From an uncultured Verrucomicrobia subdivision 3 bacterium (lineage in GTDB: Bacteria > Verrucomicrobiota > Verrucomicrobiia > Limisphaerales > UBA11358): a stretch of DNA of 64,000 bases. Numbering within the stretch: position 1 is the first letter of the stretch; each line of letters opens with the position of its first letter. The DNA lies in the NCBI GenBank assembly GCA_903917705.1, contig CAIXBQ010000148.1:1-64000 (forward strand), given 5' to 3'. The notes below the pieces were generated by a model. That model had not been told where the DNA came from. It did no database searches and was given only the letters and a program-made list of their open reading frames with translations. The translations under genes were made by a program, and so were the position numbers. Of the stretch, positions 1 to 64,000 are shown one piece after another.

Positions 1-788
1 GCAACGTGTCCAAAGAAATCTCGTCTTTGCCTTCACCCGCAAGGTGAACCGATACCAGCGATGCAAATGTGCTCATCACCCCCAATTTTATTCACACTTT
101 CACCCTTTGACCACCACTTCAATTGCGGACATTAGGTTCATGGTTTGTAATTTTCCTTTGAAGGATTGTTCCAGTCCTTTGATGGTTTGTAGTTTTCCTT
201 TGAAGGATTGCTCCAATCCTTTGATGGTTTGGAATGTTCCTTTGATGGTTTATTCCAATCCGGTGATGTCAAACGGGGTTCCCGCGCCGTTTTGACTGGT
301 TGAATCGGGGTTAAATCGGGTCGGCGGGCGGTAAAATCCCAAACCGATGCAGAAATGACGATTTATTTTTCACCATAGGAAATGTGGACTGACCGGGCAA
401 CCCCAATATCGGGGTAGCGCTGCCACTCCGCTCAATCATTCCCAAAATAGTCGCCGCCTGCCGAGACCGGCTCGCGGGGACGCTGTCCGTGCCGGGTGGG
501 CCACCTTCCAACATGACGGCCCGTGCCAGGCGCGGCACGGTGGCCGTCTGCAAAGACCTCACCCAAATGTGGTATTGACGTTTGGCTTGTAAAGACGGGC
601 GGTTGATGAGGGTGGCGGGCGGGGGGCGGCGACGGGTTTTTCCGGCACTTTAAAAATCTCCTGTAAAAAAGCGGTTTCCTAATGGTTCGGACACTGCATT
701 TTTTTGAAAACATTTATTGCACATGAAACGATTTCGAGTAGAAAATAGATGAACGCGGGCTTATCCCTGCCTGCGTTCCCAAAAAACA
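1..788. other. Leader region before gltB, no supported gene
   Basis: Apart from the 21-bp tandem repeat at 141-266, I see no credible gene here. Short open frames exist on both strands, but none has a recognisable start context, a family signature or a plausible composition. The stretch from about 300 to 720 is GC-rich with proline- and arginine-rich readings typical of chance frames. The promoter of gltB should lie in the last 100 bases, which turn AT-rich (about 700-790). No clear -35/-10 pair or riboswitch was recognised. Confidence 0.5.
141..266 (+). repeat. Six tandem 21-bp units (alternating 42-bp pattern)
   Basis: Six consecutive 21-bp units start at 141, 162, 183, 204, 225 and 246. 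Units 1, 3 and 5 begin TGGTTTG and units 2 and 4 begin AGGATTG. Units 1-5 end CCTTTGA and the last ends CCGGTGA. The true period is therefore 42 bp made of two related halves. Because 21 is a multiple of three, the array can be read as heptads (MVCNFPL, KDCSSPL and so on) in a short frame starting at a GTG at 44, but nothing else supports that as a protein. I treat it as an intergenic minisatellite. Confidence 0.85.
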
Positions 789-3700
789 ATGCCGAAAGCT
801 AATGTGAACACTCGCGCACCGATGGGTGCGCCGCCGAAACAAGGCCTGTATGATCCGCAGTTTGAGCACGACTCCTGCGGGGTGGGTTTCGTCGTGAACA
901 TGAAGGGCCAGAAATCCCACCAGCTGGTGACGGATGCGCTGCAGATTCTCACGAACCTGGACCATCGCGGGGCGGTGGGCAGCGAAACCAACACCGGCGA
1001 CGGCGCGGGCATCCTGATGCAGACGCCGCACGAGTTTTTTGCGAAGGTGGCGGGGTCGCTGGGGTTTGAGCTGCCGGCGTTCGGCCAGTATGCGGTGGGC
1101 ATGCTGTTCATGCCGCCGACGGCGGCGGAGCGCGATGCGGTGAAGGCGGAGCTGGCCCGGATCATCGCGGAGGAGGGTCAGCTGCTGCTGGGCTGGCGCG
1201 ACATCCCCACGGACAATTCGTCGCTGGGCGACACGGCGCGGGCGGGCGAGCCGTTCATGATGCAGGTGTTCATCGGCCGCAATCCGAATTTGAAGGACGC
1301 GCTGGCGTTCGAGCGGAAGCTGTATGTGGTGCGCAAGGTGGCGGAGCAGCGCATCCGCTACGGCAACACGATCGCGGGCGGCGCGTGGTTCTACGTGTCG
1401 AGCCTGTCCTACAAGACGGTCATCTACAAGGGCATGCTGATGCCGGAGCAGGTGGCGAAGTATTTCCCGGATCTGCGCAACCCGGACATGGTCACGGCGC
1501 TGGCGCTGGTGCATTCGCGGTTTGCCACGAACACGTTTCCGAGCTGGTACCGGTCGCATCCGTACCGCTACATCGCGCATAACGGCGAGATCAACACGCT
1601 GCGCGGGAACATCAACTGGATGCATTCGGGCCAGATGAATTTCCGGTCGGAGCTGTTCGGCGACGACATCAAGAAGCTGATCCCGGTGATCAACAGCGAC
1701 GGCAGCGATTCGGCGATGTTCGACAACTGCGTGGAGCTGCTGGTGATGGCGGGCCGCTCGCTGCCGCATGCGATGATGATGATGATCCCCGAGCCGTGGG
1801 AGAATCACGAGAGCATGTCGGCGGAGCTGAAGGCGTTTTACAATTATCACGCGTGCCTGATGGAGCCGTGGGACGGCCCGGCGTCCATCGCGTTCACGGA
1901 CGGCAAGCGCATCGGCGCGTGCCTGGACCGCAACGGTCTCCGGCCCTCGCGCTTTTATGTGACGAAGGATGATCTGGTGATCATGGCGTCGGAGGCGGGG
2001 GTGCTGGACATCGCGCCGGAACGGATCGCGAGCAAGGGCCGGCTGCGCCCGGGCCGCATCTTCCTGGTGGACACGGAGCAGGGGCGGATCGTGTCCGACC
2101 GCGAATTGAAGGATGAATGCGCCAAGGCGCATCCGTATCAGCAATGGCTGAAGGAGCATCACGTTTTGCTGGAGGATTTGCCGGAGGTGAATCATCAGGC
2201 GGACATCCCGCATGAAACGGTGTTGCAGCGGCAGCAGGCGTTCGGCTACACGTTCGAGGACCTGCGCTTCATCGTCGGGCCGATGGCCAAGGACGGCGTG
2301 CAGCCGCTGGGCTCGATGGGCACGGACACGCCGCTGGCGGTGCTGTCGAACCGGCCGCAGCTGCTCTACAATTATTTCAAACAGCTTTTCGCGCAGGTGA
2401 CGAACCCGCCAATCGACCCGATCCGCGAGGAGATTGTCACCTCGACGGAGACGATGGTCGGCTCGCGCGGCAGCCTGCTCAACCCGACGCCGCAAAGCTG
2501 CGCGCTGATCCGGCTGAAGGAGCCGATCATCAACAACGAGGAGCTGGAGAAACTCCGGCACGTGAAGCGCGGCGCGTTCAAGGCGGTCACGCTGCCCATT
2601 TTGTTCCCGGTGGCGGAAAGCGTGATCGGGCTGGAGATCGCGATTGATAAATTGTTCGCCGAGGCGGACCGCGCGATTGCGGACGGGGCGAACATCCTGA
2701 TTCTTTCGGACCGCGGCATCTGCCAGGAGAAGGCGCCCATTCCGGCGCTGCTGGCGATTTCCGGCCTGAACCATCATTTGATCCGCTCCGGCACGCGCTC
2801 CAAGGTGGGCCTGGTGCTGGAATCCGGCGAGCCGCGCGAGGTGCATCATTTCGCGCTGCTCATCGGCTACGGCTGCAGCGCGATCAATCCTTACCTGGCC
2901 TACGAGACGATTGAGGATCTCATCCGGCAGGGGCTGCTGACGGGCGTTGATTACAAGACGGCGGTGAAGAAGTTCAACAAGGCCGCGGTCAAGGGCGTGG
3001 TCAAGACGATGGCCAAGATGGGCATCTCGGCCATCCAAAGCTATCGCGGGGCGCAGATCTTTGAGGCGGTCGGCCTCAACAGCGCGTTTGTGGACCGGTA
3101 TTTCCGGTGGACGCCGTCGCGCATCGAAGGCGTCGGGCTGAATGTGGTGGCCGAGGAAACCCTCCAGCGCCATCGCCATGCCTTCCCCTCGGCGCAGATG
3201 GAACATGAGCTGGAACCCGGCGGCCAGTATCAGTGGCGCGACAACGGGGAATATCACATGTTCAACCCGCAGACGATCCACAAGCTCCAGACGGCCTGCC
3301 GCCTGAACAGCGACAAGATTTACCGCGAATATGCGGAGCTGATCAACAATCAGGCGAAGAACCTCTGCACGCTGCGCGGCCTGCTCGAATTCAAATGGGC
3401 GGCCAAGCCGCTGCCCATCGAGGAGGTCGAGTCGGTTGAGGACATCGTCAAGCGCTTCAAGACGGGCGCGATGAGCTACGGCTCCATCAGCCAGGAGGCG
3501 CACGAATCGCTCGCCATCGCCATGAACCGCCTCGGCGGCAAATCCAACACCGGCGAAGGCGGCGAGGATGCCGAGCGCTACACGTGGACGAACGAAAAGG
3601 GCGACTCGAAAAACTCCGCGATCAAGCAGGTGGCTTCCGGCCGCTTCGGCGTGACGAGCCATTACCTCGTCAATGCGAAGGAACTGCAGATCAAGATGGC

Positions 3701-5399
3701 GCAGGGCGCGAAGCCCGGCGAAGGCGGCGAATTACCCGGCAAAAAGGTTTATCCATGGGTGGCGAAAACCCGCGGGACGACGGCCGGCGTGGGCCTCATT
3801 TCCCCGCCGCCGCACCATGACATTTATTCCATCGAGGATCTGGCGGAATTGATCCACGACTTGAAGAACGCGAACCGCTACGCGCGCATCAGCGTGAAGC
3901 TGGTCTCCGAAATCGGCGTGGGCACCATCGCCGCGGGCGTCGCCAAGGCGCATGCGGATGTGGTGTTGATCTCCGGCCATGACGGCGGCACCGGCGCATC
4001 GCCGCTGTCGTCCATCAAGCACGCCGGCGCGCCGTGGGAGCTGGGCCTGGCGGAAACGCACCAGACCCTGCTGCTGAACAATCTGCGCAGCCGCATATAT
4101 GTCGAGACGGACGGCCAGTTGAAAACCGGTCGCGACGTGGCGGTGGCCGCATTGCTCGGCGCGGAGGAATTCGGCTTTGCCACCGCGCCGCTCGTGGTGC
4201 TCGGCTGCATCATGATGCGCGTCTGCCATCTGAACACCTGTCCCGTCGGCGTCGCCACGCAGGATCCGAAGCTGCGCGCCCGCTTCACCGGCAACCCGGA
4301 CCACATCGTCAATTTCATGCGCTTCATTGCGACGGAATTGCGCGAGATCATGGCCAAGCTCGGTTTCCGGACGCTGGAGGAAATGGTCGGCCGCACCGAC
4401 AAGCTGGTGCCGTGGAAGGCCATTGAACATTGGAAGGCGCGCGGCCTGGACCTCACGCCGATCCTGCACCGGCCCGATGTCGGGCCGGAAGTCGGACGGT
4501 TCCGGCAGCAGGCGCAGGACCATGGCATCGACAAATCGCTCGACGCCACCGTGCTGCTCAAGCTCTGCGCGCCGGCCATCGAACGCGGCGAAAAAGTCGT
4601 CGCGGTCCTGCCCGTGCGCAACGTGAACCGCGTCGTCGGCACCATCGTCGGCAGCGAAGTCACGCGGCAATGGGGCGTCGCGGGCCTGCCCGAGGACACC
4701 ATTGAACTGAACTTCACCGGCAGCGCCGGCCAGAGCTTCGGCGCATTCGTGCCGAGCGGCATGAAACTCGAGCTCGAGGGCGACGCGAACGATTATTTCG
4801 GCAAGGGTTTGAGCGGCGGCAAGCTGATTGTCTATCCGCCCAAGGGCTCCACCTTCGTCGCGGAGGAAAACATCATCATCGGCAACGTGGCGCTTTACGG
4901 CGCGACCGCCGGCGAAATCTTTGTGCGCGGCATGGCGGGCGAACGCTTTGCCGTTCGCAACTCCGGCGTCAACGCGGTCGTGGAGGCCGTGGGCGATCAT
5001 GGCTGCGAATACATGACCGGCGGGCGCGTGGTGATCCTGGGCAAGACCGGCCGCAATTTCGCGGCGGGCATGAGCGGCGGCGTGGCGTATGTGCTGGATG
5101 AGGCGGGGGACTTTGCGACGCGCTGCAACATGGAACTCGTCGCGCTGGAAAAGCTCACCGACCCGGACGAAACCGAGGAGGTCTGGAAATTGATCCAGCG
5201 CCACCATGCCTACACGCGCAGCGACCGGGCGGCGAAGATTCTCGCGGACTGGAAGAATTTCCTCCCGAAATTCGTGAAGGTGCTGCCGCAGGACTACGCC
5301 CGCGTGCTGGCCTCGCTCAAGCGGGTGCAGTCGCAGGGCCTGAGCGGGGACGACGCCATCATGGCCGCATTCGAGGAAAATGTCAAAGGCGGCCACTGA
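789..5399 (+). CDS. gltB: Glutamate synthase, large subunit
   Basis: This 1536-residue protein hydrolyses glutamine and transfers the ammonia to 2-oxoglutarate to make glutamate in the cytoplasm. The class II amidotransferase nucleophile is Cys30 in DSCGVGF, so a short propeptide would be removed, as is usual for the family. The order is amidotransferase (about 30-430), central domain (about 490-770), FMN-binding synthase domain (about 860-1220) and the C-terminal GxGxG beta-helix domain (about 1290-1480). The [3Fe-4S] cysteines are Cys1140, Cys1146 and Cys1151 in [15 protein letters not shown]. Length matches bacterial GltB. gltD follows after 32 bases, so an operon and an NADPH-type two-subunit enzyme are likely. 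Confidence 0.97.
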
Positions 5400-5431
5400 T
5401 CGAAACAACTTAATCCTAACCAAACAAGACG

Positions 5432-6916
5432 ATGGGAAAGCCAACCGGATTTTTAGAGTTCCAACGCGAATTGCCCAAGGACCGCGCGCCGCTCGAACGC
5501 GTCGCTGACTGGAAGGAGTTCCACCTCCACCTGCCCGCCGCCGACCTGAAGAAGCAGGGCGCCCGCTGCATGGACTGCGGCACGCCGTTCTGCCACACTG
5601 GCCAGCTGGTCAGCGGCATGGCCAGCGGCTGCCCGATCCACAATCTCATTCCCGAATGGAATGACCTGGTCTATCGCGGCCTCTGGCGCGAGGCCCTTGA
5701 CCGCCTGCACAAGACGAATAACTTCCCGGACTTCACCGGCCGTGTTTGTCCCGCGCCGTGCGAAGGCTCCTGCGTGCTCGGCATCAACGATCCGCCGGTC
5801 ACCATCAAGAACATTGAGGTCAGCATCATTGACCACGGCTGGGCCAACGGCTGGGTCGCGCCCATGATCCCGAAGACGCGCACCGGCAAAAAGGTGGCCG
5901 TGGTCGGATCCGGTCCGGCGGGGCTTTCCGCCGCCGCGCAGATGAACAAGGCCGGCCACTCGGTCACGGTGTTTGAACGCGCCGACCGTCCGGGCGGCCT
6001 GCTCATGTATGGCATCCCCAACATGAAGCTTGACAAGAACGAAGTCGTCCTGCGCCGCATCAAATTGCTGGAGGCGGAAGGCATCCAGTTCGTCTGCAAC
6101 ACCGAGATCGGCAAGAATTATCCGGCAGAAAAACTGCAGAAAGAATTCGACGCCGTCATCCTCGCCACCGGCGCCACCCAGCCGCGCGATCTGCCGATTG
6201 AGGGACGGCCGTTGAAGGGGATTCATTTCGCGATGGAGTTTTTGACCGCCAACACCCGGAACCTGCTCGACGGCGCCAAGCCCGGCACGCAGATTTCCGC
6301 GGCGGGCAAGGACGTCGTGGTCATCGGTGGCGGCGACACCGGGACGGACTGCGTGGGCACTTCCATCCGCCACGGCTGCAAGGGCGTGGTGCAGGTGGAG
6401 ATTTTGCCGCAGCCGCCGCTCGAACGCGCCAAGGATAATCCTTGGCCCGAATGGCCCAAGACGCTCAAGATGGATTACGGCCAGGAAGAGGCCGCCGCGA
6501 AATTCGGCGCCGACCCGCGCATCTATCTGACGACGGCGACGAAATTTGAAGGCGATGCGAACGGCCAGGTGAAGGCGGTGCACACCGTCCAGGTGAAATG
6601 GCAGAAGAACGACAAGGGCCAGTTCATCCCGAAGAATGTTCCCGGCACGGAAAAAGTCCTGTCAGCGCAGCTCGTGTTGCTGGCGATGGGTTTCCTCGGG
6701 CCGGAGCAGCCGCTCCTTGAAGCCCTCAAGATCGAGCGCGACCCGCGTTCCAACGCCCGGGCTGACTTTGAGAAATACACCACCAATCTCAAGGGCGTCT
6801 TCGCTTGTGGCGACTGCCGGCGCGGCCAGAGCCTCGTCGTGTGGGCGTTCAACGAGGGCCGGGGCGCCGCGCGCGAGTGCGATCGCTTTCTGATGGGCCA
6901 CACCGAACTGCCCTGA
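5432..6916 (+). CDS. gltD: Glutamate synthase, small subunit
   Basis: This 494-residue flavoprotein oxidises NAD(P)H and passes electrons to GltB. N-terminal cysteines for the two [4Fe-4S] clusters are visible: CMDCGTPFC (Cys46, 49, 54) with Cys67, and Cys106, 110 and 114 in [10 protein letters not shown] first dinucleotide fold ([14 protein letters not shown], about 154) binds FAD and a second ([13 protein letters not shown], about 294) binds NADPH. The length is normal. It lies 32 bases after gltB on the same strand, with no terminator between them, so the two subunits are almost certainly co-transcribed. Confidence 0.97.
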
Positions 6917-6937
6917 TATCTTCGGCTCCGCCGGAAT

Positions 6938-7309
6938 ATGCTGCAACCACTCGCCATTGTTTTCTACGAACGGCTCATGCCGGGCAGCCAACTCGTGAAC
7001 CGGTTGCAGGACTTGAACTACCGCGTTCTCGCGCTCAACAATCCCGCCCTGCTTCATGCCACGGTGCGGCGCGAAATGCCGCTGCTCCTGTTCGCCGACC
7101 TGGCGGCGCGCGGCGATGTTTGCGGGGCCATTGAACGAATCAAGGCTGATGCCGCCACCAGCCATCTGCCGGTCATCGCGTTCGCGCCGGATCAAGACGC
7201 CGCATTGCTCGAGGCCGCCCGGAAAGCCGGGGCCAGTCTGACGGTTGGCGAAAGCGCGCTGTCGGGTCATCTGGACCCGTTACTGGAACAGGCCTTGCGC
7301 GTGGATTGA
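6938..7309 (+). CDS. Receiver-like (CheY-fold) hypothetical protein
   Basis: A 123-residue protein beginning 21 bases after gltD, in the same direction. The pattern of alternating hydrophobic strands and helices (LLLFADLAARGD near 50, HLPVIAFAP near 77, AGASLTVGESAL near 97) resembles a response-regulator receiver domain. The acidic pair and the conserved lysine of active receivers are not convincing, so this may be a degenerate receiver. No output domain is present. Proximity to gltBD might mean co-transcription, but no function in nitrogen metabolism can be read from the sequence. Confidence 0.55.
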   Translation: MLQPLAIVFYERLMPGSQLVNRLQDLNYRVLALNNPALLHATVRREMPLLLFADLAARGDVCGAIERIKADAATSHLPVIAFAPDQDAALLEAARKAGASLTVGESALSGHLDPLLEQALRVD

Positions 7310-7341
7310 CCCGGTTGGTTGCGGGCTCTAGGCTGAACCAA

Positions 7342-7602
7342 ATGGCAAACGCCAAAAAACCAAAACGCAAGGCCACGCTGCTCGGCGTCGGTCTGGATTC
7401 CGACGGGCACAAGCGCATCACCACCGGGCCGAACTTTGCCCTAGTCGGTGGCACGCAGGAAACCCACGAGGTGATGACCGAAAAGGCCATAAAGATAAAC
7501 GAGAAACTCAAGGCACGCGGCAAACGGCTCGAAACAGTCAGCCATGAGGAATTCGACGACATTGCCCATGAGGTCGGTCTGAAGAAATTTCCTGCCAAAT
7601 GA
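7342..7602 (+). CDS. Small conserved hypothetical protein
   Basis: An 86-residue basic protein starting MANAKKPKRKATLLGVGLD. I chose the ATG at 7342 because the residues before it (V-A-G-S-R-L-N-Q) read like leader sequence and the following lysine-rich start looks natural. The body contains GHKRITTGPNFALVGGT and a helical C-terminal half with EEFDDIAHEVGL. It resembles small proteins of unknown function in Verrucomicrobiota, but I cannot name a family. Its stop overlaps the next start (ATGA), suggesting translational coupling. Confidence 0.6.
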   Translation: MANAKKPKRKATLLGVGLDSDGHKRITTGPNFALVGGTQETHEVMTEKAIKINEKLKARGKRLETVSHEEFDDIAHEVGLKKFPAK

Positions 7603-8303
7603 GCCGGGGGCTCAAGGTAGTCGTGGTTTGGATGGGCGTGCTGGCGTGTTTGTCTTGCCAGTCGGCGCAAAACAGTTCCCCGGCGGATTGGCCGCCTTCA
7701 CCGTTTTCATTGCCGGCCTCCACGGTGCCACAGTCAGCCTGGTATTCCCGCGATGCGGGCAGGGCGCTGGAACTTCACGCGGCCACGACCAACGTGGCGG
7801 CCAAACAGTTGCTGGCCGACATCCGGGACATGAAACAGAAACTGGCCGCGGTGGAGGCGGACGCCTGGCAAAAAGATCCAATGCTCCTGACGTGCGACCG
7901 GTTCATTGAGAAGACGCATGACTGGGTCATGGCGAAGCACCACCCCGAGATGGAAGCGGAAGCTAAATTTCTTTATTCCACCAATCCGGTCGTAGCCGGG
8001 CAGCTTCGCAAATTGGAGAATGATCTGTCGCACCTGATCAACTTGATGCTTTTGAAAGAGCTTGGCGACAACACCAATTTTACGCCCCTGATCCAATCCA
8101 CGTTCGACAACCTGGACTTGATTCGCAAAGGGAACACCAATTCCGTGGCACAACCGGAACTGCAATCTTTTCCCTACTGGCAGTGTGATCGCATGATTGG
8201 TTATCGCCAGACCAACGCTCCGTCGCTGACCAATGCGTTCGCAGTGATTCGGCTGGAGTTCGTAATTTGTCTTCGCTGCGACGAGTTATGTTGGATTCGA
8301 TGA
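7599..8303 (+). CDS. Putative lipoprotein, C-terminus probably chimeric
   Basis: A 234-residue product with a hydrophobic N-terminus ending in a lipobox (VLAC, Cys17), so probably a membrane-anchored lipoprotein. The middle is helical and charged (DIRDMKQKLAAVEADAW; LRKLENDLSHLINLMLLKELG). No family is recognised. The last 20 or so residues (VIRLEFVICLRCDELCWIR) are cysteine-rich and unlike the rest. They overlap, in another frame, the remnant of a leucine-rich-repeat gene. The natural 3' end may therefore have been lost near 8240 and replaced by read-through into foreign sequence. Confidence 0.5.
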   Translation: MSRGLKVVVVWMGVLACLSCQSAQNSSPADWPPSPFSLPASTVPQSAWYSRDAGRALELHAATTNVAAKQLLADIRDMKQKLAAVEADAWQKDPMLLTCDRFIEKTHDWVMAKHHPEMEAEAKFLYSTNPVVAGQLRKLENDLSHLINLMLLKELGDNTNFTPLIQSTFDNLDLIRKGNTNSVAQPELQSFPYWQCDRMIGYRQTNAPSLTNAFAVIRLEFVICLRCDELCWIR

Positions 8304-8530
8304 AAGGATTGAAGGACTTGTCGCCAGTTGCTGAAGCTCCAGTTCTGGAAGAATTGTTTGTCGTGGCCTCAAACCAATTTCGACCCGAAGATTTCAAGCC
8401 TTTTATCGGGCATGCACATTTGAAAGCTGCAACCATTGGTTTAGGCAGCACGCGCAAAAATGAGGAAGCGCAGAAGCTGCTCGGCTTGCCCAAATGCGGA
8501 GGCTTCAAATCCAAGTTTATTTACAACTAA
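8240..8530 (+). pseudogene. 3' remnant of a leucine-rich-repeat protein gene
   Basis: The frame read from about 8240 to the stop at 8530 gives a run that looks like the end of a leucine-rich-repeat protein: VRNLSSLRRVMLDSMKGLKDL, then LEELFVVASN and a conserved-looking tail LLGLPKCGGFKSKFIYN. There is no start codon context and no upstream repeats in this frame. The preceding lipoprotein gene runs into it out of frame. The simplest reading is a 5'-deleted gene left by recombination. It could instead be a short expressed protein from the TTG at 8267, which I think less likely. Confidence 0.5.
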
Positions 8531-8539
8531 TTTATTCCG

Positions 8540-8596
8540 ATGAAAGTCACTCTGAACTGGCTCAAACCAACCGTTGTTTTCAGTTCTGCCGCGTGA
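8540..8596 (+). pseudogene. Stub of the pheT 5' end (18 codons)
   Basis: The sequence at 8540 reads MKVTLNWLKPTVVFSSAA then stop. The first nine residues are identical to the start of PheT at 11020 (MKVTLNWLKQYVDFNW), and V and F at positions 12 and 14 also agree. Within the first 27 bases there are four differences (codons 3, 4, 5, 9), all at third positions and all synonymous. This points to a fragment of a diverged, formerly selected pheT rather than chance. The stop codon TGA overlaps a GTG start of the next gene (GTGA), so the stub might now act as a translated leader. Confidence 0.6.
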
Positions 8597-9240
8597 AGCA
8601 GTTCTTCTCCACCCTGCCCCGCAATATCCTCGGCTGTTTCCAAGGGCGGATGATTCTCTGGCACGCAGTTTTCATCGCGCTCACTTTCGTCCTCGTCCGA
8701 TCCGGGTTTGACTGGTTTTATTTCTGTTCCACCCGCAGTCCGGTGCTGCGCGACTGGATGTTTCCGTCCGCGCCGATTGGCGGGCTGGTGCCGCTCATCT
8801 TGCCGCTGACCCTAATCCTCACCGGCTTTGTCGCGATCAATGCCCGCACCGCGCTCACGGGCTGGGCCATCGGTCAGGCGGCGCTCATCGGGTCGCTGTT
8901 GTCCTCCAGCTACAAGGCGTTCACGGGTCGCGTCCATCCGGAACATTTCATCGGCGCGGACCTCAGCCATGATTTCCGGTTCGGCTGGCTGCGCGGCGGG
9001 ATGTTTTGGGGCTGGCCGTCGTCGCACACCACCATCGCCTTTGCCATGGCGGTCACGGTGTTCACACTGTACCCGAAATCCCGCTGGCTGGGCGGACTGG
9101 CCCTGCTTTACGCGGTCTATATCGGCTTGGGCGTCTCGATGACCATCCATTGGTGCTCGGATTTCGTGGCGGGAGCCATTCTCGGCACGGTCATTGGGGT
9201 GGTGGTGGGGAAATCCTTTCGGCTCCCCCAACCAGGCTGA
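8593..9240 (+). CDS. PAP2-family membrane phosphatase
   Basis: A 215-residue integral membrane protein of the PAP2/acid phosphatase superfamily, which removes phosphate from lipid or polyprenyl phosphates at the membrane surface. The three motifs are present: K108-A-F-T-G-R113, PSSH (142-145) and S182-x3-H186-x3-D190. Five to six hydrophobic segments surround them. I take the GTG at 8593 as the start; an internal ATG (MILWHAVF, residue 20) is possible. The start overlaps the stop of the pheT stub. The true substrate cannot be told from sequence; undecaprenyl pyrophosphate and phosphatidic acid are typical for the family. Confidence 0.82.
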   Translation: MKQFFSTLPRNILGCFQGRMILWHAVFIALTFVLVRSGFDWFYFCSTRSPVLRDWMFPSAPIGGLVPLILPLTLILTGFVAINARTALTGWAIGQAALIGSLLSSSYKAFTGRVHPEHFIGADLSHDFRFGWLRGGMFWGWPSSHTTIAFAMAVTVFTLYPKSRWLGGLALLYAVYIGLGVSMTIHWCSDFVAGAILGTVIGVVVGKSFRLPQPG

Positions 9241-9360
9241 ATCCCTGCCGCCGCGCCCCGATTTTGGCTGGTGCTACCGTGCCGCCCGGCCAAAGGTGGA
9301 ACTCGATTCGCTATTCCCATCGACTCCTGATAGAAAACGACAAGGTTCAACTCGTCAGCA

Positions 9361-9600
9361 CATTTTCCATCAGCGGACGCCGTTTTCCGTCAGCGGACGC
9401 CGATTTCCGTCAACGGACGCCGATTTCCAACGGAAAGCGCCGTTTTCCAGCGGAATTCGCGGATTTCCAACGGAACACGCCGATTTCCACCAGCATTCGC
9501 CGTTTTCCAACGGAACACGGCGTTTTCCAGCGGCATACGGCGATTTCCAACGGAAAACGCGGTTTTCCAGCAGAAAATGGCGATTTCCAGCGGGTCGGAT
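9361..9600 (+). repeat. Twelve tandem 20-bp units
   Basis: Twelve units of exactly 20 bases fill 9361-9600. The consensus is close to CGATTTCCAACGGAACACGC. Position 3 alternates between A and T (CGATTTCC/CGTTTTCC) and the middle is CAGCGGA, AACGGAA or AGCGGAA. Because 20 is not a multiple of three, each frame sees a 20-residue period, and long frames stay open on both strands. These apparent proteins (GDFQRKTRFSSRKW-like) are artefacts of the repeat. The array sits between the convergent PAP2 and acyltransferase genes. Bases 9241-9360 hold nothing I recognise. Confidence 0.9.
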
Positions 9601-9648
9601 TGTTCGGCAGCGCCCCAAAGACCGGCTTCGACGTTGATAGTCAACTTC

Positions 9649-10803
9649 TTACAGCCGGACGGGGCGGCGGTAGGAATATTGATGCCCCCGCTGAATCAAA
9701 CGGCTTTCAAAGAATTTCCAGGAGGCTGCCGCCGCCAGAAAGGTGGCCGCCATGGAAACCATGGCCACGCCGGTGGCTGGCCAGCCGACACTGGCATAGG
9801 AAAAATGCGCGCTCCGGAACAGTGTCCCGACGATGGCCATCATGGGGCTGTGGATCAAATAAAGCCCGTAGGAGGTGGCGGCAATGGGCTTGAAGGCCGG
9901 CAGGCTCAACCAGCGGTGCAGGAGGCCGGCGGGATTCATCACGGCCAGCAGCAGGGTCACGGCAAAAAAGGCGTCCACCACGGAGTAGCCCAAGAACGCC
10001 ATGCGGGGGTCCAGATGGCCGTCGCTGGCAAACAAAAGGGCGATGGACCCGGCGGCGGCCAGCCACCAGCAGACCCGCAGCCAGCGCATGCGGCCAATCA
10101 GCCAATGCTGGAAGCCCGGTTCCCGGTAGGCGAAGGCGCCGACCACGCCCATCAGCAGGGAATCCCACCGGCACGGCAGCAGGACATAGCAGGCCAGTCC
10201 GGCCCGGTCGCCGAATAACCACAGCAGACCACCGCGCAGCAAGGGCGCCACGACGATGGCCAGCGCGAGGAATTTTAACAGTTTTTCCCGGTCCAGATGG
10301 CGCACCAGCGGCGGCAGCAGCAGGTAGAACTGTTCTTCCACGGCCACCGACCAGGTCGGGCCCAGATAAGCCGGCACATTCATGGCCAGCACGGCGCCGA
10401 CATTTTGCAAAAAGAAGGGACAAAGCCAGAGGGCGGCCACGGGCTGGCTGCCCAAGGTGTGACCGGCGAAGTAAGCCTGCAAACCCAAGCCCAGAACCAG
10501 CAGGCCGGGCACCAGAATCACGGCGTAAAGCGGCACGATCCGCAAAAACCGCCGGAGATAAAAGACGCGGTAATAATTGGCGGCGGTCCGCTGGTCCAGC
10601 AGAATGCCGCCGATCAGGAAGCCCGAAAGGACGAAGAACAAATCCACGCCGACCCAGCCCATTTCCGTGACGCGCCGGATGCCGGCCACCGGGGCGGCCG
10701 CCAGATGATGGCCCAATAACACCAGCAGGATGGCCACGGCCCGCAAGCCGTCCAACTCCGGCAGCCGGCCCGCCGCCGGTTTGGCTGGAGCCTCACCTTT
10801 CAT
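9649..10803 (-). CDS. Acyltransferase 3 (OafA/YrhL-like) membrane protein
   Basis: A 384-residue multi-spanning membrane protein of the acyltransferase-3 family, which adds acetyl or other acyl groups to surface sugars. The N-terminus has the family pattern LPELDGLRAVAILLVLLGHH, with the conserved Asp-Gly-Leu-Arg and the motif histidines, followed by GVDLFFVLSGFLIGG. About ten hydrophobic segments follow. I chose the ATG at 10803 (MKGEAPAKP), close before the domain; a longer start at 10845 is possible. It stands alone between the 20-bp repeat and pheT, so its acceptor (O-antigen, exopolysaccharide or other) cannot be inferred. Confidence 0.85.
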   Translation of the reverse strand: MKGEAPAKPAAGRLPELDGLRAVAILLVLLGHHLAAAPVAGIRRVTEMGWVGVDLFFVLSGFLIGGILLDQRTAANYYRVFYLRRFLRIVPLYAVILVPGLLVLGLGLQAYFAGHTLGSQPVAALWLCPFFLQNVGAVLAMNVPAYLGPTWSVAVEEQFYLLLPPLVRHLDREKLLKFLALAIVVAPLLRGGLLWLFGDRAGLACYVLLPCRWDSLLMGVVGAFAYREPGFQHWLIGRMRWLRVCWWLAAAGSIALLFASDGHLDPRMAFLGYSVVDAFFAVTLLLAVMNPAGLLHRWLSLPAFKPIAATSYGLYLIHSPMMAIVGTLFRSAHFSYASVGWPATGVAMVSMAATFLAAAASWKFFESRLIQRGHQYSYRRPVRL

Positions 10804-10982
10804 GCACGCATCCGGGCCGGGAAAAGGCTGTATCGGGGACACCATTGGCGGCGGTTGAAATCACGCCGGCAAGGATAATCCCAAAACGGCCGGCTTCAAT
10901 GCCGATTGCAACGCGCCCGCCCGCGCGGCCGCCAAAATGATTGATAAAGCGCAGCGCGCTGTTTAAGCTGATTCGTTTGAAC

Positions 10983-11002
10983 GGCCGTCATTTTGGACGG
11001 CC
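10983..11002 (+). promoter_or_regulatory. Perfect hairpin just upstream of the pheT start
   Basis: GGCCGTC (10983-10989) and GACGGCC (10996-11002) pair perfectly around a six-base loop ATTTTG. The hairpin ends 17 bases before the pheT ATG at 11020. It would lie in the 5' untranslated region, close to the ribosome-binding site. It has no U-run, so it is not an intrinsic terminator. It could control translation initiation or be an operator; neither is shown. Confidence 0.45.
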
Positions 11003-11019
11003 AACCAACCCATTTTTAC

Positions 11020-13464
11020 ATGAAAGTTACGCTCAACTGGCTCAAGCAATACGTTGATTTCAACTGGTCGCCCGAGGAACTGACCGAACGGCTCACCATG
11101 CTCGGACTCGAAGTCGAGGGGGTGCAGAAAATCTCCGGCGCATTCGACGGCATCGTCGTGGCCCAGGTGATCACGCGCGACAAGCATCCCAACGCCGACA
11201 AGCTCTCCGTCTGCCGCGTGAACGATGGCACCGGCGAACGCCAGATCGTCTGCGGCGCGCAGAATTTCAAGGCGGGCGACAAGGTGCCGCTCATCCTGCC
11301 CGGCGCATCGCTGCCCATGAAGCCCGGCGACAAGGAGCCGTTCACCATCAAGGTCGGCAAGCTGCGCGGCGTGGAATCGCACGGCATGATGTGCTCGCAC
11401 GAGGAGCTGCTGCTGGACCCCGAAGCCATCGGCCACAAAAAGGAGGAGGGCCTGCTCATCCTGCGCGAGGACGCGAAGGTCGGCCAGCCGTTCGCGGAAT
11501 ACCTCGGGCGCACCGGCGGCGACGTGGTCTACGATCTCGAAGTCACGCCGAACCGGCCGGACTTGAACAGCGTCATCGGCATCGCCCGCGAAATCGCGGC
11601 GGTGACGGGAAATGCGCTGAAGCTGCCCGAAGTCAGGCTTCAGGAATCCGAACCGAAAACGGAAACCCTGGTGGCCGTGCGGATTGAAGACGCGGAGCTT
11701 TGTCCCCGCTACACGGCGCGGGTGATCAAAGGGGTGAAAGTCGGGCCCAGTCCGGACTGGCTCAAAACCGCCCTGGAAAAAGTCGGCATCCGCAGCATCA
11801 GCAACGTCGTGGATGTGACCAATTACGTGATGCTTGAAACCGGGCAGCCGCTGCACGCTTTCGATTATCATCTCATTGCCAAAAGCGCGAGCGGCCAGCC
11901 GACCATCGTCGTCCGGCGCGCGGCTGCGGGCGAGAAATTCAAGACGCTCGACAATCAGGAACGCACGCTCACCCAAGAGATGCTGCTGATTGCCGACGAG
12001 CAAAAAGGCATCGCGCTGGCCGGCGTCATGGGCGGCGCGAACACGGAGATCAACGAACAGACCGCGGATGTGCTCCTCGAGAGCGCGTATTTCGCGCCGG
12101 TGAACATCCGCCGCACCAGCAAGCGGCTGAGCTTGCGCAGCGAGTCGAGCTACCGCTTCGAGCGCGGCGCCGACGCGGGCATTTGCGATTGGGCAAGCCA
12201 GCGCGCGGCCCAATTGATTTTGGAAACCGCCGGCGGCCGGCTGGCCCGGGAAGTTGTGGATGTCCATCCCCAGCCCGCCGGCTTGAAGCAAATCACCTTG
12301 CGCTTCTCCAAATCGAAAGACTTGCTCGGCATCGGCATTTCCCATGCGGAACAGATTTCATTTCTCACCCGGCTGGGCCTGGCGGTCACCGCGCAGCTGC
12401 CGGGCGAATGCACCTTCCAGATCCCGACCTGGCGCGTGGACTTGAAACGCCCCGTAGATTTGATCGAGGAGGTCAGCCGGCTTTACGGCGTGGAAAGAAT
12501 CCCGGCCACCGCGCCGCGCGGTGCGCACGGCACGAACGAGTTCGACGCCATCTATGATCAAATCAGCGAAGCGCGGCGCATCCTCACCGGCCTCGGCTTG
12601 AACGAGGCGCAGGGGCAGACGCTGATCGCGAAGGCCGAAGGCCGGCTGCAAAATGAAGAGCCGGTCGCCCTCGACAACCCGCTGAGCAGCGACATGGACG
12701 GGCTGCGCCCGAGCCTGCTGCCGGGGCTGATCCACTCGCTGCGGCACAATGTCAGCCGCAAGAATTACGACGTGGCGCTGTTTGAAATCGGCCGCGTGTT
12801 CACAAATGCAAACGGCCAGACGAAGGAAAACCGCAACGTGGCGATCGCCATCACCGGCCAGCGCGCCCTGCCCTTCTGGAGCGGCGGGGAACGCGACGCG
12901 AAATTCGACGCCTACGATTTGAAAGGCCTCACCGAGGAGTTTCTGGAACAGTTCGGCCTGCGCGGCATCGCCTTTGGCAAGCGCGCGGAAAGCACGTCGC
13001 TGTTCCTGGAATCGGCCGCGGTCACGCTGGGCGGGAAACTGCCGCTGGGCGAACTCGGCCAGTTGCTGCCGCCCCTGGCCAAGAAATACGATCTGCGCGA
13101 CGCGGCCTATCTCGTGGAATTCAACCTGGATCTGCTGATTTCAAAACGCAATCCCGCCAAGGCGTTCAAGGCGCTGCCGCAATTCCCGTCGAGCCGCCGC
13201 GATGTGGCGATGCTCGTGCCGGAAGCCACCACGCATGAGGCTGTTTTGCAATCCGTCAAACAGGCCAAGGCTGCGAACCTCGAAAGCGTGGAACTCTTCG
13301 ACGTGTTCCGCGGCAAGGGAATCCCGGAAGGACAGAAAAGCCTTGCCTATGCGTTCACCTATCGCGCCAGTGACAAGACCCTGACGGATGCGGACGTGAA
13401 TTCAGCGCATGAGAAAGTCCTGGGAACCTTGAAGACGCAATTAAAGGCTGAACTGCGCGCGTAA
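11020..13464 (+). CDS. pheT: Phenylalanine-tRNA ligase, beta subunit
   Basis: An 814-residue subunit of phenylalanyl-tRNA synthetase, which with PheS charges tRNA-Phe. It starts MKVTLNWLKQYVDF, the classic N-terminus. A tRNA-binding OB domain follows (about 40-150, with VVAQVITRDKHPNADKLSVC), then B3/B4 editing and B5 regions, and a C-terminal ferredoxin-fold anticodon-binding domain (FPSSRRDVAMLVPE to the end). I use the ATG at 11020 rather than an in-frame codon at 10993. pheS is not next to it, which is unusual; it must lie outside the window. It converges on the M48 protease gene with no spacer. Confidence 0.96.
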   Translation: MKVTLNWLKQYVDFNWSPEELTERLTMLGLEVEGVQKISGAFDGIVVAQVITRDKHPNADKLSVCRVNDGTGERQIVCGAQNFKAGDKVPLILPGASLPMKPGDKEPFTIKVGKLRGVESHGMMCSHEELLLDPEAIGHKKEEGLLILREDAKVGQPFAEYLGRTGGDVVYDLEVTPNRPDLNSVIGIAREIAAVTGNALKLPEVRLQESEPKTETLVAVRIEDAELCPRYTARVIKGVKVGPSPDWLKTALEKVGIRSISNVVDVTNYVMLETGQPLHAFDYHLIAKSASGQPTIVVRRAAAGEKFKTLDNQERTLTQEMLLIADEQKGIALAGVMGGANTEINEQTADVLLESAYFAPVNIRRTSKRLSLRSESSYRFERGADAGICDWASQRAAQLILETAGGRLAREVVDVHPQPAGLKQITLRFSKSKDLLGIGISHAEQISFLTRLGLAVTAQLPGECTFQIPTWRVDLKRPVDLIEEVSRLYGVERIPATAPRGAHGTNEFDAIYDQISEARRILTGLGLNEAQGQTLIAKAEGRLQNEEPVALDNPLSSDMDGLRPSLLPGLIHSLRHNVSRKNYDVALFEIGRVFTNANGQTKENRNVAIAITGQRALPFWSGGERDAKFDAYDLKGLTEEFLEQFGLRGIAFGKRAESTSLFLESAAVTLGGKLPLGELGQLLPPLAKKYDLRDAAYLVEFNLDLLISKRNPAKAFKALPQFPSSRRDVAMLVPEATTHEAVLQSVKQAKAANLESVELFDVFRGKGIPEGQKSLAYAFTYRASDKTLTDADVNSAHEKVLGTLKTQLKAELRA

Positions 13465-15411
13465 TCACTCGCCCACACCCAGCGGCGGCATCGGACAATC
13501 CAGGGTGTCTGAAATAGCCCGAAGCAGTTCGGCTTCCGCCTCCAGGATCACGCCATCCGCGCCAACGACGCGGGCGCTGGCTTCAATCAAATTCTTTTTG
13601 ATAATTGGCACGGCTTGGACCAGCCGGTTCAGCGCGGCGTCGAGCTGGTTCACCCCGCATTGCTCCGCCGGCAGCAATTGCAGCCCAAACTTTTCGGACG
13701 CACGCAAATACGGTGCGCCGGCGGCAAATGCCCTTTGGATTTCGGCCGCGTCGCTGCTGCCGACGTTGGCCAGCGCGGACAAGACCACGGCGCAGTCCGG
13801 CACGAGCGGCTTGAGCGTGTAAAACTGCACCGTTGACGGACGCGACTGGCCAAACTTCGGCGCGAGGTGACGCAGCACGATCTTTTGGAGGACAAATTCA
13901 AACAACTCTAGCTTGCCGTCGCTGCCGATGAGCCAGCGGATCGTCTGCGAAAAATGATTAAACTGGCCGGCGTCCAGTTGCCGCAGCGCCGGTAACGTCA
14001 GATTAACAAGCGGCAACCGCGCATGGGTGGCGGCGGTTGAGACCTCAGGGAACAGCGCGATGGTTTTTTCAGAAACCGCCGGCGTTGCGCGATCAGCCAG
14101 ACCGGCCAGCTGCGTGGCGCGCACCGGTTCATCAGGACTCAACAGCAATGCGTAAATCAAGGCCATAGCATCCAGCGGTTCACGCGCGGTCGCCTTCAGA
14201 TTTTCCGACAAGGCATCGCGCATCTGCTCGGCGTATTTCAGATGCATCGGCGTGGGATTGCCGAGATTGGGCAGCACCGAATTCGATTGAATGACGGCCG
14301 GGGCGTCGCTCCCGGCAGCGACGAGAATACCCGGTAGCGGTTGATTAAATATCGGCTGGCTGCGCTTTTGCGCCGGTCGTTGCAACAGCTCGTCAATGCG
14401 CTCATCCGGCAGGGGTTTAAATTTCCCATCCCAGCCCGGGTCAATCGCCCGGATGCGTTTTTCCAGCGGCGGATGCGTGGCGAACACATCAAAAAACGAG
14501 TCGGCCAGTCCGTTGGCGAAAAACAAGTGGCTCGCGTCGGAAGCGTGCGGCGAGTCGAGGTGCGAACCGGCGCCGCCGATTTTCTGGAGCGCGCCGGAAA
14601 GCCCGCCGGGGTTGCGCGTGAACTGGACCGACGAGGCGTCGGCAAGAAATTCACGCTGGCGGCTGACGGCGGCCTGGATCAGTCGTCCGAACAAAAGGCC
14701 GAGCGAGCCGATGATCAATAGCAGGATGCCAACAAAGGGCAGCGGGTTCTTGTCGTTGCCGCCGCTGCGCGCCTGCAACAAAATCCGGCCGATCGTGGCG
14801 ATACAAAAGATTCCGAACAGGATGCCGATGAGCCGCAAATTCAGCTTCATGTCGCCGTTCAGAATGTGACTGAACTCGTGGCCGATCACGCCCTGCAGTT
14901 CGTCGCGGGAAAGTTTCGACATGCAGTTGCGCGTTACGGCCACGGCTGCATCGCTCGTCGAATGGCCGGCGGCAAAGGCGTTGATGCCCTCCTCATTTTC
15001 CAGAACATAGACCTGCGGCATCGGCACGCCGGACGCGATGGACATTTCCTCGACGATGTTGAGCAGCTTGCGTTCGTCGGGATTGTTAGTGTTGGACGCG
15101 ATAAGCCGTCCGCCGAGCGATTCCGCCAGCGCGCCACCGCCGCCCGACAACGCCATCGTTTTGTAAGCGCTGGCCAGAAAAATGACGGCGATGGTGCCGA
15201 GCGCCACGCCGGCGAACAGCTCCGGATTCCATAGCGCCACCGGCGGCGGCGCGACGTAATGCTGGTGCTGCTGCTTGATGCCAGCGCAATAAGTGACAAA
15301 CAACGCAACGCCGTAAAGCATCACGATCATTGAGATGACCGCGAGCGCGAAATAGCCGATCAACTGCTTCGTTTTGCGCCGGGCGTGATCTTGTTGCGCG
15401 AAAAAGTCCAT
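13465..15411 (-). CDS. M48 zinc metalloprotease with TerB-like tail
   Basis: A 648-residue membrane protease of the M48/HtpX family. Two hydrophobic segments lie at about 17-42 and 66-82. The zinc and catalytic motif is HEFSH (His178, Glu179, His182), followed by more hydrophobic segments near 195-240. At 648 residues it is about twice the usual HtpX length. The extra C-terminal half ends in a helical region (ARVVGADGVILEAEAELLRA) that resembles TerB-like domains. The lemA gene lies 102 bases upstream in the same direction, a common pairing. Likely role: membrane-protein quality control, inferred from family. Confidence 0.85.
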   Translation of the reverse strand: MDFFAQQDHARRKTKQLIGYFALAVISMIVMLYGVALFVTYCAGIKQQHQHYVAPPPVALWNPELFAGVALGTIAVIFLASAYKTMALSGGGGALAESLGGRLIASNTNNPDERKLLNIVEEMSIASGVPMPQVYVLENEEGINAFAAGHSTSDAAVAVTRNCMSKLSRDELQGVIGHEFSHILNGDMKLNLRLIGILFGIFCIATIGRILLQARSGGNDKNPLPFVGILLLIIGSLGLLFGRLIQAAVSRQREFLADASSVQFTRNPGGLSGALQKIGGAGSHLDSPHASDASHLFFANGLADSFFDVFATHPPLEKRIRAIDPGWDGKFKPLPDERIDELLQRPAQKRSQPIFNQPLPGILVAAGSDAPAVIQSNSVLPNLGNPTPMHLKYAEQMRDALSENLKATAREPLDAMALIYALLLSPDEPVRATQLAGLADRATPAVSEKTIALFPEVSTAATHARLPLVNLTLPALRQLDAGQFNHFSQTIRWLIGSDGKLELFEFVLQKIVLRHLAPKFGQSRPSTVQFYTLKPLVPDCAVVLSALANVGSSDAAEIQRAFAAGAPYLRASEKFGLQLLPAEQCGVNQLDAALNRLVQAVPIIKKNLIEASARVVGADGVILEAEAELLRAISDTLDCPMPPLGVGE

Positions 15412-15429
15412 TGCCGTTACGATGTTGGA

Positions 15430-15494
15430 TTTACGATTTACGAGTCCTCCAGCAATTCACGACCGCCCGTAAACCGAATATCACAAATCGTAAA
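15430..15494. repeat. Inverted repeat between lemA and the M48 gene
   Basis: TTTACGATTT (15430-15439) and AAATCGTAAA (15485-15494) are perfect 10-bp inverted copies separated by 45 bases. The arms lie in the 102-base spacer between lemA and the protease gene. The loop is too long for an efficient terminator and there is no U-run. It may be a remnant of a small repeated element; its role is unknown. Confidence 0.4.
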
Positions 15495-15513
15495 TTCAGG
15501 GCCGCCGCTAAAT

Positions 15514-16125
15514 TCAAGAGAACGAAACTTTGGGCGCGTCTTTCTGCTCCGGCTTGTCGATGACGAAGAGTTCCGCCGGGCCGAAGTTGAACGTATTGGC
15601 GATCAGGTTGCTCGGGAACACTTCGCGGTCGGTGTTGTAAGTCATCACCGAATCGTTGTAAGCCTGGCGCGCAAAGGAGATCTTGTTCTCGGTCGAGGTC
15701 AGCTCCTCGGTAAGCTGCATCATGTTTTGATTGGCTTTCAGGTCGGGATATTGCTCGCTCACCATCATCAGCCGGCTCAACGTGCCACCGAGGCCGCTTT
15801 CCGCCGTCGTCAGATTTTTCATTGCGGTGGCATCGCCGGGATTGGCGGCGGCGGCTTTCGACGCGGCGTAAGCGATGTTCCGAGCCTCGGTCACAGCTTC
15901 GAGCGTGCCGCGCTCGTGTGCCATGTAACCCTTGGCGGTTTCGACCAGGTTCGGAATCAGGTCGTAACGGCGCTTGAGCTGCACGTCAATCTGCGCGTAG
16001 GCATTTTTATAGCGGTTGCGCATCGTAACCAGCTTGTTGTAAATACCGACCACCGCCATCGCGATCACGATAGCCACCACAACCAGACCGCCCAGCACCA
16101 CCAATGCAATAATTCCTGCAGTCAT
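15514..16125 (-). CDS. lemA: LemA family protein
   Basis: A 203-residue protein with one N-terminal membrane segment (GIIALVVLGGLVVVAIVIAMAVVGIY) followed by the family signature NKLVTMRNRYKNAYAQIDVQLKRRYDLIPNLVETAKGYMAHE (given here only to identify it; the core is KRRYDLIPNLVE). The rest is helical, consistent with the helical-bundle fold of LemA. The family function is not settled. The gene is directly upstream of an M48 protease, as in many bacteria, suggesting a shared role at the membrane. Confidence 0.92.
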   Translation of the reverse strand: MTAGIIALVVLGGLVVVAIVIAMAVVGIYNKLVTMRNRYKNAYAQIDVQLKRRYDLIPNLVETAKGYMAHERGTLEAVTEARNIAYAASKAAAANPGDATAMKNLTTAESGLGGTLSRLMMVSEQYPDLKANQNMMQLTEELTSTENKISFARQAYNDSVMTYNTDREVFPSNLIANTFNFGPAELFVIDKPEQKDAPKVSFS

Positions 16126-16224
16126 AATAATTCTTTCGTTAAGTTCACTGACAGTTTCACCGAAACACGCCGACGGGCAATGATAATTTCCGTGAAAAAT
16201 CGGAATTCCTTGCCACGGCCACCA

Positions 16225-17400
16225 TTACGGCACGACCTCCACCGGCAATCCGATCCACGCCAATTTCACTAGATACTCCGCATCCCAGTTCGCCAGCCGG
16301 AAGCAGCCATGTGATTCCGTGCGCCCGACCTGCTCCGGCGCTGGCGTGCCATGGATACCGTAGCCGGGTTTGTCCAGACTGATCCAGGCAACGCCGACCG
16401 GATTGTTCGGACCGGGCCGCAAAATCAATTTATGGCCTATGGCCTGCGCCTCCGGCGATTCGGGAAACACGGCTGGATCAAACGTGTAATTTGCCGGGAA
16501 CGCGATGCCCTTCACTTGCAATTCTCCGACTGGACGTTTCTCAACTTTCGCCGCAATACTGCACGGACAATGCAAAAGCAAATTCGTCTCCGCATCGAAC
16601 GCCTCCAGATATTTCCCCGATAAATGAATGATAACGAACGCCGCCTTGTCCGCCGGTGCAGGGTAATTCACATCGGGAATCTTCAAAACCGCCCCTGCAG
16701 CCACGCTGGCCCAGTCCACGCCGGGATTCAGCTTCTGGACAAGCAGCGGATGCGCGTGAGCCTTTTCCGCGACGAGTTCCAAAATCGTCTCGTAATCGAG
16801 CGCCGTCTGCTGCGATTTCGCGAGCCAGGTTTTGCCGAGCGGCTGCAGACGCGCGAGGTCATTGGTCGTCACGAGGTAATCCGCCAGCAACGGCGCGTCC
16901 AGCGTAAGCCGCGCCCGGGTGTTGGTATCGAGCGTGCCGCCTTTCGATATGCTTTCCGAATGCTGGAAGGCGGCAATGGCGGCGCGCGTCTGCGAGCCGG
17001 TCGCGCCGTCAATGGAACCCGGCGAAATCGCGCGGCGCGCCATTGCGATTTGCGCCTCGAGCATTCCGCGGACAGGCCGGGGAAATTCCGTTCCATCATT
17101 GACGGGCAAAACTGCGGTTGCATTTTCAGCCGGTGGTGGGGCAGCCTGAGTTGAACCAGCTTTGACAGCCACCCTGCCCGATTCCACTTGTTTCACGACG
17201 GGTACGCCCAGCAACGGTGAAACCCCTTTATTCACCGCCACGGCAGATTGCCGTGGCGGGTGCTTGAACGTTTTTGGGAGATGCCTTTGATGCCACCACA
17301 ACCAGCCCACTCCGGCAAGGATGACCAGCAACACCAAAACAGCTAGCAGATCTCCACCGCGATAGCGGCCCCGGGCCGATGATTTTTCCAGAACTGGCAC
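16225..17400 (-). CDS. L,D-transpeptidase (YkuD) with peptidoglycan-binding region
   Basis: A 391-residue envelope enzyme expected to make 3-3 cross-links in peptidoglycan or attach proteins to it. An N-terminal signal anchor (LLAVLVLLVILAGVGWLWW) is followed by a proline-rich linker. A peptidoglycan-binding-like repeat (AISPGSIDGATGSQTRAAI, about 135-155) and a LysM-like stretch come next. The C-terminal YkuD domain has the catalytic motif SHGCFRL and the upstream HGTP. The catalytic cysteine is therefore intact. The start at 17400 gives a normal anchor. It lies 45 bases after the cytidylate-kinase-like gene, same strand. Confidence 0.88.
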   Translation of the reverse strand: MPVLEKSSARGRYRGGDLLAVLVLLVILAGVGWLWWHQRHLPKTFKHPPRQSAVAVNKGVSPLLGVPVVKQVESGRVAVKAGSTQAAPPPAENATAVLPVNDGTEFPRPVRGMLEAQIAMARRAISPGSIDGATGSQTRAAIAAFQHSESISKGGTLDTNTRARLTLDAPLLADYLVTTNDLARLQPLGKTWLAKSQQTALDYETILELVAEKAHAHPLLVQKLNPGVDWASVAAGAVLKIPDVNYPAPADKAAFVIIHLSGKYLEAFDAETNLLLHCPCSIAAKVEKRPVGELQVKGIAFPANYTFDPAVFPESPEAQAIGHKLILRPGPNNPVGVAWISLDKPGYGIHGTPAPEQVGRTESHGCFRLANWDAEYLVKLAWIGLPVEVVP

Positions 17401-17444
17401 AAGGCCATTTTAGCCACAGCGAAGCGGCCAACCCAAGATTGAAA

Positions 17445-18143
17445 TCATGCGCCCAACCGCTGCGTCGCATCGCAGATCAGTCCCGCCGCGCTATCGTAGC
17501 CGACGCGGCTCGTATTGATGACCAGATGGTAATGCAACGGGTCGTTGATGTCGGCGTGGAAATAGGTTTTGAGATAACGGGCGCGGGCCTGCTCTTCTTC
17601 CAGGCAGAACCGGCGCGCCTCCGCCGGCGTCTTGCGATCATCGTGGCAGATACGCTCGATGCGGTCGTCAAGCGGCGCCACCAACCGCACATGCAAAACG
17701 TGCGGCAGCTTGGCCGTAACGATATTGCCGGCCCGGCCAATGAGAATCACGCCGCCAAGCTCCGCCAGCTGGAGCATGGTCTCAGCGGTTTGCTGGACGA
17801 TGGTCTGCGCCGGCGGGTGCACGCCAAAAATGTCGGCAATCGTGTCTTCGATCTGCGAAGCCCGGTCCTCCGGGAGGAATTTTGCGAGATACTTCGGCAG
17901 TTTGTGATCAGCCAGCACCTTGTCCATCAACTCGCGATCAAACACTGTCCAATTCACGCCCGGCACCGGCGCGTGCTGCTGGAGTTGGCTCGCCAGTTTT
18001 TCCGCAACGTGAACCGCGCCGCAGCCCGCCTGGCGGGAAATGGTTACGGCCCGCCGGATTCCAACCGGCACCGCAGCCTTTGTCGCCGACGCGGTCTGGC
18101 TGTTAATGAAAGAATAGCAACGATCCAAGCTGGCGTTAATCAT
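17445..18143 (-). CDS. Cytidylate kinase-like family protein
   Basis: A 232-residue protein of the cytidylate-kinase-like family (Pfam family of that name). The N-terminus has AVTISRQAGCGAVHVAEKLA, a P-loop variant typical of this family. FDRELMDKVLADHKL and the helical TIADIFGVHP region follow. The pair LIGRAGNIV and HVLHVRLVAP completes the nucleoside monophosphate kinase fold. True Cmk has a cleaner GxxGxGK loop, so substrate is uncertain. A shared transcript with the neighbouring cell-wall gene is possible but not informative. Confidence 0.8.
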   Translation of the reverse strand: MINASLDRCYSFINSQTASATKAAVPVGIRRAVTISRQAGCGAVHVAEKLASQLQQHAPVPGVNWTVFDRELMDKVLADHKLPKYLAKFLPEDRASQIEDTIADIFGVHPPAQTIVQQTAETMLQLAELGGVILIGRAGNIVTAKLPHVLHVRLVAPLDDRIERICHDDRKTPAEARRFCLEEEQARARYLKTYFHADINDPLHYHLVINTSRVGYDSAAGLICDATQRLGA

Positions 18144-18241
18144 ATATCACCTCATGTTTCCTAAATCACATTATCTCCTGTCGGACGGCGAATTCAAGCC
18201 ACGCCGGACGATTTGCAATAAACTAATCAATATAATAACCG

Positions 18242-19081
18242 TTACTCCCGCAGCAGCATCTCGTGGTAGGCCCCGGCGATCCGCCCTACCAATGGCGACG
18301 GCGCAACCGTTTCGCCATCAAACGACACCACCGGCACTAATCCCCATGCGCTTTGGGTCACAAAAATCCCTTCAGCCTGGCGCAATTGTTCCAGTTTGAT
18401 GATGCATTTATCCGTGGTCAGGCCAAGCGCCTGGCAGATCTCCAGCACGACCGACCGCGTGATGCCGGGCAACGCACCGCAGCCCGTCGGCACGGTGCAG
18501 ATCGTGTCCTGATAAACCCAGAAAAGATTACCGCCCGCCGTCTCCGTCACCTCGCCGTTCGTGTTCAACAGCAAAGCTTCGTCGGCGCCACGGTCATTCG
18601 CCTCGGCTCGCGCAAGCACATTAAGAATCTTGCTGGTCGTCTTGAACGCGGCCAGCGCGTCCCCGGCCGGAATGCGGAACGAAGACGTGACCAAACTCCA
18701 TTGCAAAGGCTCACGGGCATTCGGCGCCGGCAGCGGATGCACCGTCATCGCCAGCGTGGGCATCCCGGCACGCTCGATGCCATAACCGCGCATCCCCGCG
18801 CCGCGCGTCAGCGTCAAGCGAAGCACCGCATCGGCGAAATCATTTTCCCCTATCAACTGCTCGGCGAACTGGTGCAATTCTTTCGGCGAATACGGAGGCG
18901 CGATCTTGAGAAATTCCGCGCCGCGCGCCAGGCGTTCGAGGTGCTGGGCCAAACGGAACGGCCGGCCGTGCGCCACTCGCACCGTCTCAAACAACCCGTC
19001 GCCAAGCAGGAAACCGCGGTCGTTCAAAGGAACCATCGCTTCCGCCTCGGGCACAAATTTTCCGTTAATAAATACTACCAT
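18242..19081 (-). CDS. pabC: Aminotransferase class IV, probable aminodeoxychorismate lyase
   Basis: A 279-residue pyridoxal-phosphate enzyme of fold type IV. The signature regions are present: NDRGFLLGDGLFETVRV near the N-terminus, FKTTSKILNVLARAEA containing the PLP lysine, and DEALLLNTNGEVTETAGGNLFWV. Branched-chain and D-amino acid aminotransferases share this fold. The position 57 bases after pabB on the same strand favours PabC, which converts 4-amino-4-deoxychorismate to 4-aminobenzoate for folate. The start at 19081 (MVVFINGKFVPEAEA) matches the family's usual N-terminus. Confidence 0.82.
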   Translation of the reverse strand: MVVFINGKFVPEAEAMVPLNDRGFLLGDGLFETVRVAHGRPFRLAQHLERLARGAEFLKIAPPYSPKELHQFAEQLIGENDFADAVLRLTLTRGAGMRGYGIERAGMPTLAMTVHPLPAPNAREPLQWSLVTSSFRIPAGDALAAFKTTSKILNVLARAEANDRGADEALLLNTNGEVTETAGGNLFWVYQDTICTVPTGCGALPGITRSVVLEICQALGLTTDKCIIKLEQLRQAEGIFVTQSAWGLVPVVSFDGETVAPSPLVGRIAGAYHEMLLRE

Positions 19082-19138
19082 GAAATAAATTAACCCGTCC
19101 CCGGATCATGTTTTGATTAACCCAACCAACGTTGGAAT

Positions 19139-20632
19139 TCAAGCTTGGGTTGGTTTGAACGGGCCAGCCAAGGCTTGGACTCCATCTTCATCAAAGTTTA
19201 TCGCGGCCAAAAAGCCCGCCGCCTTCGCCAGCGTTTCCTCGTATTCGGCTGCGGGATTGGAATCAGCCACGATGCCAGCGCCGACATTGAAATGAATCCC
19301 GCCCGGCGTGCAAATGGCCGTGCGGATGACGATATTCAACTGACTTTCGCGATTAAAGCCAAGATAGCCTAGCGCGCCGCAGTAAGGCCCGCGAGACACC
19401 GGCTCAAGTTCGTCAATAATTTCCATGGCCCGAAACTTAGGCGCGCCGGTGATGCTCCCTCCAGGGAAACACGAGGCGAACGCGGCAAAATGCGTCACAT
19501 CCTTACGCAGCCGGCCTTCAACCGTGGAAACAAGATGCTGAACCTGTGCGAATTTTTCCAACCGCGCCAGCTCCGGCGTCTGCACCTGACCATATTCGCA
19601 GATTTTGCCCAGATCATTTCGCAACAGATCGGTGATCATCACGAGTTCGGCCAACTCTTTCGCGCTGGTCTGAAGTTCGTAGGCAAGCTGCGCGTCGCGC
19701 GTTGGGTCAGCATCGCGCGGTCGCGTGCCTTTGATCGGCCGCGTGACAATCTGCGATGCGCTCATCCGCAGAAACTGCTCCGGCGAGGATGAGGCAATCT
19801 GGAATTCACCGCAGTCGAGAAACGCAGAAAATGGCGCGGGCGAAACGGTGTTAAGTTTTCGGAACATTTCCCAGCCAGAGAATTCAGCCGGGACCGTGAG
19901 GCGCTGCGAAAGGTTGACCTGATAAACGTCTCCGGCCCGGATGTATCGCTGCACGCGCTCGATGGCCGCGATTAATTCAGCGCGGGAGAGGCTCGATTGC
20001 CAGCCGGACGCATCACCCCGGGCGCGCCGCCTGCGCCCCCCCCCCGCCTCGACAAACCCTGTGCGGTCTATTCCCCCTTCACTGACAGCCGCCAACTTGC
20101 TTCGCCAGAATTCCAGCTGTCCTTTTGCCCGCGCCTCACTGCGCGAACCATCGGCGTTCAAACCGGTGGAGACGATGCATACTTTTCCCAGGCGATGATC
20201 AAAGACAACCACGCTTTCGTAGAAACCAACATGGCAGTCGGGTAGTTCCAAATCGTTCACCGCCCGGCGCGGCAGCTTCGGCTCCGTGAAATCTTTCAGG
20301 TCGTAGCCCCAGTAACCAAATGCACCGCCCAGCGGAAAGGGCGAATCAATCTCGTCGAGCAGTTCACACTGCGACATGAGCGCGTCAAGCAGATGCCACG
20401 GGTTGCCGAACTGAACGTGATGGGCGGCGGGTGACGGATGATGCGTGGTCTCGCAACGCGAACCCAAGGAGCGAAAGGTGAGAAACGGATTGGCGGCGAC
20501 GAAAGAGTACCGCGCCGACGGTGAATCAAACTGCGACGTCCGCAGCAACAACACCCCACGTTCGCCGCGGAGTTGTTCGACGAGCGTTTCGGGCGTGGCT
20601 GCGGTTGGGATTTCCTGAAGCAGCGGGCGCAT
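19139..20632 (-). CDS. pabB: Aminodeoxychorismate synthase component I
   Basis: A 497-residue chorismate-utilising enzyme. The decisive motif is PIKGTRPRD: a lysine here marks PabB, whereas anthranilate synthase TrpE has alanine (PIAGT). Further family motifs are SSPEQFL, ELAELVMITDLLRNDLG and FPGGSITGAPK. It joins ammonia from the PabA glutaminase to chorismate to give aminodeoxychorismate. No pabA gene is in the window. pabC follows downstream, and a LOG-family gene ends only two bases upstream, so a three-gene operon is likely. Confidence 0.92.
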   Translation of the reverse strand: MRPLLQEIPTAATPETLVEQLRGERGVLLLRTSQFDSPSARYSFVAANPFLTFRSLGSRCETTHHPSPAAHHVQFGNPWHLLDALMSQCELLDEIDSPFPLGGAFGYWGYDLKDFTEPKLPRRAVNDLELPDCHVGFYESVVVFDHRLGKVCIVSTGLNADGSRSEARAKGQLEFWRSKLAAVSEGGIDRTGFVEAGGGRRRRARGDASGWQSSLSRAELIAAIERVQRYIRAGDVYQVNLSQRLTVPAEFSGWEMFRKLNTVSPAPFSAFLDCGEFQIASSSPEQFLRMSASQIVTRPIKGTRPRDADPTRDAQLAYELQTSAKELAELVMITDLLRNDLGKICEYGQVQTPELARLEKFAQVQHLVSTVEGRLRKDVTHFAAFASCFPGGSITGAPKFRAMEIIDELEPVSRGPYCGALGYLGFNRESQLNIVIRTAICTPGGIHFNVGAGIVADSNPAAEYEETLAKAAGFLAAINFDEDGVQALAGPFKPTQA

Positions 20633-20634
20633 TT

Positions 20635-21315
20635 TTACGAAAACGCCTTGGGCAGCACGCCAGGCGTGCCAAGGCGGCGTTCGTAGTCGCGGATCAATTC
20701 CACGACTTCCTCCGGGCTGTCGGTAACGGACACAAGATCGAGGTCGACGGGGTTGATGAATTTATTTTTTTGCGCCAGCTCCTTTTTCATCCATTGCAGC
20801 AAGCCGCTCCAATGTTCGCGCCCGAAGAGCACCAGCGGGAATTGCGGAATGCGCTCCGTCTGCACCAGCGTGATGACCTCAAACAATTCATCCAGCGTCC
20901 CGAAACCGCCGGGCATATAAACAAAACCGAGGCTGTATTTCACGAAACAAACCTTGCGCGCGAAGAAATAATGAAAATGGATCGGCACGTTGGTGAAGCG
21001 GTTGCCGGTCTGCTCATGCGGCAGCTCGATATTAAGGCCGACGGATTTGCCACCCGCCTGCGCCGCGCCCTTGTTGGCGGCCTCCATGATGCCGGGACCG
21101 CCGCCGGTCACAACGGCGAGGTTATGCTGCGCCAGCCCCTTGGCGATTGCCGTGGCAGCCCGGTAATATTTATCGTTTGGCTTGGTCCGGGCCGAGCCGA
21201 AGATGGTCACTGCCGGGCCGACATGGGACATGGTTTGGAAGGAGTCCACAAACTCGGACATGATGCGGAAGATGCGCCATGGATCTTCCTGGATAAAACC
21301 GTTGCCATTGCTCAT
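20635..21315 (-). CDS. LOG / TIGR00730 family Rossmann-fold protein
   Basis: A 226-residue protein of the lysine-decarboxylase-like family. It has the paired motifs GGGPGIMEAANKGA and PGGFGTLDELFEVITL, the nucleotide-binding signature of LOG proteins, which split nucleoside monophosphates (cytokinin-type or other) into base and ribose phosphate. I chose the ATG at 21315 (MSNGNGFIQEDPWRIF); a longer frame extends to 21399 without support. It precedes pabB by two bases, so the genes are probably co-transcribed, although no link to folate is known. Confidence 0.88.
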   Translation of the reverse strand: MSNGNGFIQEDPWRIFRIMSEFVDSFQTMSHVGPAVTIFGSARTKPNDKYYRAATAIAKGLAQHNLAVVTGGGPGIMEAANKGAAQAGGKSVGLNIELPHEQTGNRFTNVPIHFHYFFARKVCFVKYSLGFVYMPGGFGTLDELFEVITLVQTERIPQFPLVLFGREHWSGLLQWMKKELAQKNKFINPVDLDLVSVTDSPEEVVELIRDYERRLGTPGVLPKAFS

Positions 21316-21468
21316 GGTCGAAACAATAGACCCATCAGCCAAATGAAACAAGCCGGAGAAACACTTTCCCGCAGGTTGGACATACCCGCTTCCGACCAAG
21401 CCAAAACTTCACTCAATTTCATGACGAATTTGCTTTCCGCCGCGGCTGAACGAAAATAGATTTGCTTC

Positions 21469-22212
21469 ATGCGACGGGTCGCGCTTTCGCTCCGGTGCTG
21501 GTTCAATGCCGGCCTCGGCCTGATTTATCCGGAAACCTGCCAGCTCTGCCGTGTCCGGCGAGCCGAACCGCGCGACGGACTGGTCTGTCCCCAGTGCTGG
21601 GCGCAGGTCCGCTTCATCCGCCCCCCGTTCTGCGAACGCTGCGGCCTGCCGTTCCACGGCGATTTGACGACGACGTTTGAATGCGCCAACTGCCGCGAAA
21701 TGAAGCTGCATTTTTCCTCCGCCCGCTCGGCAGCGGTCGCCCGTTCGGTGGTGCTGGAGGCGATTCATCGCTTCAAGTATTCTCATTCGCTCTGGTTTGA
21801 GGATTTTCTGGCCGGCCTGCTGGTGCGCGAAGCGGCGCCGGTGCTGCAAAAGGAGGACTGGGATTGCATCGCGCCCGTGCCGCTGCATCCACTCAAGCTC
21901 CGCGAACGCGAATTCAACCAGGCGGAACGTCTCGCCGCCCATTTGTCCCGCGCCACGAACATTCCACTGGATTGTAAATCCCTCCGGCGCATCGCCCCCA
22001 CCGCCACCCAGACACGGCTCGCCCGCACCCAGCGCGCGGCCAACATGCGGAACGCCTTTGCCGTCTGTAAAGGCGCCCAGCTGGACGGGCAACGCATCGT
22101 CCTGGTGGACGACGTTTTCACCACCGGCGCGACCACCAGCGCCTGTGCGGAGGCTTTGCGCAAGGCCGGCGCGGCGGATGTTTGCGTCTGGACAGTGGCG
22201 CGCGGAATTTGA
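21469..22212 (+). CDS. comF: ComF family phosphoribosyltransferase
   Basis: A 247-residue protein with an N-terminal double zinc ribbon (CQLC...CPQC, then CERC...CANC, residues about 24-78) and a C-terminal type I phosphoribosyltransferase domain. The PRPP-binding loop is IVLVDDVFTTGATT. DCIAPVPLHPLKLREREFNQAE is also typical of ComF. In naturally competent bacteria ComF helps DNA uptake; elsewhere its role is unclear. It is divergent from the LOG gene and 15 bases before accD, so the two are likely co-transcribed. Confidence 0.92.
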   Translation: MRRVALSLRCWFNAGLGLIYPETCQLCRVRRAEPRDGLVCPQCWAQVRFIRPPFCERCGLPFHGDLTTTFECANCREMKLHFSSARSAAVARSVVLEAIHRFKYSHSLWFEDFLAGLLVREAAPVLQKEDWDCIAPVPLHPLKLREREFNQAERLAAHLSRATNIPLDCKSLRRIAPTATQTRLARTQRAANMRNAFAVCKGAQLDGQRIVLVDDVFTTGATTSACAEALRKAGAADVCVWTVARGI

Positions 22213-22227
22213 ATAATCTGGTCAATC

Positions 22228-23169
22228 ATGGCGACCAAAATTCTGACCAAATCGAAAATGGGTGTGGACCAGGTGGAGCCGGCGCTGACGCCGCCCACGG
22301 AAGGACCGACGTTGCCCAAGAAGCCGCAGCTCGGCGCCTCCAACTCCCGCAAACGCGAGATCCCGGAGGGCCTCTGGATCAAGTGCCCGTCCTGCAATGC
22401 GATGCTTTTTGACAAGGAACTGGATGCCAATCTCAAGATCTGCCAGAAATGCAGCCATCATTTCCCCATCGGCTCCCGGGAACGGGTTCATTCCCTCGTC
22501 GAGACCTGTTCCTTTGAGGAAATGGACGCGGACATGACCAGTGTGGACGTGCTCGGATTCAAGGGCGTCGCCACTTACAAGTCCAAGCTCGACGCCTATC
22601 GCAAATCCACCACCCTCAAGGACGCGGTCGTCACCGGCATCTGCAAGATCGGGCCGCACCGGGTCGCGCTCGGCGTGATGGACTTTGGCTTCCTCGGCGG
22701 CTCCATGGGTTCCGTGGTCGGCGAAAAGCTCACGCGACTGATTGAACGCGGCACCGAAGGCCGCCTGCCCGTCATCATTATTTCCACTAGCGGCGGCGCG
22801 CGAATGTATGAAGGCATGTTCAGCCTCATGCAGATGGCCAAGACTTCGGCGGCCCTCGCCTACCATGCGCAGGCCCGTTTGCCTTACATCAGCGTCCTCA
22901 CGCATCCGACCACTGCCGGCGTGATGGCCAGCTACGCCAGCCTCGGGGATTTGATCCTGGCCGAGCCAAAGGCGATGATCGGCTTCGCCGGACCGCGCGT
23001 CATCAAGGACACCACACAGGCCGAACTGCCGCCGGGATTTCAGACCGCCGAATTTCTCCTCGACCACGGTTTGATCGACACCATCGTGCCGCGCAAGGAG
23101 ATGAAGGACCGGCTGGTGGAATATCTTGATTACGTCACCACCGGGATAAAAGCCGCCACGGCGCAATAA
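22228..23169 (+). CDS. accD: Acetyl-CoA carboxylase carboxyltransferase, beta subunit
   Basis: A 313-residue cytoplasmic subunit that, with AccA, moves the carboxyl group from biotin to acetyl-CoA, the first step of fatty acid synthesis. The N-terminal zinc ribbon is CPSCNAMLF...CQKCSHHFPI (about 53-76). The carboxyltransferase body has GFLGGSMGSVVGEK, IISTSGGARMYEG and the C-terminal FAGPRVIKDT. Length is typical. It follows comF closely and is followed by a strong intrinsic terminator at 23174. Confidence 0.97.
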   Translation: MATKILTKSKMGVDQVEPALTPPTEGPTLPKKPQLGASNSRKREIPEGLWIKCPSCNAMLFDKELDANLKICQKCSHHFPIGSRERVHSLVETCSFEEMDADMTSVDVLGFKGVATYKSKLDAYRKSTTLKDAVVTGICKIGPHRVALGVMDFGFLGGSMGSVVGEKLTRLIERGTEGRLPVIIISTSGGARMYEGMFSLMQMAKTSAALAYHAQARLPYISVLTHPTTAGVMASYASLGDLILAEPKAMIGFAGPRVIKDTTQAELPPGFQTAEFLLDHGLIDTIVPRKEMKDRLVEYLDYVTTGIKAATAQ

Positions 23170-23173
23170 TTGA

Positions 23174-23213
23174 TAATGCCTGTTTCATCGCTGAAACAGG
23201 CATTACCTTTTTT
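23174..23213 (+). terminator. Intrinsic terminator after accD
   Basis: A perfect 14-bp stem, TAATGCCTGTTTCA (23174-23187) with TGAAACAGGCATTA (23192-23205), encloses a TCGC loop. Two bases later come six T residues (23208-23213). This is a textbook rho-independent terminator for the comF-accD transcript. Confidence 0.93.
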
Positions 23214-23241
23214 CTTCTCCTGACGGACTTATGCGTCCGTT

Positions 23242-23598
23242 TTATCTCCAGCCGCCGCGGATGAACACATGTACCCCGCCGCGATATTCATAGTGATGCG
23301 GCACCCACACTACGCCGGGCCGCGGGGGACGTTCCCAATGACCGCGTTGCCACACCCAGTGATTCCGCCACAACCAGCTGCCGCCAATCCACACATAATG
23401 CGGCCCCGGTGACACCGTCATCGTTTCGACAATCAACGGCGGCGGCGCCTCGGTCACGACCACTTCCGCGCCAACCGGTCCCGCCGGGGGTGCGCCCGGC
23501 TGGCGATAGACCACCCGCTCGCGATACACGCACCCGGTCGCCAGAAAGGTTCCCGCCAGCAGCAGCAGTCCCAGTTTGGAAAAAGATAACTTATTCAT
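23242..23598 (-). CDS. YXWGXW-repeat lipoprotein
   Basis: A 118-residue exported protein. It starts MNKLSFSKLGLLLLAGTFLATGC with a lipobox (LATGC), so it is probably an outer- or inner-membrane lipoprotein. After a proline-rich linker come two aromatic repeats, YVWIGGSWLW and HWVWQRGHWERPP, the YXWGXW-type pattern common in Verrucomicrobiota and Planctomycetota. I chose the ATG at 23598, which gives a normal signal peptide. The function of the family is unknown; a structural or surface role is a guess. It converges on accD. Confidence 0.82.
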   Translation of the reverse strand: MNKLSFSKLGLLLLAGTFLATGCVYRERVVYRQPGAPPAGPVGAEVVVTEAPPPLIVETMTVSPGPHYVWIGGSWLWRNHWVWQRGHWERPPRPGVVWVPHHYEYRGGVHVFIRGGWR

Positions 23599-23718
23599 AC
23601 GAATCATAAGACGCCACCCTGCCAAAAATGTTTCAACAAAATGGACTCCGGCAACAAGGTCAAATACCCGACCCGAATTCTCCCGCCAGCGCGCCTTCTC
23701 AGCTTTTTAAAAGCCGCT

Positions 23719-24102
23719 TCAATCCGGGAGCGGGCCGGGCGGCTCGGCCGCTTGCGCCTCCTCTTCCAATATCCGGGCGAAATAAAAACATCCGGCGGCC
23801 ATGATCACAGTCGCCACCACGATGAGGAACGCCTGTGTATCCGGCTGCTTCAGGCCGTTGAGCATGTCATCCATCAAGACGCCCTCCTTGCCGTAAAGCA
23901 TTCCCATCTGCCGCTTCTCCGCCTTGAAATAACCCGCCATCGAGGGATCATCCGCAAGGTTCGCCGCCCGCGTTCCCAGCCAATACACCACGCCCGCCGC
24001 GACCAATCCCAGCACCACAAGGACAATTCCGGTTAACCGATAACGCCGCACCCGGCGTCGGGCGGGAGAAAGGGGATTTTGAGCTGGCGCATTCACCGTC
24101 AT
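23719..24102 (-). CDS. Hypothetical membrane protein, two spans
   Basis: A 127-residue protein starting MTVNAPAQNPLS. Membrane segments are at about 25-43 (LTGIVLVVLGLVAAGVVYWLG) and 90-107 (AFLIVVATVIMAAGCFYFA). Between them lies a roughly 45-residue loop with GYFKAEKRQMGMLYGKEG, expected in the periplasm. The C-terminus is acidic and proline-rich. I do not recognise a family. A longer frame starts at 24180 but its extra N-terminus looks non-coding. Bases 24103-24354 hold no feature I can support. Confidence 0.6.
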   Translation of the reverse strand: MTVNAPAQNPLSPARRRVRRYRLTGIVLVVLGLVAAGVVYWLGTRAANLADDPSMAGYFKAEKRQMGMLYGKEGVLMDDMLNGLKQPDTQAFLIVVATVIMAAGCFYFARILEEEAQAAEPPGPLPD

Positions 24103-24354
24103 TTTCAAAAGAGCTTCCGTCAACGCGCCCGACCGGTCGAGTAAAAAGGCTTTCCATCCAGTCTCGACCTCGCGCGCCACGCCAATAAATCAATTTACTC
24201 AGGTGCATCCGGTTGGCCGTTTAATGCGCGGGGCTGTCGGCGTAATGCTATTCCCGGATGAGACTCCTGATTGATTCCGGCCGGATTCAGGGTATATTAC
24301 ATCGGAATTTCCGGCAATGGTCAGGCTTTGCCGACCCAAGAACCGCAAGATTTA

Positions 24355-25407
24355 ATGACGAACAATTCCATATCAAGCTCTGGCAAGCTTCAACCCACGG
24401 TTGAGGTCTGGCGGGAAATTGTGGCCCGCTATCAGCGGCCTTCCACCTCGCGCGCGTTGTGGCAGATCATGAACACCGTCATCCCTTATGGTGCAGTTTG
24501 GTATTTGATGTATCTGTGCCGGCCCGTCTCATGGTGGCTGGTGGTGCCGCTGGCGGTGCTGGCGGGGGGATTACTCGTGCGGGTGTTCATCATCTTCCAC
24601 GACTGCGGGCACGGCTCGTTTTTCCACTCCAAACTCGCCAACAATACGGTGGGCGTGATCGCCGGGTTGCTGACATTCACCTCTTATTATCATTGGCGCT
24701 GGGAACATGCCATCCACCACAGCAGCGCCGGCGACCTGGACCGTCGGGGCACGGGGGACGTGTGGACGATGACGGTGCAGGAATATCTGGAGTCATCGCG
24801 CTGGAAACGGTTCGCCTACCGGCTGGCCCGCAATCCGATCGTGCTGTTTATCATCGCGCCGCTGTTCCTCTTCCTGATCTGGCAGCGGTTTCCGTCCCTG
24901 AAAGCTGATCGGCGGGAACGGCATTCCGTGTATGCGATGAATGTGGCCATCCTCGCCATGGCAATCATTTTGAGCCGGGTGTTCGGCTTCCAGGCGTATC
25001 TGCTGATCCAGTTGATCGTCCTGATGGTGGCCGGCAGCGCGGGCGTATGGTTGTTTTATGTGCAGCATCAGTTTGAAGGGGTTTACTGGGAACGGGGCGA
25101 CGACTGGAATTATACGGCGGCGGCGCTGCAAGGCAGTTCCTTCTACAAATTGCCCCGCATCCTGCAATGGTTCTCCGGCAACATCGGTTTCCACCACATC
25201 CATCATCTGAGTCCGCGCATCCCCAATTACAATCTGGAACGCTGCCACCGGGCCAACCCGCTCTTTCAGTCGGTGAAACCGATCACGCTGTTTGCCAGCA
25301 TGAAATCATTCACTTACCGGCTCTGGGATGAACAGGGGCGGCGTCTCGTCGGCTACAGCCACTTCAAGCAACTTCGGAAACAATCCCGCCCGACGCCCCA
25401 GTCCTGA
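24355..25407 (+). CDS. Fatty acid desaturase
   Basis: A 350-residue membrane di-iron enzyme that introduces double bonds into acyl chains. The three histidine boxes are intact: HDCGH (82-86), HAIHH (118-122) and HHIHH (280-284). Hydrophobic pairs flank the first and second boxes (about 38-80 and 95-112) and again at 160-235. It resembles the bacterial DesA/omega-type desaturases. I chose the ATG at 24355 (MTNNSISSSG); the upstream extension is unlikely. It is monocistronic. Its presence implies oxygen-dependent adjustment of membrane fluidity. Confidence 0.92.
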   Translation: MTNNSISSSGKLQPTVEVWREIVARYQRPSTSRALWQIMNTVIPYGAVWYLMYLCRPVSWWLVVPLAVLAGGLLVRVFIIFHDCGHGSFFHSKLANNTVGVIAGLLTFTSYYHWRWEHAIHHSSAGDLDRRGTGDVWTMTVQEYLESSRWKRFAYRLARNPIVLFIIAPLFLFLIWQRFPSLKADRRERHSVYAMNVAILAMAIILSRVFGFQAYLLIQLIVLMVAGSAGVWLFYVQHQFEGVYWERGDDWNYTAAALQGSSFYKLPRILQWFSGNIGFHHIHHLSPRIPNYNLERCHRANPLFQSVKPITLFASMKSFTYRLWDEQGRRLVGYSHFKQLRKQSRPTPQS

Positions 25408-25540
25408 GCCGCTGGTTCCGGCGGGCTGGGTTCATTGCAAATCGTCAGTGTCCGCGACGCGAAGTCGGAAGCCGGGCATGCTGATTCCACGCCGCACGCG
25501 GATTCATTTTCGGGACGGTTGGGTTTCGAGCCAACCGCCG

Positions 25541-26098
25541 TTATTTGCCGGTCTTGAGGGCGGTCAGATTCTTCGACGCCTGGTCAATCAATCCGTAAAG
25601 CTGCGATAGCTGGGTCGAGGATAATGCGATCCGGGGATAGTCGCCGTATTGCAGAAACATCTGGATGCCGCCGTTCTTCCGGACGCTGTAGGCAAACACC
25701 CGCAAGCCGGACTTGGTGGTGTAACTGGCTTCGAAGCTGGGCAGGCTGGTCACATCGTAACTGATTTTTAGAAGGTAATCCATGCCGGCGAGGAGCGAGT
25801 CGATCTCGTCATCATCAATCAGGATTCTTTGCTTCGGCAGCGGGTTCGCTTCAATCTCGACGCCCAGGCCATAAACCTTATGGCCGGAACCGGCGTCCGC
25901 GGTTTCCTTGCTGCGCACTGAGATCACCGCCGCCCCCATCGACACCGAGCCGACCTGGCCAAAGCCCTTGACGATGGTGACGCCCGTCTGCGCCTCAAAT
26001 ACCCCGATCAGGGTCTTCATGGCGTTGGTATCCTGGGCCGAAGCCGTCAGGGCAAAAGCGCAAAGCGCAATCATCTGAATGAGCGGTTTTTTAATCAT
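25541..26098 (-). CDS. Exported protein of unknown function
   Basis: A 185-residue protein with a cleavable signal peptide (MIKKPLIQMIALCAFALTASAQ). The mature part is mostly beta-strand by composition, with VKGFGQVGSVSMGAAVISVRS and RILIDDDEIDSLLAGMDYLLKIS, then a final helix. Similar periplasmic proteins are frequent in Verrucomicrobiota, but I cannot assign a family. It lies downstream of a large beta-helix gene on the same strand, separated by 122 bases that contain an inverted repeat, so it may be on its own transcript. Confidence 0.68.
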   Translation of the reverse strand: MIKKPLIQMIALCAFALTASAQDTNAMKTLIGVFEAQTGVTIVKGFGQVGSVSMGAAVISVRSKETADAGSGHKVYGLGVEIEANPLPKQRILIDDDEIDSLLAGMDYLLKISYDVTSLPSFEASYTTKSGLRVFAYSVRKNGGIQMFLQYGDYPRIALSSTQLSQLYGLIDQASKNLTALKTGK

Positions 26099-26111
26099 AA
26101 ATATCCTGCCA

Positions 26112-26156
26112 AATTGGAGCTGACCCGTTGCATTGTCTACCCATCAAACTCCAATT
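26112..26156. repeat. Inverted repeat sharing the TTGGAGCT box
   Basis: AATTGGAG (26112-26119) and CTCCAATT (26149-26156) form an 8-bp inverted repeat with a 29-base loop. The left part, AAATTGGAGCTGA (26111-26123), is identical over 13 bases to one box of the palindrome array at 28634. The same element therefore occurs on both sides of the beta-helix gene (26221-28224). Confidence 0.5.
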
Positions 26157-26220
26157 CAACGGTAAAGTTGCGCCAATCATATACTGCCCCTGCTGGGCAG
26201 GACTGAACCCGGGCGGTGGT

Positions 26221-28224
26221 TTATGCCGCAGGCTTTGCCTTGGCCAACTGTTTCCAGGCGCGCTCACCATAAACCCCCGCCTGCTTCGGATCGAACCTAT
26301 GAAAACCAACCGCGGCTGCCGGTGAACGCCGGGGCAGGGTCACATCCGGCCAGACCCCGAGGAGGAATTGACCGTCCGTCAGGATGGAGCCGGCTTCGTG
26401 GCCGGCCTGCTGCCACGACGAAAGATCGCCGGTGGGAAAAAGTTTACCCGCCCGGCCGCTGACAACGAAGCAATTGCTCCGGCTCTCGAATTGAATCTGG
26501 CTCCACGGCCCGGTGAAGAAATCGGCATTGGAACTGATGATGAGGTTGTGTTCGAGCGTGAAGGAAAGATGGTTTTCCACCCGCGTCGCCTGCATGGGCG
26601 GGCCCGAGCTGAGGGCGAAGATGTTGTTCGCGATGTAATTCGTCGCCCCGTAATGCTGGTGAAACGCGCCGCCCGTTCGGGGCGCCACGCAGGTGCAGTT
26701 CCATACCAGATTGCTTTCGATCCGCCAGCCGGTGCTGCCTTCATCCGGGTAAATCCCCCAGCCGCCGTAATCATGGGCGCGCACCTCGTAAAAGACGTTG
26801 CCCACGCACGCGCTGCCGGGACTGACGCCCAGTGTGTAAATGCCGCCGAGATCGCTCAACACCCCCTGTCCGATCTGATGCACGCGGTTGAACGCGATTA
26901 GATTCGTCCGCGCCAGGCTCGGGCCATAGCCCCAGGTCCAGCCCACCGAGATGCCCGTGTAAAACGTGTCGCTGATGTCATTGTGCGTGACGCGATTGTC
27001 CGGACTCTGCCCGATCCACACCCCGACCGCGCTGGGATGCACCCGCCCGCAGCCGCGGATGATGTTGTTATCCACAATAATTCCGTCCGTGGCCCGGCCC
27101 GCATCATAGCGGATGTCCGGCTCGCCGATGCGAACGCCCCCCGCTCCCAGATCTGCCAGCAAAGAATGCTCCAGGCGGCAGTCGTGGCACCGATGCCGGA
27201 ACCAGATGCCGTAAGTGCCGGTATGTGCAATCTCGCAATCATCAAAAGTCACCCCGCTCGCGCCATCCAGCTCGATCGCCGCGCCCTGCTTCGCCGCCGC
27301 CTGAACGGGCGGACAACCTGCCGCCGGCATTTGATAACCGGCATGCTGAAAGCGCAGCCCCTGGAAATGGATCCCGGCCGCGTCGCGAATCTCGAGGATG
27401 CGCCCGACCATGGGCGCAACGATTTCCGGCGCGCGCTCACCCGGTCGCGGCCGATAACTCACTTCTCCCGCCGCGCCGAGAAACCAGCTGCCGGGCTGCG
27501 ACAAACCCGTCCGGATGTTTTCGAGGATGAACCGGCTTTGCGTGTTCCACGGATTCCACGGCTTCATCTGCTCCCCCTCGACGGTGAGGGTGCCCGCCGC
27601 CGCATCCACCGAAGCCACCGCATACCGGCTCGTATCCCATTTGTGAAGGACCAGCAACTGCACATCCGCCAGCGCCACCCCGCCGGCCGCCGTCAGCGCG
27701 GCGAGGGCCGCCGCCGGAACCCCGATGGTGATGCGCGCCCGATCATTGGGCAGCTTATCCTCCTTCACACTGGTGATGTTGAAATAACCTTCCAGCGGCG
27801 CCCGGGCGCGAATGGCCCGCCGACCATTGACATAAAGCTGTTCAAAGCGAAGGTCCGTCACGGCGCGCCAGAGTCCATTCTGGTCCGGCGTGAACCGTTG
27901 GATGCAAGTTCCGCCGCTGATAAGCGTCTTTGCAGAATCACGCGCCATCCAAATCTCCTTGCCATCCGGCGCAGCCAGCACCAGGGGTTCAGTCAGCGAA
28001 TACACCCCGGGCGCAAGCCGGATCGTCGCCGGCTCCGCCGAATGCCCCGCCGCGCGCCAGGCGCGGACCGCTTCGCGGGCAGCCATGAGCGTGTTGGTTC
28101 CGGGGACAGCCTCAAAAATCGTCGTTTTGGGCTGGGCAAGGCGATATCCCTGCGCGCTGGCCGGCATTCCGGCCAAGGCCATCGTCAGAACCAGCGGCAC
28201 CAGCGCGGCGGCCACGGCCGGCAT
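26221..28224 (-). CDS. Secreted right-handed beta-helix protein
   Basis: A 667-residue exported protein. I chose the ATG at 28224, which gives a signal peptide (PAVAAALVPLVLTMALAGMPASAQG); the frame is open for another 109 codons upstream but these look non-coding. The N-terminal region (IRLAPGVYSLTEPLVLAAPDG) is the usual opening of pectate-lyase-like parallel beta-helices. Later repeats include GIHFQGLRFQHAG, GVTFDDCEIAHTGTYGIWF, and IIVDNNIIRGCG. Such proteins bind or cut polysaccharides, but no catalytic residues can be named. It is similar in design to the protein at 29589. Confidence 0.8.
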   Translation of the reverse strand: MPAVAAALVPLVLTMALAGMPASAQGYRLAQPKTTIFEAVPGTNTLMAAREAVRAWRAAGHSAEPATIRLAPGVYSLTEPLVLAAPDGKEIWMARDSAKTLISGGTCIQRFTPDQNGLWRAVTDLRFEQLYVNGRRAIRARAPLEGYFNITSVKEDKLPNDRARITIGVPAAALAALTAAGGVALADVQLLVLHKWDTSRYAVASVDAAAGTLTVEGEQMKPWNPWNTQSRFILENIRTGLSQPGSWFLGAAGEVSYRPRPGERAPEIVAPMVGRILEIRDAAGIHFQGLRFQHAGYQMPAAGCPPVQAAAKQGAAIELDGASGVTFDDCEIAHTGTYGIWFRHRCHDCRLEHSLLADLGAGGVRIGEPDIRYDAGRATDGIIVDNNIIRGCGRVHPSAVGVWIGQSPDNRVTHNDISDTFYTGISVGWTWGYGPSLARTNLIAFNRVHQIGQGVLSDLGGIYTLGVSPGSACVGNVFYEVRAHDYGGWGIYPDEGSTGWRIESNLVWNCTCVAPRTGGAFHQHYGATNYIANNIFALSSGPPMQATRVENHLSFTLEHNLIISSNADFFTGPWSQIQFESRSNCFVVSGRAGKLFPTGDLSSWQQAGHEAGSILTDGQFLLGVWPDVTLPRRSPAAAVGFHRFDPKQAGVYGERAWKQLAKAKPAA

Positions 28225-28507
28225 GATCAACTTGAACAGGATTAACGAAATAAACCGAAGCCTGACCTGTAAATTTCTGACGGGCTGACGAAAATTAATC
28301 CATTTCACCCGTTCAGCCTCCTGCAATACGCGCGACCCGTCGAGTATAAACCCACAAGTTCTCGCCACGGTTCTCATCCATCCGCTTGACCGGCGGAACA
28401 CCCCGCCAACCAACGGAAAAGTCATGTGTTTAACCCCGGATGCGATGAGAGAAAATGCAAAACCATCGTGAATCATTTCGGATTTCACCCGGAACCAGAG
28501 AAAACTA

Positions 28508-28790
28508 TTGGCGCTAAATTTAAACCAGCTCCATGAAATCGCCGTCCGCACCTGTGTATTTCGATTTCATTTGGAGCTATTCGCGAATTAGCTCCAAACA
28601 ACCGGAAACAAACGTCGTGATTTTTCCGAAAAATTGGAGCTGATTCAATTTTAGCACCATAAAATCACCGGTCGAACACGTGCCAAAAGACTATGTTAGG
28701 AGCTATTTTGCTTTTAGCTCCATATGCCAGCTGTGGAACGTCGAGACATTTCAGTTTGTTTGGAGCTAAACCAAAAAAAGCTCCTTCAAT
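28508..28790. repeat. Five palindromes phased exactly every 63 bp
   Basis: Five 23-base palindromes of form GGAGCT-N11-AGCTCC lie in the 698-base gap between two divergent genes. Left boxes begin at 28510 (variant GGCGCT), 28573, 28636, 28699 and 28762. Right boxes begin at 28527, 28590, 28653 (variant AGCACC), 28716 and 28779. Every interval is exactly 63 bases. The 11-base loops all differ, while the arms are conserved, often extended to TTGGAGCTA/TAGCTCCA. The 40-base spacers share only scattered similarity. Arm conservation with fixed spacing suggests protein binding sites on one DNA face or repeated RNA hairpins. It is not coding. The rest of the gap (28225-28507, 28791-28922) shows nothing clear. 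Confidence 0.9.
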
Positions 28791-28922
28791 TTCCACGGAG
28801 TACAGCCATTCTCCGGGAATATAGATGGAAATATAAGTATCTCTTTGGCAAAACCGGGACTAAGGTGCGTTATTTCCCGCTGGAACGACGAAGTTTCCTG
28901 CCACAACCCGAAAGGATTAAAT

Positions 28923-29546
28923 ATGCAAACATTCAAACTGGATTTTCGCAACCGATCCGCCGCCGATCAGCTTCATATCTGTGAACATGCGGTGAGAAGC
29001 ATCACCCGGCTGAAGCCGGAAGAGCGGGGTGACGTGGAACTGGACAAATTGACCGCCACCGTTGCCGGTGTCCGCACCAGTTTTGACCGCGTAATCTGGC
29101 TGCGCTCCGAATTGAAGATGGAAATTGACCAGCGCGATGGCCGCTTGCGCGCCGCTCGCGCGCAGGTCACCAGCAGTTGCAGTTCGGTTTCATCGGCATT
29201 GAATTATGATCCCGCCGCCATGCTGGGCGCCGGCCTGGTTCTGCCCAAACCGCGTTCACCCGTGGGCCGGCCGGCGATGCCCGACGATTTCCGCGCCGAA
29301 CCGAGCGCCGTGGAGGGCGAAGCGCGGCTGCGCTGGCACCGCACCGTGCGCCGCTGCATGTTCGAGGTGGAATTGCGCCGGGATACCGACGGCGAAAGCG
29401 GCTGGAAACATTACGATGGCAATTTCCGCCAGAGCATGTTGGTGAAAGGGCTGGAATCCGGCATGAAATACTGGGTGCGTGTGCGCGCCATTAATGCCCA
29501 CGGCAAAAGCCCCTGGAGCCAGCCCGTGTCCGTGAGAGCCAAATAA
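28923..29546 (+). CDS. Fibronectin type III domain protein
   Basis: A 207-residue protein starting MQTFKLDFRNRSAADQ at the ATG at 28923, preceded by GAAAGGA nine bases upstream. The first 90 residues are helical (SITRLKPEERGDVELDKL). The C-terminal 90 residues form an FN3 domain: RRCMFEVELRRD, then YWVRVRAINAHGKSPWSQPVSV. No signal peptide is visible. Its layout, length and FN3 C-terminus parallel the protein at 59933, though the N-terminal halves differ. It lies 139 bases downstream of the phased palindromes. Function unknown; FN3 suggests binding to protein or carbohydrate. Confidence 0.75.
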   Translation: MQTFKLDFRNRSAADQLHICEHAVRSITRLKPEERGDVELDKLTATVAGVRTSFDRVIWLRSELKMEIDQRDGRLRAARAQVTSSCSSVSSALNYDPAAMLGAGLVLPKPRSPVGRPAMPDDFRAEPSAVEGEARLRWHRTVRRCMFEVELRRDTDGESGWKHYDGNFRQSMLVKGLESGMKYWVRVRAINAHGKSPWSQPVSVRAK

Positions 29547-29588
29547 TCCCCGGCCGGTTTCTACTGCGCCGCCCTGCCCCGGCGTCAA

Positions 29589-31970
29589 TTAATGCGTCGG
29601 CGCGGTTGCCGAAGGTTCGGCCGGGCTGGTGAATTCAACGGTTATCAATTGATAGTTGCGGATCAGCCGGAATTTTAATAGCTGCCCGGCCCCGGGATTC
29701 CGGGTGGCGGTCAAAAAATCGCCGAGATCGCGCACAACGAGACCGTTGGCCTGCTGTATGAAATCCCCCGCGCGCAATCCGAGCTTGAAAGCCGCGGCCC
29801 CCGTCGGGAGATCGGCGACAAATACGCCGCGCGCCGCCGCGCTCACGCCCAGCGCGGAATATTCCTCGCCGATCAAGCCGCGCAGGGTGGCGCCATGCCA
29901 GATGGTTTTGACCGCCGCCGCCGCCGGGCCGCCGGGGTTGGCGGTGGCAGGCATTTCCGGGGTGCGCGCGATGGCTTTCAACCGGGGTGACCGCACGCCG
30001 AATTCATTCATCGGAAAATTCTCAAAGCCGAGCGCCAGCGCGGGCGAACCGGTTTGCACCCGGAAATCTCCGGCGGCATTCACAAACCGCGGATCGCCGG
30101 TGAGCGAATGGGCGTCGCATCCCTGGGCAGCGAAACTGGTCCGGTCCGCGTCCGAAGTGGTGAAAAGATTGCCGTCCACCTCCGCGCCCCACTTCGCGAT
30201 CCGCATCAGCGCCGGGCGATACGCGCCCATGACGATGTTGCGGGCGAACACATCGCCGCTGTTCTCAAACCAGACGTGCGGATGCAGGCTGTTGCCGACG
30301 ATGATGTTGTTCGTCGCGATGCGCCAGAACCCTTCGCGCAGCTTCAGCCCGCCGTGCAGCAGGAGGTTATTGTAAATCAGGTAATGGCTGGAGCCGTCGT
30401 CGAGATCGATGTCCCAGCCGTGGTCGCAGCGCCACCGGTTGTTCCGCAGAGTGTTGGGCTGGACCACGTCGAGCAGCGCCAGCCGAGGCAGCTCGCCGGC
30501 CGGCACGCCGCGCAATTCCCAGAACCGGTCGCGCCCCCAGGAATTGAAGCTGCCGTGATCGCCGGTTTCCTTCACGGTGTCGAAGACATCGCAAAACTCG
30601 ATGACATGCCCGCCCCAGCAGCCGTCGCCTATGTTGATGCCGGCGCGCGGCACATCGTAGATCGAGCAGTGGCGCACGGTGATGCGCTGCGCCATGTCAA
30701 TCTCCACCGGCGCGGTCTGTTTCTCGAACCGCCCGCTGCGCGTGATAAGACAATCCTCCACCAGACAATCGGCGGGAAAGTTATCCGTCAGCGGACCGGG
30801 CGTTTTATCCAGCGTGGCGAAATCATTTTTCCCTTTCCAGCCGATGCCGTTGCGGACGGCGTGGGGATCGCCGATAAACGCAATGCCGTTCGCGCCGCCC
30901 TCGCGGATCAGGCAGCCGCGAATGGTGAGGCGGCGGTTGTAGTTGTTGGCAAAAATGCTGTTGCCGCCGAGCTGGTCAAAATCACAATCCTCCAGGCCGG
31001 CATCCTCCGCCCCGTTGAACATCACCGCCCCGCCGCGATAAGTCGTCCAGTCGGTGCGCAACAGCGGCTCCCGGTTTTCCATGAACGTCCGCGCGGCATG
31101 CCGGAAGGTCAGCCCGCGCAGGGTGATGAATTTCACCGGTTGCGCCGGCGTGCCGTTGAATTCAATCAGATGACGCAGGCGGACGACCTCGATGGTCGCC
31201 GTCTTCAGGTTCACACCCGCCGGCGGAAAGCAGAACAGCGTGTTGGCCCTCGCATCGTGAAACCATTCGCCGGGCGCGTCGAGCTCCTCGCGGATGTTTT
31301 CCACGAAGCGAAACTGCCGGTGCATTCCGCTGGGCCGGTTGTTCTGCCAGCCGCCTTCATAGTCCAGCGTGCCATCGGCCCGCTTGCCCAGAATCCGCCA
31401 GTGCATGTCGCCCCAGAGCGACTGGTGCATGGCATGGATATAGCCGCCCGCCGGATCGCTCCAGCGCGCGACCCGTTCCGGCGCGATGGCGTCGGCCGCC
31501 GTGCCGTTGAACTTCTCCGCGGCGGGATCGTAGTTGGGATAGCGCGCCATCGGCTGGCGACCGCCGTTCACGAATAACTGGTCCATCACCAGCCCCGGCG
31601 GTGTCTTCGCCTGGAAAATCCTGTCGCGCCACGGCGTCCACTGCAAGGCAAGCCGCTCGCCGCCGCTGATGACCGGCGATTCGCCGGGCGCGGCGGTATA
31701 ACTGACGGGGAATCTTGCGGTGCCCGAATCGGCCACAGTGAACCGGAGCGTGTCAGCCAGATAAAACGTTCCGGCATGGAGCACCACGGTCACCGGTTCG
31801 TGGCGGGCGGATTTGCGCGCCAGGGTTTGGGCGGCGGTCAGCGTGGCCAGCGGTCTGACGACCGTGCCGGGGCTGTTATCATCGCCGCCCTGCGGCGAAA
31901 CATGGATCTCCACCGCGAACGCGCCGGCACCAACCAGCAAGACCATGAGGAATGGGGCGATGACCTTCAC
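29589..31970 (-). CDS. Secreted beta-helix protein with C-terminal PDZ domain
   Basis: A 793-residue exported protein with signal peptide MKVIAPFLMVLLVGAGAFA. The opening HVSPQGGDDNSPGTVVRPL and the later TVVLHAGTFYLADTLRFT are typical of parallel beta-helix polysaccharide-active proteins, and repeats such as LRGLTFRHAAR, AGLEDCDFDQLGGNSIF and RLTIRGCLIREGG follow. The last 90 residues are a PDZ domain (GAAAFKLGLRAGDFIQQANGL). PDZ domains usually recognise C-termini or join proteases, so this fusion is unusual for a sugar-binding fold. It is 18 bases upstream of nothing on its own strand; glnS lies just before it, same strand. Confidence 0.82.
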   Translation of the reverse strand: MKVIAPFLMVLLVGAGAFAVEIHVSPQGGDDNSPGTVVRPLATLTAAQTLARKSARHEPVTVVLHAGTFYLADTLRFTVADSGTARFPVSYTAAPGESPVISGGERLALQWTPWRDRIFQAKTPPGLVMDQLFVNGGRQPMARYPNYDPAAEKFNGTAADAIAPERVARWSDPAGGYIHAMHQSLWGDMHWRILGKRADGTLDYEGGWQNNRPSGMHRQFRFVENIREELDAPGEWFHDARANTLFCFPPAGVNLKTATIEVVRLRHLIEFNGTPAQPVKFITLRGLTFRHAARTFMENREPLLRTDWTTYRGGAVMFNGAEDAGLEDCDFDQLGGNSIFANNYNRRLTIRGCLIREGGANGIAFIGDPHAVRNGIGWKGKNDFATLDKTPGPLTDNFPADCLVEDCLITRSGRFEKQTAPVEIDMAQRITVRHCSIYDVPRAGINIGDGCWGGHVIEFCDVFDTVKETGDHGSFNSWGRDRFWELRGVPAGELPRLALLDVVQPNTLRNNRWRCDHGWDIDLDDGSSHYLIYNNLLLHGGLKLREGFWRIATNNIIVGNSLHPHVWFENSGDVFARNIVMGAYRPALMRIAKWGAEVDGNLFTTSDADRTSFAAQGCDAHSLTGDPRFVNAAGDFRVQTGSPALALGFENFPMNEFGVRSPRLKAIARTPEMPATANPGGPAAAAVKTIWHGATLRGLIGEEYSALGVSAAARGVFVADLPTGAAAFKLGLRAGDFIQQANGLVVRDLGDFLTATRNPGAGQLLKFRLIRNYQLITVEFTSPAEPSATAPTH

Positions 31971-31988
31971 TGGCGCGCTCGCTTCAAA

Positions 31989-33788
<1,800 letters not shown>

Positions 33789-33922
33789 AAATTCGCCGAA
33801 GATTAACAAAGGGCCGCAGCGATGGCAAACCACCTGATGAGACCGCCAAACAACTCAAAGGACATGAACATTGGCGCACGGATCAGCACCATTCTGCACC
33901 GGCTCACATCCACGAAATCACG

Positions 33923-35122
33923 TCATTTGCCCGGCGGGACGGCAAAGGCGGCGGTGAAGGTGCTTCCGGGAATTTTCAGCCCGCGCCGATAACTGATGGC
34001 GCGGCTGCTCCAGCGGACGAGCAGTGAATCATAGTCCGACTGCGCCAGGTAACCGAAACATTGTCTGCTATCCGGCCAGTCGCCGGCCCCCTGCCCTTCG
34101 AGTTGGCGCTGGCTGCACAGGAAGATCTCCCGCACCGGACCACCCACACCATCCACGTTCACCGCATCGCCGGCCTTTTTGGCGGCGCACTCTTTCGCCG
34201 ACGGCGGCACCAGCGGGGCAAGCGGGGTGAACAGCGTCCAGTCCTTGTCGCCGGGCTTCAGACCGCAGACCAGCAGGTCGGTTTTGCCATAATCATCTGC
34301 CAGTTGATATTCGTGCCGTTCAAAGCTCTGGCCGACCTCGTTCACCTCAACCAGGGCGTGGCCGGTGATGCGATAATTCACATCCTTCCATTTGCCGGAC
34401 GCCCCGACCACGAGCGGCGGCGGCCCGGCGGGGATTTTTTTCACCGGCGCGGCTTCATAATCTGTCGAACAGGAGAAGTTGCGGCCAAAGACGATCAAGA
34501 ACAGAACCAGGACCGCCGCCCCCTTGAGAAGGAATTTGACGCCGCTGTCGTAATTGCCGGAACCGGAGCCGCCCAGGGACGAGAAGAGCTTGCCACCCCC
34601 GAAGCCGGCCGGTTCGGGCGGAAGATTGAAAGCGGCGTTGACGACGCCGCGCGCGAGATTGACGCCGTTGTAAAACTCCACTTCGTCGCCCGTCCAGCTC
34701 ACGACCTGCATGATGCTGCCGGCCTCGGCGTTAAAATAATTCGCCACGTCGCCCACCTCAACGCCTTCTGGCGCTTCGCCTTCGATGCGATAAACGCGCG
34801 AGGAACTGCGCAGCGTGATGCGGACATCTTCCCCGGTGAGGTTGAGGCGATCGCCCACGCGCTTGGTCGCGGCATCGGCGGCGGTCAGCGGATATTCCGG
34901 CTCAAACAGCGTGAACAGCCGCCATTCGCCGCCGCGCCCGGTTTCCTCATAAACGAGATCGGCATAACTGCCGTCTTTCGCCATCAGGTTAAATTCGTTC
35001 CAATAGTAAGTGTCCCGGTCCTCCGTCTCGCCCATGACAACCCGGCCGACCAGGCGGTAGTCCTTGCCGCCAAAATTGGCGTGCATGCCGATGCGCAGTC
35101 GCGTGGGGATCTCGTAGCTCAT
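33923..35122 (-). CDS. DUF4178 protein, two domain copies and a membrane segment
   Basis: A 399-residue protein starting MSYEIPTRLRIGMHANFGG; the ATG overlaps the preceding stop as ATGA. It has two copies of the DUF4178 fold, at about 10-150 (YRLVGRVVMGETEDRDTYYWNEFNL) and 280-395 (YRITGHALVEVNEVGQSFERHEYQL). A single membrane segment separates them (FLLKGAAVLVLFLIVFGRNF, near 230). DUF4178 proteins occur with PspA-like, DUF350 and glutathionylspermidine-synthase-like genes; the function is unknown. It is the last gene of the four-gene operon starting at 36955. Confidence 0.82.
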   Translation of the reverse strand: MSYEIPTRLRIGMHANFGGKDYRLVGRVVMGETEDRDTYYWNEFNLMAKDGSYADLVYEETGRGGEWRLFTLFEPEYPLTAADAATKRVGDRLNLTGEDVRITLRSSSRVYRIEGEAPEGVEVGDVANYFNAEAGSIMQVVSWTGDEVEFYNGVNLARGVVNAAFNLPPEPAGFGGGKLFSSLGGSGSGNYDSGVKFLLKGAAVLVLFLIVFGRNFSCSTDYEAAPVKKIPAGPPPLVVGASGKWKDVNYRITGHALVEVNEVGQSFERHEYQLADDYGKTDLLVCGLKPGDKDWTLFTPLAPLVPPSAKECAAKKAGDAVNVDGVGGPVREIFLCSQRQLEGQGAGDWPDSRQCFGYLAQSDYDSLLVRWSSRAISYRRGLKIPGSTFTAAFAVPPGK

Positions 35123-36252
35123 GATGCGTGCGGGAAAAAGTGCGGCACAAAACGGCTCAAGTTGCCGGTGATGCGCCGGGTATCTTCGCGGATGCCAAGC
35201 CCGGCGGCTTCGTGATCCACCACCCAGACCCCGAAGACGGGATGGTTGCCGTAAAACTCTGGAATGTCCGCCGTGGCTTGAAACACAAAACCTTCCTCGC
35301 CATAATATCCGCCATTTTCTTCGATGGCCACGCCGCCTTCCACCCACGTGACGTTGCTGCCTTCGCGGCTGAGTTTTGGCTTGCGGATGTAGCGGCTGCC
35401 GAGCGGCGCCGCGACCTCGTAGGCAGGGAGGAGATTCGGATGTTCCGGAAACAGCTCCCAAAGAATCGGCAGCAGGCCTTTGTTGCTCAAAAGCATTTTC
35501 CACGCGGGCTCGATGAACTGGAGGCTGTCCTTGGCCAGATGCGCGCTGAAATCCTCCTTCCAAAGCCACTCCCACGGATACAGCTTGAAGGCGCGCTCGA
35601 TGCGCTCATTGTCGAGGTCAACAAAACAATTGTCCCGGCTGTGCCAGCCGATGTCCTCGATGAAAACCGCTTTCGTCTTCACGCCCGCCTGCTCGCAGGT
35701 GTCGCGCAGATAGAGCACGGTCATCTCGTCCTCGGCGTTTTCCTTGATGCCGCTGAAATGGACGGTCTTGCCGCGCCAGCGTTTCCACGCATCAATAAGC
35801 CGTTCGTGAATGGAATTGAACTGGTCGGCCTGCGGATGCCGTTCCTGCAGCCAGAACCATTGCGCGACCGCGGCCTCGACCAGCGCGGTCGGCGTGTCGG
35901 CGTTGTATTCGAGAAGTTTCGGCGGAGTGCTGCCGTCGTAGCTCAAATCGAATCGGCCATAGAGGCTGAAATCATCGCGCTCCCAAGATTTCAAGATGGC
36001 CGGAACCGCCGCTGCGGCGATGCCAAGCCGCGACCACCACTGGTTGTTGATGACCGCCTCGGCGGCGTCGATGCAAAGAAAATGCAGTTTATTTGCGGCC
36101 AGTTCCAGTTCGTCCACTTCCCGCGCGGTGAGTTCGTAGCAGGCCGATTCGTCCCAGTATGGCCCGTCGTCGTGCGAATGATAAGTGAGGCCGACGCTTT
36201 CCACCTTTTCGCGCCAGTCGGAACGGGGTTGGCAACGATGACGTTTCATCAC
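35119..36252 (-). CDS. Glutathionylspermidine synthase-like ATP-grasp protein
   Basis: A 377-residue ATP-grasp enzyme of the glutathionylspermidine synthase family, similar in role to E. coli YjfC. It has FDLSYDGSTPPKLLEYNADTPTALVEAAVAQWFW (only the core LLEYNADTPT is diagnostic), EWLWKEDF, RYIRKPKLSREGSNV and the glycine-rich GGYYGEEGFVFQ. In this family ATP-grasp forms an amide between a peptide and an amine. The amidase half of bifunctional Gsp is absent. Both ends overlap neighbours by ATGA, so translation is coupled. The real substrate is unknown. Confidence 0.88.
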   Translation of the reverse strand: MMKRHRCQPRSDWREKVESVGLTYHSHDDGPYWDESACYELTAREVDELELAANKLHFLCIDAAEAVINNQWWSRLGIAAAAVPAILKSWERDDFSLYGRFDLSYDGSTPPKLLEYNADTPTALVEAAVAQWFWLQERHPQADQFNSIHERLIDAWKRWRGKTVHFSGIKENAEDEMTVLYLRDTCEQAGVKTKAVFIEDIGWHSRDNCFVDLDNERIERAFKLYPWEWLWKEDFSAHLAKDSLQFIEPAWKMLLSNKGLLPILWELFPEHPNLLPAYEVAAPLGSRYIRKPKLSREGSNVTWVEGGVAIEENGGYYGEEGFVFQATADIPEFYGNHPVFGVWVVDHEAAGLGIREDTRRITGNLSRFVPHFFPHAS

Positions 36253-36632
36253 GAATGAAAGCCCGATCCGCCCCAGTAATGCCCGCCGTAGCTGCTGCCG
36301 AAACCGCCGCGCGATATATCCGTGCGCGTGGCCTGCGCTATCTGCACGGCCTCAGCCGAAGGCGAGGAGATGTTGGTGATGCTCTCAAACGGCTGCGTGC
36401 CCCACTGGCCGCCGAAGAAATATAGGTTCTTCTGCGCGTCAAAATGATTGTAGGGCAGTGAAAACCAGTTGCGGAACGGCGCGTGATAATAGCCGGCGCC
36501 GGGGACGAAGTAATTGTTTGTGTAAACATTCTCCGTGCTGACGGACGGCTTTTGAGTTTGCGTGCAGCCGGCCAGCGCGCCCGCGGACAGGCCGCCCATC
36601 AAAATCAGGCGGATGCTTTTGCTCCGTTTCAC
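36249..36632 (-). CDS. Small lipoprotein, YjfM/YgiB-like position
   Basis: A 127-residue protein with a lipoprotein signal (MKRSKSIRLILMGGLSAGALAGC, lipobox LAGC). The mature part is glycine-, tyrosine- and asparagine-rich (YTNNYFVPGAGYYHAPFRNWF) with a GGFGSSYGGHYWGGSGFHS end, typical of the DUF1190-like envelope lipoproteins. It ends by overlapping the ATP-grasp gene (ATGA). By place it corresponds to E. coli yjfM. The family assignment is inferred from position and composition, not from close similarity. Confidence 0.65.
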   Translation of the reverse strand: MKRSKSIRLILMGGLSAGALAGCTQTQKPSVSTENVYTNNYFVPGAGYYHAPFRNWFSLPYNHFDAQKNLYFFGGQWGTQPFESITNISSPSAEAVQIAQATRTDISRGGFGSSYGGHYWGGSGFHS

Positions 36633-36646
36633 GTTGTCGCCGCCGG

Positions 36647-36955
36647 TTAACCGAGCATGGACGCGGCGATGATGATGCTCACGCCGAGAATCGCGGCGGC
36701 GGCGACAATGGCCGCGGCGACATTTTTGTTTTCGATGATCTCCTTCTGCAGATCACCCGGCGTGCACCAGTCAAACACCTTGAAACCGATGATCGCCGCG
36801 GCAATGCCGATGGCGGCAAAGATCAACACGTTGCCGACGGCCGACAACAGCGTCTGCGCGTGCCACGAAGCGGCGGCGGGCGGCGCCTCGGCCGCCAGGA
36901 GCGACGGCGCGACGATCAGAGCAAGACCAAGGATGGGCAGGAATGTTTTTTTCAT
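36647..36955 (-). CDS. DUF350 membrane protein (YjfL-like)
   Basis: A 102-residue integral membrane protein. After a hydrophobic start (MKKTFLPILGLALIVAPSLLA), two further membrane segments follow (NVLIFAAIGIAAAIIGFKVFDW and NVAAAIVAAAAILGVSIIIA). The segment FKVFDWCTPGDLQKEIIENKN between them is characteristic of DUF350 proteins. It is the first gene of a four-gene operon with a lipoprotein, a GspS-like enzyme and a DUF4178 protein, matching the yjfL-yjfM-yjfC order in E. coli. Function of the set is not known. Confidence 0.85.
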   Translation of the reverse strand: MKKTFLPILGLALIVAPSLLAAEAPPAAASWHAQTLLSAVGNVLIFAAIGIAAAIIGFKVFDWCTPGDLQKEIIENKNVAAAIVAAAAILGVSIIIAASMLG

Positions 36956-37055
36956 AGGCGGTTGATTTGCGGACGAGATTGTCTGCGACCGGGATGACAG
37001 TCAATTACAAGAAACGACGATTTTTGGAATCTCCCCGGCCCCGATCCGCCCGAAC

Positions 37056-37697
37056 TTAGCTCGGCTCGCTGATGAGGGGCGAAAACTGCCGCGTCTCCGG
37101 GTCGTAGGCGAACAGTTCCGCCGTGGCGATCTTGAAGAACCAGCCGTGCAACCGCAGCGAACCGTCCATGAGCCGCTCCTGCACGCACGAATAGCTGTGC
37201 AGATTGTCCAGACCGAACAAAACATTCTCCTCCGCGGCGGCCGTCTCCCGCTGCGGGGCTTCGCGCAGATGGGAATAATCTTTTTTCAACGTCTCCAGCA
37301 CCGGCGCCGCCAGCTGCAGCCAATCGCGCAGATGCGGCGTGGCGGCGCTCACCGGCTTCGGGTCCAGCATCGCCGTGATCGCGCCGCACTGCGAATGGCC
37401 GCAGATGACGATGTCACTGACGCGCAGCGTCTCCACGGCAAACTCGATGGCGGCGGCGGTGGAATTGGTGTCGCCGCGCACGTTGGCGGGCGGGACGATG
37501 TTGCCGACGTTCTTGACGACGAACAGATCACCGGGCTTGCTCTGCGTGATGAGCTCCGCCAGCACGCGCGAATCCGAGCAGGTGATGAAGAGCGCGTGCG
37601 GGTTCTGCCCCTCTTGCGACAGCTTGTGAAAGAGCTTCCGGTAGTTGCCGAACTCGTCGGTGCGGAACTTATGGACGCCTTCAATGAGCCGTTGCAT
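37056..37697 (-). CDS. can: Beta-class carbonic anhydrase
   Basis: A 213-residue zinc enzyme that interconverts CO2 and bicarbonate. Zinc ligands are Cys40 in CSDSR, with the catalytic Asp42 and Arg44, and His101 and Cys104 in GHSQC. Length is typical. It begins 12 bases after purE on the same strand, so the two are probably co-transcribed. This makes metabolic sense because purine synthesis consumes bicarbonate. A second, longer relative is at 44781. Confidence 0.94.
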   Translation of the reverse strand: MQRLIEGVHKFRTDEFGNYRKLFHKLSQEGQNPHALFITCSDSRVLAELITQSKPGDLFVVKNVGNIVPPANVRGDTNSTAAAIEFAVETLRVSDIVICGHSQCGAITAMLDPKPVSAATPHLRDWLQLAAPVLETLKKDYSHLREAPQRETAAAEENVLFGLDNLHSYSCVQERLMDGSLRLHGWFFKIATAELFAYDPETRQFSPLISEPS

Positions 37698-37709
37698 GAA
37701 GAATCAGTT

Positions 37710-38207
37710 TTATTGGGCGAGCGTCTGGTTCTTCGCCCGCGATTCCTCCATCAGCCGGACCTTGAACCGCGTCAATTCGCCCTGCAATCGCGCGTCGCCG
37801 ACCGCCAGGATTTGCGCGGCCAGAATGCCGGCATTGCGCCCGCCGCCGACGGCAACGGTGGCCACCGGCACCCCCGGGGGCATCTGCACAATCGCCAGCA
37901 GTGAATCGAAGCCGTCAAACGCCTTGCCGAGGATCGGCACGCCGATGACCGGGAGGGTGGTGAACGCCGCGGTGACGCCCGGCAGATGCGCCGCGCCGCC
38001 CGCGCCGGCGATGATCACTTTCAGCCCGCGCGAAATCGCGGTGGCGACGTATTCCTCCAGGCCGCGCGGATCGCGGTGGGCGGAAATGACTTTGGCCTCG
38101 CTGGCGACGCCGAATTCCTTCAGCGCATCGGCCGCGGCTTTCATCGTGGGCCAGTCAGAATCGCTGCCCATCAGGATACCTACCAAGGGTGTATTTTCTT
38201 TGCTCAT
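37710..38207 (-). CDS. purE: N5-carboxyaminoimidazole ribonucleotide mutase
   Basis: A 165-residue enzyme of purine biosynthesis. Motifs are [22 protein letters not shown] and [12 protein letters not shown], all in the normal places. It moves the carboxylate of N5-CAIR to C4, so a PurK partner is expected; none lies in this window. If PurK is absent, it could instead be a class II PurE that uses CO2 directly. The downstream carbonic anhydrase gene suggests coordination with CO2/bicarbonate supply. Confidence 0.95.
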
Positions 38208-38260
38208 GGTAAAAATTATTTCGGTTAAAAATTACCAGCGCGGCGGCGGCGGCGCAACGC

Positions 38261-39229
38261 TTACCCGCCGGTCGAGCCGGACAATTCCGTGACGCTTTGC
38301 CAGCTATCCAGGCCTTCGCACCAATATTGCATCTCAGTGCTGGCTTCGCCGGAACGCAGCATCGCCTCGATTTGCGAGAGCGTGAACGGCCCCGTCTGCT
38401 GCGTCCCGTCATGCAGGAAAATGGTGGGCGTCTCCGTCGGGACCGCCGCCGGGCGCAATGGCATGGTCACCCGGATCGGTTCCGGGGCGAGTCTGACCGG
38501 TTCCGGATCACTGGCCTCCGGTTCGCTTTCCGCCGCGGGCTCGTAGCGGCGGCCAATCCACTTGTAAGCGGCGACCAGTCCCAGGCCGGCGAGGAATCCG
38601 CCCACATGCGCGCCGAATGCCGTGCCGCCGCCGGTCAGTCTCAAATAATATCCGAGCACCATCCAGAGCAGATCCTTCAGGAACCAGAACGTGATGGCCA
38701 CCCACGCCGGCACTTCAAATTCCCCCGCGCGCATGTAGATGAAAAACAGCCAGACGAAATATTTGAACTCGATGTCCGCGCTGGCGCGCAGCAGGAGATA
38801 CATGCCCAGACAGGCCGTGATGGCGCCCGACGCGCCGCCCTCCGGGATGGCCGAGGCGAAGTGCTCCGGGATGAAGGCGATGTAGGCAAAGGCCGAGATG
38901 ATGCCGCTCGCCAGATAATACGCGGCAAACCGCAGCCGCCCGATAAGATCCTCCACGCAGCAGCCGAACAGGAACAGATAGATCATGTTGCCGAGCAGAT
39001 GAAAGATCCCCGCATGGACGAACATCGAGGTGAAATACGTCCACCAGACCGGCTGGCTGGGAATCAGCCAGAGGTGGTTGAAAACCCAGAGGTTCGACTC
39101 GCCCCCCGTGTTCAGCGAGCAGATCAGCGTGACGAGATAGACCAGCGTGTTGATGCCGATGATGGACAGGGTGACGATCGGAAGCCTTTCGGTCCGATAA
39201 TTCATTCCAACTGGCAGAATGGCAATCAT
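38261..39229 (-). CDS. Rhomboid intramembrane protease with GYF-like tail
   Basis: A 322-residue membrane serine protease. The catalytic Ser134 lies in GGASGA and His208 in GAHVGG, with Asn81 in HLLGNM; six membrane segments surround them. After about residue 220 a proline-rich linker leads to a C-terminal domain (GTQQTGPFTLSQIEAMLRSG, then TEMQYWCEGLDSWQSV) of the GYF_2 type. I chose the ATG at 39229, matching typical rhomboid N-termini; MNYRTERLP at 39205 is an alternative. The domain may recruit proline-rich partners. It is divergent from the MFS gene. Confidence 0.85.
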   Translation of the reverse strand: MIAILPVGMNYRTERLPIVTLSIIGINTLVYLVTLICSLNTGGESNLWVFNHLWLIPSQPVWWTYFTSMFVHAGIFHLLGNMIYLFLFGCCVEDLIGRLRFAAYYLASGIISAFAYIAFIPEHFASAIPEGGASGAITACLGMYLLLRASADIEFKYFVWLFFIYMRAGEFEVPAWVAITFWFLKDLLWMVLGYYLRLTGGGTAFGAHVGGFLAGLGLVAAYKWIGRRYEPAAESEPEASDPEPVRLAPEPIRVTMPLRPAAVPTETPTIFLHDGTQQTGPFTLSQIEAMLRSGEASTEMQYWCEGLDSWQSVTELSGSTGG

Positions 39230-39329
39230 GGAATGAGGTTGCGCGCAAAGTTCAATGCATAATCGCCGCCGAGTCAAGCGGCGCTTTGCAAATTGAATTC
39301 CCGCGCCGTTCAGGCCATGTTCAGCGTCG

Positions 39330-40544
39330 GTGGCCACCCTGAAACAGATCTCCGAGTTCCTCGCGCTGCGGCGGAACACGTCGCTGCTGCTCGTCGCGCT
39401 CGTGCTCGCCGGCACCGGCGAAAAACTCTGGCTCGGCTTTGCGCCCAAATACATCGAGACCCTAGGCGGCGGCATCCTGATCATCGGCCTCTTCGACGCG
39501 CTGCAAACCCTGCTCGGCGCGATCTACGCCTATCCCGGCGGCTGGCTCACCGACCATTGGGGCCAGCGCAAATCCCTGCTCCTGTTCAGCGTCATTTCCA
39601 TCGCCGGCTACCTGCTCGTTTTGGCCTGGCCAAGCTGGCTCGCGCTCCTGCTCGGTTCGTTTTTGTTTCTGGCGTGGAGCGCGCTGTCGCTGCCGGCGAC
39701 ATTGTCGGTGGTCGCCACGTCGCTGCAAGGCCACCGGCACACGATGGGCGTCGGCGTGCAATCCATGATCCGCCGCGTGCCGATGATGCTCGGCCCGCTC
39801 CTCGGCGGCTGGCTGCTCACGCGGTTCGGCTGGACGGACGGCGTGCGTTACGCGCTCGCGCTGTGCATCGCGATGAGCCTGCTGACGCTGACGTTCCAAT
39901 GGTTCATGTTCGAGCCGGACGGCCAGGCGGCCGCGGCCCGGAAAGAAAACCCACCCGCCACCGCCATCTCCTTTTTCGGCGTCGTCAAAACCTTCACGCC
40001 CGCGCTGCGCGAACTGCTCGTCAGCGACATTCTCATCCGCTTCTGCGAGCGCCTCCCCTATGCGTTCGTCATTCTGTGGGCGATGGATTCCGGCGGCGTC
40101 ACCCCGCAGCAATTCGGCTATCTCGTCGCCTTCGAGATGGTCACGGCGATGTTCTGCTACATTCCCGTCGCGCATCTGGCGGATAAACACGGCCGCCGGC
40201 CGTTCGTGCTCCTCACGTTTGTGTTCTTCACCCTGTTTCCGTTGACGTTGCTGTGGGCGCACAATTTCACGTGGCTGGCGCTGGCGTTCGTCGTGCGCGG
40301 GCTGAAGGAATTCGGCGAACCGGCGCGCAAGGCGCTCATCATCGGCGAGGCCGCGCCGGAACTGCGCGCGCGCACCTACGGCGCGTACTATCTCATCCGC
40401 GACTGCACGGTGACGAGCGGCTCCTTTCTTGGCGCGTGGCTGTGGAGCGTGAGTCCGGCGGCAAACTTCATTGGCGCAGCCGCTTGCGGCGCCCTGGGCA
40501 CGCTCTGGTTTTGGTGGTTTATTTACAGAAAGAAAATGAACTAG
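39330..40544 (+). CDS. Major facilitator superfamily transporter
   Basis: A 404-residue transporter with 12 predicted membrane segments. Family features include the loop 2-3 motif GGWLTDHWGQRKSLLLF and the related HLADKHGRRPFV between segments 8 and 9. I place the start at the GTG at 39330 (MATLKQISEFLALRR). The cargo cannot be predicted. It is divergent from the rhomboid gene, with about 100 bases between the chosen starts. Confidence 0.88.
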   Translation: MATLKQISEFLALRRNTSLLLVALVLAGTGEKLWLGFAPKYIETLGGGILIIGLFDALQTLLGAIYAYPGGWLTDHWGQRKSLLLFSVISIAGYLLVLAWPSWLALLLGSFLFLAWSALSLPATLSVVATSLQGHRHTMGVGVQSMIRRVPMMLGPLLGGWLLTRFGWTDGVRYALALCIAMSLLTLTFQWFMFEPDGQAAAARKENPPATAISFFGVVKTFTPALRELLVSDILIRFCERLPYAFVILWAMDSGGVTPQQFGYLVAFEMVTAMFCYIPVAHLADKHGRRPFVLLTFVFFTLFPLTLLWAHNFTWLALAFVVRGLKEFGEPARKALIIGEAAPELRARTYGAYYLIRDCTVTSGSFLGAWLWSVSPAANFIGAAACGALGTLWFWWFIYRKKMN

Positions 40545-40723
40545 CCTCAGACCGGACAATCCGCCACAACCACTTTTGAGTAATCAAGGCGGGCCAAAAA
40601 TCGAAAACTTTCAGATTATTCGATAATATCCGCAATAATGGGGTGAACCGCCGGGTTTTGAGCTCTCTCCACGCTGCCAAAAACACCAATTATCCGGCTA
40701 ATTGCTCCGATATCAACGCTCCA

Positions 40724-40762
40724 AGCCTCATTCGCCACGCTATTAGCGTGGCGTGCGAGGCT
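40724..40762. repeat. Long interrupted palindrome in intergenic space
   Basis: AGCCTC (40724-40729) pairs with GAGGCT (40757-40762), and GCCACGC (40734-40740) pairs with GCGTGGC (40746-40752), around the loop TATTA. The four bases between the two stems (ATTC and GTGC) do not pair, so the whole is a two-part hairpin. It lies in the 309-base gap 40545-40853, which otherwise has no gene. There is no U-run, so it is probably a REP-like or structural element rather than a terminator. Confidence 0.5.
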
Positions 40763-40853
40763 CCCTGCATTGGCTCAAACGCCCGGCCGGAGACTACACT
40801 CCCTGTTCTTTGCCACTTTGCACTTCGATGGCTTTGCGTTAAAACTGGGTGGC

Positions 40854-41261
40854 ATGGCTGACGAATCTTTCAAAGAATTTGTCCTCGACCAGTTGGGCGC
40901 GCTGCCGGACATCCGGGCGCGGGCGATGTTCGGCGCGCATGGGCTCTATCAGGGCGATCATTTCTTCGCGATCCTGGACGAGGGCCGGCTGTTCTTCCGC
41001 ACGGACGGAGCGAGTGCGGCCGATTACACGGCGCGTGGCATGGGGCCTTTCACCTACGAATCGGACGGGCGGGTGATCACTTTCCATTACCATGAGGTGC
41101 CGCCGGAGGTGTTGGAGTGCGCGCCCGAACTCGTGACGTGGGCACAGCGGGCCATCAAGGCGGCGGCAGAAAAACCGCGCAAAGCCGGCAAGTCTCCGAA
41201 ATCCGGGGCCATCCCGATCCAAAAGTTGAGATCGCGAAGCCCACGTAAACCAGCGGCTTGA
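40854..41261 (+). CDS. TfoX/Sxy N-terminal domain protein
   Basis: A 135-residue protein with the TfoX N-terminal fold: FVLDQLGALPDIRARAMFGAHGLY, then FFAILDEGRLFFRTD. In gamma-proteobacteria TfoX/Sxy controls competence genes, but stand-alone N-domain proteins are common and their role is unclear. The last 30 residues are lysine- and arginine-rich (PRKAGKSPKSG), a tail that could bind nucleic acid. I chose the ATG at 40854. It converges on the ABC transporter gene. Confidence 0.82.
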   Translation: MADESFKEFVLDQLGALPDIRARAMFGAHGLYQGDHFFAILDEGRLFFRTDGASAADYTARGMGPFTYESDGRVITFHYHEVPPEVLECAPELVTWAQRAIKAAAEKPRKAGKSPKSGAIPIQKLRSRSPRKPAA

Positions 41262-41277
41262 GCAGCGGACGATTCCT

Positions 41278-43110
41278 TCATTGAACAACCCGCTCCGGTG
41301 GCCCACCGGAACCGGCCGGCCCATGCCCGGATTGCAATTGTGCCAGCTGGTAAAACTGTCCCTGCCGCGCCATCAATTCATCCTGCGTGCCGGTTTCCAC
41401 AATTTTCCCGCCGTGCAGCACGACGATGCGCTGCGCATGGCGGATGGTCGAGAACCGATGCGCCACAATCAGTGTGGTGCGGCCCTGCGTCAGCCGCACC
41501 AGCGCCGCCTGCACGAGCCGCTCGGATTCCGTGTCGAGCGCGGAGGTGGCCTCGTCAAGGATGACGAGGCGGGGATTGCGCACCAGCGCACGGGCGATGG
41601 CGAGCCGCTGGCGCTGCCCGCCGGAAAGCTGGGCGCCGCTTTCGCCCAGCGGCGTGTCCAGGCCGCGCGGCAGGCGGTGGACGAATTCCGCCAGGTTCGC
41701 ATCGGCGAGGATTTTCCAGAGCGCGTCGTCGGCGATTGTATCCAGGCCGTAAGTGACGTTCTCCCGCAGCGTACCGTCGAACAGCAGCGTCGTCTGCGGC
41801 ACCACGCCGATCTGCCGCCGGTAGCTGCGCAAATCCAGTTCGCGCAGATCGCATCCGTCCAGCAGCACCCGGCCGGCAGCCGGCTGCCGGAACCCGATCG
41901 CCAGATTCACCAGCGTCGATTTGCCCGCGCCGGACTCGCCCACGAACGCGACGGTCTCGCCGGGCTTGATGTGCAGGGAGATTTCCCGCAGTGCCACTTC
42001 GCGTCCGCGGGGATAGCTGAAATCCACATTTTCAAAAACAATCTCGCCGCGCAGTGGAACGGGCGCGAGCGGCTTGCCTTCGTTGCGTTCGACCGGCTCG
42101 GCTTCGAGCACCTCCCCGAGCGAGTGGACGGCGTCCGCCCCCTGCGCCAGCGCGGGAAAGACGCTCAAGAACTGCTGGACCGCGCCGATGAGCATCCCGA
42201 AATAGGTGTGATACATCACGGCGTCGCCCACGCTGATGCGGTGATGCACGACGAGCCACGCGGAGAACACGAGGCACGCGAGTTGGAACAGCATGAAGGT
42301 GAACCATGAGCTGGACGCGAAGAATTCCGTGAGGGTGTCCACCTGCATTCCGCGGTCGCGGATGCGCTCGAACACGGAACGGACGTCGCGCGTTTCGATG
42401 GATTCCAGCCCGTGCGCGCGGGTGACCGGCAGCATCTGCAGCATCTCGCCGACTCGGGCATTCATCTGCTCCGTCTCGATGCGCATGGCCTGGTATTGCG
42501 CCTTGAACCGGCGGTCAAACAGTTTCAGCAGCGCCACGCCCGCCGGCACCGTGACGAGAAAATACAGCGCCAGCAGCGGCTGCTTGACCAGCGCGATGAT
42601 GGTCACGTAGGTGATGACCAGCAGGCCGTTCAGACCCGTGTGCATCAGGTGACGGCAGAGGCCGTCAATCGCATCCACATCGCGGAGGATCTTGGTCTGG
42701 AGCGCGCTGGACTGCTTCTCTTCATAAAATGCAATGGAAAGCTGCTGGAGCCTTTCGATCAAAGCGCTGCGCAGATTGAATTGCATGTGCCGCAGCGACC
42801 CGCTCATCAAGCGCACGAAGCTGGTGTGGACGAACGGATTTTGCAGCAGCAGCAGAAAATACCCGCCGGCGATCCAAAGGATGCGGCGGAGCGCGCCCGC
42901 GCCGCCGGTCGTCAGCGCATCCACGATCATGCCCACGGCCAGCGGCAGCAACGAGGCCGGCGTCTGCTTGATGATGTAAAGCGTGACGGCGGCAAACACT
43001 TTCCCGCGCTGGTCGTCAAACAGCCGCCAGAGCGTGCGCCCCGGATGGGTTGAGTCGAAACGGCCGTCGAGCAATTTTTCCCACGGTGCGTTCCGCGCAG
43101 AGGTTTCCAT
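41278..43110 (-). CDS. ABC transporter, fused permease and ATPase
   Basis: A 610-residue half-transporter that works as a dimer. The N-terminal half has six membrane segments; the C-terminal ATPase has Walker A (GESGAGKST), the signature LSGGQRQRLAIARAL, Walker B (LVILDEATSALD) and the H-loop (IVAHRFSTI). It resembles MsbA/lipid or drug exporters. I took the ATG at 43110; a GTG two codons upstream is equally possible. It stands alone, so cargo is unknown. Confidence 0.9.
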   Translation of the reverse strand: METSARNAPWEKLLDGRFDSTHPGRTLWRLFDDQRGKVFAAVTLYIIKQTPASLLPLAVGMIVDALTTGGAGALRRILWIAGGYFLLLLQNPFVHTSFVRLMSGSLRHMQFNLRSALIERLQQLSIAFYEEKQSSALQTKILRDVDAIDGLCRHLMHTGLNGLLVITYVTIIALVKQPLLALYFLVTVPAGVALLKLFDRRFKAQYQAMRIETEQMNARVGEMLQMLPVTRAHGLESIETRDVRSVFERIRDRGMQVDTLTEFFASSSWFTFMLFQLACLVFSAWLVVHHRISVGDAVMYHTYFGMLIGAVQQFLSVFPALAQGADAVHSLGEVLEAEPVERNEGKPLAPVPLRGEIVFENVDFSYPRGREVALREISLHIKPGETVAFVGESGAGKSTLVNLAIGFRQPAAGRVLLDGCDLRELDLRSYRRQIGVVPQTTLLFDGTLRENVTYGLDTIADDALWKILADANLAEFVHRLPRGLDTPLGESGAQLSGGQRQRLAIARALVRNPRLVILDEATSALDTESERLVQAALVRLTQGRTTLIVAHRFSTIRHAQRIVVLHGGKIVETGTQDELMARQGQFYQLAQLQSGHGPAGSGGPPERVVQ

Positions 43111-43232
43111 GCGCACCCATTGAAACGGCCGGCGGCGGCGGATGCAAGCGCGGGATGGGTTACATTGGTAACCGGCCCCGCCGGCGAGAAAAGAAATTGT
43201 TACTTGAGGCGGCCGCGGTATAGTTTTCCCTC

Positions 43233-44693
43233 ATGCCCGTTCAAAATCTCATCGTTAAGGTCCAGAAACGCAACCGCGCGCTGGTGAAATTCGACCCCGG
43301 CCGCATCGGCAAGGCGATTTCGCGCGCGGCGGAATCCATCGGCGGTTTCCGCCGCGATTTCCTGCCGGGTATCAACGACCGGATTTTCGCCATGCACACC
43401 ACGGAGGAAAGCCTCGCCACTTTCCTGGCGGACGCGGCGGTGATCTGTCTTAATTCGGATCCGCATCATCACATCTCCAATTTTCCACCGACCATCGAGA
43501 CCATCCAGGACGAGGTGCTGCACGCGCTGCGAAGTTACGGCTTTCAGAACACGGCGGACGCCTTTGAATGCTATCGCTGGGGCCGGCACTGGCGGCGCGA
43601 GGGCGCGCTTACCAAGGAGCAGTTCGTCGCCAACGGTTTTCCCCACGACCGCATGTGGCGCACGCTGGAGGAAAACCGGCGGCTGGGCGTCGACACCGTG
43701 GCGGGTCTCAATGACCTCGTGCGGGGCGGACGCATGAAACCGGTGATTGACGCTTCCCTCGCGGCCTATGAGGCGTCCCTGGACGAGGCGGCCAAAAAGG
43801 TTTTATCGCGGCTGGAGGGCATCGAACCGGTGCGGATGATCTGGATCAGCGGCCCGAGTTCCTCCGGTAAGACCACCACGACCGTCAAACTCACCCGGCG
43901 GTTGGAGCAGCACGGCTTGAAATTCCTGATGCTGAATCTGGACGATTATTTCTGGTCGCTCGTCGAACATCCGACGGACTGGATCAACGACCGGAATTAC
44001 GAGACGCCCGAGGCGCTGGACTTCCAACTGCTCAACCAGCACCTGCGGGCTTTGCTCAACGGCGAGACCATCGAAAAGCCGGTTTATAGTTTCAAGGAGG
44101 GCCGGCGCACCGCCACCAAGCCGGTGAAACTGGAGCGCGACCAGATTTTGCTTCTCGACTGCCTGCACGGATTTTATCCGCCCATCACGGAAGGCATCAG
44201 CGCGGCGGCGCAGTTCCGGCTGTTCATCGAGACCCAGAACGTGCTTTATGAGGGCGACGGCAGCGCGCAGCGGCTGACGCATTTCACCGACGTGCGGCTC
44301 ATCCGGCGGATGCTGCGCGACGCGCATCATCGCAACCACAGCGCCCTGCGGACGATTCTCCACTGGCATTATGTCCGCGAAGGCGAGCTGTTCAGCATCA
44401 TCCCGCTCATGGGCTTGGCCGACCATGTCGTCAACGGCGGTTTCCCCTTCGATCTGCCCGCGCTCAAGCCGTTCTTTGCCGGCGACAAAAGTCTGCTGCC
44501 GCCGCCGGAGGCGCTTGCGGATTATGGCGGCTTCCTCGATGCGCGCATCCGCTATGAACGGGTGAAAGCGCTGCTTGATTCAGTGGAAGGCTTCACGCCG
44601 GCGCAGGTGGCGGATGTGAATTTCATTCCCGGCGACGCCGTCATCCGCGAGTTCGTCGGCGGCAGCACCATCAAGATTCCGCACAACGAATAA
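43233..44693 (+). CDS. ATP-cone domain fused to uridine kinase-like P-loop kinase
   Basis: A 486-residue protein of two parts. Residues about 5-115 form an ATP-cone (IVKVQKRNRALVKFDPGRIGKAI), the regulatory nucleotide-binding domain known from ribonucleotide reductases and NrdR. The kinase region has P-loop GPSSSGKTTTT (about 208-218), LNLDDYF and DYFWSLVEHPTDWINDRN. It resembles uridine kinase/phosphoribulokinase-family enzymes. The combination suggests a kinase sensing ATP/dATP levels. Its substrate is not known; a role in nucleotide salvage is an inference. It is divergent from the ABC transporter gene. Confidence 0.8.
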   Translation: MPVQNLIVKVQKRNRALVKFDPGRIGKAISRAAESIGGFRRDFLPGINDRIFAMHTTEESLATFLADAAVICLNSDPHHHISNFPPTIETIQDEVLHALRSYGFQNTADAFECYRWGRHWRREGALTKEQFVANGFPHDRMWRTLEENRRLGVDTVAGLNDLVRGGRMKPVIDASLAAYEASLDEAAKKVLSRLEGIEPVRMIWISGPSSSGKTTTTVKLTRRLEQHGLKFLMLNLDDYFWSLVEHPTDWINDRNYETPEALDFQLLNQHLRALLNGETIEKPVYSFKEGRRTATKPVKLERDQILLLDCLHGFYPPITEGISAAAQFRLFIETQNVLYEGDGSAQRLTHFTDVRLIRRMLRDAHHRNHSALRTILHWHYVREGELFSIIPLMGLADHVVNGGFPFDLPALKPFFAGDKSLLPPPEALADYGGFLDARIRYERVKALLDSVEGFTPAQVADVNFIPGDAVIREFVGGSTIKIPHNE

Positions 44694-44780
44694 GCCCGAT
44701 GAGGCCCAAGCAGCCTGCCAGCGCGGCAAGCTTCAAGGCAAAGGCCAAAATGCGGCGCTCGCAGGGCGCCGCCAAACACC

Positions 44781-45671
44781 TCAATCCCTTCGCAAATTGC
44801 GCGGGCGGATGGGCGGCGGCAGTGGTGCCTTGACCGGTTTTTTTACCGGCGGCAAGGTCGAGGGCTGCACCCGGATGGGCGGCTTGGGCCAGTTTTTTTC
44901 CGCGAAGGAAACCACCTGGCCAATCACCTGCTCCACCGCACCGGCCGCCGATGCCGGCGGCACAGGTGGAACCGCCATTCCCGCCGGCTTGCTGGTTGTC
45001 GCGGCCTCGCCAATTTTCATTTCCGGAAATTTCATTTCGCCCATCGCAAAGTCCTTGAATGCGCCGAGCGATTCCATCATGTCGGTCACCCGCGCCTGTA
45101 CCTCTTTGAGCGGCAGCAGCGGCTTGGTTTCGTAACCGTTCACGATCCATTCGAGTTTGCCAGTCTCAACCTCGATCAGCAGACCGTGCACGGGGATATT
45201 CGGGCCGATGAGCGGGCTGTTGCGCGTGAAATCGCAGGCCTTGATGACGTTCTGACGCTCGCTGCCGAACATGCCGAAAAACTCGTTCACATTGTCCGGC
45301 AACCGGCTGCGCTCCACGCCTATGGCCTTGAGCTTTTCCAGCAACATCAGCGTCGTGGTCTTGCAGACCTGGCAATCCGAGTGGCCGATGATGGCGATTT
45401 CCCGACCGCCCTTGACTGCGCATGCCAGTGCGAGCGACCGCATGGTGCTGCTCAGCGGGCCGGTGATGGTGTTGCCTGCGTTGCGCAGCCAGATGAACTC
45501 CTCGGCGGGCAAAGCCAGCGCGTTCGGAAAAAAGGCGTTCAGTCGCGGGTCAATGCACGTCAGGGCCACGACCGGCAGCGCGTCGGCGAACTCCGCCGGA
45601 TGCAGGCCGGCGCTGGCATCACCGGCCACGGCCCGGTGATTCGCGTCAATGATGGCTTCGAAAAGGCGCAT
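44781..45671 (-). CDS. Beta-carbonic-anhydrase-like protein with long C-terminal tail
   Basis: A 296-residue protein whose first 170 residues match the beta-carbonic anhydrase fold: CIDPRL (Cys39, Asp41, Arg43) and GHSDCQVC (His97, Cys100), so all zinc ligands are present. Compared with the enzyme at 37056 it is divergent, and the remaining 110 residues are an alanine/proline/lysine-rich tail (PPVPPASAAGAVE; KKPVKAPLPPPIRPRN). It is the last gene of a set with PLDc_N, flotillin and NfeD-like genes. A link between flotillin domains and a CO2-hydrating enzyme is not established. I chose the ATG at 45671. Confidence 0.78.
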   Translation of the reverse strand: MRLFEAIIDANHRAVAGDASAGLHPAEFADALPVVALTCIDPRLNAFFPNALALPAEEFIWLRNAGNTITGPLSSTMRSLALACAVKGGREIAIIGHSDCQVCKTTTLMLLEKLKAIGVERSRLPDNVNEFFGMFGSERQNVIKACDFTRNSPLIGPNIPVHGLLIEVETGKLEWIVNGYETKPLLPLKEVQARVTDMMESLGAFKDFAMGEMKFPEMKIGEAATTSKPAGMAVPPVPPASAAGAVEQVIGQVVSFAEKNWPKPPIRVQPSTLPPVKKPVKAPLPPPIRPRNLRRD

Positions 45672-45691
45672 GCAAATATAGGATATCCGAT

Positions 45692-45958
45692 TTACGTGTG
45701 ATTGGGATTCTGCGCCGGCGGCGGCAGGTTCCGCTTCGGGTGGCCGACAAAGAAATAAATGAGCGAGCCAATCAGGTGCAGCAGCGCAATCACCAGCACC
45801 CACACGATCTTTTCATTCTCGGTCAGGCCCTTGTTCTGGATGGCAGAAATCAGCATCCAAATCCAGAAGGCGAAAGATGCCAGCGCGAGCGGCAGCGCCA
45901 CCACTAGCACCAGCAGCACCAGGATGAGTTCTCCGCCGCCAACAAATGCAGCCATCAT
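45692..45958 (-). CDS. PLDc_N-domain membrane protein
   Basis: An 88-residue protein with two membrane segments (LILVLLVLVVALPLALASFAFWIW and KIVWVLVIALLHLIGSLIYFFVG). The motif IWMLISAIQNKGLTENEKIVWVLVIALLHLIGSLIYFFVGHPK is the phospholipase D N-terminal (PLDc_N) type; the core residues are FWIWMLISA and LIYFFVG. No PLD catalytic domain is attached. It sits between flotillin and the carbonic-anhydrase-like gene on the same strand. Confidence 0.83.
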   Translation of the reverse strand: MMAAFVGGGELILVLLVLVVALPLALASFAFWIWMLISAIQNKGLTENEKIVWVLVIALLHLIGSLIYFFVGHPKRNLPPPAQNPNHT

Positions 45959-46052
45959 AAATTTATCTCGTTTCTCAAACCCGCCGGAGACGACGCCATG
46001 AGTCTCTGACTTTTCTCAATTTGAGCGTCCTCACGTCGGCTGGCACGTGGGA

Positions 46053-47576
46053 TTATTTGCTTTCGGGTTCAGCCTTGCCCATCGCCTTCTTTAGCGCGGG
46101 AACTTGCTCAAGCAGCTTCTCAAACTTGATGCCGGTCAGGCTTTCGATCACGGGCGGCAACTGGCTGATGATCTGCGTCACGTCGCCGGTGAGCTTGCTC
46201 GCGCCGCCGCCGGGGCCGTTGCCGGAATTGATGATGACCATCTTCTCCATCTTGCTCAGCGGCTCGCTGATCTTGCCGGCAATTTCCGGCATCACGCGCA
46301 TGATCATTTCGATGACGGCCGCCTCGTTGTATTGCTTGAAGGAATCAGCCTTGGCCTGCATCGCGGAAGCGGTTGCTTTGCCTTGCGCCTCGATGACCGA
46401 GGCCTCCGCCAGACCGCGCGCCTTGTTGGCTTCGGCCTCGGCCAGCCCCGTGGCCTTGGCCACATCGGCGTTGGCAAATCCTTTGGCCTTGGTCGCGGAG
46501 GCGGCGCCGGCGGCTTCGGTTTCGAGCTGGAATTTCGTGGCGTTTGCCAGCGTCTCGACTTTGTAGCGCTCGGCGTCGGCGGGTTTCTGGACATTGGCTT
46601 CGAGTTCGCGCTGCTTGCGGAGAATTTCCTGCTGTTGCAGCTCGATCTGCTTCTGCTTCTCGACGATCTGCACCTGCACTTCTTCAGCCTTCACGAGCTG
46701 GCCGGTCTTGAATTTCTGCAGATCATACGCGAGATCGGCCTCGGCTTTCTTCTGGTTCACCGTGGCCTGATAACCGGCGACATTGCTCTGGTAATCACGT
46801 TGCGCCTCGGCAATCTTCGAGTCGGCGGCGAACTTCGCCTCCTGTCCGGCCTGTGTGGCCTGGGACGATTTGATCATCGCGTCGCGGTCGGCCTCGGCTT
46901 GCGCAATCTGCGCGTCGCGTTTGACCTGGGCGATGCGCGGTTTGCCCAGCGCGTCGAGATAGCCTTGCGAATCACGGATGTCGCGGATGGTGAAGCTCAC
47001 GATGCCCAACCCCATGTTCGCCATGTCACCGGCGGCAACTTCCTGCACCTTGGAGGCGAAGGCGTCGCGATTCTGGTAAATTTCCTCCACCGTCATCGTG
47101 CCGAGAATCGCGCGCAAATGTCCTTCGAGCGTCTGCGTGGCGATGTTGCGGATTTCATCCTGCGCCTTGCCAAGGAATTGTTCCGCCGAGGTGCGGATGG
47201 AAATATCGTCGCCCTTCACTTTGATCTGCGCCACGCCGTCCACCTTCACCGGCACGCCTTTGCTCGTGTAAACTTCCGGCGTCTGGACATCAATCGTCAG
47301 CAGTTCGAGCGAGAGCAGGTCCACCTTCTCAAATATCGGCATCACGAACGTGCCGCCGCCCTTGACAATCCGGAAGCCGACCGTCGTCCCGTCCTCCAGC
47401 TTGTGCTTGTTGCCGGACACAATCAGGACCTGGTTCGGCCCCACCTTGGTGTAACGGCTGAAAACGATGTACAGCAGCAGGAACACCACGAAAACAATCA
47501 CGACGGCGGCGATGATGCTGACGCTGCCTTGCACAAAGTTCAGTTCGGCAAGGAGGGAATGAAGGTTGAGTTGCAT
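46053..47576 (-). CDS. Flotillin-family SPFH protein
   Basis: A 507-residue protein of the flotillin (FloT/YuaG-like) family, which organises membrane microdomains. An N-terminal membrane segment (VSIIAAVVIVFVVFLLLYIVFSRY) is followed by the SPFH domain (about 45-250), then a long alanine/glutamate-rich helical region with AxE repeats (TKAKGFANADVAKATGLAEAEANKA) ending near 430. Length and order match bacterial FloT. The NfeD-like gene is just upstream (27 bases), the usual partner. Confidence 0.93.
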   Translation of the reverse strand: MQLNLHSLLAELNFVQGSVSIIAAVVIVFVVFLLLYIVFSRYTKVGPNQVLIVSGNKHKLEDGTTVGFRIVKGGGTFVMPIFEKVDLLSLELLTIDVQTPEVYTSKGVPVKVDGVAQIKVKGDDISIRTSAEQFLGKAQDEIRNIATQTLEGHLRAILGTMTVEEIYQNRDAFASKVQEVAAGDMANMGLGIVSFTIRDIRDSQGYLDALGKPRIAQVKRDAQIAQAEADRDAMIKSSQATQAGQEAKFAADSKIAEAQRDYQSNVAGYQATVNQKKAEADLAYDLQKFKTGQLVKAEEVQVQIVEKQKQIELQQQEILRKQRELEANVQKPADAERYKVETLANATKFQLETEAAGAASATKAKGFANADVAKATGLAEAEANKARGLAEASVIEAQGKATASAMQAKADSFKQYNEAAVIEMIMRVMPEIAGKISEPLSKMEKMVIINSGNGPGGGASKLTGDVTQIISQLPPVIESLTGIKFEKLLEQVPALKKAMGKAEPESK

Positions 47577-47603
47577 ATTAATTTGGTGGTTGAGTTGCAG
47601 TGG

Positions 47604-48155
47604 TTAAATGGCCGTGACGTAAAATTGGGTGCCGACGACGCGCGTGATCCGGACCAGTTTGCCGTTGGCCACGGCCGTGCCGTCTTCCATGCGCGCCGGG
47701 GCGGTATAACGGGTACCGCCGACTACGTAAGCTATTTCGCCGACGCCGTTTTCCGGGATCGGCGACGCCACGCTCGCCTCTGTGCCCGCCAGCCGGGCGA
47801 TGTGCGATTCGCTGGAACTTTGCGTGTGATTGAACACCGAGCGCAGGAACAGGAATAGCACCCCCGCAATCCCCAGCGCACACACCAGCGACAGCGGCGC
47901 ACTGATGATCACCTGCTTGGTGGGGGTGAATTCTGAGAAAATCATGCCGAAGCCGCCGAACGCAGTGATGAATGAAGCTATGATCGTGGGGCTGAAAATG
48001 GAGATGCCCGGCATATCGCTGCTGTCCGCGCCCGCCTCCGCATGACCGCCGCTGCCGCCAACATGGTCACCGTGGCCGCCGAAGAAATGCCCGACCGTCA
48101 CGCTCACCAGGGTGAACACCAAACCCACCACCAGACAAATCAAGTAAATCATCAT
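47604..48155 (-). CDS. NfeD-like membrane protein with OB-fold tail
   Basis: A 183-residue protein: N-terminal membrane segment (MIYLICLVVGLVFTLVSV), a glycine/histidine-rich linker (GHFFGGHGDHVGGSGGHAEAG), two more membrane segments (about 55-105), and a C-terminal OB-fold (GTEASVASPIPENGVGEI, then RITRVVGTQFYVTAI) as in NfeD/YuaF proteins. Such proteins partner flotillins, and here the flotillin gene follows directly. The histidine-rich linker could bind metal, but that is speculative. I chose the ATG at 48155. Confidence 0.82.
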   Translation of the reverse strand: MMIYLICLVVGLVFTLVSVTVGHFFGGHGDHVGGSGGHAEAGADSSDMPGISIFSPTIIASFITAFGGFGMIFSEFTPTKQVIISAPLSLVCALGIAGVLFLFLRSVFNHTQSSSESHIARLAGTEASVASPIPENGVGEIAYVVGGTRYTAPARMEDGTAVANGKLVRITRVVGTQFYVTAI

Positions 48156-48359
48156 AAGCCGGTTTCGTTTTGGTTTTGTGTGCCGATTAGACCACCAAGC
48201 CCGCCTCCAATGCAAGCAAGAACGCCAACCTTCTGGTCGTCAGTAACTTTCATGCCCCTATCAAACTGCATTGCCGCAAACGTTGCAGTGATAATTATTC
48301 ACGAAATTCGGAATCGCTTCCGGCTTGCCAAAATTCCGGCACTTGAGCATCGTGCCGCC

Positions 48360-48830
48360 ATGGAATCCCACGAACTGCTCCGCGAGGTTTTTGACAGGAA
48401 AACGCCTAAGGAGATCTCCGCCGACCTCGACCTCTCCACGTCCATGATTTACAAGTGGACGCAGCCCCGCGCGGGCGAAGGCAGCGGCATTGAAAATCCG
48501 CTCGACCGCATCGAGGCGCTCTACCAAAGCACCGGCGACCACCGGCTGGTGCAATGGATCTGCCAGCGCGCGGGAGGATTCTTCATCCGGAACCCCCGGA
48601 ACGCGCCGCATCCGCATTTTCTTATTCCCGCAACCAACCAGATCGTCCAGGATTTCGCCGACCTGCTGCAAGTCATCGCCGCCGCCGCCGCCGACAATCA
48701 AATCACCGCCGCCGAGTCCAAACAGATTCGCGCCCGCTGGGAGGAATTGAAAACCGTCACGGAAGGCTTCGTGGCCTGCTGCGAGGCCGGCAATTTCAAC
48801 CCGCTCAAAAAAACCGCCGGCGCGCGATAA
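48360..48830 (+). CDS. Phage CII-like regulatory protein
   Basis: A 156-residue protein starting MESHELLREVFDRKTPKEIS. The N-terminal half has a helix-turn-helix-like stretch (KEISADLDLSTSMIYKWTQP), then a linker, and QWICQRAGGFFIRNP, a pattern I associate with the CII-like (phage regulatory) family. The C-terminal half is helical (ATNQIVQDFADLLQVIAAAA; SKQIRARWEELK). No other phage gene is near it, so this is probably a chromosomal regulator related to phage CII proteins. The family assignment is from pattern recall and moderately sure. Confidence 0.62.
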   Translation: MESHELLREVFDRKTPKEISADLDLSTSMIYKWTQPRAGEGSGIENPLDRIEALYQSTGDHRLVQWICQRAGGFFIRNPRNAPHPHFLIPATNQIVQDFADLLQVIAAAAADNQITAAESKQIRARWEELKTVTEGFVACCEAGNFNPLKKTAGAR

Positions 48831-48860
48831 TGCTTCAAACCGGCGACGGCTACGATCTGT

Positions 48861-48878
48861 ATTTGGAATTTTCCAAAT
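48861..48878. promoter_or_regulatory. 18-bp palindrome upstream of mrp
   Basis: ATTTGGAA (48861-48868) and TTCCAAAT (48871-48878) are perfect inverted copies around a TT centre. It lies 31 bases after the CII-like gene and about 120 bases before the ATG of the Mrp-family gene (48998). The size and symmetry suit a dimeric repressor operator. The neighbouring CII-like regulator is one possible binder, which is only a guess. Confidence 0.35.
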
Positions 48879-48997
48879 CTTCACGGATGGTTTTGGCAGC
48901 CGCGTCAGCTTTGACCTCCGTCCGCCCCTTGGCGGCGATGCAATCGCGCCCGTGAAATAGGTTTTACCGGCGCCCACCCGGCTGGCAACCTGTTCCC

Positions 48998-50038
48998 ATG
49001 TTTTCATCGGAACAAATTCAAAACGCCCTGAAGGCTGTCCATTACCCCGGCTATTCGCGCGACGTCGTCTCCTTTGGAATGGTGCAGGAAATATCCACTG
49101 CGGACGGCAGGGTGAAAGTGGTCCTGCAACTGCCTTCGACCAATTCCGAGACCGCGCAAAAAATTAAAGCTGACGCCGAGCGCGCCCTGAACGCCTTGCC
49201 CGGCATGAGCCACCTCACCGTGGAGGTGCGTCACCCCGTCGCCGCCGCCACCACTCCGGGAAATATCTTGACCGAGGAGAACAAGATTCCTGGCGTGAAA
49301 CACGTGATCGCCGTGGCCAGCGGCAAGGGTGGCGTCGGCAAATCCACCTGTGCCGCCAACCTTGCCTGCGCTCTGCGGCATCTTAGCGCGAAGGTCGGCT
49401 TGCTGGACTGCGACATCTACGGGCCGAGCATTCCGCTGATGATGGGCGTCACCGACAAACCGACCATTAGTGCGTCCTCACGCCTCGTTCCGCCGGTCGC
49501 GCACGGCGTGAAAGTAATGAGCATCGGTTTATTAATGGAGGGCGACCAGCCGGTCATCTGGCGCGGGCCGATGATCGCCAAGACTATCCACCAATTTCTC
49601 ATGGTATTCGAGTGGGGCGAACTGGATTTTCTGTTGGTGGATCTGCCGCCCGGCACTGGCGACGCGCAGCTCTCGCTCTGCCAAACCGTGGCGCTCGACG
49701 GCGGCATCATCATCAGTACGCCGCAGGAGGCATCCCTGGGCGTCGTGCGCAAAGGCATCGAGATGTTCAAGAAAGTCAACGTGCCCATCCTCGGCATCGT
49801 GGAGAATATGAGTTATCTGATCACCCCAAACGGTGACCGGATGGAAATCTTCGGCCACGGCGGCGGGCAGGTGGAATCCGCGCGCCAGAAAATTCCGTTC
49901 CTGGGCGAAGTTCCTTTTTTCATCGAAATCCGGGAAGGCGGCGACCGGGGCAAACCGATTGTGGCGGCGTCCCCGAATCATGCGGCCAGCCGGGTCTTTA
50001 TCCAGATCGCCGGGTCTTTGCGGAAGCAATTTCCCTGA
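48998..50038 (+). CDS. Mrp/NBP35-family ATPase lacking the CxxC motif
   Basis: A 346-residue P-loop ATPase of the Mrp/ApbC family that normally carries and delivers Fe-S clusters. The N-terminal DUF59-like domain (about 1-85) and the deviant Walker A GKGGVGKST (109-117) are clear, as are LLDCDIYGPSIPLMMG and DLPPGTGDAQLSL. In typical members ENMSYFxCPxCG provides two cluster ligands. Here the stretch is ENMSYLITPNGDRMEIFGHGG, with both cysteines replaced. It may therefore not bind a cluster in the usual way. It converges on the respiratory module across a terminator. Confidence 0.9.
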   Translation: MFSSEQIQNALKAVHYPGYSRDVVSFGMVQEISTADGRVKVVLQLPSTNSETAQKIKADAERALNALPGMSHLTVEVRHPVAAATTPGNILTEENKIPGVKHVIAVASGKGGVGKSTCAANLACALRHLSAKVGLLDCDIYGPSIPLMMGVTDKPTISASSRLVPPVAHGVKVMSIGLLMEGDQPVIWRGPMIAKTIHQFLMVFEWGELDFLLVDLPPGTGDAQLSLCQTVALDGGIIISTPQEASLGVVRKGIEMFKKVNVPILGIVENMSYLITPNGDRMEIFGHGGGQVESARQKIPFLGEVPFFIEIREGGDRGKPIVAASPNHAASRVFIQIAGSLRKQFP

Positions 50039-50082
50039 CCACATCATTAACCGCTTAAAAGTTGCCGGACAAAGGCGACGGT

Positions 50083-50115
50083 AAAAAAGCCGGAACGAAT
50101 CATCGTTCCGGCTTT
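50083..50115. terminator. Bidirectional intrinsic terminator between convergent genes
   Basis: AAAGCCGGAACGA (50086-50098) and TCGTTCCGGCTTT (50103-50115) form a perfect 13-bp stem with loop ATCA. On the minus strand the stem is followed by a T-run from the A residues at 50083-50088. It can end the respiratory transcript and, less strongly, the mrp transcript coming from the other side. Confidence 0.88.
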
Positions 50116-50140
50116 ATGACTAAATCGCTGGAAATACTGG

Positions 50141-51616
50141 CTACGGGCCGCCGTTGTGACAATCCACGCAGGACGGATACTCGTCCAGGTCGCCGCCCGG
50201 ATGGTTGAACTTCTGGCCGGCCGGCAAAAGTTTGTTCATTTCCTCCCCGACGCCCTGGGTCAGGATGGTATGACAGGTGTTGCAGTCATTGGCCTTGATG
50301 GTCTGCTTTTTGTCCTCGGTCTTGTGCTTGCCGTCGTGACACCGGAAACAGCCGGGCCAGATCATGTGGCCGAGGTTATCGGGATATTTGCTCCAATCGG
50401 CCTTCATTTCGGGGAAGAAATTGTTCGTGTAGATGCCTTGCACCACCGGGATGACGTTGTGGATGCGCGAATCATTGGGATAACGGTCTGCCAGCGCGGT
50501 GGCGATGCCGTCCCGCGCCTGGATGTCGGTGTCATATTTGCGGGTCAGGACGTAAACCGCATTGGTTTTGATCCAGGGAATGGTGCGGTCAATCTGGCCC
50601 AATTCCATCGCCAGATTAACGGCCCTGTCTGGTGCCACATAACGATGCGACGGACGGTTGTGGCAATCCATGCAGTCCATCTTGCGGATTTCAAGCTTGG
50701 AGATGTCGTTGGTGAATTTCGGGTCGCGAAAGACGGTGACGACGCCCTGCGAATCGGTGGTGCGCACCCAGGGAATCTTCTGCCGGGCGGCGTCGGTGGC
50801 GATATATTCCACCTCGTTGCCGACCACCATGTGCCAGTGAATGCCGCCGACCGGGCCGCGGGACGGGTCTGCGCCGCCGATCTTGATCGAAAGCCGGATG
50901 GCATAGGGCGAATTGGATGCGTCGCCCTGGAAATAGCTGAACGTGCGATCCAGGTTGCCGGAGAATTTCTGCGGCCAGTGGCACTGTTCGCAGGTGTCGC
51001 GCGAGGGCCGCAGACTCTTGATGGGAGTGCCGATGGGGCGCGGATATTTGTTGAACGCCACCGAGTAAAGCTGATAGGAACCGGAAATCTTTGACTTCAC
51101 AAACCATGAAACCCCATTGCCGACGTGACATTCCACGCAAGCCACCCGCGCGTGCGGACCGTTGGCGTGCGTCACATTTTCGGGACGCATCACCTTGTGG
51201 CAAGTCTCGCCACAAAACGTCACGGACTCGGTGAAATTAAATGCGTTGTAGGAGCAGATGGCCGTGAGCAGCAAGAAGACGACGCTCCCGGCAACAAACG
51301 CCACCACCCCGCGCCGGTCGCGGGGCCGGTTCAAATCAATCTGCAGCGAGGTTGACTCGCAACCATGCGCCCGGCGGCGGCGCTCCCACCACGCGCCAAA
51401 TAGCGCCAGCGTAATGCCCAGAAATAAAAATGCCGGCACCCCGATGTAGGTGAGGATGCTGACATACGGATTGGAGAATTTTGCGATCGCCCCGAGGGCG
51501 AATAGCAGCAGAAAGGAGAACAGCGCGCCAATGACCACCACCATGCCAATGAGGCTGATCCAGTTGCGGAACAGCGAAAGCCGGGTGGCTTTGGACGGGG
51601 ACGTTTCAGGAGGCAT
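50141..51616 (-). CDS. Seven-heme NapC/NirT-like cytochrome c
   Basis: A 491-residue multiheme cytochrome. Two membrane segments lie near 15-45 and 48-70, with a third near 105. Seven heme motifs follow. The first is CGETCHKVM, a CX3CH form that also carries the methionine seen in NapC/NrfH-type hemes. The other six are CX2CH: CVECH, CEQCH, CMDCH, CFRCH, CNTCH and CVDCH. NapC/NirT proteins pass electrons from the quinol pool to periplasmic reductases. The C-terminal extension beyond four hemes is unusual. I chose the ATG at 51616; the gene ends the respiratory operon. Confidence 0.82.
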   Translation of the reverse strand: MPPETSPSKATRLSLFRNWISLIGMVVVIGALFSFLLLFALGAIAKFSNPYVSILTYIGVPAFLFLGITLALFGAWWERRRRAHGCESTSLQIDLNRPRDRRGVVAFVAGSVVFLLLTAICSYNAFNFTESVTFCGETCHKVMRPENVTHANGPHARVACVECHVGNGVSWFVKSKISGSYQLYSVAFNKYPRPIGTPIKSLRPSRDTCEQCHWPQKFSGNLDRTFSYFQGDASNSPYAIRLSIKIGGADPSRGPVGGIHWHMVVGNEVEYIATDAARQKIPWVRTTDSQGVVTVFRDPKFTNDISKLEIRKMDCMDCHNRPSHRYVAPDRAVNLAMELGQIDRTIPWIKTNAVYVLTRKYDTDIQARDGIATALADRYPNDSRIHNVIPVVQGIYTNNFFPEMKADWSKYPDNLGHMIWPGCFRCHDGKHKTEDKKQTIKANDCNTCHTILTQGVGEEMNKLLPAGQKFNHPGGDLDEYPSCVDCHNGGP

Positions 51617-51699
51617 AGGGACGGGATGCTTAATTGATTCAAAACAACTGGCTGCCGGACGGAACCAAGAACCGGCCGGCAGCCAGAAACACAACCGGA

Positions 51700-52029
51700 T
51701 TATTTCTTCAAGCCGCGGACATAGGCCACCAGCGCTTTGACTTCGTCAGCGGACAAGGTGTCAAACGGCTTCATCAGGGTTTTGTCATCGGCGGATTTCA
51801 AACCTTCCTTGATGGCCTTGGTGGCGGCCTCATCCTTGAGGTCGGCCTGCACCTTGGCGTCGGTGAAATCTTTCGCGCCGAGTTTCTGGCCCATCTTGGT
51901 GTCGCCTTTGCCTTCGGCGCCGTGGCACTTGGCGCACAGGTTGTCCCAGTTTTCCTTGGCCTCGGCCCCCTTCGTCGAAAGGGTCGCCGCCAGGCCAAAC
52001 ATCGCTGCCAGCAGAATTATTTTTTTCAT
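51700..52029 (-). CDS. Monoheme cytochrome c (paralogue 1)
   Basis: A 109-residue periplasmic cytochrome c class I. Signal peptide MKKIILLAAMFGLAATLSTKGA, then one heme motif CAKCH and the axial methionine probably in the C-terminal KPFDTLSADEVKALVAYVRGLKK region. It is about 70% alike, by eye, to the cytochrome at 54837 and likely arose by duplication. It probably carries electrons between the NrfD/heptaheme part and the rest. A 206-base gap separates it from nrfD upstream. Confidence 0.9.
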   Translation of the reverse strand: MKKIILLAAMFGLAATLSTKGAEAKENWDNLCAKCHGAEGKGDTKMGQKLGAKDFTDAKVQADLKDEAATKAIKEGLKSADDKTLMKPFDTLSADEVKALVAYVRGLKK

Positions 52030-52093
52030 GTTTTTGATTTCTAGTTTTAGTTATTCCGTTTTCGAGCGCCTCTGCGCTTGAATCTCTTTATAA

Positions 52094-52110
52094 TTTCGGA
52101 CAATCCGAAA
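52094..52110. repeat. Short inverted repeat between nrfD and cytochrome c
   Basis: TTTCGGA (52094-52100) and TCCGAAA (52104-52110) form a 7-bp stem around CAA. It lies 126 bases after the nrfD stop on the minus strand, before the monoheme cytochrome gene. There is no U-run, so it is either a weak terminator-like hairpin or an operator. A second small palindrome, CAACCATTGGTTG, follows at 52118-52130. Confidence 0.3.
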
Positions 52111-52235
52111 ATGTCAACCAACCATTGGTTGTAAAAGCCTTGTCGTTTCCTGACAAATGTTCCGTTTCCAGGCGCAACCGGCCCCGTCCACCCCTGCGCG
52201 GGCTGGCTGGCGAATTACCACCCGACCCCGCCGGC

Positions 52236-53477
52236 CTAGGTTTTGGCGCTGGGTTCCGGCAGATGCTCGCTCGGCTGCAATTCCTTCGAATCGGACAGAA
52301 ACAGTTTCACCAGCACCGTCAGAATGATCGGCGGCAGGCACATGATGACGGCGGCCAGCAGCCACCCTTCCTGACCGGCAAATTCCGTTTTGTAACTCAT
52401 CACTCCCCGGAAGCTCTTGGAGAAAAACTGGCCGCCCATGACGACATTCCAGCGCATCATCAGCACGCCAAACAGAATCATCGCGCCGCTGAAGAAAATC
52501 ATGGTCCGCCGGGCCGCCTCCGGCACGCGCTTGCGCAGCAACTGAAGCGATCCCAGCATCACCAGCGGCAGCAGCGTGCCGATGCCCGCCTGTCCGATAT
52601 TCAGCGTGTAGAATAGTTTCTCGCGGATCATGGTCTGCAGCACGGCAAACCCCTCCTCCGCGGCGAAGCCGCGGTGAAACACATCCAGCCCTTCAATGAC
52701 CGCATCCACTACCAGCGCGTAAAAGAGAAACATCGCCATGGCGTCCAGACAGCGCATGTCCACCGCCTTGCGGCGAATCCAGCTCAGCACGATATAGTTG
52801 AACACGCACAGTGCGATGCCCGACACGATGGCCGATAAAATGAACATGATCGGCATGAGCACATTGCCCCACCACGGATTGGCCTTGATGGATCCGAAAA
52901 TAAAACCCACATAGCCGTGCAGCAAAAAGGCTGAGGGAATTCCGATGATCGAAAGCACCCACTCCATCTTCATGTCGAGCCGCACGCTTTTTTCCGACAA
53001 ATCGGTCACGCCCAGGGTCAGCACCCGGTAGATGAGCCCCTGAAAGCCGGGCGTGGTTTTCGACCATCTCACGAAGTCCTGGCGGAAATCAAACCACAAC
53101 TCCAGCAACAGCACGGCCATCAGATACCACGCGTAGACAAAGCCGAATATCGCCATGGGCGACGTCATGTGCGGCGTCATCATGACCTCATAATTGCGCT
53201 CGGGGTGCCCCAGATGACACAGCAGCGGCAGGGTGGCGCACAGCAAAAATGCCAGGGCCGTCAACATCGAGAGCCGGTACACTGGCGCCAGCGCCTTCAC
53301 ATTGAACACGCGGACCAGCGAGGCCATGATGAATGCGCCCGCCACCAGCCCGGTGATGTAGGGGTAAATGACTATCAAAACACTCCATACCGGGTGTACG
53401 TTCGCTTCATTGGGATAGACATATCCCTGAACCTGCGGCAGCGCCTCGACGACCAGATTGGTTACCTCGTTAATCAT
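52236..53477 (-). CDS. nrfD: NrfD-like quinol-oxidising membrane subunit
   Basis: A 413-residue integral membrane protein of the NrfD/PsrC family with about ten hydrophobic segments. It would link the ferredoxin subunit to the quinone pool. Recognisable stretches are PYITGLVAGAFIMASLVRVF and HLGHPERNYEVMMTPHMTSPMA. The start ATG (53477) has a good ribosome site, GGAGGT ten bases upstream. It begins three bases after the ferredoxin gene's stop, indicating one operon. Confidence 0.92.
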   Translation of the reverse strand: MINEVTNLVVEALPQVQGYVYPNEANVHPVWSVLIVIYPYITGLVAGAFIMASLVRVFNVKALAPVYRLSMLTALAFLLCATLPLLCHLGHPERNYEVMMTPHMTSPMAIFGFVYAWYLMAVLLLELWFDFRQDFVRWSKTTPGFQGLIYRVLTLGVTDLSEKSVRLDMKMEWVLSIIGIPSAFLLHGYVGFIFGSIKANPWWGNVLMPIMFILSAIVSGIALCVFNYIVLSWIRRKAVDMRCLDAMAMFLFYALVVDAVIEGLDVFHRGFAAEEGFAVLQTMIREKLFYTLNIGQAGIGTLLPLVMLGSLQLLRKRVPEAARRTMIFFSGAMILFGVLMMRWNVVMGGQFFSKSFRGVMSYKTEFAGQEGWLLAAVIMCLPPIILTVLVKLFLSDSKELQPSEHLPEPSAKT

Positions 53478-53480
53478 AAA

Positions 53481-54305
53481 TTACCTGACCTCCTTGTCCA
53501 AGGCAGCGTAGAGCACGCGTGGCTCGGTGCCCAGATGCGGCTTGAGCACCTGCACCCGGTTTTTTTCATAAAATTTCTGGATCGGATCATCGGCCTTCAA
53601 ATTATTCAAGTCGCCAAAAACGCGCGCCTCCGCCGGACAGATCTCGACACAGGCCGGCTTCAGATTGCGCGTGATGCGGTGGTAACAAAGGGTGCATTTT
53701 TCAGCGGTCTTCGAGACGGGATTCAGGAACCGCGCGCCATAGGGACAGGCCTGCACACAAAAGGCGCAGCCGATGCAGTATTTCGGATCAATCAGCACCG
53801 CGCCATCCGGTGCCTTGAACGTCGCGCCAACCGGGCAGACTTGAACGCACGGAGGGTTCTCGCACAAATTGCATAGCTTCGGGACGAAGAACGCGTGCTC
53901 AATCTGATCCTTCGGCAAAGTGGGCTCCGGGAAAGCGGAAACCCCGCCTTTGGGAATCCCGCCGTTGGGCGAATCCACAATGGCCTCGCCCCGGGTTTCA
54001 CCCGATCCCGGTTTGGGTTTGGGAATGATGTAACGCTCAATCCAGGTGCGGAAGTAGGGGCCTTCCGGGACGCCGTTCTCCTTTTTGCACGCTTCCGCGC
54101 ACAGCCCGCAGCCGATGCACTTGTTGTCGTCGATGCACATCAGCCATTTGTGCTTGGTCGGGTCGTAGCCCTTGGGGGCGTTGGCGGAGACAAATACTTT
54201 CTGGACCGCCGCCTTGGCCGTGCGCGCGACGGAAATCGTTAGCAGACCCGCGATGGCGCCGCCCATCCTCAACAAAGAACCGCGGCGACTGATTTGGTTT
54301 TTCAT
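53481..54305 (-). CDS. Four-cluster ferredoxin subunit (NrfC-like), Tat-exported
   Basis: A 274-residue iron-sulfur protein. The N-terminus MKNQISRRGSLLRMGG carries a twin-arginine motif, so it is probably exported folded. Four cysteine sets are visible: CIGCGLCAEACKKE, CNLCENPPCVQVCP, CIGCAFCVQACPYG and CTLCYHRITRNLKPACVEICP, enough for four [4Fe-4S] clusters. This is the NrfC/DmsB pattern. The ATG at 54305 overlaps the preceding stop as ATGA, so translation is coupled. NrfD follows directly. Confidence 0.92.
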   Translation of the reverse strand: MKNQISRRGSLLRMGGAIAGLLTISVARTAKAAVQKVFVSANAPKGYDPTKHKWLMCIDDNKCIGCGLCAEACKKENGVPEGPYFRTWIERYIIPKPKPGSGETRGEAIVDSPNGGIPKGGVSAFPEPTLPKDQIEHAFFVPKLCNLCENPPCVQVCPVGATFKAPDGAVLIDPKYCIGCAFCVQACPYGARFLNPVSKTAEKCTLCYHRITRNLKPACVEICPAEARVFGDLNNLKADDPIQKFYEKNRVQVLKPHLGTEPRVLYAALDKEVR

Positions 54306-54754
54306 GGTGTTTTGGAAGGTTGATGGGGCACGTGACATTCCGTGCACTTGGGTCCGTAATGATCTTTGACCACGATTTGCTTGAGCCAGGCCGGGCGGGC
54401 CAGGTTGGCTTCATGGCACCGGATACAGTGGCTGCCGGTGGCCTTGACCGGCAGGACGTCCGGATTGTTGCTATGCTCCCGGCTCACGCCGTGGCAACCC
54501 TCGCAGGAAAGCGTCTTGTGCTTGTCCGCCGCCAGCTTGTGCAGGATCTCGGAGTGACATTCATCGCACGCCTGCTTGCCGGCAAAGACCGGCGTCCGCG
54601 ACGCAATCTCCCCCAGGGCATCTCCGCGATACCAGCCATATTCGCCGAAGGACGGCGGGACCAGAAAAGAGCGTGCGGCAAAGTAGGAGCCGACGATGGC
54701 CATGGCCACCAGCACCAGGCGCAGGATTTGTGGCGGTAATTTGAATGGGAGCAT
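54302..54754 (-). CDS. Tetraheme cytochrome c, membrane-anchored
   Basis: A 150-residue protein with one membrane segment near the N-terminus (ILRLVLVAMAIVGSYFAA) and four heme motifs: CDECH, CEGCH, CIRCH and CTECH. It resembles the c3/NapC-like partner of NrfC-NrfD complexes. It is translationally coupled to the ferredoxin gene by the ATGA overlap. I chose the ATG at 54754 (MLPFKLPPQI); a longer frame starts at 54829 with no signal character. Confidence 0.85.
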   Translation of the reverse strand: MLPFKLPPQILRLVLVAMAIVGSYFAARSFLVPPSFGEYGWYRGDALGEIASRTPVFAGKQACDECHSEILHKLAADKHKTLSCEGCHGVSREHSNNPDVLPVKATGSHCIRCHEANLARPAWLKQIVVKDHYGPKCTECHVPHQPSKTP

Positions 54755-54836
54755 AATGCCGGCTTGGGTTTTACTGTTCAGCAGGGCGAGGGCTGCCTTT
54801 TCCCCGGCAACCCCCGCCTGCAAATCCAATCAGTTC

Positions 54837-55181
54837 TTATTTCTTCAGACCGCGGACATAGGTGACCAGCGCCTTGACTTCGGCATCCGTCAAAGGAGTG
54901 TCCGCCCCGGTGACGAACGCCTTCATCTTCGTCTTGCCATCCGCGTCCTTGACGCCGTCTTTGATGGCTTTGACCGCGTCCTCATCCTTGATGTCGCCCT
55001 GCACCTTGGCGTCGGTGAAATCCTTCACGCCGAGTTTCGCGCCCATCTTGGTGTCGCCCTTGCCTTCCGCGCCGTGGCACTTGGCACAAACGGTTTCCCA
55101 GTTTTCCTTGGCTTCGGCGGCTTTGGCAGACAGGCCCGCCGCGAGACCGAGCATGGTGACTAACAGAAGCATTTTTTTCAT
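54837..55181 (-). CDS. Monoheme cytochrome c (paralogue 2)
   Basis: A 114-residue periplasmic cytochrome c class I. Signal peptide MKKMLLLVTMLGLAAGLSA, one heme motif CAKCH, and an acidic/lysine-rich body matching the paralogue at 51700 (KENW, GDTKMG, KDFTDAKVQ, VRGLKK). It is the first gene of the respiratory operon. It likely shuttles electrons for the complex in the periplasm. No Shine-Dalgarno sequence is clear. Confidence 0.9.
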   Translation of the reverse strand: MKKMLLLVTMLGLAAGLSAKAAEAKENWETVCAKCHGAEGKGDTKMGAKLGVKDFTDAKVQGDIKDEDAVKAIKDGVKDADGKTKMKAFVTGADTPLTDAEVKALVTYVRGLKK

Positions 55182-55695
55182 TGTCGTATTTGGTTGGTTG
55201 ATTTGTGTTGCCAGCGCCTGGGCGCCGGATTCGAATCAATGTTATCCAGCTCCATTATTTCAACTAACCATTCCTTGCCCAATCTTTGGCATCTTTTGAT
55301 TAGCCATGGCTCGACTATCCGCAGGCCTCGTAAATTCAATCAGGTTCAATTTCATTGAAGAAAATACCGCGGCAGCCCGCGAAATTACTTCAATGAAACA
55401 AAGGTTTTTTAACAACTCCGGCCGTTCCGGAACACGATTAGAGACACTTTTATTTGCGGTGATGAGAACAAAATAATATCAGGACCCCATGTTGGGCCAA
55501 CGCATCAAATCACGGGCACACCGGTCCAGCCTGATTCCAAATACCGGCCGGATTGGGTTGAACCGTTAAAGCGGCATAGCGCAAGCCGTGGATTAAAATA
55601 GCCGACGAAAAGAAACAATTATTCCCGGGAACCGGTTGGCCGCGCCATTGCAAAAACCTTCCGGGGACAAAACCGGCGCACGGCTTCAGGACAGC
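55182..55695. promoter_or_regulatory. Upstream region of the respiratory operon with inverted repeats
   Basis: This roughly 510-base gap holds no gene. It must contain the promoter for the cytochrome operon reading leftwards. TTTCATTGAAG (55350-55360) and CTTCAATGAAA (55388-55398) are perfect 11-bp inverted copies with 27 bases between. Overlapping the left arm is a second palindrome, TTCAATTTCATTGAA (55345-55359). They lie about 170 bases before the first cytochrome ATG. They look like operators, but match no FNR or other known site that I can name. The rest shows nothing. Confidence 0.4.
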
Positions 55696-55723
55696 AAAAA
55701 ACCCCTGATAGAATCAGGGGTTT
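55696..55723 (-). terminator. Intrinsic terminator after tRNA-Phe
   Basis: Read on the minus strand, AAACCCCTGAT (complement of 55713-55723) pairs with ATCAGGGGTTT (complement of 55699-55709) around a three-base loop. Further T residues come from the A-run 55696-55698, giving about six Ts. It starts eight bases beyond the tRNA-Phe CCA end, a normal distance. Confidence 0.88.
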
Positions 55724-55730
55724 AGTAAGG

Positions 55731-55806
<76 letters not shown>

Positions 55807-55980
55807 AGCCACGGCCGGCCATTAAACACCGCCTTGTTTCAAATGGCAAGCAAAAGTTGCCGGCCGCTGCGAACCGTCGCGGTTTGCGTTCCCGACGGCC
55901 CCGTCCGGCCGTGCGAGACGGCACCCCGGATCGGAAAGGCGGCTCCGGGCAGACTGTTTTTGGCGTTGGACCCGGGCACG

Positions 55981-56011
55981 AAAAAGTCCGGGAACCTTCG
56001 GTTCCCGGACT
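55981..56011 (-). terminator. Intrinsic terminator after fusA
   Basis: On the minus strand AGTCCGGGAACC and GGTTCCCGGACT form a perfect 12-bp stem with a GAA loop (plus-strand 55985-56011), followed by T residues from the A-run 55981-55985. It begins 26 bases after the fusA stop and closes the str locus before tRNA-Phe. Confidence 0.93.
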
Positions 56012-56036
56012 GTGCAAACTTTATTCCGCGGCGGGA

Positions 56037-58253
56037 CTAGGTGCGCGCGGCGGGCTTTTTCGCGGCCTGATCCAGAATGGTCGTCAGCACGCTGTTCGGC
56101 ACCTGCGCAAAGGTCAGCGGCTCCATCGAGTAGGAAGCGCGGCCTTTGGAGAGCGATCGGATGGCCGTGGCGTAACCAAACATTTCGGCGAGCGGCACCT
56201 GGGCGTTGAGGACGGTCTGGCCGTTCTTCGCCTCAATGCTGACAATCGTGCCGCGACGACGGTTGATGTCGCCGAGCAGATCACCCTGATATTCGTCGGG
56301 TGTGGTGCATTCGACTTTCATCAGCGGTTCGAGCAAGATCGGGCCGGCCTTCTTGAACGCGTCTTTCAATGCGAAAATGCCAGCCATACGGAATGCGAGT
56401 TCGTTCGAGTCCACTTCATGGAACGTGCCGTCCACGATCTGCACCTTCACATCAATGACCTGGTAGCCGGCATAAACACCGCCCTTGATGGCTTCTTCGA
56501 TGCCGTCAATGACCGCCGGAATGTATTCCTTGGGAATGGAACCGCCGACGATTTCGTCCACGACTTCCACGCCCTTGCCTTTTTCATTCGGCGCAACGGT
56601 GATGCAGGCGTGACCGTATTGGCCTTTGCCGCCGGACTGACGGATGAACTTGCCTTCGCCCTCGGCGTTCTTGGTGATGGTTTCGCGATACGCAATCTGC
56701 GGCGCGCCGGTGTTGGCTTCCACTTTGAATTCGCGTTTGAGGCGGTCAATGATGATTTCCAGATGCAGTTCACCCATGCCCGCGATGATAAGCTGGCTGG
56801 TTTCCTCATTCGTGAAACAGCGGAACGTCGGATCTTCTTCGGCAAGGCGCTGCAGGCCTTCGGATAATTTATCCCGGTCCTGCTTGGTCTTGGGTTCCAC
56901 GGCCATGCTGATGACGGGTTCCGGGAAGGTCGGCGGTTCGAGCGTCACATCGTAATCTTCGTCGCACAGCGTGTCGCCGGTGGTGATATTGCGCAGGCCG
57001 ACCAGCGCGGCGATGTCGCCGGCGTAGACCTCGTTGATGTCTTTGCGCTCGCTGCCTTGGATGACCATGAGGCGGGAAACCCGTTCGCGTTTGCGCGTGC
57101 GCGGATTGTAAATCGTGTCGCCCTTCTTGAGCTGGCCGGAGTAAACACGGAAGAACACCAGCTTGCCGGCGTAGGGATCGGTCCAGAGCTTGAACGCGAG
57201 CGAACAGAATTTCTCGTTGTCATCCGTCGGCACCTTGACGACGACCTCCGATCCAACTTCATGGCCTTCCGCACCGGGAATGTCCAGCGGGCTGGGCAGA
57301 TAATCCACGACCGCGTCCACCAGAACCTGAACGCCCTTTTTCTTGAACGCCGAACCGCAGAGGACCGGCACGAGTTCGAGCTTGCAGGTGAGGCGGCGGA
57401 TGGCGGCCTTGAGCACCGGGGTCGTGATCGGTTTTTCTTCGAGCACGAGTCCGGCAATTTCGTCGTCCTTGTTGGAGACGGCGTCAATCAATTCCGCGAG
57501 CGCGGCCTTGGCACGATCCTGATCGGCGGCAGCGATTTCCCGAATTTCATAATTGAGACCTTCATTGGCCTCGCCCGGACCCCAATAAATGGTCTTCTGG
57601 TTGACGACATCAATCACGCCTTCAAAACCGCCGTCAACCGGCCGGCCTTCGGCCTCGACCGGCCCCTGGCCCAGCGGCAGGAAGATCGGGAATGCATACG
57701 CCTTGAGCTTCGTGCGCATGTCGTTGAGCGCATTCTCAAAGTTCGCTCCCATGCGGTCCATCTTGTTGACGAACGCGATGCGCGGAACATTATACTTGGT
57801 GGCCTGGCGCCAGACGGTTTCCGATTGCGGCTGCACACCGGCGACGCCGCAGAACACGGCGACCGCGCCGTCCAGCACGCGCATGGAGCGTTCGACCTCA
57901 GCCGTGAAATCCACGTGGCCGGGCGTGTCAATAATGTTGATACGGTGCGGGACGTTGTTGAACGCCTTGTAAACCTGGTCCTCGCCCGCCTTGGCGGTTT
58001 TCTGCGTCCAGAAGCAGGTCACGGCGGCGCTGGTGATGGTGATGCCGCGCTCGCGTTCCTGCTCCATCCAGTCCGTCACGGTGTTGCCGTCATCCACGTC
58101 GCCGATCTTGTGGATCAAGCCGGTGTAAAACAGGATCCGCTCCGTTGTCGTCGTCTTGCCGGCGTCGATGTGCGCGGCGATGCCGATGTTGCGGGTGCGT
58201 TCGAGGGTGTATTCGCGGTTGGGCGAATTCAAGGGTTTGGCTTCAGCGCTCAT
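56037..58253 (-). CDS. fusA: Elongation factor G
   Basis: A 738-residue GTPase that drives ribosome translocation. G1 is [15 protein letters not shown]3 DTPGHVDF and G4 NKMDRMGA. Domains II to V follow in order, including the domain IV part [14 protein letters not shown]. It is somewhat longer than the 704-residue E. coli protein. It lies 84 bases after rpsG, but an intrinsic terminator-like hairpin stands between them, so fusA may have its own promoter or depend on read-through. A strong terminator follows. Confidence 0.97.
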
Positions 58254-58291
58254 AGTCTTATTAAAGTGGAAATGGAATCAGGTCTAGGAAC

Positions 58292-58322
58292 AAAAAACGC
58301 CCCGGCGATTTCCGTCGGGGCG
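58292..58322 (-). terminator. Terminator-like hairpin between rpsG and fusA
   Basis: Read on the minus strand, CGCCCCG and CGGGGCG (plus-strand arms 58298-58304 and 58316-58322) form a 7-bp GC stem with an 11-base loop, followed by six Ts from the A-run 58292-58297. It starts 15 bases after the rpsG stop and ends 38 bases before the fusA ATG. It has every feature of an intrinsic terminator inside the str gene order, and may act as an attenuator. Confidence 0.82.
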
Positions 58323-58337
58323 CAGTTGAAAAACTTT

Positions 58338-58811
58338 CTACCAACGGAAGTGGGCGAAGGCTTTGTTGGCCTGGGCCATCTTGTGAACTTCATCCCGCTT
58401 GCGGATGGCGTTCCCCTGGCCCTGAAAGGCCTCGAGGATTTCCGTGGCCAGCGCCACCTTCATCGGCGTGCCCTTCTTGGCATCCGCGAAATCAACGATC
58501 CAGCGCAGCGCGAGCGCGTTCTGGCGCTCCACCGGGATCTCCAGCGGCACCTGGTACGTGGCGCCGCCCACGCGGCGGGCCTTCGTTTCGATGCGCGGCT
58601 TGGCGTTGTCCACCGCGCGCTGGAGAATCTCGATCGGGTTGCTCGCCGGGTTCTTCTCCGAAATCGTGTCGAACGCGCCGTAGACGATGCGTTGGGCCGT
58701 GCTCTTTTTGCCGGAGCACATCACGGTGTTCACGAGGCGGGCCACCAGCGTGTTCTGGAATTTGCCGTCCTTGGCCAGGGGCCGTTTGGTTGCTTGACGT
58801 CTGCGAGACAT
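58338..58811 (-). CDS. rpsG: 30S ribosomal protein S7
   Basis: A 157-residue protein that binds 16S rRNA and organises the small-subunit head. It starts MSRRRQATKRPLAKD, with KFQNTLVARLVNTVMCSGKK and the C-terminal MAQANKAFAHFRW. It follows rpsL by 42 bases in the standard str order. Length is normal. Confidence 0.98.
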   Translation of the reverse strand: MSRRRQATKRPLAKDGKFQNTLVARLVNTVMCSGKKSTAQRIVYGAFDTISEKNPASNPIEILQRAVDNAKPRIETKARRVGGATYQVPLEIPVERQNALALRWIVDFADAKKGTPMKVALATEILEAFQGQGNAIRKRDEVHKMAQANKAFAHFRW

Positions 58812-58853
58812 AGGTTCGTTAAATCTTGTAAGGGGGTTAAATCGGTGAACCGG

Positions 58854-59249
58854 TTACTTCGCGGCGGCGGGCTTCGCGGCCTTCGGGCGTTTCACGCCGT
58901 ATTTCGAGCGGCTCACGCGGCGCTTCTCCACGCCGGCGGCGTCCAGCGTTCCGCGGACGATGTGGTAGCGCACGCCGGGCAAATCCTTCACGCGGCCGCC
59001 GCGGATCAGCACGATGCTGTGCTCCTGCAGATTGTGGCCTTCATCGGGGATGTAGGCGATGACCTCGTAACCGTTCGTCAGGCGCACCTTCGCGACCTTG
59101 CGCATCGCGGAGTTGGGCTTCTTCGGTGTGCGCGTCATCACTTGGATGCACACGCCACGGCGGAACGGTGAATTCTCCAAGGCAGGCGACTTGGACTTGT
59201 AATTGACTTTAGTGCGGCCCTTGCGGACCAGTTGATTGATTGTCGGCAT
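58854..59249 (-). CDS. rpsL: 30S ribosomal protein S12
   Basis: A 131-residue decoding-centre protein. [15 protein letters not shown] and [20 protein letters not shown] are conserved; the lysine of KPNSA is wild type, as in streptomycin-sensitive strains, and GHNLQEHS is intact. A short extended C-terminus ([12 protein letters not shown]) is lysine-rich. First gene of the str locus. Confidence 0.98.
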
Positions 59250-59309
59250 TTGCGTTAAAAATCGCTGTAAAAAACCACCGTTCGACAGTTTTGTAGAAAC
59301 GGAACGCAG

Positions 59310-59338
59310 AATCTAAATAAACCCCGCCCCGCTGGCAA
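59310..59338 (-). promoter_or_regulatory. Candidate promoter for rpsL
   Basis: On the minus strand TTGCCA (complement of 59333-59338) is followed after 17 bases by TAGATT (complement of 59310-59315). The spacing is ideal and both boxes are fair matches to the -35/-10 consensus. The -10 lies about 60 bases before the rpsL ATG at 59249. Confidence 0.4.
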
Positions 59339-59669
59339 CTACATTTTCCAAAATAATTGGCCGCCTCCGCCCGGCGCCCCCGCCCGCCGCGCCTGCCGCC
59401 CACACTTTCCCCCGCCAAACCACCCGCCTCCTAACCCCAACCGCGCGCCGCCCGGAATGAACAAACAGATTGCGGGAATTGGAAACGAGCGAAGCGGCTC
59501 CCCTGCCCCCGTTCATCGGCCCTGACGAATCCCAACCACCCTGAACCTTTGACTTGGATACGCGGCGCGGCTGTGTCGGTCTTTGCAGACAGCCACTATT
59601 CCGAGAGGACTTGGCGGGTTCCGCGCGCCGCTGCTTTCTGCCTTCTGCATTCTTCCTTCTGCCTTGGCC
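59339..59669. other. Intergenic stretch, no gene seen
   Basis: This gap between the str promoter region and the FN3 cassette has no supportable gene. It includes a GC-rich run (about 59360-59460) and a pyrimidine-rich imperfect repeat near 59630-59665 built on CTTCTGCC/CTTCTGCA. Such runs are frequent between genes in this kind of genome. Confidence 0.4.
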
Positions 59670-59888
59670 CTACGTGTGCAGCGCGGCGATCACCTCGTTG
59701 AGCTTGGCCTGTATGGCTTCGGCTTCCGAACGTGAGACCGGGTCGTGAAACGCGATGTTCAATTGGTCCACGCCATCGCAATTCGAGGCCTTGGTCGCAA
59801 TGTTGTCATTCAGGCCGTTCAATTGGTTGCGCATTTCCCCCGCGTCGAGCGGGGAATCTTCCTCGGGCTTGGTCGGATCAAAAGGCAT
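59670..59888 (-). CDS. Small conserved protein downstream of the FN3 gene
   Basis: A 72-residue protein: MPFDPTKPEEDSPLDAGEMRNQLNGLNDNIATKASN followed by a helix (SRSEAEAIQAKLNEVIAALH). The first part, D-A-G-E-M-R-N-Q-L-N-G-L, resembles the start of phage tail-associated proteins. It follows the FN3 gene at 59933 by 44 bases and probably shares its transcript. No function is known. Confidence 0.6.
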   Translation of the reverse strand: MPFDPTKPEEDSPLDAGEMRNQLNGLNDNIATKASNCDGVDQLNIAFHDPVSRSEAEAIQAKLNEVIAALHT

Positions 59889-59932
59889 GATGATTTATTT
59901 TTTGTTTGGCAGGTTGACGGTCCGCTTGAAAC

Positions 59933-60547
59933 TCAGGTGCACATGTGGCTCATCGTATCGCTCCAGTTGGAGTAGCCCGTGCTGCCGCCCACGGCGCGCA
60001 CGCGGAACTCATACAGCGTGCCCGGCACCAGGTCTATCACCACCATTATGCGCGGATTGGAAAAAACGCCGCCCTCCTGCCACGCGCCCGTGCCGATGCG
60101 ATACTGCACCTCATACGAATGCGCGTTGCGCACGGACGAACCGCGCAATTTCAACTGCGCCGTGATCACATTGAGGATGGCCTTGATCGTGGGGGTGGAT
60201 AATTGCGTTTGCGCCACATGACCGTGCGAGGTCGCCTCGAAACCCGCCAGCGTGATCAAGTCCAAATTTCCCTGCGCTTTGCCCTCCAGCCACGCCGCGA
60301 TCTGGCGGAGCAGCGCGATGAGCGCCAAGCGGGAGGCCTTCTTATCCGCCGTGGCCGTGGTGCCGCCCTGTTTCATCGCGCCCAGCTTGGCGCTGAAATC
60401 CTGGTTGCCCGCGTCCAGCGTCAACGCCGAGACGGGACAGCCCGCCAAATCCACCGGATGCGCCAAAAAGCAGACGTGGACGTTTTGACCAAACTGCAGC
60501 AGGGGGGTGTCTTTCTTTTGCGCGAAGGCCATTGATACATGATTCAT
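59933..60547 (-). CDS. Fibronectin type III domain protein (cassette copy)
   Basis: A 204-residue protein starting MNHVSMAFAQKKDTPL at 60547, with AGGAG ten bases upstream. The frame extends further, but this start has the ribosome site. The first 130 residues are helical (ALIALLRQIAAWLEGKAQGNL). The C-terminal 80 are an FN3 domain (SYEVQYRIGTGAWQEGG, then YEFRVRAVGGSTGYSNWS). There is no signal peptide. It resembles FN3-ended proteins common in Verrucomicrobiota and Bacteroidota. A related design occurs at 28923. Function unknown. Confidence 0.75.
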   Translation of the reverse strand: MNHVSMAFAQKKDTPLLQFGQNVHVCFLAHPVDLAGCPVSALTLDAGNQDFSAKLGAMKQGGTTATADKKASRLALIALLRQIAAWLEGKAQGNLDLITLAGFEATSHGHVAQTQLSTPTIKAILNVITAQLKLRGSSVRNAHSYEVQYRIGTGAWQEGGVFSNPRIMVVIDLVPGTLYEFRVRAVGGSTGYSNWSDTMSHMCT

Positions 60548-60698
60548 AAGGTTATTTGCTCCTAATTCCGGGGCCGGCCCGTTCCACGTCAAAGTTTTCT
60601 TCCATGAGAATTTTTTTGACCACGTTAGCTGGCTTACAGAGTTAAGATACCAGAGAAAACAAAACCCGTCATGTCACCATAACTGGTTACAATGCAAT

Positions 60699-61181
60699 AT
60701 GTTACGAATGTTCCGCATTAGCCATCCGCTTGATCTAATCCGTCATCCGATTCACAAGAAACAGCCGGTGCCCACCCGTAAGTGGCTGGTGCTTAACGGA
60801 ACCAACTATTTGCCAACGGCGGAAAACCATTTGGCAGGTCAAATTGACCAAGTGTTTCTTGTCATCACCCTTTTAAGTTGTTCAGCCGCCCTCAAACTTG
60901 GCCGAGACAATGACCCGCTTGATGGCGTCACAGACAAGCTTGCTCGCGTCACAGACAAGGATGACGTCATCACAGACAAGCTTGGTCGCGTCACTGACAA
61001 GGATGACGACGCCACAGACAAGCTTGCTCGCGCCACAGACAAGGATGACGGCATCAGAGACAAGCTTGACGGCGTTACTGACAAGGATAACGACGTCACA
61101 GACAAGCTTGACAGCGTCAGAGACAAGCTTGGCTGTATAAAAAGAGACAGTTGGAGACCGAAACGGGCCAAAAACCCATAA
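60699..61181 (+). CDS. Possible heptad-repeat protein
   Basis: A 160-residue frame. Its second half reads as heptads from the 21-bp repeat (TDKLARV, TDKDDVI, TDKLGRV...), a strongly charged coiled-coil-like pattern, with a hydrophobic segment (VFLVITLLSCSAALKLG) before it. There is no ribosome-binding site. At least three other frames are also open across the array because of the repeat, so openness alone is no evidence. I list it as doubtful. Confidence 0.28.
   Translation: MLRMFRISHPLDLIRHPIHKKQPVPTRKWLVLNGTNYLPTAENHLAGQIDQVFLVITLLSCSAALKLGRDNDPLDGVTDKLARVTDKDDVITDKLGRVTDKDDDATDKLARATDKDDGIRDKLDGVTDKDNDVTDKLDSVRDKLGCIKRDSWRPKRAKNP
60931..61140 (+). repeat. Ten tandem 21-bp units (alternating 42-bp pattern)
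   Basis: Ten 21-bp units fill 60931-61140. Nine begin CAGACAAG, CTGACAAG or GAGACAAG; odd units continue AAGCTTG and even units AAGGATGAC, so the real period is 42. The last unit is out of pattern. A poor unit precedes at 60910. Four of six frames are open. It matches the 1-kb array in unit length and alternation, not in sequence. Confidence 0.9.
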
Positions 61182-61253
61182 AACAGCAAGAAAAGGCGAA
61201 AAAGGGTGGTTTTGGCCCAAGCCGCCCGCCTCCCCTCTCAGATGAGAAATTCG

Positions 61254-63845
61254 TCAGGGCAACTGCACGGAACGGTAAAAGCGTTTGGGCGAATCCGGCC
61301 CCGGCGAAATGGGGGCGCTGAAACTGCCCTGCACCGGAGCGTTGGTGCTTTCCACATTCCAGTGGATGAGATCGGTGGAGCTGAGCAGGAGATAATTGTA
61401 AATATCGGAGCCGGAGAACCGCACATTCCACGCACCGTTGGTCAGGGTGACGCCCCCGACAGAATCCGGCCGCAGCCGCGAAAGCAGTTGGGCGGGAATC
61501 GCCTCGTAAGCTGCATCGGTGAGGGCATATTCCTGTTGCGCCGTGTCGCTGCTGTTGAGCCACGGAGAAAGAACACTCAGCGCGGAGACGGACAGGACAT
61601 CCCCCATGGTTTGAAAGTTTTGACCGGGCTGGCTGGCGCGGCCCTGCGCGATGGCGCTGGCGATCGAAGCCGCCTGCGATGAATCGCCCGACATGAGATA
61701 CGTGTCAAACGGTGGATTGGCAATGTAAACATTAAAGTCCGCTCCTGAATTGGTTAAAACGGTCAAGCCATCCAGCGCATTCAGCCAGACGGCAGGGCTG
61801 GCATTGACGGGAATCAACTGCGCCGGGTCGTTGGTGTTCAGGAGCGGAACCAGCACATTCAGCAACCGCCAGTCATTGATGGGCGCGGAGAGCTTGGCAT
61901 CGTTGTAATCAGCGTCACCCATCCATTGCGCCCAACAACCGAGGCCGGTGAGGCCGGTGGCAATTGTATTATTCGTGAGAACATCAGACGCCTTTAGATA
62001 AAAGGTCTGCCACGGTGTGCCGCGATGAATACAACCGAGGGCGGAAATGGACCAGTCCGCGCCCGCCGGAAAATTCCAGTCATCAGGACGCCAGACCAAC
62101 GGGTCTTTCATCTGCGTCAAGAAGGCAGCACCGTCAACGCTTGGGCTAAAAAGATAATACAGTCCCCAAGGCGACCAGCACTTGGAAACATTCGTGAGTT
62201 GAGGCAACGGAAAACCTGATATCGGGTCATCACTTACGTATATGCCGGTGCGGCCGGGGTAGGAATAGTTCAAATCAGTGACGAGAAAATGCACCAGCGG
62301 GTCATTGGCCTGCCAACTGGTGAAGGAATACATCGTCCGCTTTGGCGTGTAGGGAGCTTGCACGGCTGAGCTTAAGTTAGTGTAAATTTTGGCAAGGAAC
62401 GTAAATTTGCCGTATTGCAAACGGTTGACGTTGTAAAAACCATTAAACCAAGCCTGCTCCGCCGCCGGGGTCTGCGGCAGATAAGACGGTAAATTCGGCG
62501 GAGTTACCCAATATCCGCCAGAATTCGGCGGCCCAACAACGCCTCTTGAAATGGCAATCTGGTTCACCACACCCCAAGGCGTTCCGTTGGGATTGCTAGA
62601 GCTGATCGGATTCGTGTTCCAAAGATAGTGATTGATGTTTGCAGGGTCGGAGGGGTCGGCCAGTTCCGCGTTCAAATCACGGCTGCTATCCGGTCCGGCG
62701 TACTGAACATAGTCAATGACGTGGGTGAGATTGTTGGAATCACAGTCCAGTATGGCGACTTGCAGACGGTTGGTGGTGAGCAAGCCAAAGTGCGGCAATC
62801 CCGGCGTTAAGACATTCGTCTGGTAATCTGTGTAATACGGATCGAAGCCCGGAGCGCCATTCGGTAAGGAACCCGCATTGGCATAGCCGGCGTAGCGGTA
62901 AATGGAGTTTGTCAGGAGCACTGCCGTGCCGTTGAAAGGTATGATGAAGGAATTATTATTGGCATCAAGCGCTGGGTATGGGGGACTACCAGCCCAAACC
63001 GTGCCCGGCCAGATATTGCTTAAAGTGGTGGTGAATATGGGAAGAGCAAATTGATTAAGAATGCCGGGAGCCGGCAATGCGTCATTGGTCAATACCATCG
63101 TCAGATTGTCGCGGGCAAGGATGGTGAGATTGCCGGAATAGTTTGAAACGTAGGCATTCCAGAGCGAACAGCCTACCGAGTTGCTGATGCTGAAGATATA
63201 CATCTGGTTGGTTAAAAACTCATTCAGCCCAGGCCATGGATCAGCAATTGTCGGGGGTGGTTTGATCACTTGCAGCTTGCGAGTCACCTGCACGACGTCG
63301 AGCATGTAAAACTGGTTGAAATTGGGGAATCCCTTCTTGGCCCCGATAATCCAAGGGACGCCATAGATGTTCACAGCCGCATTCGTTCCGCCAATGGCCG
63401 CCACGGTCATGGCGTCAAAAGGCGTGGCCAGAACGGGGTCGCTGGCATTGGTCACGGAAGCCACATTGGTGTAGCCGGTGATGTAGAGATCGCCAGCGGG
63501 CGTGGTGGAAAAGAGCGGGCGGAAAACCGAAGGATAATCCCGGCCGCACACGGCGGCATGATTGGTGGTGGCGTCGTAGATGTTGGCGGAGAGCTGCAGG
63601 AGCCGCTGCACCGCGGGCGTGTAAACAAAGGTGCCGTTGGTGTAAACGGGGATGTTGGTCACGCCAAAGCCGAACGTGGTCCGCAACAGCGTATCGGCCA
63701 CGGTGGTGAAATAGCCGACGGGATCGCTGACATCCAGCACGGGCCGGGCTGGAGCGGTGACAGCCAAGGCAAGCCAGACAACCACCAGCCATCCTCGCTT
63801 GATCCCTCCAAGCCGCAGCGCAGATAGTTTAGTCTGAAAGCTCAT
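61254..63845 (-). CDS. Large exported protein, verrucomicrobial type
   Basis: An 863-residue protein starting MSFQTKLSALRLGG with a hydrophobic signal (WLVVVWLALAVTAPARP). The body is rich in N, T, G and Y, with VQRLLQLSANIYDATTNHAA, GRDYPSVFRPLF and repeated short T/N/G segments, suggesting beta structure. The C-terminus (YLLLSSTDLIHWNVEST, then PKRFYRSVQLP) is the tail common on surface and exported proteins of this phylum. I cannot name a family with confidence; a pilin-cassette protein is one possibility. The gene ends close to the 21-bp array. Confidence 0.72.
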   Translation of the reverse strand: MSFQTKLSALRLGGIKRGWLVVVWLALAVTAPARPVLDVSDPVGYFTTVADTLLRTTFGFGVTNIPVYTNGTFVYTPAVQRLLQLSANIYDATTNHAAVCGRDYPSVFRPLFSTTPAGDLYITGYTNVASVTNASDPVLATPFDAMTVAAIGGTNAAVNIYGVPWIIGAKKGFPNFNQFYMLDVVQVTRKLQVIKPPPTIADPWPGLNEFLTNQMYIFSISNSVGCSLWNAYVSNYSGNLTILARDNLTMVLTNDALPAPGILNQFALPIFTTTLSNIWPGTVWAGSPPYPALDANNNSFIIPFNGTAVLLTNSIYRYAGYANAGSLPNGAPGFDPYYTDYQTNVLTPGLPHFGLLTTNRLQVAILDCDSNNLTHVIDYVQYAGPDSSRDLNAELADPSDPANINHYLWNTNPISSSNPNGTPWGVVNQIAISRGVVGPPNSGGYWVTPPNLPSYLPQTPAAEQAWFNGFYNVNRLQYGKFTFLAKIYTNLSSAVQAPYTPKRTMYSFTSWQANDPLVHFLVTDLNYSYPGRTGIYVSDDPISGFPLPQLTNVSKCWSPWGLYYLFSPSVDGAAFLTQMKDPLVWRPDDWNFPAGADWSISALGCIHRGTPWQTFYLKASDVLTNNTIATGLTGLGCWAQWMGDADYNDAKLSAPINDWRLLNVLVPLLNTNDPAQLIPVNASPAVWLNALDGLTVLTNSGADFNVYIANPPFDTYLMSGDSSQAASIASAIAQGRASQPGQNFQTMGDVLSVSALSVLSPWLNSSDTAQQEYALTDAAYEAIPAQLLSRLRPDSVGGVTLTNGAWNVRFSGSDIYNYLLLSSTDLIHWNVESTNAPVQGSFSAPISPGPDSPKRFYRSVQLP

Positions 63846-64000
63846 TCGTCAGCCTTAAGCAATTCCCAATTGACCATGACATTAAACGTTTTCCTTCCTT
63901 GAAGGAATTATATTTTAGGCCTTTGCAGACTCGAAGCTGATGATCCCCCTGCTCTCTTTGCCCTCAGCCGATCATGGCATGAGCCATTCCAGATTGTCGC

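Follow-up and report, generated by a model that had tools for sequence, protein, structure and literature searches.

The locus and its neighbours

The window, by which we mean the whole stretch of DNA that was analysed (64 kb), carries a row of five palindromes between a gene for a protein with a fibronectin type III (FN3) domain and a gene for a right-handed beta-helix protein. The features of the locus are the following:

26221–28224, minus strand: right-handed beta-helix gene, its start inferred from a signal-peptide-like N-terminus
28500–28800, no strand assigned: array on a 21-bp lattice containing the five sites, with a strong palindrome as each third 21-bp unit
28510–28532, no strand assigned: palindrome site 1, GGCGCT-N11-AGCTCC, left arm with one mismatch
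28573–28595, no strand assigned: palindrome site 2, GGAGCT-N11-AGCTCC, exact
28636–28658, no strand assigned: palindrome site 3, GGAGCT-N11-AGCACC, right arm with one mismatch
28699–28721, no strand assigned: palindrome site 4, GGAGCT-N11-AGCTCC, exact
28762–28784, no strand assigned: palindrome site 5, GGAGCT-N11-AGCTCC, exact
28923–29546, plus strand: FN3-domain gene, 207-aa protein with a helical N-terminal half and a C-terminal FN3 domain

An earlier sequence-only reading of this DNA had described five palindromes 63 bp apart between divergent genes, and we found them at all five positions, with every step exactly 63 bp (3 × 21) and the FN3-domain and beta-helix genes diverging on either side. 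Its statement that all sites read GGAGCT-N11-AGCTCC holds for sites 2, 4 and 5 but not for sites 1 and 3 with their single mismatches, while its observation that the arms are constant and the loops and spacers variable is correct across the five sites. It had understood the 63 bp as about six helical turns; the common helix face stands, but the division into 3 × 21 and the wider class of 21-bp arrays had been overlooked. A half-copy of the box reported at 26111–26123 did not hold up, as the GGAGCT at 26117–26122 is one of 33 in the window and does not fall on the lattice (its distance of 2456 bp to the site at 28573 is not a multiple of 21), and is thus ascribed to chance.

When at most one mismatch is allowed in the 12 fixed bases, the five sites are the sole matches in the 64-kb window, and with two mismatches there are 7 matches against 2.4 expected. 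The genome-wide search that the same reading had proposed gave one further match to the exact pattern in the genome bin, at a single, GC-rich place. The array itself has a GC content of 42%, compared with 60% for the window. Scans for sigma-70 promoters and terminators gave no signal exceeding that of shuffled sequences, and the sole match of the Rfam covariance models at gathering score in the whole window is a tRNA.

The FN3-domain gene starts 139 bp downstream of the array and the likely start of the beta-helix gene is about 280 bp from it. In the FN3 protein the domain is recognized by PF00041 (E 9e-9), and residues 116–207 of the model superimpose on FN3 domains from the PDB with Z up to 15.7 and an rmsd of 1.4 over 90 aligned residues, while the N-terminal half is helical with a long helix at 40–92. 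No signal peptide was seen in this protein. It was also considered as the DNA-binding protein itself and set aside, with no DNA-binding family among its Pfam and NCBIfam matches, although the Foldseek and VIA match lists are dominated by the FN3 half, so that the helical half is barely covered. A search of phage records for the protein gave none, and its matches to PHROG tail proteins are due to the FN3 domain alone.

Homologous arrays and the 21-bp rule

A search within the same genus for two neighbouring sites, with mismatches allowed, detected the palindrome array in 3 of 24 other species. The arrays detected in this search have a fuller palindrome, GTGGNGCTATTTNNNAAATAGCNCCAC, and steps of 63 and 84 bp. 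In this genus of Verrucomicrobia (subdivision 3), which occurs in lake metagenome bins of this subdivision, the palindrome lies upstream of the orthologous FN3-domain gene with steps of 63, 84 and 105 bp. For all FN3 loci scanned the steps, locus by locus, are 63 four times; 63, 63, 84; 84, 84, 63; 63 four times; and 105, 84. At one of these loci, on contig 193 of G007, the arms are altered to GGNTCTA...TAGANCC and the 63-bp step is retained. A second, paralogous FN3 lineage in the same genomes has a different palindrome, TTATGGCAATAAA-N5-TTTATTGCCATAA, of which two copies are 189, 231 and 210 bp apart, corresponding to 9, 11 and 10 × 21; at a fourth locus of this lineage (L040) one recognizable copy is left. 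All centre-to-centre distances of true sites of both palindromes are multiples of 21, and an apparent distance of 19 bp in L041 was dismissed as chance, the match involved agreeing at 17 of 26 positions and overlapping a true site.

The spacers also hold this register when the arrays are set out in rows of 21. The pooled autocorrelation of 14 loci reaches z values of 24 at lag 63, 18 at lag 21, 17 at lag 126, 15 at lags 42 and 84 and 11 at lag 105, with neighbouring lags at about 0–3 and the usual lag 1 as the other identity peak. The sequence-only reading had named drifting spacing in relatives as the observation that would count against it, and the opposite was seen, with the palindrome kept and the spacing shifting by whole 21-bp steps, that is by two helical turns, which supports its placement of the sites on one face of the helix.

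Palindromes I and II were found almost solely at their own FN3 genes. A scan of the phylum with the strict arms gave no match in 387 genomes, mostly because the pattern is confined to one lineage, and AACGNCGTT showed no enrichment as a free-standing genomic site (4 occurrences versus 11 for the reversed control).

Linkage to an FN3 gene family

All 11 close FN3 homologues, the window gene included, have an array of 21-bp period upstream, the other 10 being 38–47% identical to the window gene. The same is true for nearly all distant homologues, both those of 24–30% identity from further species of the genus and members in other families:

L033–L037, L043, L044, L046, L161, L166, L173 and L094: distant FN3 loci with an upstream array
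L092: distant FN3 locus, upstream array with a 22-bp period
L045: distant FN3 locus, weak array
L171: distant FN3 locus, array absent

At L160 and L169 the upstream region is interrupted by contig ends. At the array density of the own genome, a locus would have an array within 600 bp by chance with an estimated probability of about 0.02. Some arrays have no FN3 gene nearby. The beta-helix gene is not kept as a neighbour, and the proposed tie between the array and genes for exported proteins has to be replaced by one to the FN3-domain family, the steady neighbour, in which no signal peptide was seen. In L044, L034 and L161 a conserved short frame (YDTPGLTYDSGALYDD...) precedes the distant FN3 gene and reaches its start.

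A wider class of palindromic arrays

A scan for periods of 14–30 bp against a triplet-corrected background, covering about 350 kb from the own genome and some 200 kb from relatives, yielded 21-bp arrays and a single 20-bp array but nothing else. The own genome has about 7 arrays per 366 kb, G017 has 6 per 326 kb and G029, from another family of the same order, has 4 per 150 kb, all of them lower bounds as arrays seem to break assemblies. No array was found in the parts of G001, G022 and G035 that were sampled. Sampling of 313 kb from other families of the order gave one array and of 264 kb from elsewhere in the class and phylum none, so the distribution is clade-limited and patchy. Stretches of this class occur in certain lake and groundwater bacteria, most consistently just upstream of the genes of one FN3 family.

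Arrays of unrelated sequence have in common the step, the dyad symmetry of the unit and a profile of A/T and G/C. Self-complementarity of the 21-bp consensus exceeds that of column shuffles in 38 of 41 arrays (pooled z 22.6); the three exceptions are the one at 60918 in the window and L087 and L118, both probably coded repeats. The 20-bp array (p 0.01) and the 22-bp array (p 0.0005) are palindromic too, while repeats of other periods from the same scan (12–18 or 27, a coded pentapeptide repeat among them) are not. The odd period of 21 gives each array a single integer-centred dyad, and with 39 arrays aligned on it weak bases prevail at ±3 to 6 and ±8 to 9 and strong bases at ±1, 7 and 10. This profile has a variance of 0.0162, whereas random centres never exceeded 0.0031 (0 of 2000) and shuffled columns with a newly chosen dyad gave no more than 0.0037, and the profiles of FN3-linked and unlinked arrays correlate with r = 0.83. 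A faint consensus CnnGnAAACGnCGTTTnCnnG is common to the FN3-linked arrays, and arm sequences vary from array to array within one genome. Arm pairing compared with permuted arms shows an excess at dyad 1, in a test that mixes unit types and takes the best phase and that we therefore do not count as evidence of covariation.

Several individual arrays were noted in the course of this survey. At 126–280 in the window a second 21-bp array with a 42-bp superunit and a palindromic consensus lies about 500 bp upstream of a glutamate-synthase-like gene, and the palindromic 20-bp array (TTTCC..GGAAA, ACGCCG) lies at 9364–9593 between phosphatase-like and acyltransferase-like genes and is not coding, its period not being a multiple of 3. 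The 21-bp repeat at 60918–61128 has CAAG|CTTG boundaries and falls within a possible 160-aa frame (TDKL/TDKD repeats), its palindromicity not being significant. In G029 two 21-bp palindromes alternate in a 42-bp superunit (L121 10881–11160 and L124).

Array turnover between close relatives

G003 and G017 are syntenic, with an identity of about 90%. An orthologous array in this pair differs by 36 substitutions and no indels over 474 bp, with gap counts in the alignments of the two genomes too few to make the absence of indels significant alone. Arms are changed at 3 of 64 positions and the remainder at 33 of 410, 7 of the substitutions being at dyad centres; taken by itself, this deficit is suggestive rather than decisive for arm conservation.

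The genes flanking this shared array differ on both sides between the two genomes. G017 has a 1.17-kb stretch of array plus gene that is absent from G003, and likewise a 4.2-kb island (L070 9104–13304, G017:C25) with an FN3 gene, an array and genes for a membrane protein, a radical SAM protein and a methyltransferase, situated between RodZ-like and FtsK genes. Target duplications, terminal repeats and a recombinase were not seen at the junctions of these G017-only stretches. Most G017 arrays that were sought in G003 have no orthologue at the corresponding place. Two G017 arrays at contig ends (L103 18880–19106 and L104 19756–19967) are 96% identical to each other.

Interpretation of the array

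Sequence tests favour an action of the array at the level of DNA and not via RNA or protein. Evenly spaced RNA hairpins in a transcribed leader of the FN3 gene, an alternative already raised in the sequence-only reading, appear improbable to us: folding beats shuffles on both strands (z −6.8 and −5.4), as for any array of palindromes, but the minimum-energy folds join different sites across the array instead of folding each site on itself, none of the Rfam families matched the array and A-form RNA leaves a step of two B-DNA turns unexplained. Selected hairpins should also give an excess of G-T mismatches, whereas the arms on the FN3 sense strand have 147 G-T and 149 A-C and hence no strand preference. 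A translated repeat, in which 21 bp would encode seven codons of a heptad protein, is hardly credible, as most arrays have stops in all frames (in the window array and three related ones, in all six), the substitutions between G003 and G017 are distributed over codon positions as 15/11/10, periods of 20 and 22 bp occur and the coded pentapeptide repeat is not palindromic; the divisibility of 21 by 3, L005 and L010 with their long open frames and the array in G026 (L087 2794–3020, on a contig shared with L159) speak for it. The latter is in frame with a C-terminal FN3 half and replaces the usual N-terminal half, possibly as an intergenic array that has become coding sequence. That the arrays mark places where genes are exchanged or recombine, next to accessory genes, would suit the differing neighbours and the two stretches present in one genome only, but these cases are few and their junctions bear none of the marks looked for, and we regard this as very improbable.

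Our best explanation, to which we assign a probability of roughly 0.4, is that the array is a cis-acting row of dyad-symmetric sites for a dimeric protein on a 21-bp lattice, most likely controlling the FN3 gene. Conserved palindromes, whole-turn spacing and the place upstream of one gene lead to this reading, and half-sites fit better than hairpins since a degenerate arm base needs no partner (by an eye count it is independent of the partner base). A dimer would bind each palindrome, the lattice of two turns would place the bound dimers on one face, able to touch or to loop and so presumably to cooperate, and their binding would regulate the FN3 gene 139 bp downstream. In between the strong palindromes, the weaker 21-bp units could act as secondary sites or as DNA that wraps easily. 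Shape may carry part of the signal, given that arms vary while step, symmetry and A/T profile persist, and new units are probably supplied by a repeat-amplification process. What was directly observed comprises the sites themselves, the lattice of the homologous arrays, their dyad symmetry and linkage to the FN3 family, conserved arms in one orthologous pair and the absence of a coding or sense-RNA signal. Against operators, palindromes I and II are nearly restricted to their own FN3 genes, which makes an odd one-gene regulon, and similar arrays also occur with no FN3 gene near; moreover, arms differ within one genome, so that a single sequence-specific protein cannot serve all arrays.

A rival reading is structural DNA, with the arrays as stretches prone to wrap or bend that are read by shape, e.g. 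by an abundant nucleoid protein or a gene silencer, and only some palindromes as specific operators. The profile common to unrelated arrays and to FN3-linked and other arrays alike, as well as the palindromic periods of 20, 21 and 22 bp, all near two turns, point in this direction, but shape alone does not demand the sequence conservation of palindromes I and II across species, and A/T shows no dominant simple 10.5-bp periodicity, a 7-bp harmonic being equally strong. We consider this explanation unlikely. Similarly unlikely is a self-amplifying repeat whose 21-bp palindromic units, of no use to the cell, spread and are homogenized through slippage or hairpin-mediated copying. Runs of identical units in L071, L094 and L117, the several arrays at contig ends with the 96% identical pair and the G017 arrays missing from G003 agree with it, yet neutral repeats should drift from register whereas widely diverged arrays hold exact multiples of 21, and the linkage to one family and the conserved arms point to selection. 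We likewise consider unlikely an inheritance of geometry and not of sequence, with 21-bp dyad units of a common A/T-G/C profile and a machinery that tolerates almost any arms, coupled to the FN3 family.

Comparison with known systems

The lac, gal and ara operators and MetJ boxes are tandem or looping operators in helical phase. The array resembles them in having dyad-symmetric sites near a promoter at whole-turn spacing and differs in having 4–5 sites at 63–105 bp or 2 at 189–231 bp, always in multiples of 21, with weak dyad units at every 21-bp step. Plasmid iterons, direct repeats of 17–22 bp in steps of about 22 bp upstream of rep, share the direct repetition, the two-turn step and the place upstream of one gene. 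Unlike iterons, the arrays are on chromosomal-looking contigs, with many per genome and palindromic units, and iterons were rejected since no replication initiator adjoins, the neighbours being the FN3 and beta-helix genes. CRISPR arrays, too, consist of partial palindromes that are evenly spaced and separated by differing spacers. The sequence-only reading had excluded them in favour of operators, and we agree: the repeats are non-identical, only the arms recur around variable centres, 21-bp units are present and homologous steps jump between 63, 84 and 105 bp. REP/BIME elements are dispersed hairpins of 20–40 bp, often dimers, with a GTAG or CGTC tag, and are present in the PVC superphylum (PMC3733652). 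They are short extragenic palindromes as well but lack a 21-bp lattice (PMC3733652); at our locus no GTAG or CGTC tag recurs at the five sites, and the exact palindrome is confined to the array bar the one GC-rich match. Intergenic heptamer and minisatellite repeats of bacteria are tandem and have no known function (PMC6344855), yet these are repeats of sequence, whereas here step and symmetry outlast sequence divergence.

Among phased operators, iterons, REPs and minisatellites, the features that define membership fit the phased operator geometry alone: a symmetric consensus, steps of 21 × n in all homologous arrays and a place upstream of a gene. We therefore describe the array as a candidate phased operator array of unusual form and give a new class the smaller chance. 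In the open-access literature we found no description of 21-bp palindromic arrays or of their link to FN3 genes. A spacing rule that outlasts sequence turnover would be rare evidence of selection on DNA geometry itself in bacteria. The arrays also offer a handle on a large, uncharacterized FN3 gene family, and as genome-wide markers that are gained and lost between close relatives they could make the responsible protein findable by genome comparison. Other dispersed short repeats at L113 1087–1291 and L099 474–582, with many copies in G003, are unrelated to the 21-bp arrays.
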